Part shown: piece by piece, positions 1-5,135 of the stretch
Layout of the letters: each line of letters starts with the position of its first letter
Position numbering within the stretch: position 1 is the stretch's first letter
Assembly: GCA_017421885.1 (NCBI GenBank)
Contig: JAFOHJ010000198.1
Location: 1-5,135, forward strand
Direction: 5' to 3'
Source: Clostridia bacterium
GTDB lineage: Bacteria; Bacillota_A; Clostridia; Oscillospirales; Butyricicoccaceae
Length of the DNA stretch: 5,135 nt
Made by a program: the position numbers and the translations under genes
The notes under the pieces: generated by a model
Told to the model about the DNA's origin: nothing
Databases searched by the model: none
The model's input: only the letters and a program-made list of their open reading frames with translations

Positions 1-269
1 AAGTTTATGCTGTTCATCATGCATGCGGCCGATAATATGCTTATATCATGGCCGAAAAGGCGGGTAATGGTCATTTCGCGTCCGTCTTCGGAAGTTATGT
101 ATTCCCTGAGCTGACCCGAGCGGACAACTATGACACCGGTGCAGTTTTCCGAACCGGCGGTTACAAGTGTTCCGGCAGAAACTTTGCGCAGTACTGCTTC
201 ATTTAACAGAACTTCCTGCTCAGAGGGTGTCAGTTTATTGAAAACAGAAAAATACTTTCCGAACGACAT
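1..269 (-). CDS. Crp/Fnr-family transcriptional regulator, N-terminal part (truncated by window edge)
   Basis: This minus-strand gene starts with ATG at 269-267 and runs off the left edge after 89 complete codons, so only the sensor half is visible. The translation opens MSFGKYFSVFNKLTPSEQEV. Residues ~30-75 have the pattern of a cyclic-nucleotide-binding beta-roll: the 'V-SAGTLVTAGSENCTGVIVV' stretch, then RSGQLREYITSEDGRE and FGHDISILSAACMMNS. The latter closely resembles the 'GD-C-LSASC' segment of clostridial Crp/Fnr proteins. The family normally continues with a dimerisation helix and a C-terminal helix-turn-helix, which would lie outside the window. A GAGGTG ribosome binding site lies 8 nt before the ATG. 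The effector is unknown; no cysteine cluster of an oxygen-sensing Fnr is visible in the N-terminus. The gene is divergent from the permease at 410 and may control it and itself (inference). Family assignment is confident; target and ligand are not. Confidence 0.85.
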   Translation of the reverse strand, partial: MSFGKYFSVFNKLTPSEQEVLLNEAVLRKVSAGTLVTAGSENCTGVIVVRSGQLREYITSEDGREMTITRLFGHDISILSAACMMNSIN

Positions 270-277
270 AGCTTTAT

Positions 278-283
278 CACCTC
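278..283 (-). promoter_or_regulatory. Ribosome binding site of the Crp/Fnr regulator
   Basis: On the minus strand this reads GAGGTG, followed by 8 nt and then ATG. It fixes the start of the regulator gene at position 269. Confidence 0.75.
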
Positions 284-292
284 ACACACAAA

Positions 293-321
293 ATTATACT
301 GCTGTAAAATGATCAAGTCAA
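293..321 (-). promoter_or_regulatory. Sigma-A-type promoter of the Crp/Fnr regulator
   Basis: On the minus strand a -35 box TTGACT (316-321) and a perfect -10 box TATAAT (293-298) are separated by exactly 17 nt. Transcription would start a few bases before the ribosome binding site, giving a very short leader. The hexamers and spacing are read directly; activity is inferred. Confidence 0.75.
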
Positions 322-333
322 TCGGCCGGATGA
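318..333. promoter_or_regulatory. Imperfect 16-bp dyad, possible Crp/Fnr operator
   Basis: The sequence TCAATCGGCCGGATGA is an inverted repeat with 6 of 8 base pairs matching. It is centred between positions 325 and 326 and overlaps the -35 box of the regulator's promoter, upstream of the permease promoter. Its place between two divergent promoters, one of which serves a DNA-binding regulator, makes it a candidate autoregulatory operator. It does not match the classical Crp (TGTGA...TCACA) or Fnr (TTGAT...ATCAA) consensus, so this is a weak call. Confidence 0.3.
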
Positions 334-356
334 TATATGTTTTTTTGCGGTTTCTA

Positions 357-385
357 TTGACAAACTCTCCTTTAATATGTAAAAG
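357..385 (+). promoter_or_regulatory. Putative promoter of the MFS permease
   Basis: A perfect TTGACA -35 box lies at 357-362. With 17-nt spacing the -10 position (380-385) reads TAAAAG, matching TATAAT at four of six positions. A weak -10 behind a perfect -35 is the kind of promoter that often needs an activator, which would fit control by the neighbouring Crp/Fnr protein (inference). Confidence 0.5.
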
Positions 386-409
386 TATATTGGGGAAAGG
401 GGAGAGATC

Positions 410-1618
410 ATGAGTCTCAAAAACAAATATAATCTGATGTATTTTCTGTTCTGCCTTGTTGGCTGCTGTATCGGCGGTTTCGTGGCGGTATTTCTTCAGT
501 ATAAGGGCGTTTCCAACACTCAGATCGGCATTGTAACCGGTGCAGGCTGCGTTTCATCTATCTTTCTGGGCCCCTGGTTTTCGTCGCTTATAATGAAAAT
601 CGACAAGCTGACGGCCCATAAGCTTATTTACGGGATCTATGGATATATAGCGGTCATGTTCACATTCGTGGCATTTTCGCCGCTGCCGGCAATCGTCGTT
701 ATGGGTCTGTATATTTCGATGCATGCCCTATACACCTGTTCAGCCTCCTTTATGCAGGTTATTGCCAGCGGCTATGTTCAGGACGGCGAGGACATCAATT
801 TTGGCCTTGCACGCGGCCTAGGCAGCACATCGTGGGCCATTACCAGCCTTTGCGCAGGCTCGATCATAGATATGTTCGACCCTCGTGTTCTGGCGATAGG
901 CTTTGTTATCTTCACTGTGCTCATGTTTGCCGTCATGCGCTCGATGCCCGAAACAAAGGTGCAGGGAAAAAAGGGAGAGAAGGGCGGTTCGATAGGTCAT
1001 ATTATAAAGACATATCCTTCCTACTTTATGGCTCTTATGGGCTACGCCCTTTGTATGGCGGCAAGCTCGGCGCTGGGCACCTATCTGCCCAATATCGTAA
1101 AGAGTCTTGGCGGAACAACGGCAACCTTCGGTGTTGCGGCTTTCTGTTCGGCCTTCAGCGAGCTACCGGTCATGGCCTATGCATCCAAGCTGATGAAAAA
1201 GGTCGATTCGATGACACTTATGGCTATTGGCGGCATCGCATACGTTGCGCGTACATTTATCATATGCTTTGCACCCAGTGTACCTGTCCTTTTGGTGGGT
1301 ATGATGTTTCAGAGCATATCCTACGGTCTTATAACGGCTGTCATCACATACTATGTTATCTATAACCTGGCGCCAAAGGATCAGGTGATGGGTCAGACAA
1401 TGATCGGTATGTTCACAAGTGGCTGCGGCTCTACCATCGGTAATGTTCTTGGTGGTGTTCTTCAGGATACATTGGGTCTCGGTGCCATGTATGCTTTCTC
1501 ATGCACCCTTATCGTTGTGGGTGCCGGAGTTATCATCGCAGCAAAAATGAAAGATGGCAAAGACAGCAAGATCGCAAGCCGCGCCGAGATGCTGCTTAAA
1601 ATGCACAGCAAAAAGTAA
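410..1618 (+). CDS. MFS permease, LacY/nucleoside-symporter-like (MFS_1_like)
   Basis: A 402-residue, twelve-helix membrane transporter of normal length for the family. Hydrophobic segments lie at roughly residues 10-30, 40-62, 72-90, 93-118, 138-155, 158-178, 203-225, 238-258, 268-288, 291-318, 330-352 and 358-379, with a basic central loop near 182-200. Features typical of the oligosaccharide/nucleoside:H+ symporter branch include FGLARGLGSTSWA (131-143), comparable to FGRARMFGCVGWA in LacY. Others are SELPVM in helix 8 with E251, and YVARTF in helix 9 with R281, which line up approximately with LacY E269 and R302. The APKDQVMGQT loop and G-rich helix 11 also match this branch. It likely imports a sugar or nucleoside by proton symport across the cytoplasmic membrane; the substrate cannot be read from sequence. 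AGGGGAG (398-404) precedes the ATG by 5 nt. It is divergent from a Crp/Fnr gene and closed by its own terminator. Confidence 0.85.
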   Translation: MSLKNKYNLMYFLFCLVGCCIGGFVAVFLQYKGVSNTQIGIVTGAGCVSSIFLGPWFSSLIMKIDKLTAHKLIYGIYGYIAVMFTFVAFSPLPAIVVMGLYISMHALYTCSASFMQVIASGYVQDGEDINFGLARGLGSTSWAITSLCAGSIIDMFDPRVLAIGFVIFTVLMFAVMRSMPETKVQGKKGEKGGSIGHIIKTYPSYFMALMGYALCMAASSALGTYLPNIVKSLGGTTATFGVAAFCSAFSELPVMAYASKLMKKVDSMTLMAIGGIAYVARTFIICFAPSVPVLLVGMMFQSISYGLITAVITYYVIYNLAPKDQVMGQTMIGMFTSGCGSTIGNVLGGVLQDTLGLGAMYAFSCTLIVVGAGVIIAAKMKDGKDSKIASRAEMLLKMHSKK

Positions 1619-1626
1619 TATTCCCG

Positions 1627-1656
1627 AAAACGCTTTCCTTATGGAAGGCGTTTTTT
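1627..1656 (+). terminator. Intrinsic terminator of the permease gene
   Basis: A 12-bp stem (AAAACGCTTTCC at 1627-1638 paired with GGAAGGCGTTTT at 1643-1654, one G-T wobble) closes a TTAT loop. It is followed by a run of six T (1651-1656) that partly overlaps the stem. It begins 8 nt after the permease stop codon and separates that unit from the next promoter. Confidence 0.9.
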
Positions 1657-1685
1657 AATGCCCCATGATGCAATGAGGAAGAAGA

Positions 1686-1696
1686 TGTGGTATAAT
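1686..1696 (+). promoter_or_regulatory. Extended -10 promoter of the creatininase-family/ABC-F operon
   Basis: TGTGGTATAAT combines a perfect TATAAT (1691-1696) with the TRTGn extension seen in Gram-positive promoters. At 16-18 nt upstream there is no good -35 (for example ATGCAA at 1668-1673), which an extended -10 can compensate for. The expected start of transcription is near 1703. Confidence 0.75.
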
Positions 1697-1698
1697 CC

Positions 1699-1708
1699 AC
1701 TTATAAGT
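1699..1708. promoter_or_regulatory. Perfect 10-bp palindrome at the predicted transcription start
   Basis: ACTTATAAGT reads the same on both strands and sits 3-12 nt downstream of the -10 box, covering the expected start site. A repressor bound here would block initiation. With 10 bp of AT-rich sequence, chance occurrence is quite possible, so operator function is only a suggestion. Confidence 0.3.
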
Positions 1709-1742
1709 CACGGCTATATCATCACATAAAGGAGTTAAAGCT

Positions 1743-2531
1743 ATGTATCTTGCAAAAATGAATTACCTCGAAGTTGAAGAATATCTCAAGAAGAGCGACA
1801 CCATCGTTATCCCCGTAGGCAGCCTTGAAAACCACGGCAAACACATGCCTCTGGGCACCGATACTATGATCCCCGACAAGATCGCCGAGTATCTCAACGA
1901 GCGCTCCGATCTTCTTATTGCTCCCACCATCAATTATGGTGCGACCGACGACCTCTGCGGCTTTGCAGGCACGGTTTCTCTGGGCGTAGAGGGCCTTATC
2001 TCGCTGCTCCGCACCATCTGCGACCAGCTTTACCGTTATGGCTTCCGCCATTTTATGATCCTCAACGGTCATGGCGGCAACAATGCCTCCATCCAGGCTG
2101 TAGGCATGCACCTTTACCGCAAGGGTGCTTATCTTGCAAACCTCAACTGGTGGCTCATGGCCGGCCAGCTGAACCCCAACTGGGCAGGCGGCCATGGCGG
2201 CGGCGAAGAGACCGCAGGCGTTATGGCAGTCGACCCTTCTCTCATCAAGTATGAGTATATAGATCTTCCCGAGGGCATCAAAAATGATGTTTCCGACGAA
2301 TTGCCCTCCGGCGCATGGACCAATGTCAACTTCAAGGGCGCTGCCGTAACCATTCCCCGCGAGATCAAGGATATTACCGATAACGGCTGGTTGACCCACG
2401 CCTTCAAGAATGATCCTCCCACCAAGGCAACTGCCGAGTGGGGCACCGAGATGCTTAAGACCATGGCCGATTATATCGCCGAGTTCGGCGAGGCATTCGG
2501 CAGAGCACCCCTGCCCGAGAAGCAGGACTGA
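1743..2531 (+). CDS. Creatininase-family metal-dependent amidohydrolase
   Basis: A 262-residue protein, close to the family's usual 240-265. Family motifs are in order: VIPVGSLENHGKHMPLGTD (22-40), giving metal ligands E29, H31 and D40; GFAGTVSLG (73-81), matching the usual FPGT-SL block; NGHGGNN (108-114) with H110; and GGHGGGEET (149-157), where H151 and E156 correspond to the catalytic His and conserved Glu of the H-[AG]-G-x-x-E-T motif. The family (PF02633) hydrolyses amide bonds at a binuclear metal centre in the cytoplasm. Members act on creatinine, formylated pyrimidine intermediates or peptide-derived substrates. Having NGHGGN instead of the NGHYEN of true creatininase argues against naming it creatininase; the substrate is open. 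AAAGGAG (1728-1734) lies 8 nt before ATG. Codons end strongly in C or G, suggesting good expression. It is first in an apparent operon with the ABC-F gene 26 bp downstream. Confidence 0.88.
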   Translation: MYLAKMNYLEVEEYLKKSDTIVIPVGSLENHGKHMPLGTDTMIPDKIAEYLNERSDLLIAPTINYGATDDLCGFAGTVSLGVEGLISLLRTICDQLYRYGFRHFMILNGHGGNNASIQAVGMHLYRKGAYLANLNWWLMAGQLNPNWAGGHGGGEETAGVMAVDPSLIKYEYIDLPEGIKNDVSDELPSGAWTNVNFKGAAVTIPREIKDITDNGWLTHAFKNDPPTKATAEWGTEMLKTMADYIAEFGEAFGRAPLPEKQD

Positions 2532-2557
2532 TTTTATCCTGACAGACGGAGAATAAT

Positions 2558-4336
2558 ATGCTTTTATCAGCAGAACACATTTCCATAAACTACGGCATGC
2601 GCCAGCTTGTCGACGATGTTAATTTCTATCTCAGTGAAGGGGATAAGACGGGCATCATCGGCATCAACGGAACGGGTAAGTCTACCTTCCTCAGGGTGCT
2701 TGCTGGAGAGACTGAGGCCGACGGAGGCAGCGTTACACACAACCCCAATGTTCAGATCAGCTTCCTGCCTCAGAATCCCGTCATGAACGACGAGGCTACT
2801 GTCCTTGAGCAGGTGTTCCTGCACTTCCCGTCAGAGTTCCGCGAGCTCAACGAATACGAGGCCAAGACCATGCTGACAAGGCTGGGCATAACCGATTTTG
2901 AACAGAAGGTGGGCACGCTCTCGGGCGGACAGCGTAAGAGGGTAGCCCTTGCGGCGGCTCTTATCCATCCGGCCGACATTCTTATCCTCGATGAGCCCAC
3001 CAACCACCTTGATGCCGAAATGACGGCATGGCTCGAGAATCATCTGCGTCAGTTCAAGGGCGGCATAATCATGGTCACCCACGATCGTTATTTTCTCGAG
3101 CGAGTTGTCAACCACATCACCGAGCTCAGCCGCGGCAAGCTCTATCATTACGAGGCAAACTATTCGCGATATCTCGAACTCAAAGAGCAGCGCGCCGAAA
3201 TGGCCGAGGCCAGCGAGCGCAAGCGCCAGTCGATACTCAGAGTCGAGCGTGAGTGGATCATGCGCGGATGCCGTGCGCGAACCACCAAGTCCAAGGAGAG
3301 GATCGCAAGGTATGAAGAGCTGCTGGGCAGAGAGGCTCCCGAAAAGGACGAGACGGTTCAGATGGCGGCGGCATCTTCGAGGCTGGGCAAAAAGATAATC
3401 GAGCTTAAGAATGTGTCGAAGGCCTTTGACGGCAGGACGGTCATAAAAGATTTTTCGTATAATCTTCTGAGGGGCGACCGAATAGGCGTTGTAGGCCGAA
3501 ACGGCGCAGGCAAATCGACCCTCCTTAAGATGATCGCAGGTTCGCTTCTTCCCGATTCGGGCGAAGCCGACATCGGAGTGACCGTAAAGATAGGCCATTT
3601 CAGCCAGGAGGGCCGTGAGCTCGACCTCAACATGAGAGTGTTCGATTTTATCCACAGTATAGCAGAGGAGACCCACACCGATGAGGGCACCTTCTCGGCA
3701 AAGCAGATGATGGAGCGATTCCTGTTCCCCAGCGAGATGCAGTCGGTGCCCATAGGCAGGCTGTCGGGCGGCGAAAGGCGCAGGCTTTATCTGCTCAGTG
3801 TGCTTATGGAGGCGCCCAACGTCCTCCTGCTGGACGAGCCGACCAACGACCTTGACATCACAACGCTGTCGATCCTCGAAGACTATCTCGACAGCTTCCC
3901 CGGCCCCATAATCACCGTATCTCACGATAGATTCTTCCTCGACAAGATGGCCGAGAGCATCTTTGAAGTCACGGGAGAGGGCGATGTACGCCGCTACACC
4001 GGCAACTGGAGCGACTGGGCATCGAAGAAGAGGGAAGAGGCTGCGCCCCAGAAGTCCGAAAGGGCCAAAGATGCACAGCAGAAGCCTGTGCGCGAGCAGA
4101 AGCTGAGGTTTTCTTATAAAGAGGCCCGCGAGTTTGACATGATCGAGGGTGAGATCATGGAGCTTGAGGAGAAGATCGAGAGCTGCAAGGCCGAGCAGAT
4201 GGCCTGCAGCAGCGATTTTGTGAAGCTTCAGGAGCTTCAGGCGAAGCAGGAAGAGCTGGAAGAGCAGCTCATGGCGAAAGAAGAGCGGTGGCTCTATCTC
4301 ACCGAGCTTAAGGAGAAGATAGACGCACAGCAGTAA
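2558..4336 (+). CDS. uup: Uup-type ABC-F family ATPase
   Basis: A 592-residue soluble protein with two ATP-binding cassettes and no membrane domain, the ABC-F layout. Cassette 1 has Walker A GINGTGKST (35-43), Q72, signature LSGGQ (121-125), Walker B ILILDEP with E146, and H175. Cassette 2 has GRNGAGKST (313-321), Q350, LSGGE (402-406), LLLDEP with E427, and H456. The inter-domain linker (~205-260) carries EWIMRGCRARTTKSKERIARYEEL-type sequence characteristic of the Uup branch. Residues ~515-592 form a charged helical coiled coil beginning LRFSYKEAREF, as in the Uup DNA-binding C-terminal domain. ABC-F proteins act on ribosomes; Uup is also linked to transposon excision and replication-fork processing in E. 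coli. All catalytic residues are present, so it should be active. GGAG (2548-2551) lies 6 nt before ATG. The 26-bp gap from the amidohydrolase, without terminator or clear promoter, suggests co-transcription. A close ABC-F paralogue of other name is possible. Confidence 0.9.
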   Translation: MLLSAEHISINYGMRQLVDDVNFYLSEGDKTGIIGINGTGKSTFLRVLAGETEADGGSVTHNPNVQISFLPQNPVMNDEATVLEQVFLHFPSEFRELNEYEAKTMLTRLGITDFEQKVGTLSGGQRKRVALAAALIHPADILILDEPTNHLDAEMTAWLENHLRQFKGGIIMVTHDRYFLERVVNHITELSRGKLYHYEANYSRYLELKEQRAEMAEASERKRQSILRVEREWIMRGCRARTTKSKERIARYEELLGREAPEKDETVQMAAASSRLGKKIIELKNVSKAFDGRTVIKDFSYNLLRGDRIGVVGRNGAGKSTLLKMIAGSLLPDSGEADIGVTVKIGHFSQEGRELDLNMRVFDFIHSIAEETHTDEGTFSAKQMMERFLFPSEMQSVPIGRLSGGERRRLYLLSVLMEAPNVLLLDEPTNDLDITTLSILEDYLDSFPGPIITVSHDRFFLDKMAESIFEVTGEGDVRRYTGNWSDWASKKREEAAPQKSERAKDAQQKPVREQKLRFSYKEAREFDMIEGEIMELEEKIESCKAEQMACSSDFVKLQELQAKQEELEEQLMAKEERWLYLTELKEKIDAQQ

Positions 4337-4337
4337 T

Positions 4338-4371
4338 AATACCCCTGTGGGTTTTCCACAGGGGTATTTTT
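4338..4371 (+). terminator. Strong intrinsic terminator after the ABC-F gene
   Basis: A perfect 13-bp stem (4338-4350 with 4356-4368, core ACCCCTGTGG) around the loop GTTTT is followed by a T run to 4371. It starts one base after the ABC-F stop codon and ends the operon. It also marks the border to the AT-rich DNA on the right. Confidence 0.93.
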
Positions 4372-4388
4372 CTGAGCTTTTTGTATTC

Positions 4389-4417
4389 TTGTCTTTTATA
4401 TCAGAAAATGATACACT
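4389..4417 (+). promoter_or_regulatory. Putative promoter of the Mrr-like nuclease gene
   Basis: TTGTCT (4389-4394) and TACACT (4412-4417) are 17 nt apart, and a TGA just before the -10 makes it TGn-extended. Both boxes match consensus at four of six positions. As a strong terminator lies just upstream, the gene needs its own promoter, and this is the best candidate in the 78-bp gap. Confidence 0.45.
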
Positions 4418-4436
4418 ATACATAAAACTTAGACAT

Positions 4437-4444
4437 AGAAGTGG
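4437..4444 (+). promoter_or_regulatory. Weak ribosome binding site deciding the nuclease start
   Basis: AGAAGTGG lies 5 nt before the ATG at 4450 and is a poor but plausible Shine-Dalgarno sequence. The in-frame GTG at 4441 lies inside it and has no better site upstream. The next ATG upstream (4408) is followed by an in-frame TAA at 4423, so it cannot be the start. Confidence 0.45.
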
Positions 4445-4449
4445 ACCAT

Positions 4450-5135
4450 ATGATACCAATAAAAGAGATTTCAGATTATATAAAAGCAGGAAAAAAGATT
4501 CAAGCAGTTAAACTTGTTCGCGACTATACAGGTTTTAGTTTGAAAGATGCAAAAGACTATGTTGATGAGCTTGAATGTACAATGAAAAAAGCTTCTGTTA
4601 AGCCTAAACAGGTACACTATCTAAGCGGTGTTTCTGCTATTGATGGTATGGAAGGACATAAGTTCGAGTATTTCTGTGCAGATTTGCTCCGGAAAGTTGG
4701 CTTTTCAGAAGTAACAGTTACTCCTGGTTCTGGTGATCAGGGCGTAGACGTTTTGGCTGTAAAAGATGATATCAAGTACGCAATTCAGTGCAAAAACTAT
4801 GCAAGTGCATTAAGCAATACACCAGTACAAGAGGTTTCTGCAGGTAAACAGTTCTATGGTTGCCACGTTGGTGTCGTAATGACAAACTCTACTTTTACAC
4901 CGGGAGCAATTCAGCTTGCAGCTGCTACAAATGTACTCTTATGGGACAGAAGAAAGCTGGATGAACTTATTGCAAAAGCCGGAGGACTTGAGAACCTAGG
5001 TATATATTCAGATTATACTGATTTTGATAGTGATTACGAACTCGAAGATGAATTATATGACAATATTGAAGATGACTTTGTCACAGACAAGAATAGTGCG
5101 ATCGAGAATAGAGTAATCGAGAATAGAGCAATAAT
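4450..5135 (+). CDS. Mrr-type restriction endonuclease with N-terminal L7/L12-like domain (open at right edge)
   Basis: The reading frame stays open from ATG 4450 to the window end: 228 complete codons and no stop. Residues ~7-41 (KKIQAVKLVRDYTGFSLKDAKDYV core, 15-38) strongly resemble the helical core of the ribosomal protein L7/L12 C-terminal domain. Residues ~67-175 form an Mrr-type catalytic domain: GHKFEYFCADLLRKVGF (69-85) with E73, GDQGVDV with D100, and IQCKNY with Q113 and K115. This is the complete D...QxK nuclease signature, and a typical 'VGVVMTNSTFTPGA' strand-helix follows (140-153). Residues 186-213 are very acidic, then IENRV/IENRA repeats begin. Mrr enzymes are cytoplasmic nucleases, often type IV, cutting modified DNA; the target here is unknown. 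No methyltransferase is visible nearby. Composition is AT-richer than the genes to the left, suggesting transfer. The nuclease domain is confident; the function of the N-terminal domain is not. Confidence 0.85.
   Translation, partial: MIPIKEISDYIKAGKKIQAVKLVRDYTGFSLKDAKDYVDELECTMKKASVKPKQVHYLSGVSAIDGMEGHKFEYFCADLLRKVGFSEVTVTPGSGDQGVDVLAVKDDIKYAIQCKNYASALSNTPVQEVSAGKQFYGCHVGVVMTNSTFTPGAIQLAAATNVLLWDRRKLDELIAKAGGLENLGIYSDYTDFDSDYELEDELYDNIEDDFVTDKNSAIENRVIENRAI
5086..5130 (+). repeat. In-frame 15-bp tandem repeat in the nuclease gene
   Basis: Two adjacent 15-bp units, ATCGAGAATAGAGTA (5101-5115) and ATCGAGAATAGAGCA (5116-5130), differ at one base and encode IENRV and IENRA. A degenerate preceding unit (5086-5100) matches the first at 9 of 15 positions. 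The unit length is a multiple of three, so copy changes would keep the frame. The array may continue beyond the window, although the last five bases (ATAAT) already depart from the unit. Confidence 0.75.

Follow-up and report, generated by a model that had tools for sequence, protein, structure and literature searches.

A bL12-like hairpin in front of an Mrr-type nuclease: a candidate interchangeable contact module in a group of apparently membrane-anchored nucleases

The last gene of the window (the whole 5,135-nucleotide stretch of DNA from a Clostridia bacterium analysed here) encodes an Mrr-type nuclease, which carries in front of its catalytic domain a helical hairpin resembling part of the C-terminal domain of the ribosomal protein bL12. 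For the hairpin of this gut-bacterium nuclease, a role as an exchangeable docking part is more likely than that of a genuine ribosomal domain. The reading that we favour, with a probability of about one half, is that of a membrane-held Mrr nuclease with a SNIPE-like logic, where the hairpin would be one of several interchangeable contact modules; it draws on sequence comparison, structure prediction and analogy. The gene is built as follows:

4450..5133, + strand: 5' part of the nuclease gene, with ATG at 4450 and the frame open to the window end; 228 residues are seen
4459..4485, + strand: predicted front helix of the module (residues 4–12), outside the bL12 match
4495..4530, + strand: first hairpin helix (residues 16–27) with K21 and R24, corresponding to bL12 α4 by Pfam, PDB profile search, hhalign and the model
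4540..4593, + strand: second hairpin helix (residues 31–48) with K35, corresponding to bL12 α5 by the same four sources
4639..4971, + strand: Mrr_cat nuclease domain (residues 64–174), with D100, Q113 and K115 in invariant columns (Pfam, 121-protein alignment)
5002..5133, + strand: acidic linker; in relatives, predicted membrane helices follow it, and the window gene presumably has such a membrane part as well, beyond the window end

The initial annotation had placed the end of the gene at 4974, which is too early: the frame stays open to 5133, and P0001, the most similar protein (identity 96%, query coverage 89%), is 327 residues long. Close relatives of the window nuclease are mostly about 320–335 residues long. 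The linker of P0001 contains 17 D/E and 3 K/R in 42 residues, and hydropathy predicts three membrane segments in this protein (234–252, 257–275 and 299–317). The final residues of the window copy differ from those of P0001. Three in-frame 15-base direct repeats (5090–5134) are found at the window end, where the sequence departs from P0001, and the linker may be expanding by repeats.

Residues 14–49 match Pfam Ribosomal_L12 (PF00542) with an E-value of 1.4e-7 and 32.2 bits vs a cut-off of 25.9. The match is partial and covers profile positions 10–45 of 67 (36/67 matched). A profile of 25 modules (A2) searched against PDB sequences brought 18 bL12-type chains to the top (best E 2e-6), and the hhalign comparison of the module profile with a bL12 profile spans 40 columns at E 1.5e-10 and 38% identity. 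With a profile built from 47 frames, which were taken as bL12 by length and by exclusion of named other proteins rather than by a curated test (L082, L090, L143 and L144 were dropped), the real module scores 32.6 bits and the whole protein 29.1 bits. Shuffling the 54 residues of the module 10,000 times (9,437 shuffles were given a score) yielded at most 16.5 bits, so the likeness of the module is beyond chance. Judged by these comparisons, the resemblance of the hairpin to bL12 is real. The gapless alignment of residues 16–39 to E. coli L7/L12 with 12 of 24 identical positions, claimed initially, holds by eye in the printed alignment, and the PF00542 match proposed as its check lies above the cut-off. 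When 148 genomes of the genome family of L002 (a locus with a copy of the nuclease gene) were searched with the A2 profile, 133 matched at E 0.001 or better; 129 of them have a single match, as a rule (in the fetched loci that were read) an open frame of bL12 size.

The N-terminal part of bL12 was not matched in the window nuclease by Pfam or NCBIfam profiles. NCBIfam NF005269 (PRK06771), a family of hypothetical proteins, matches across both the front helix and the hairpin (residues 5–41 to profile positions 57–93 of 97), but the score of 36.2 vs a cut-off of 90 means a match of the module only. Matches to this stretch also come from two PHROG families without an assigned function. The module also has signatures of its own: alanine replaces the bL12 valine at position 68 in 44/44 Mrr-linked and 13/13 other modules (valine is present in 35/35 bL12 rows covering the column), and position 86 is mostly tyrosine where bL12 has leucine. 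Because of the alanine, the non-bL12 modules appear to be a line of their own.

The C-terminal domain of bL12 is a complete α/β fold with a three-stranded sheet. The module, in contrast, is predicted to be all-helical: the AlphaFold2 models, one of complete P0001 and one of the window module alone (54 residues), both have helices 4–12, 16–27 and 31–48, and neither contains β strands in residues 1–48. The block means of pLDDT in the module are 88–97 for residues 1–40 and 78–83 for residues 41–50. The P0001 model consists of three N-terminal helices, a nuclease core and long C-terminal helices. We take the second and third helices of the module to be bL12 α4 and α5, with the sheet and α6 absent and an extra helix added in front. 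According to the models, the module is an L12-type hairpin within its own three-helix module and not the L7/L12 domain fold. Of the L7/L12 C-terminal core described in the initial annotation, the α4–α5 helix-loop-helix stands and is present in the predicted structure, while the fold of the domain is not: three helices and no strands are predicted.

The nuclease domain itself looks intact. Pfam Mrr_cat (PF04471) matches residues 64–174 over profile positions 1–115 of 115 (E 2.1e-29), as had been expected, and the conserved D and QxK of Mrr-type nucleases are present as D100, Q113 and K115, all in invariant columns. E. coli Mrr has an N-terminal winged helix. Among the six Pfam hits of the window protein Mrr_N is absent and the L12-like module stands in front instead, in agreement with the earlier claim that the usual winged helix is replaced; another difference from ordinary Mrr-type restriction nucleases is that the relatives look membrane-anchored. 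Databank records name these Mrr nucleases plain restriction endonuclease. The best Foldseek rows for the model are MspJI (E 8.6e-5), AF1548 and AspBHI, with Hjc at E 0.013. The PADLOC nuclease profiles found on the core are ZorD (1e-20) and PDC-S02 (8.6e-14). The ZorD match is confined to profile positions 935–1062 of 1071; Zorya ZorD joins a SWI2/SNF2 helicase to an Mrr-like nuclease, whereas the window protein matches the nuclease end alone and is not a ZorD.

The homologue set comprised the best 120 of 1,756 proteins plus P0121 (121 fetched), hence the shares given here are biased towards the window protein's kind. Mrr_cat was detected in 121/121 of them and Ribosomal_L12 in 27/121; the more sensitive module profile found the module in 42/121. 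Zinc ribbons, TM2, bPH_3 (PH-like), FtsK_gamma and other domains occur in a few homologues each. As far as the aligned sequences tell, the nuclease core is constant and the surrounding parts are swapped between family members.

Membrane segments were called wherever the mean hydropathy over 19 residues was at least 1.6, a simple rule and not a trained predictor. By this measure 99/121 homologues have a predicted membrane segment, including 40 of the 42 module-bearing ones, where it lies behind the nuclease in 26 and in front of it in 14. In P0040, P0045 and P0046 the module is located between the membrane segment and the nuclease. Judged by its relatives, the window nuclease would be membrane-anchored, with the putative anchor beyond the window. 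Since the relatives look like membrane proteins, the most likely role of the module-nuclease changes.

The favoured reading is modelled on SNIPE, a membrane-bound GIY-YIG nuclease which cuts phage DNA during injection and whose homologues retain the nuclease but exchange membrane segments, PH-like and other parts (excerpt of PMC13190303). The Mrr group shows a similar pattern of predicted anchoring, a conserved nuclease and variable parts including PH-like ones. Because the group repeats this logic, the L12-like module is taken as an interchangeable contact part. C-terminal membrane helices would tether the Mrr-type nuclease to the inner side of the membrane, in whose vicinity it would, like SNIPE, attack foreign DNA; the L12-like module would serve as a protein-contact surface which positions or gates the enzyme. 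Unlike SNIPE, the window protein has an Mrr instead of a GIY-YIG nuclease (neither GIY-YIG nor DUF4041 is among its six Pfam hits), and in its subgroup the anchor is behind the nuclease. L12/ClpS domain insertions are also described in vWA-MoxR conflict systems in an eLife survey (excerpt of PMC7159879), where an L12-type domain likewise appears as an accessory of a proposed conflict system. There, however, the insertion follows a vWA domain in Bacteroidetes and the excerpt describes no nuclease fusion, so by analogy these insertions may be a precedent for the use of such a domain, not for its fusion to Mrr.

The distribution of the module bears on another explanation. In 80 genome loci (of 193) and L001, only L002 matched at E 1, and none of 24 viral loci did. 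At E 3e-8 or better, the module was matched in 45 of 398 genomes of the phylum. Apart from bL12 and the nuclease gene of L002 itself, it is carried at the tail of small proteins that have a membrane segment (L113–L117, L120, L121 and L126; assigned partly by eye), in L118, which has several membrane segments, and in L119, a zinc-ribbon protein; the scan of the 148 family genomes adds another zinc-ribbon protein (L086) and L142. The latter gene (L142:2823-3896) has two C-terminal L12-like modules, with PF00542 matching in two stretches at E 2.3e-10. Possible, though clearly less probable than the SNIPE-like reading, is a generic role in contact or dimerisation: the helical hairpin would share descent with bL12 or have converged on it, would have no link to translation, and would pair copies of the protein or contact a membrane partner. 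The recurrence of the module at the tails of small membrane-segment proteins, after zinc ribbons and in tandem (by eye) and its separate line, marked by the alanine at 68, agree with this, but such a role alone leaves the strong conservation of K84, and of K70 in the other modules, unexplained.

That conservation leads to the question of translation factors. In E. coli L7/L12 numbering, the contact residues are K70, R73, K84, V66 and I69. From the E. coli alignment it follows that K21, R24 and K35 of the window protein correspond to K70, R73 and K84, as annotated initially. Dereplication at 60% kept 21 of the 44 Mrr-linked modules, and in these K/R is found at 70, 73 and 84 in 15/21, 16/21 and 18/21, respectively, and at position 65 in 18/21; at 50% (12 kept) positions 70, 73 and 84 are basic in 9/12 each. 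The nine other dereplicated modules, in an alignment that omitted four rows (L119, L086 and two of L142), have basic residues there in 9/9, 7/9 and 9/9, and the bL12 frames in 47/47 each. Ranked by entropy among 27 module positions of the Mrr-linked set, K84 is 5th, R73 12th and K70 16th. Position 66 is relaxed in this set (entropy 2.87, charged in 5/21). The earlier statement that the factor-contact positions are kept is therefore true for most of the basic ones but does not hold for V66 across the Mrr-linked set. As read from these alignments, most of the contact surface is retained, though less strictly than in bL12, and within the Mrr-linked set only K84 stands out; such a surface is compatible with factor binding and is not proof of it.

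bL12 binds IF2, EF-Tu, EF-G and RF3 via a conserved, positively charged site on helices 4 and 5 (excerpt of PMC6753160), and α4 and α5 also touch RF3 in a cryo-EM fit (excerpt of PMC3677378). It is precisely this site that the module shares, hence the hairpin could, like bL12, bind a translational GTPase (EF-Tu, EF-G, IF2 or RF3), and the translation machinery at the membrane would then serve the nuclease as a docking site or gate its activity. We regard this as unlikely in spite of the basic residues listed above. They are missing at 70, 73 and 84 in 6/21, 5/21 and 3/21 Mrr-linked modules, K70 and R73 are only middling by entropy, position 66 is relaxed, and the predicted scaffold is unlike bL12.

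Gene neighbourhoods add little to this. Surroundings were listed for five module genes, three of which have the same neighbours, and 10 frames were named. P450, ArsR and MFS genes are near the module gene of L169 (these neighbours are common to L170 and L171), and plasmid replication and partition genes near that of L172. L173 contains a two-component pair, an IS3 transposase and smpB. SmpB is the SsrA-binding protein of trans-translation, and this smpB is the sole translation-related gene found around the five surveyed module genes. It lies about 3.5 kb from the module gene, beyond the transposase, which parts the two; a single distant smpB is a hint towards translation and not a link. The stretch L173:4260-8514, with its small protein composed of a membrane segment and an L12-like module, the IS3 transposase and smpB, is perhaps an island beside trans-translation genes.

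A further idea, which we hold to be more doubtful still, is that the GTPase-catching hairpin of the ribosomal stalk has moved onto a new three-helix scaffold of membrane-bound proteins, here a nuclease, where it would hold or sense a translational GTPase such as EF-Tu or EF-G; the membrane nuclease would then be released once translation is attacked or taken over by a phage. If the hairpin still binds translation factors, a DNA nuclease would be linked to translation, and we know of no example of such a sensing route. A testable function would then follow for the L12-like modules in many small proteins whose role is not known; even otherwise, the module points to a modular group of Mrr nucleases that appear membrane-anchored and are SNIPE-like in logic. 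Finally, a small nucleic-acid-binding module serving the nuclease is very improbable: a positively charged helix-turn-helix in front of the nuclease and weak HTH-model matches of two other modules (L113 and L114) fit it, but D/E is well kept at 82, 88 and 91 (18/21, 19/21 and 15/20 Mrr-linked modules) and the module also occurs on proteins without a nuclease.

Two features describe the setting of the gene:

4338..4368, + strand: terminator-like hairpin between the upstream ABC-F gene and the nuclease gene (13-bp stem, −23 kcal/mol, z −5.5, 0/200 shuffles as good)
4388..5087, + strand: stretch common to the window and L002 (L082 is the same place), leader and coding region (blastn, E 1e-10, 87.3%)

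A simple terminator scan listed no terminator. By its sequence the hairpin is terminator-like; it would close the ABC-F gene and set the nuclease gene apart from it. The L002 match begins 62 bases before the nuclease ATG (blastn, E 1e-10), and at the same threshold the upstream window genes have no match in the 17-kb locus L002. There the nuclease gene, with its 62-base leader, stands among different neighbours, the names of which were assigned by reading their sequences. The window gene has a GC content of 37.9% (GC3 27.6%) vs 48.7–55.1% in the three upstream genes; in L002 the contrast is small (40.4% for the gene vs 42.9% for the locus). A PADLOC scan of 10 neighbouring frames of L002 gave one match: an ABC ATPase aligns with part of the mad3 profile (E 6.2e-22) and is probably a transporter component given the adjoining permease; no defence partner gene was evident among these frames. 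Because of the low GC relative to the window neighbours and the different neighbours in L002, the nuclease fits a lone, stand-alone gene that has moved by transfer.

Several homologues have other parts joined to the nuclease. P0059 is listed with an FtsK gamma domain beside the Mrr nuclease (one homologue, E 5.9e-14), which could aim its nuclease at the FtsK loading motif. A common C-terminal region of about 130 residues, recognised by eye, follows the nuclease in P0047, P0048, P0062, P0071, P0093 and P0103; for that of P0048 no convincing Pfam match was obtained. On a viral contig (L148:4804-7597) two adjoining genes each appear, by eye, to encode an Mrr nuclease together with a hydrophobic front and a long region in the middle.

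The upstream genes of the window are ordinary neighbours: an ABC-F ATPase (2558-4336), a creatininase-like amidohydrolase (1743-2531) and an MFS transporter (410-1618). On the other strand, 3-269 holds a fragment resembling a cNMP-binding protein (E 1.5e-5, just below the cut-off).
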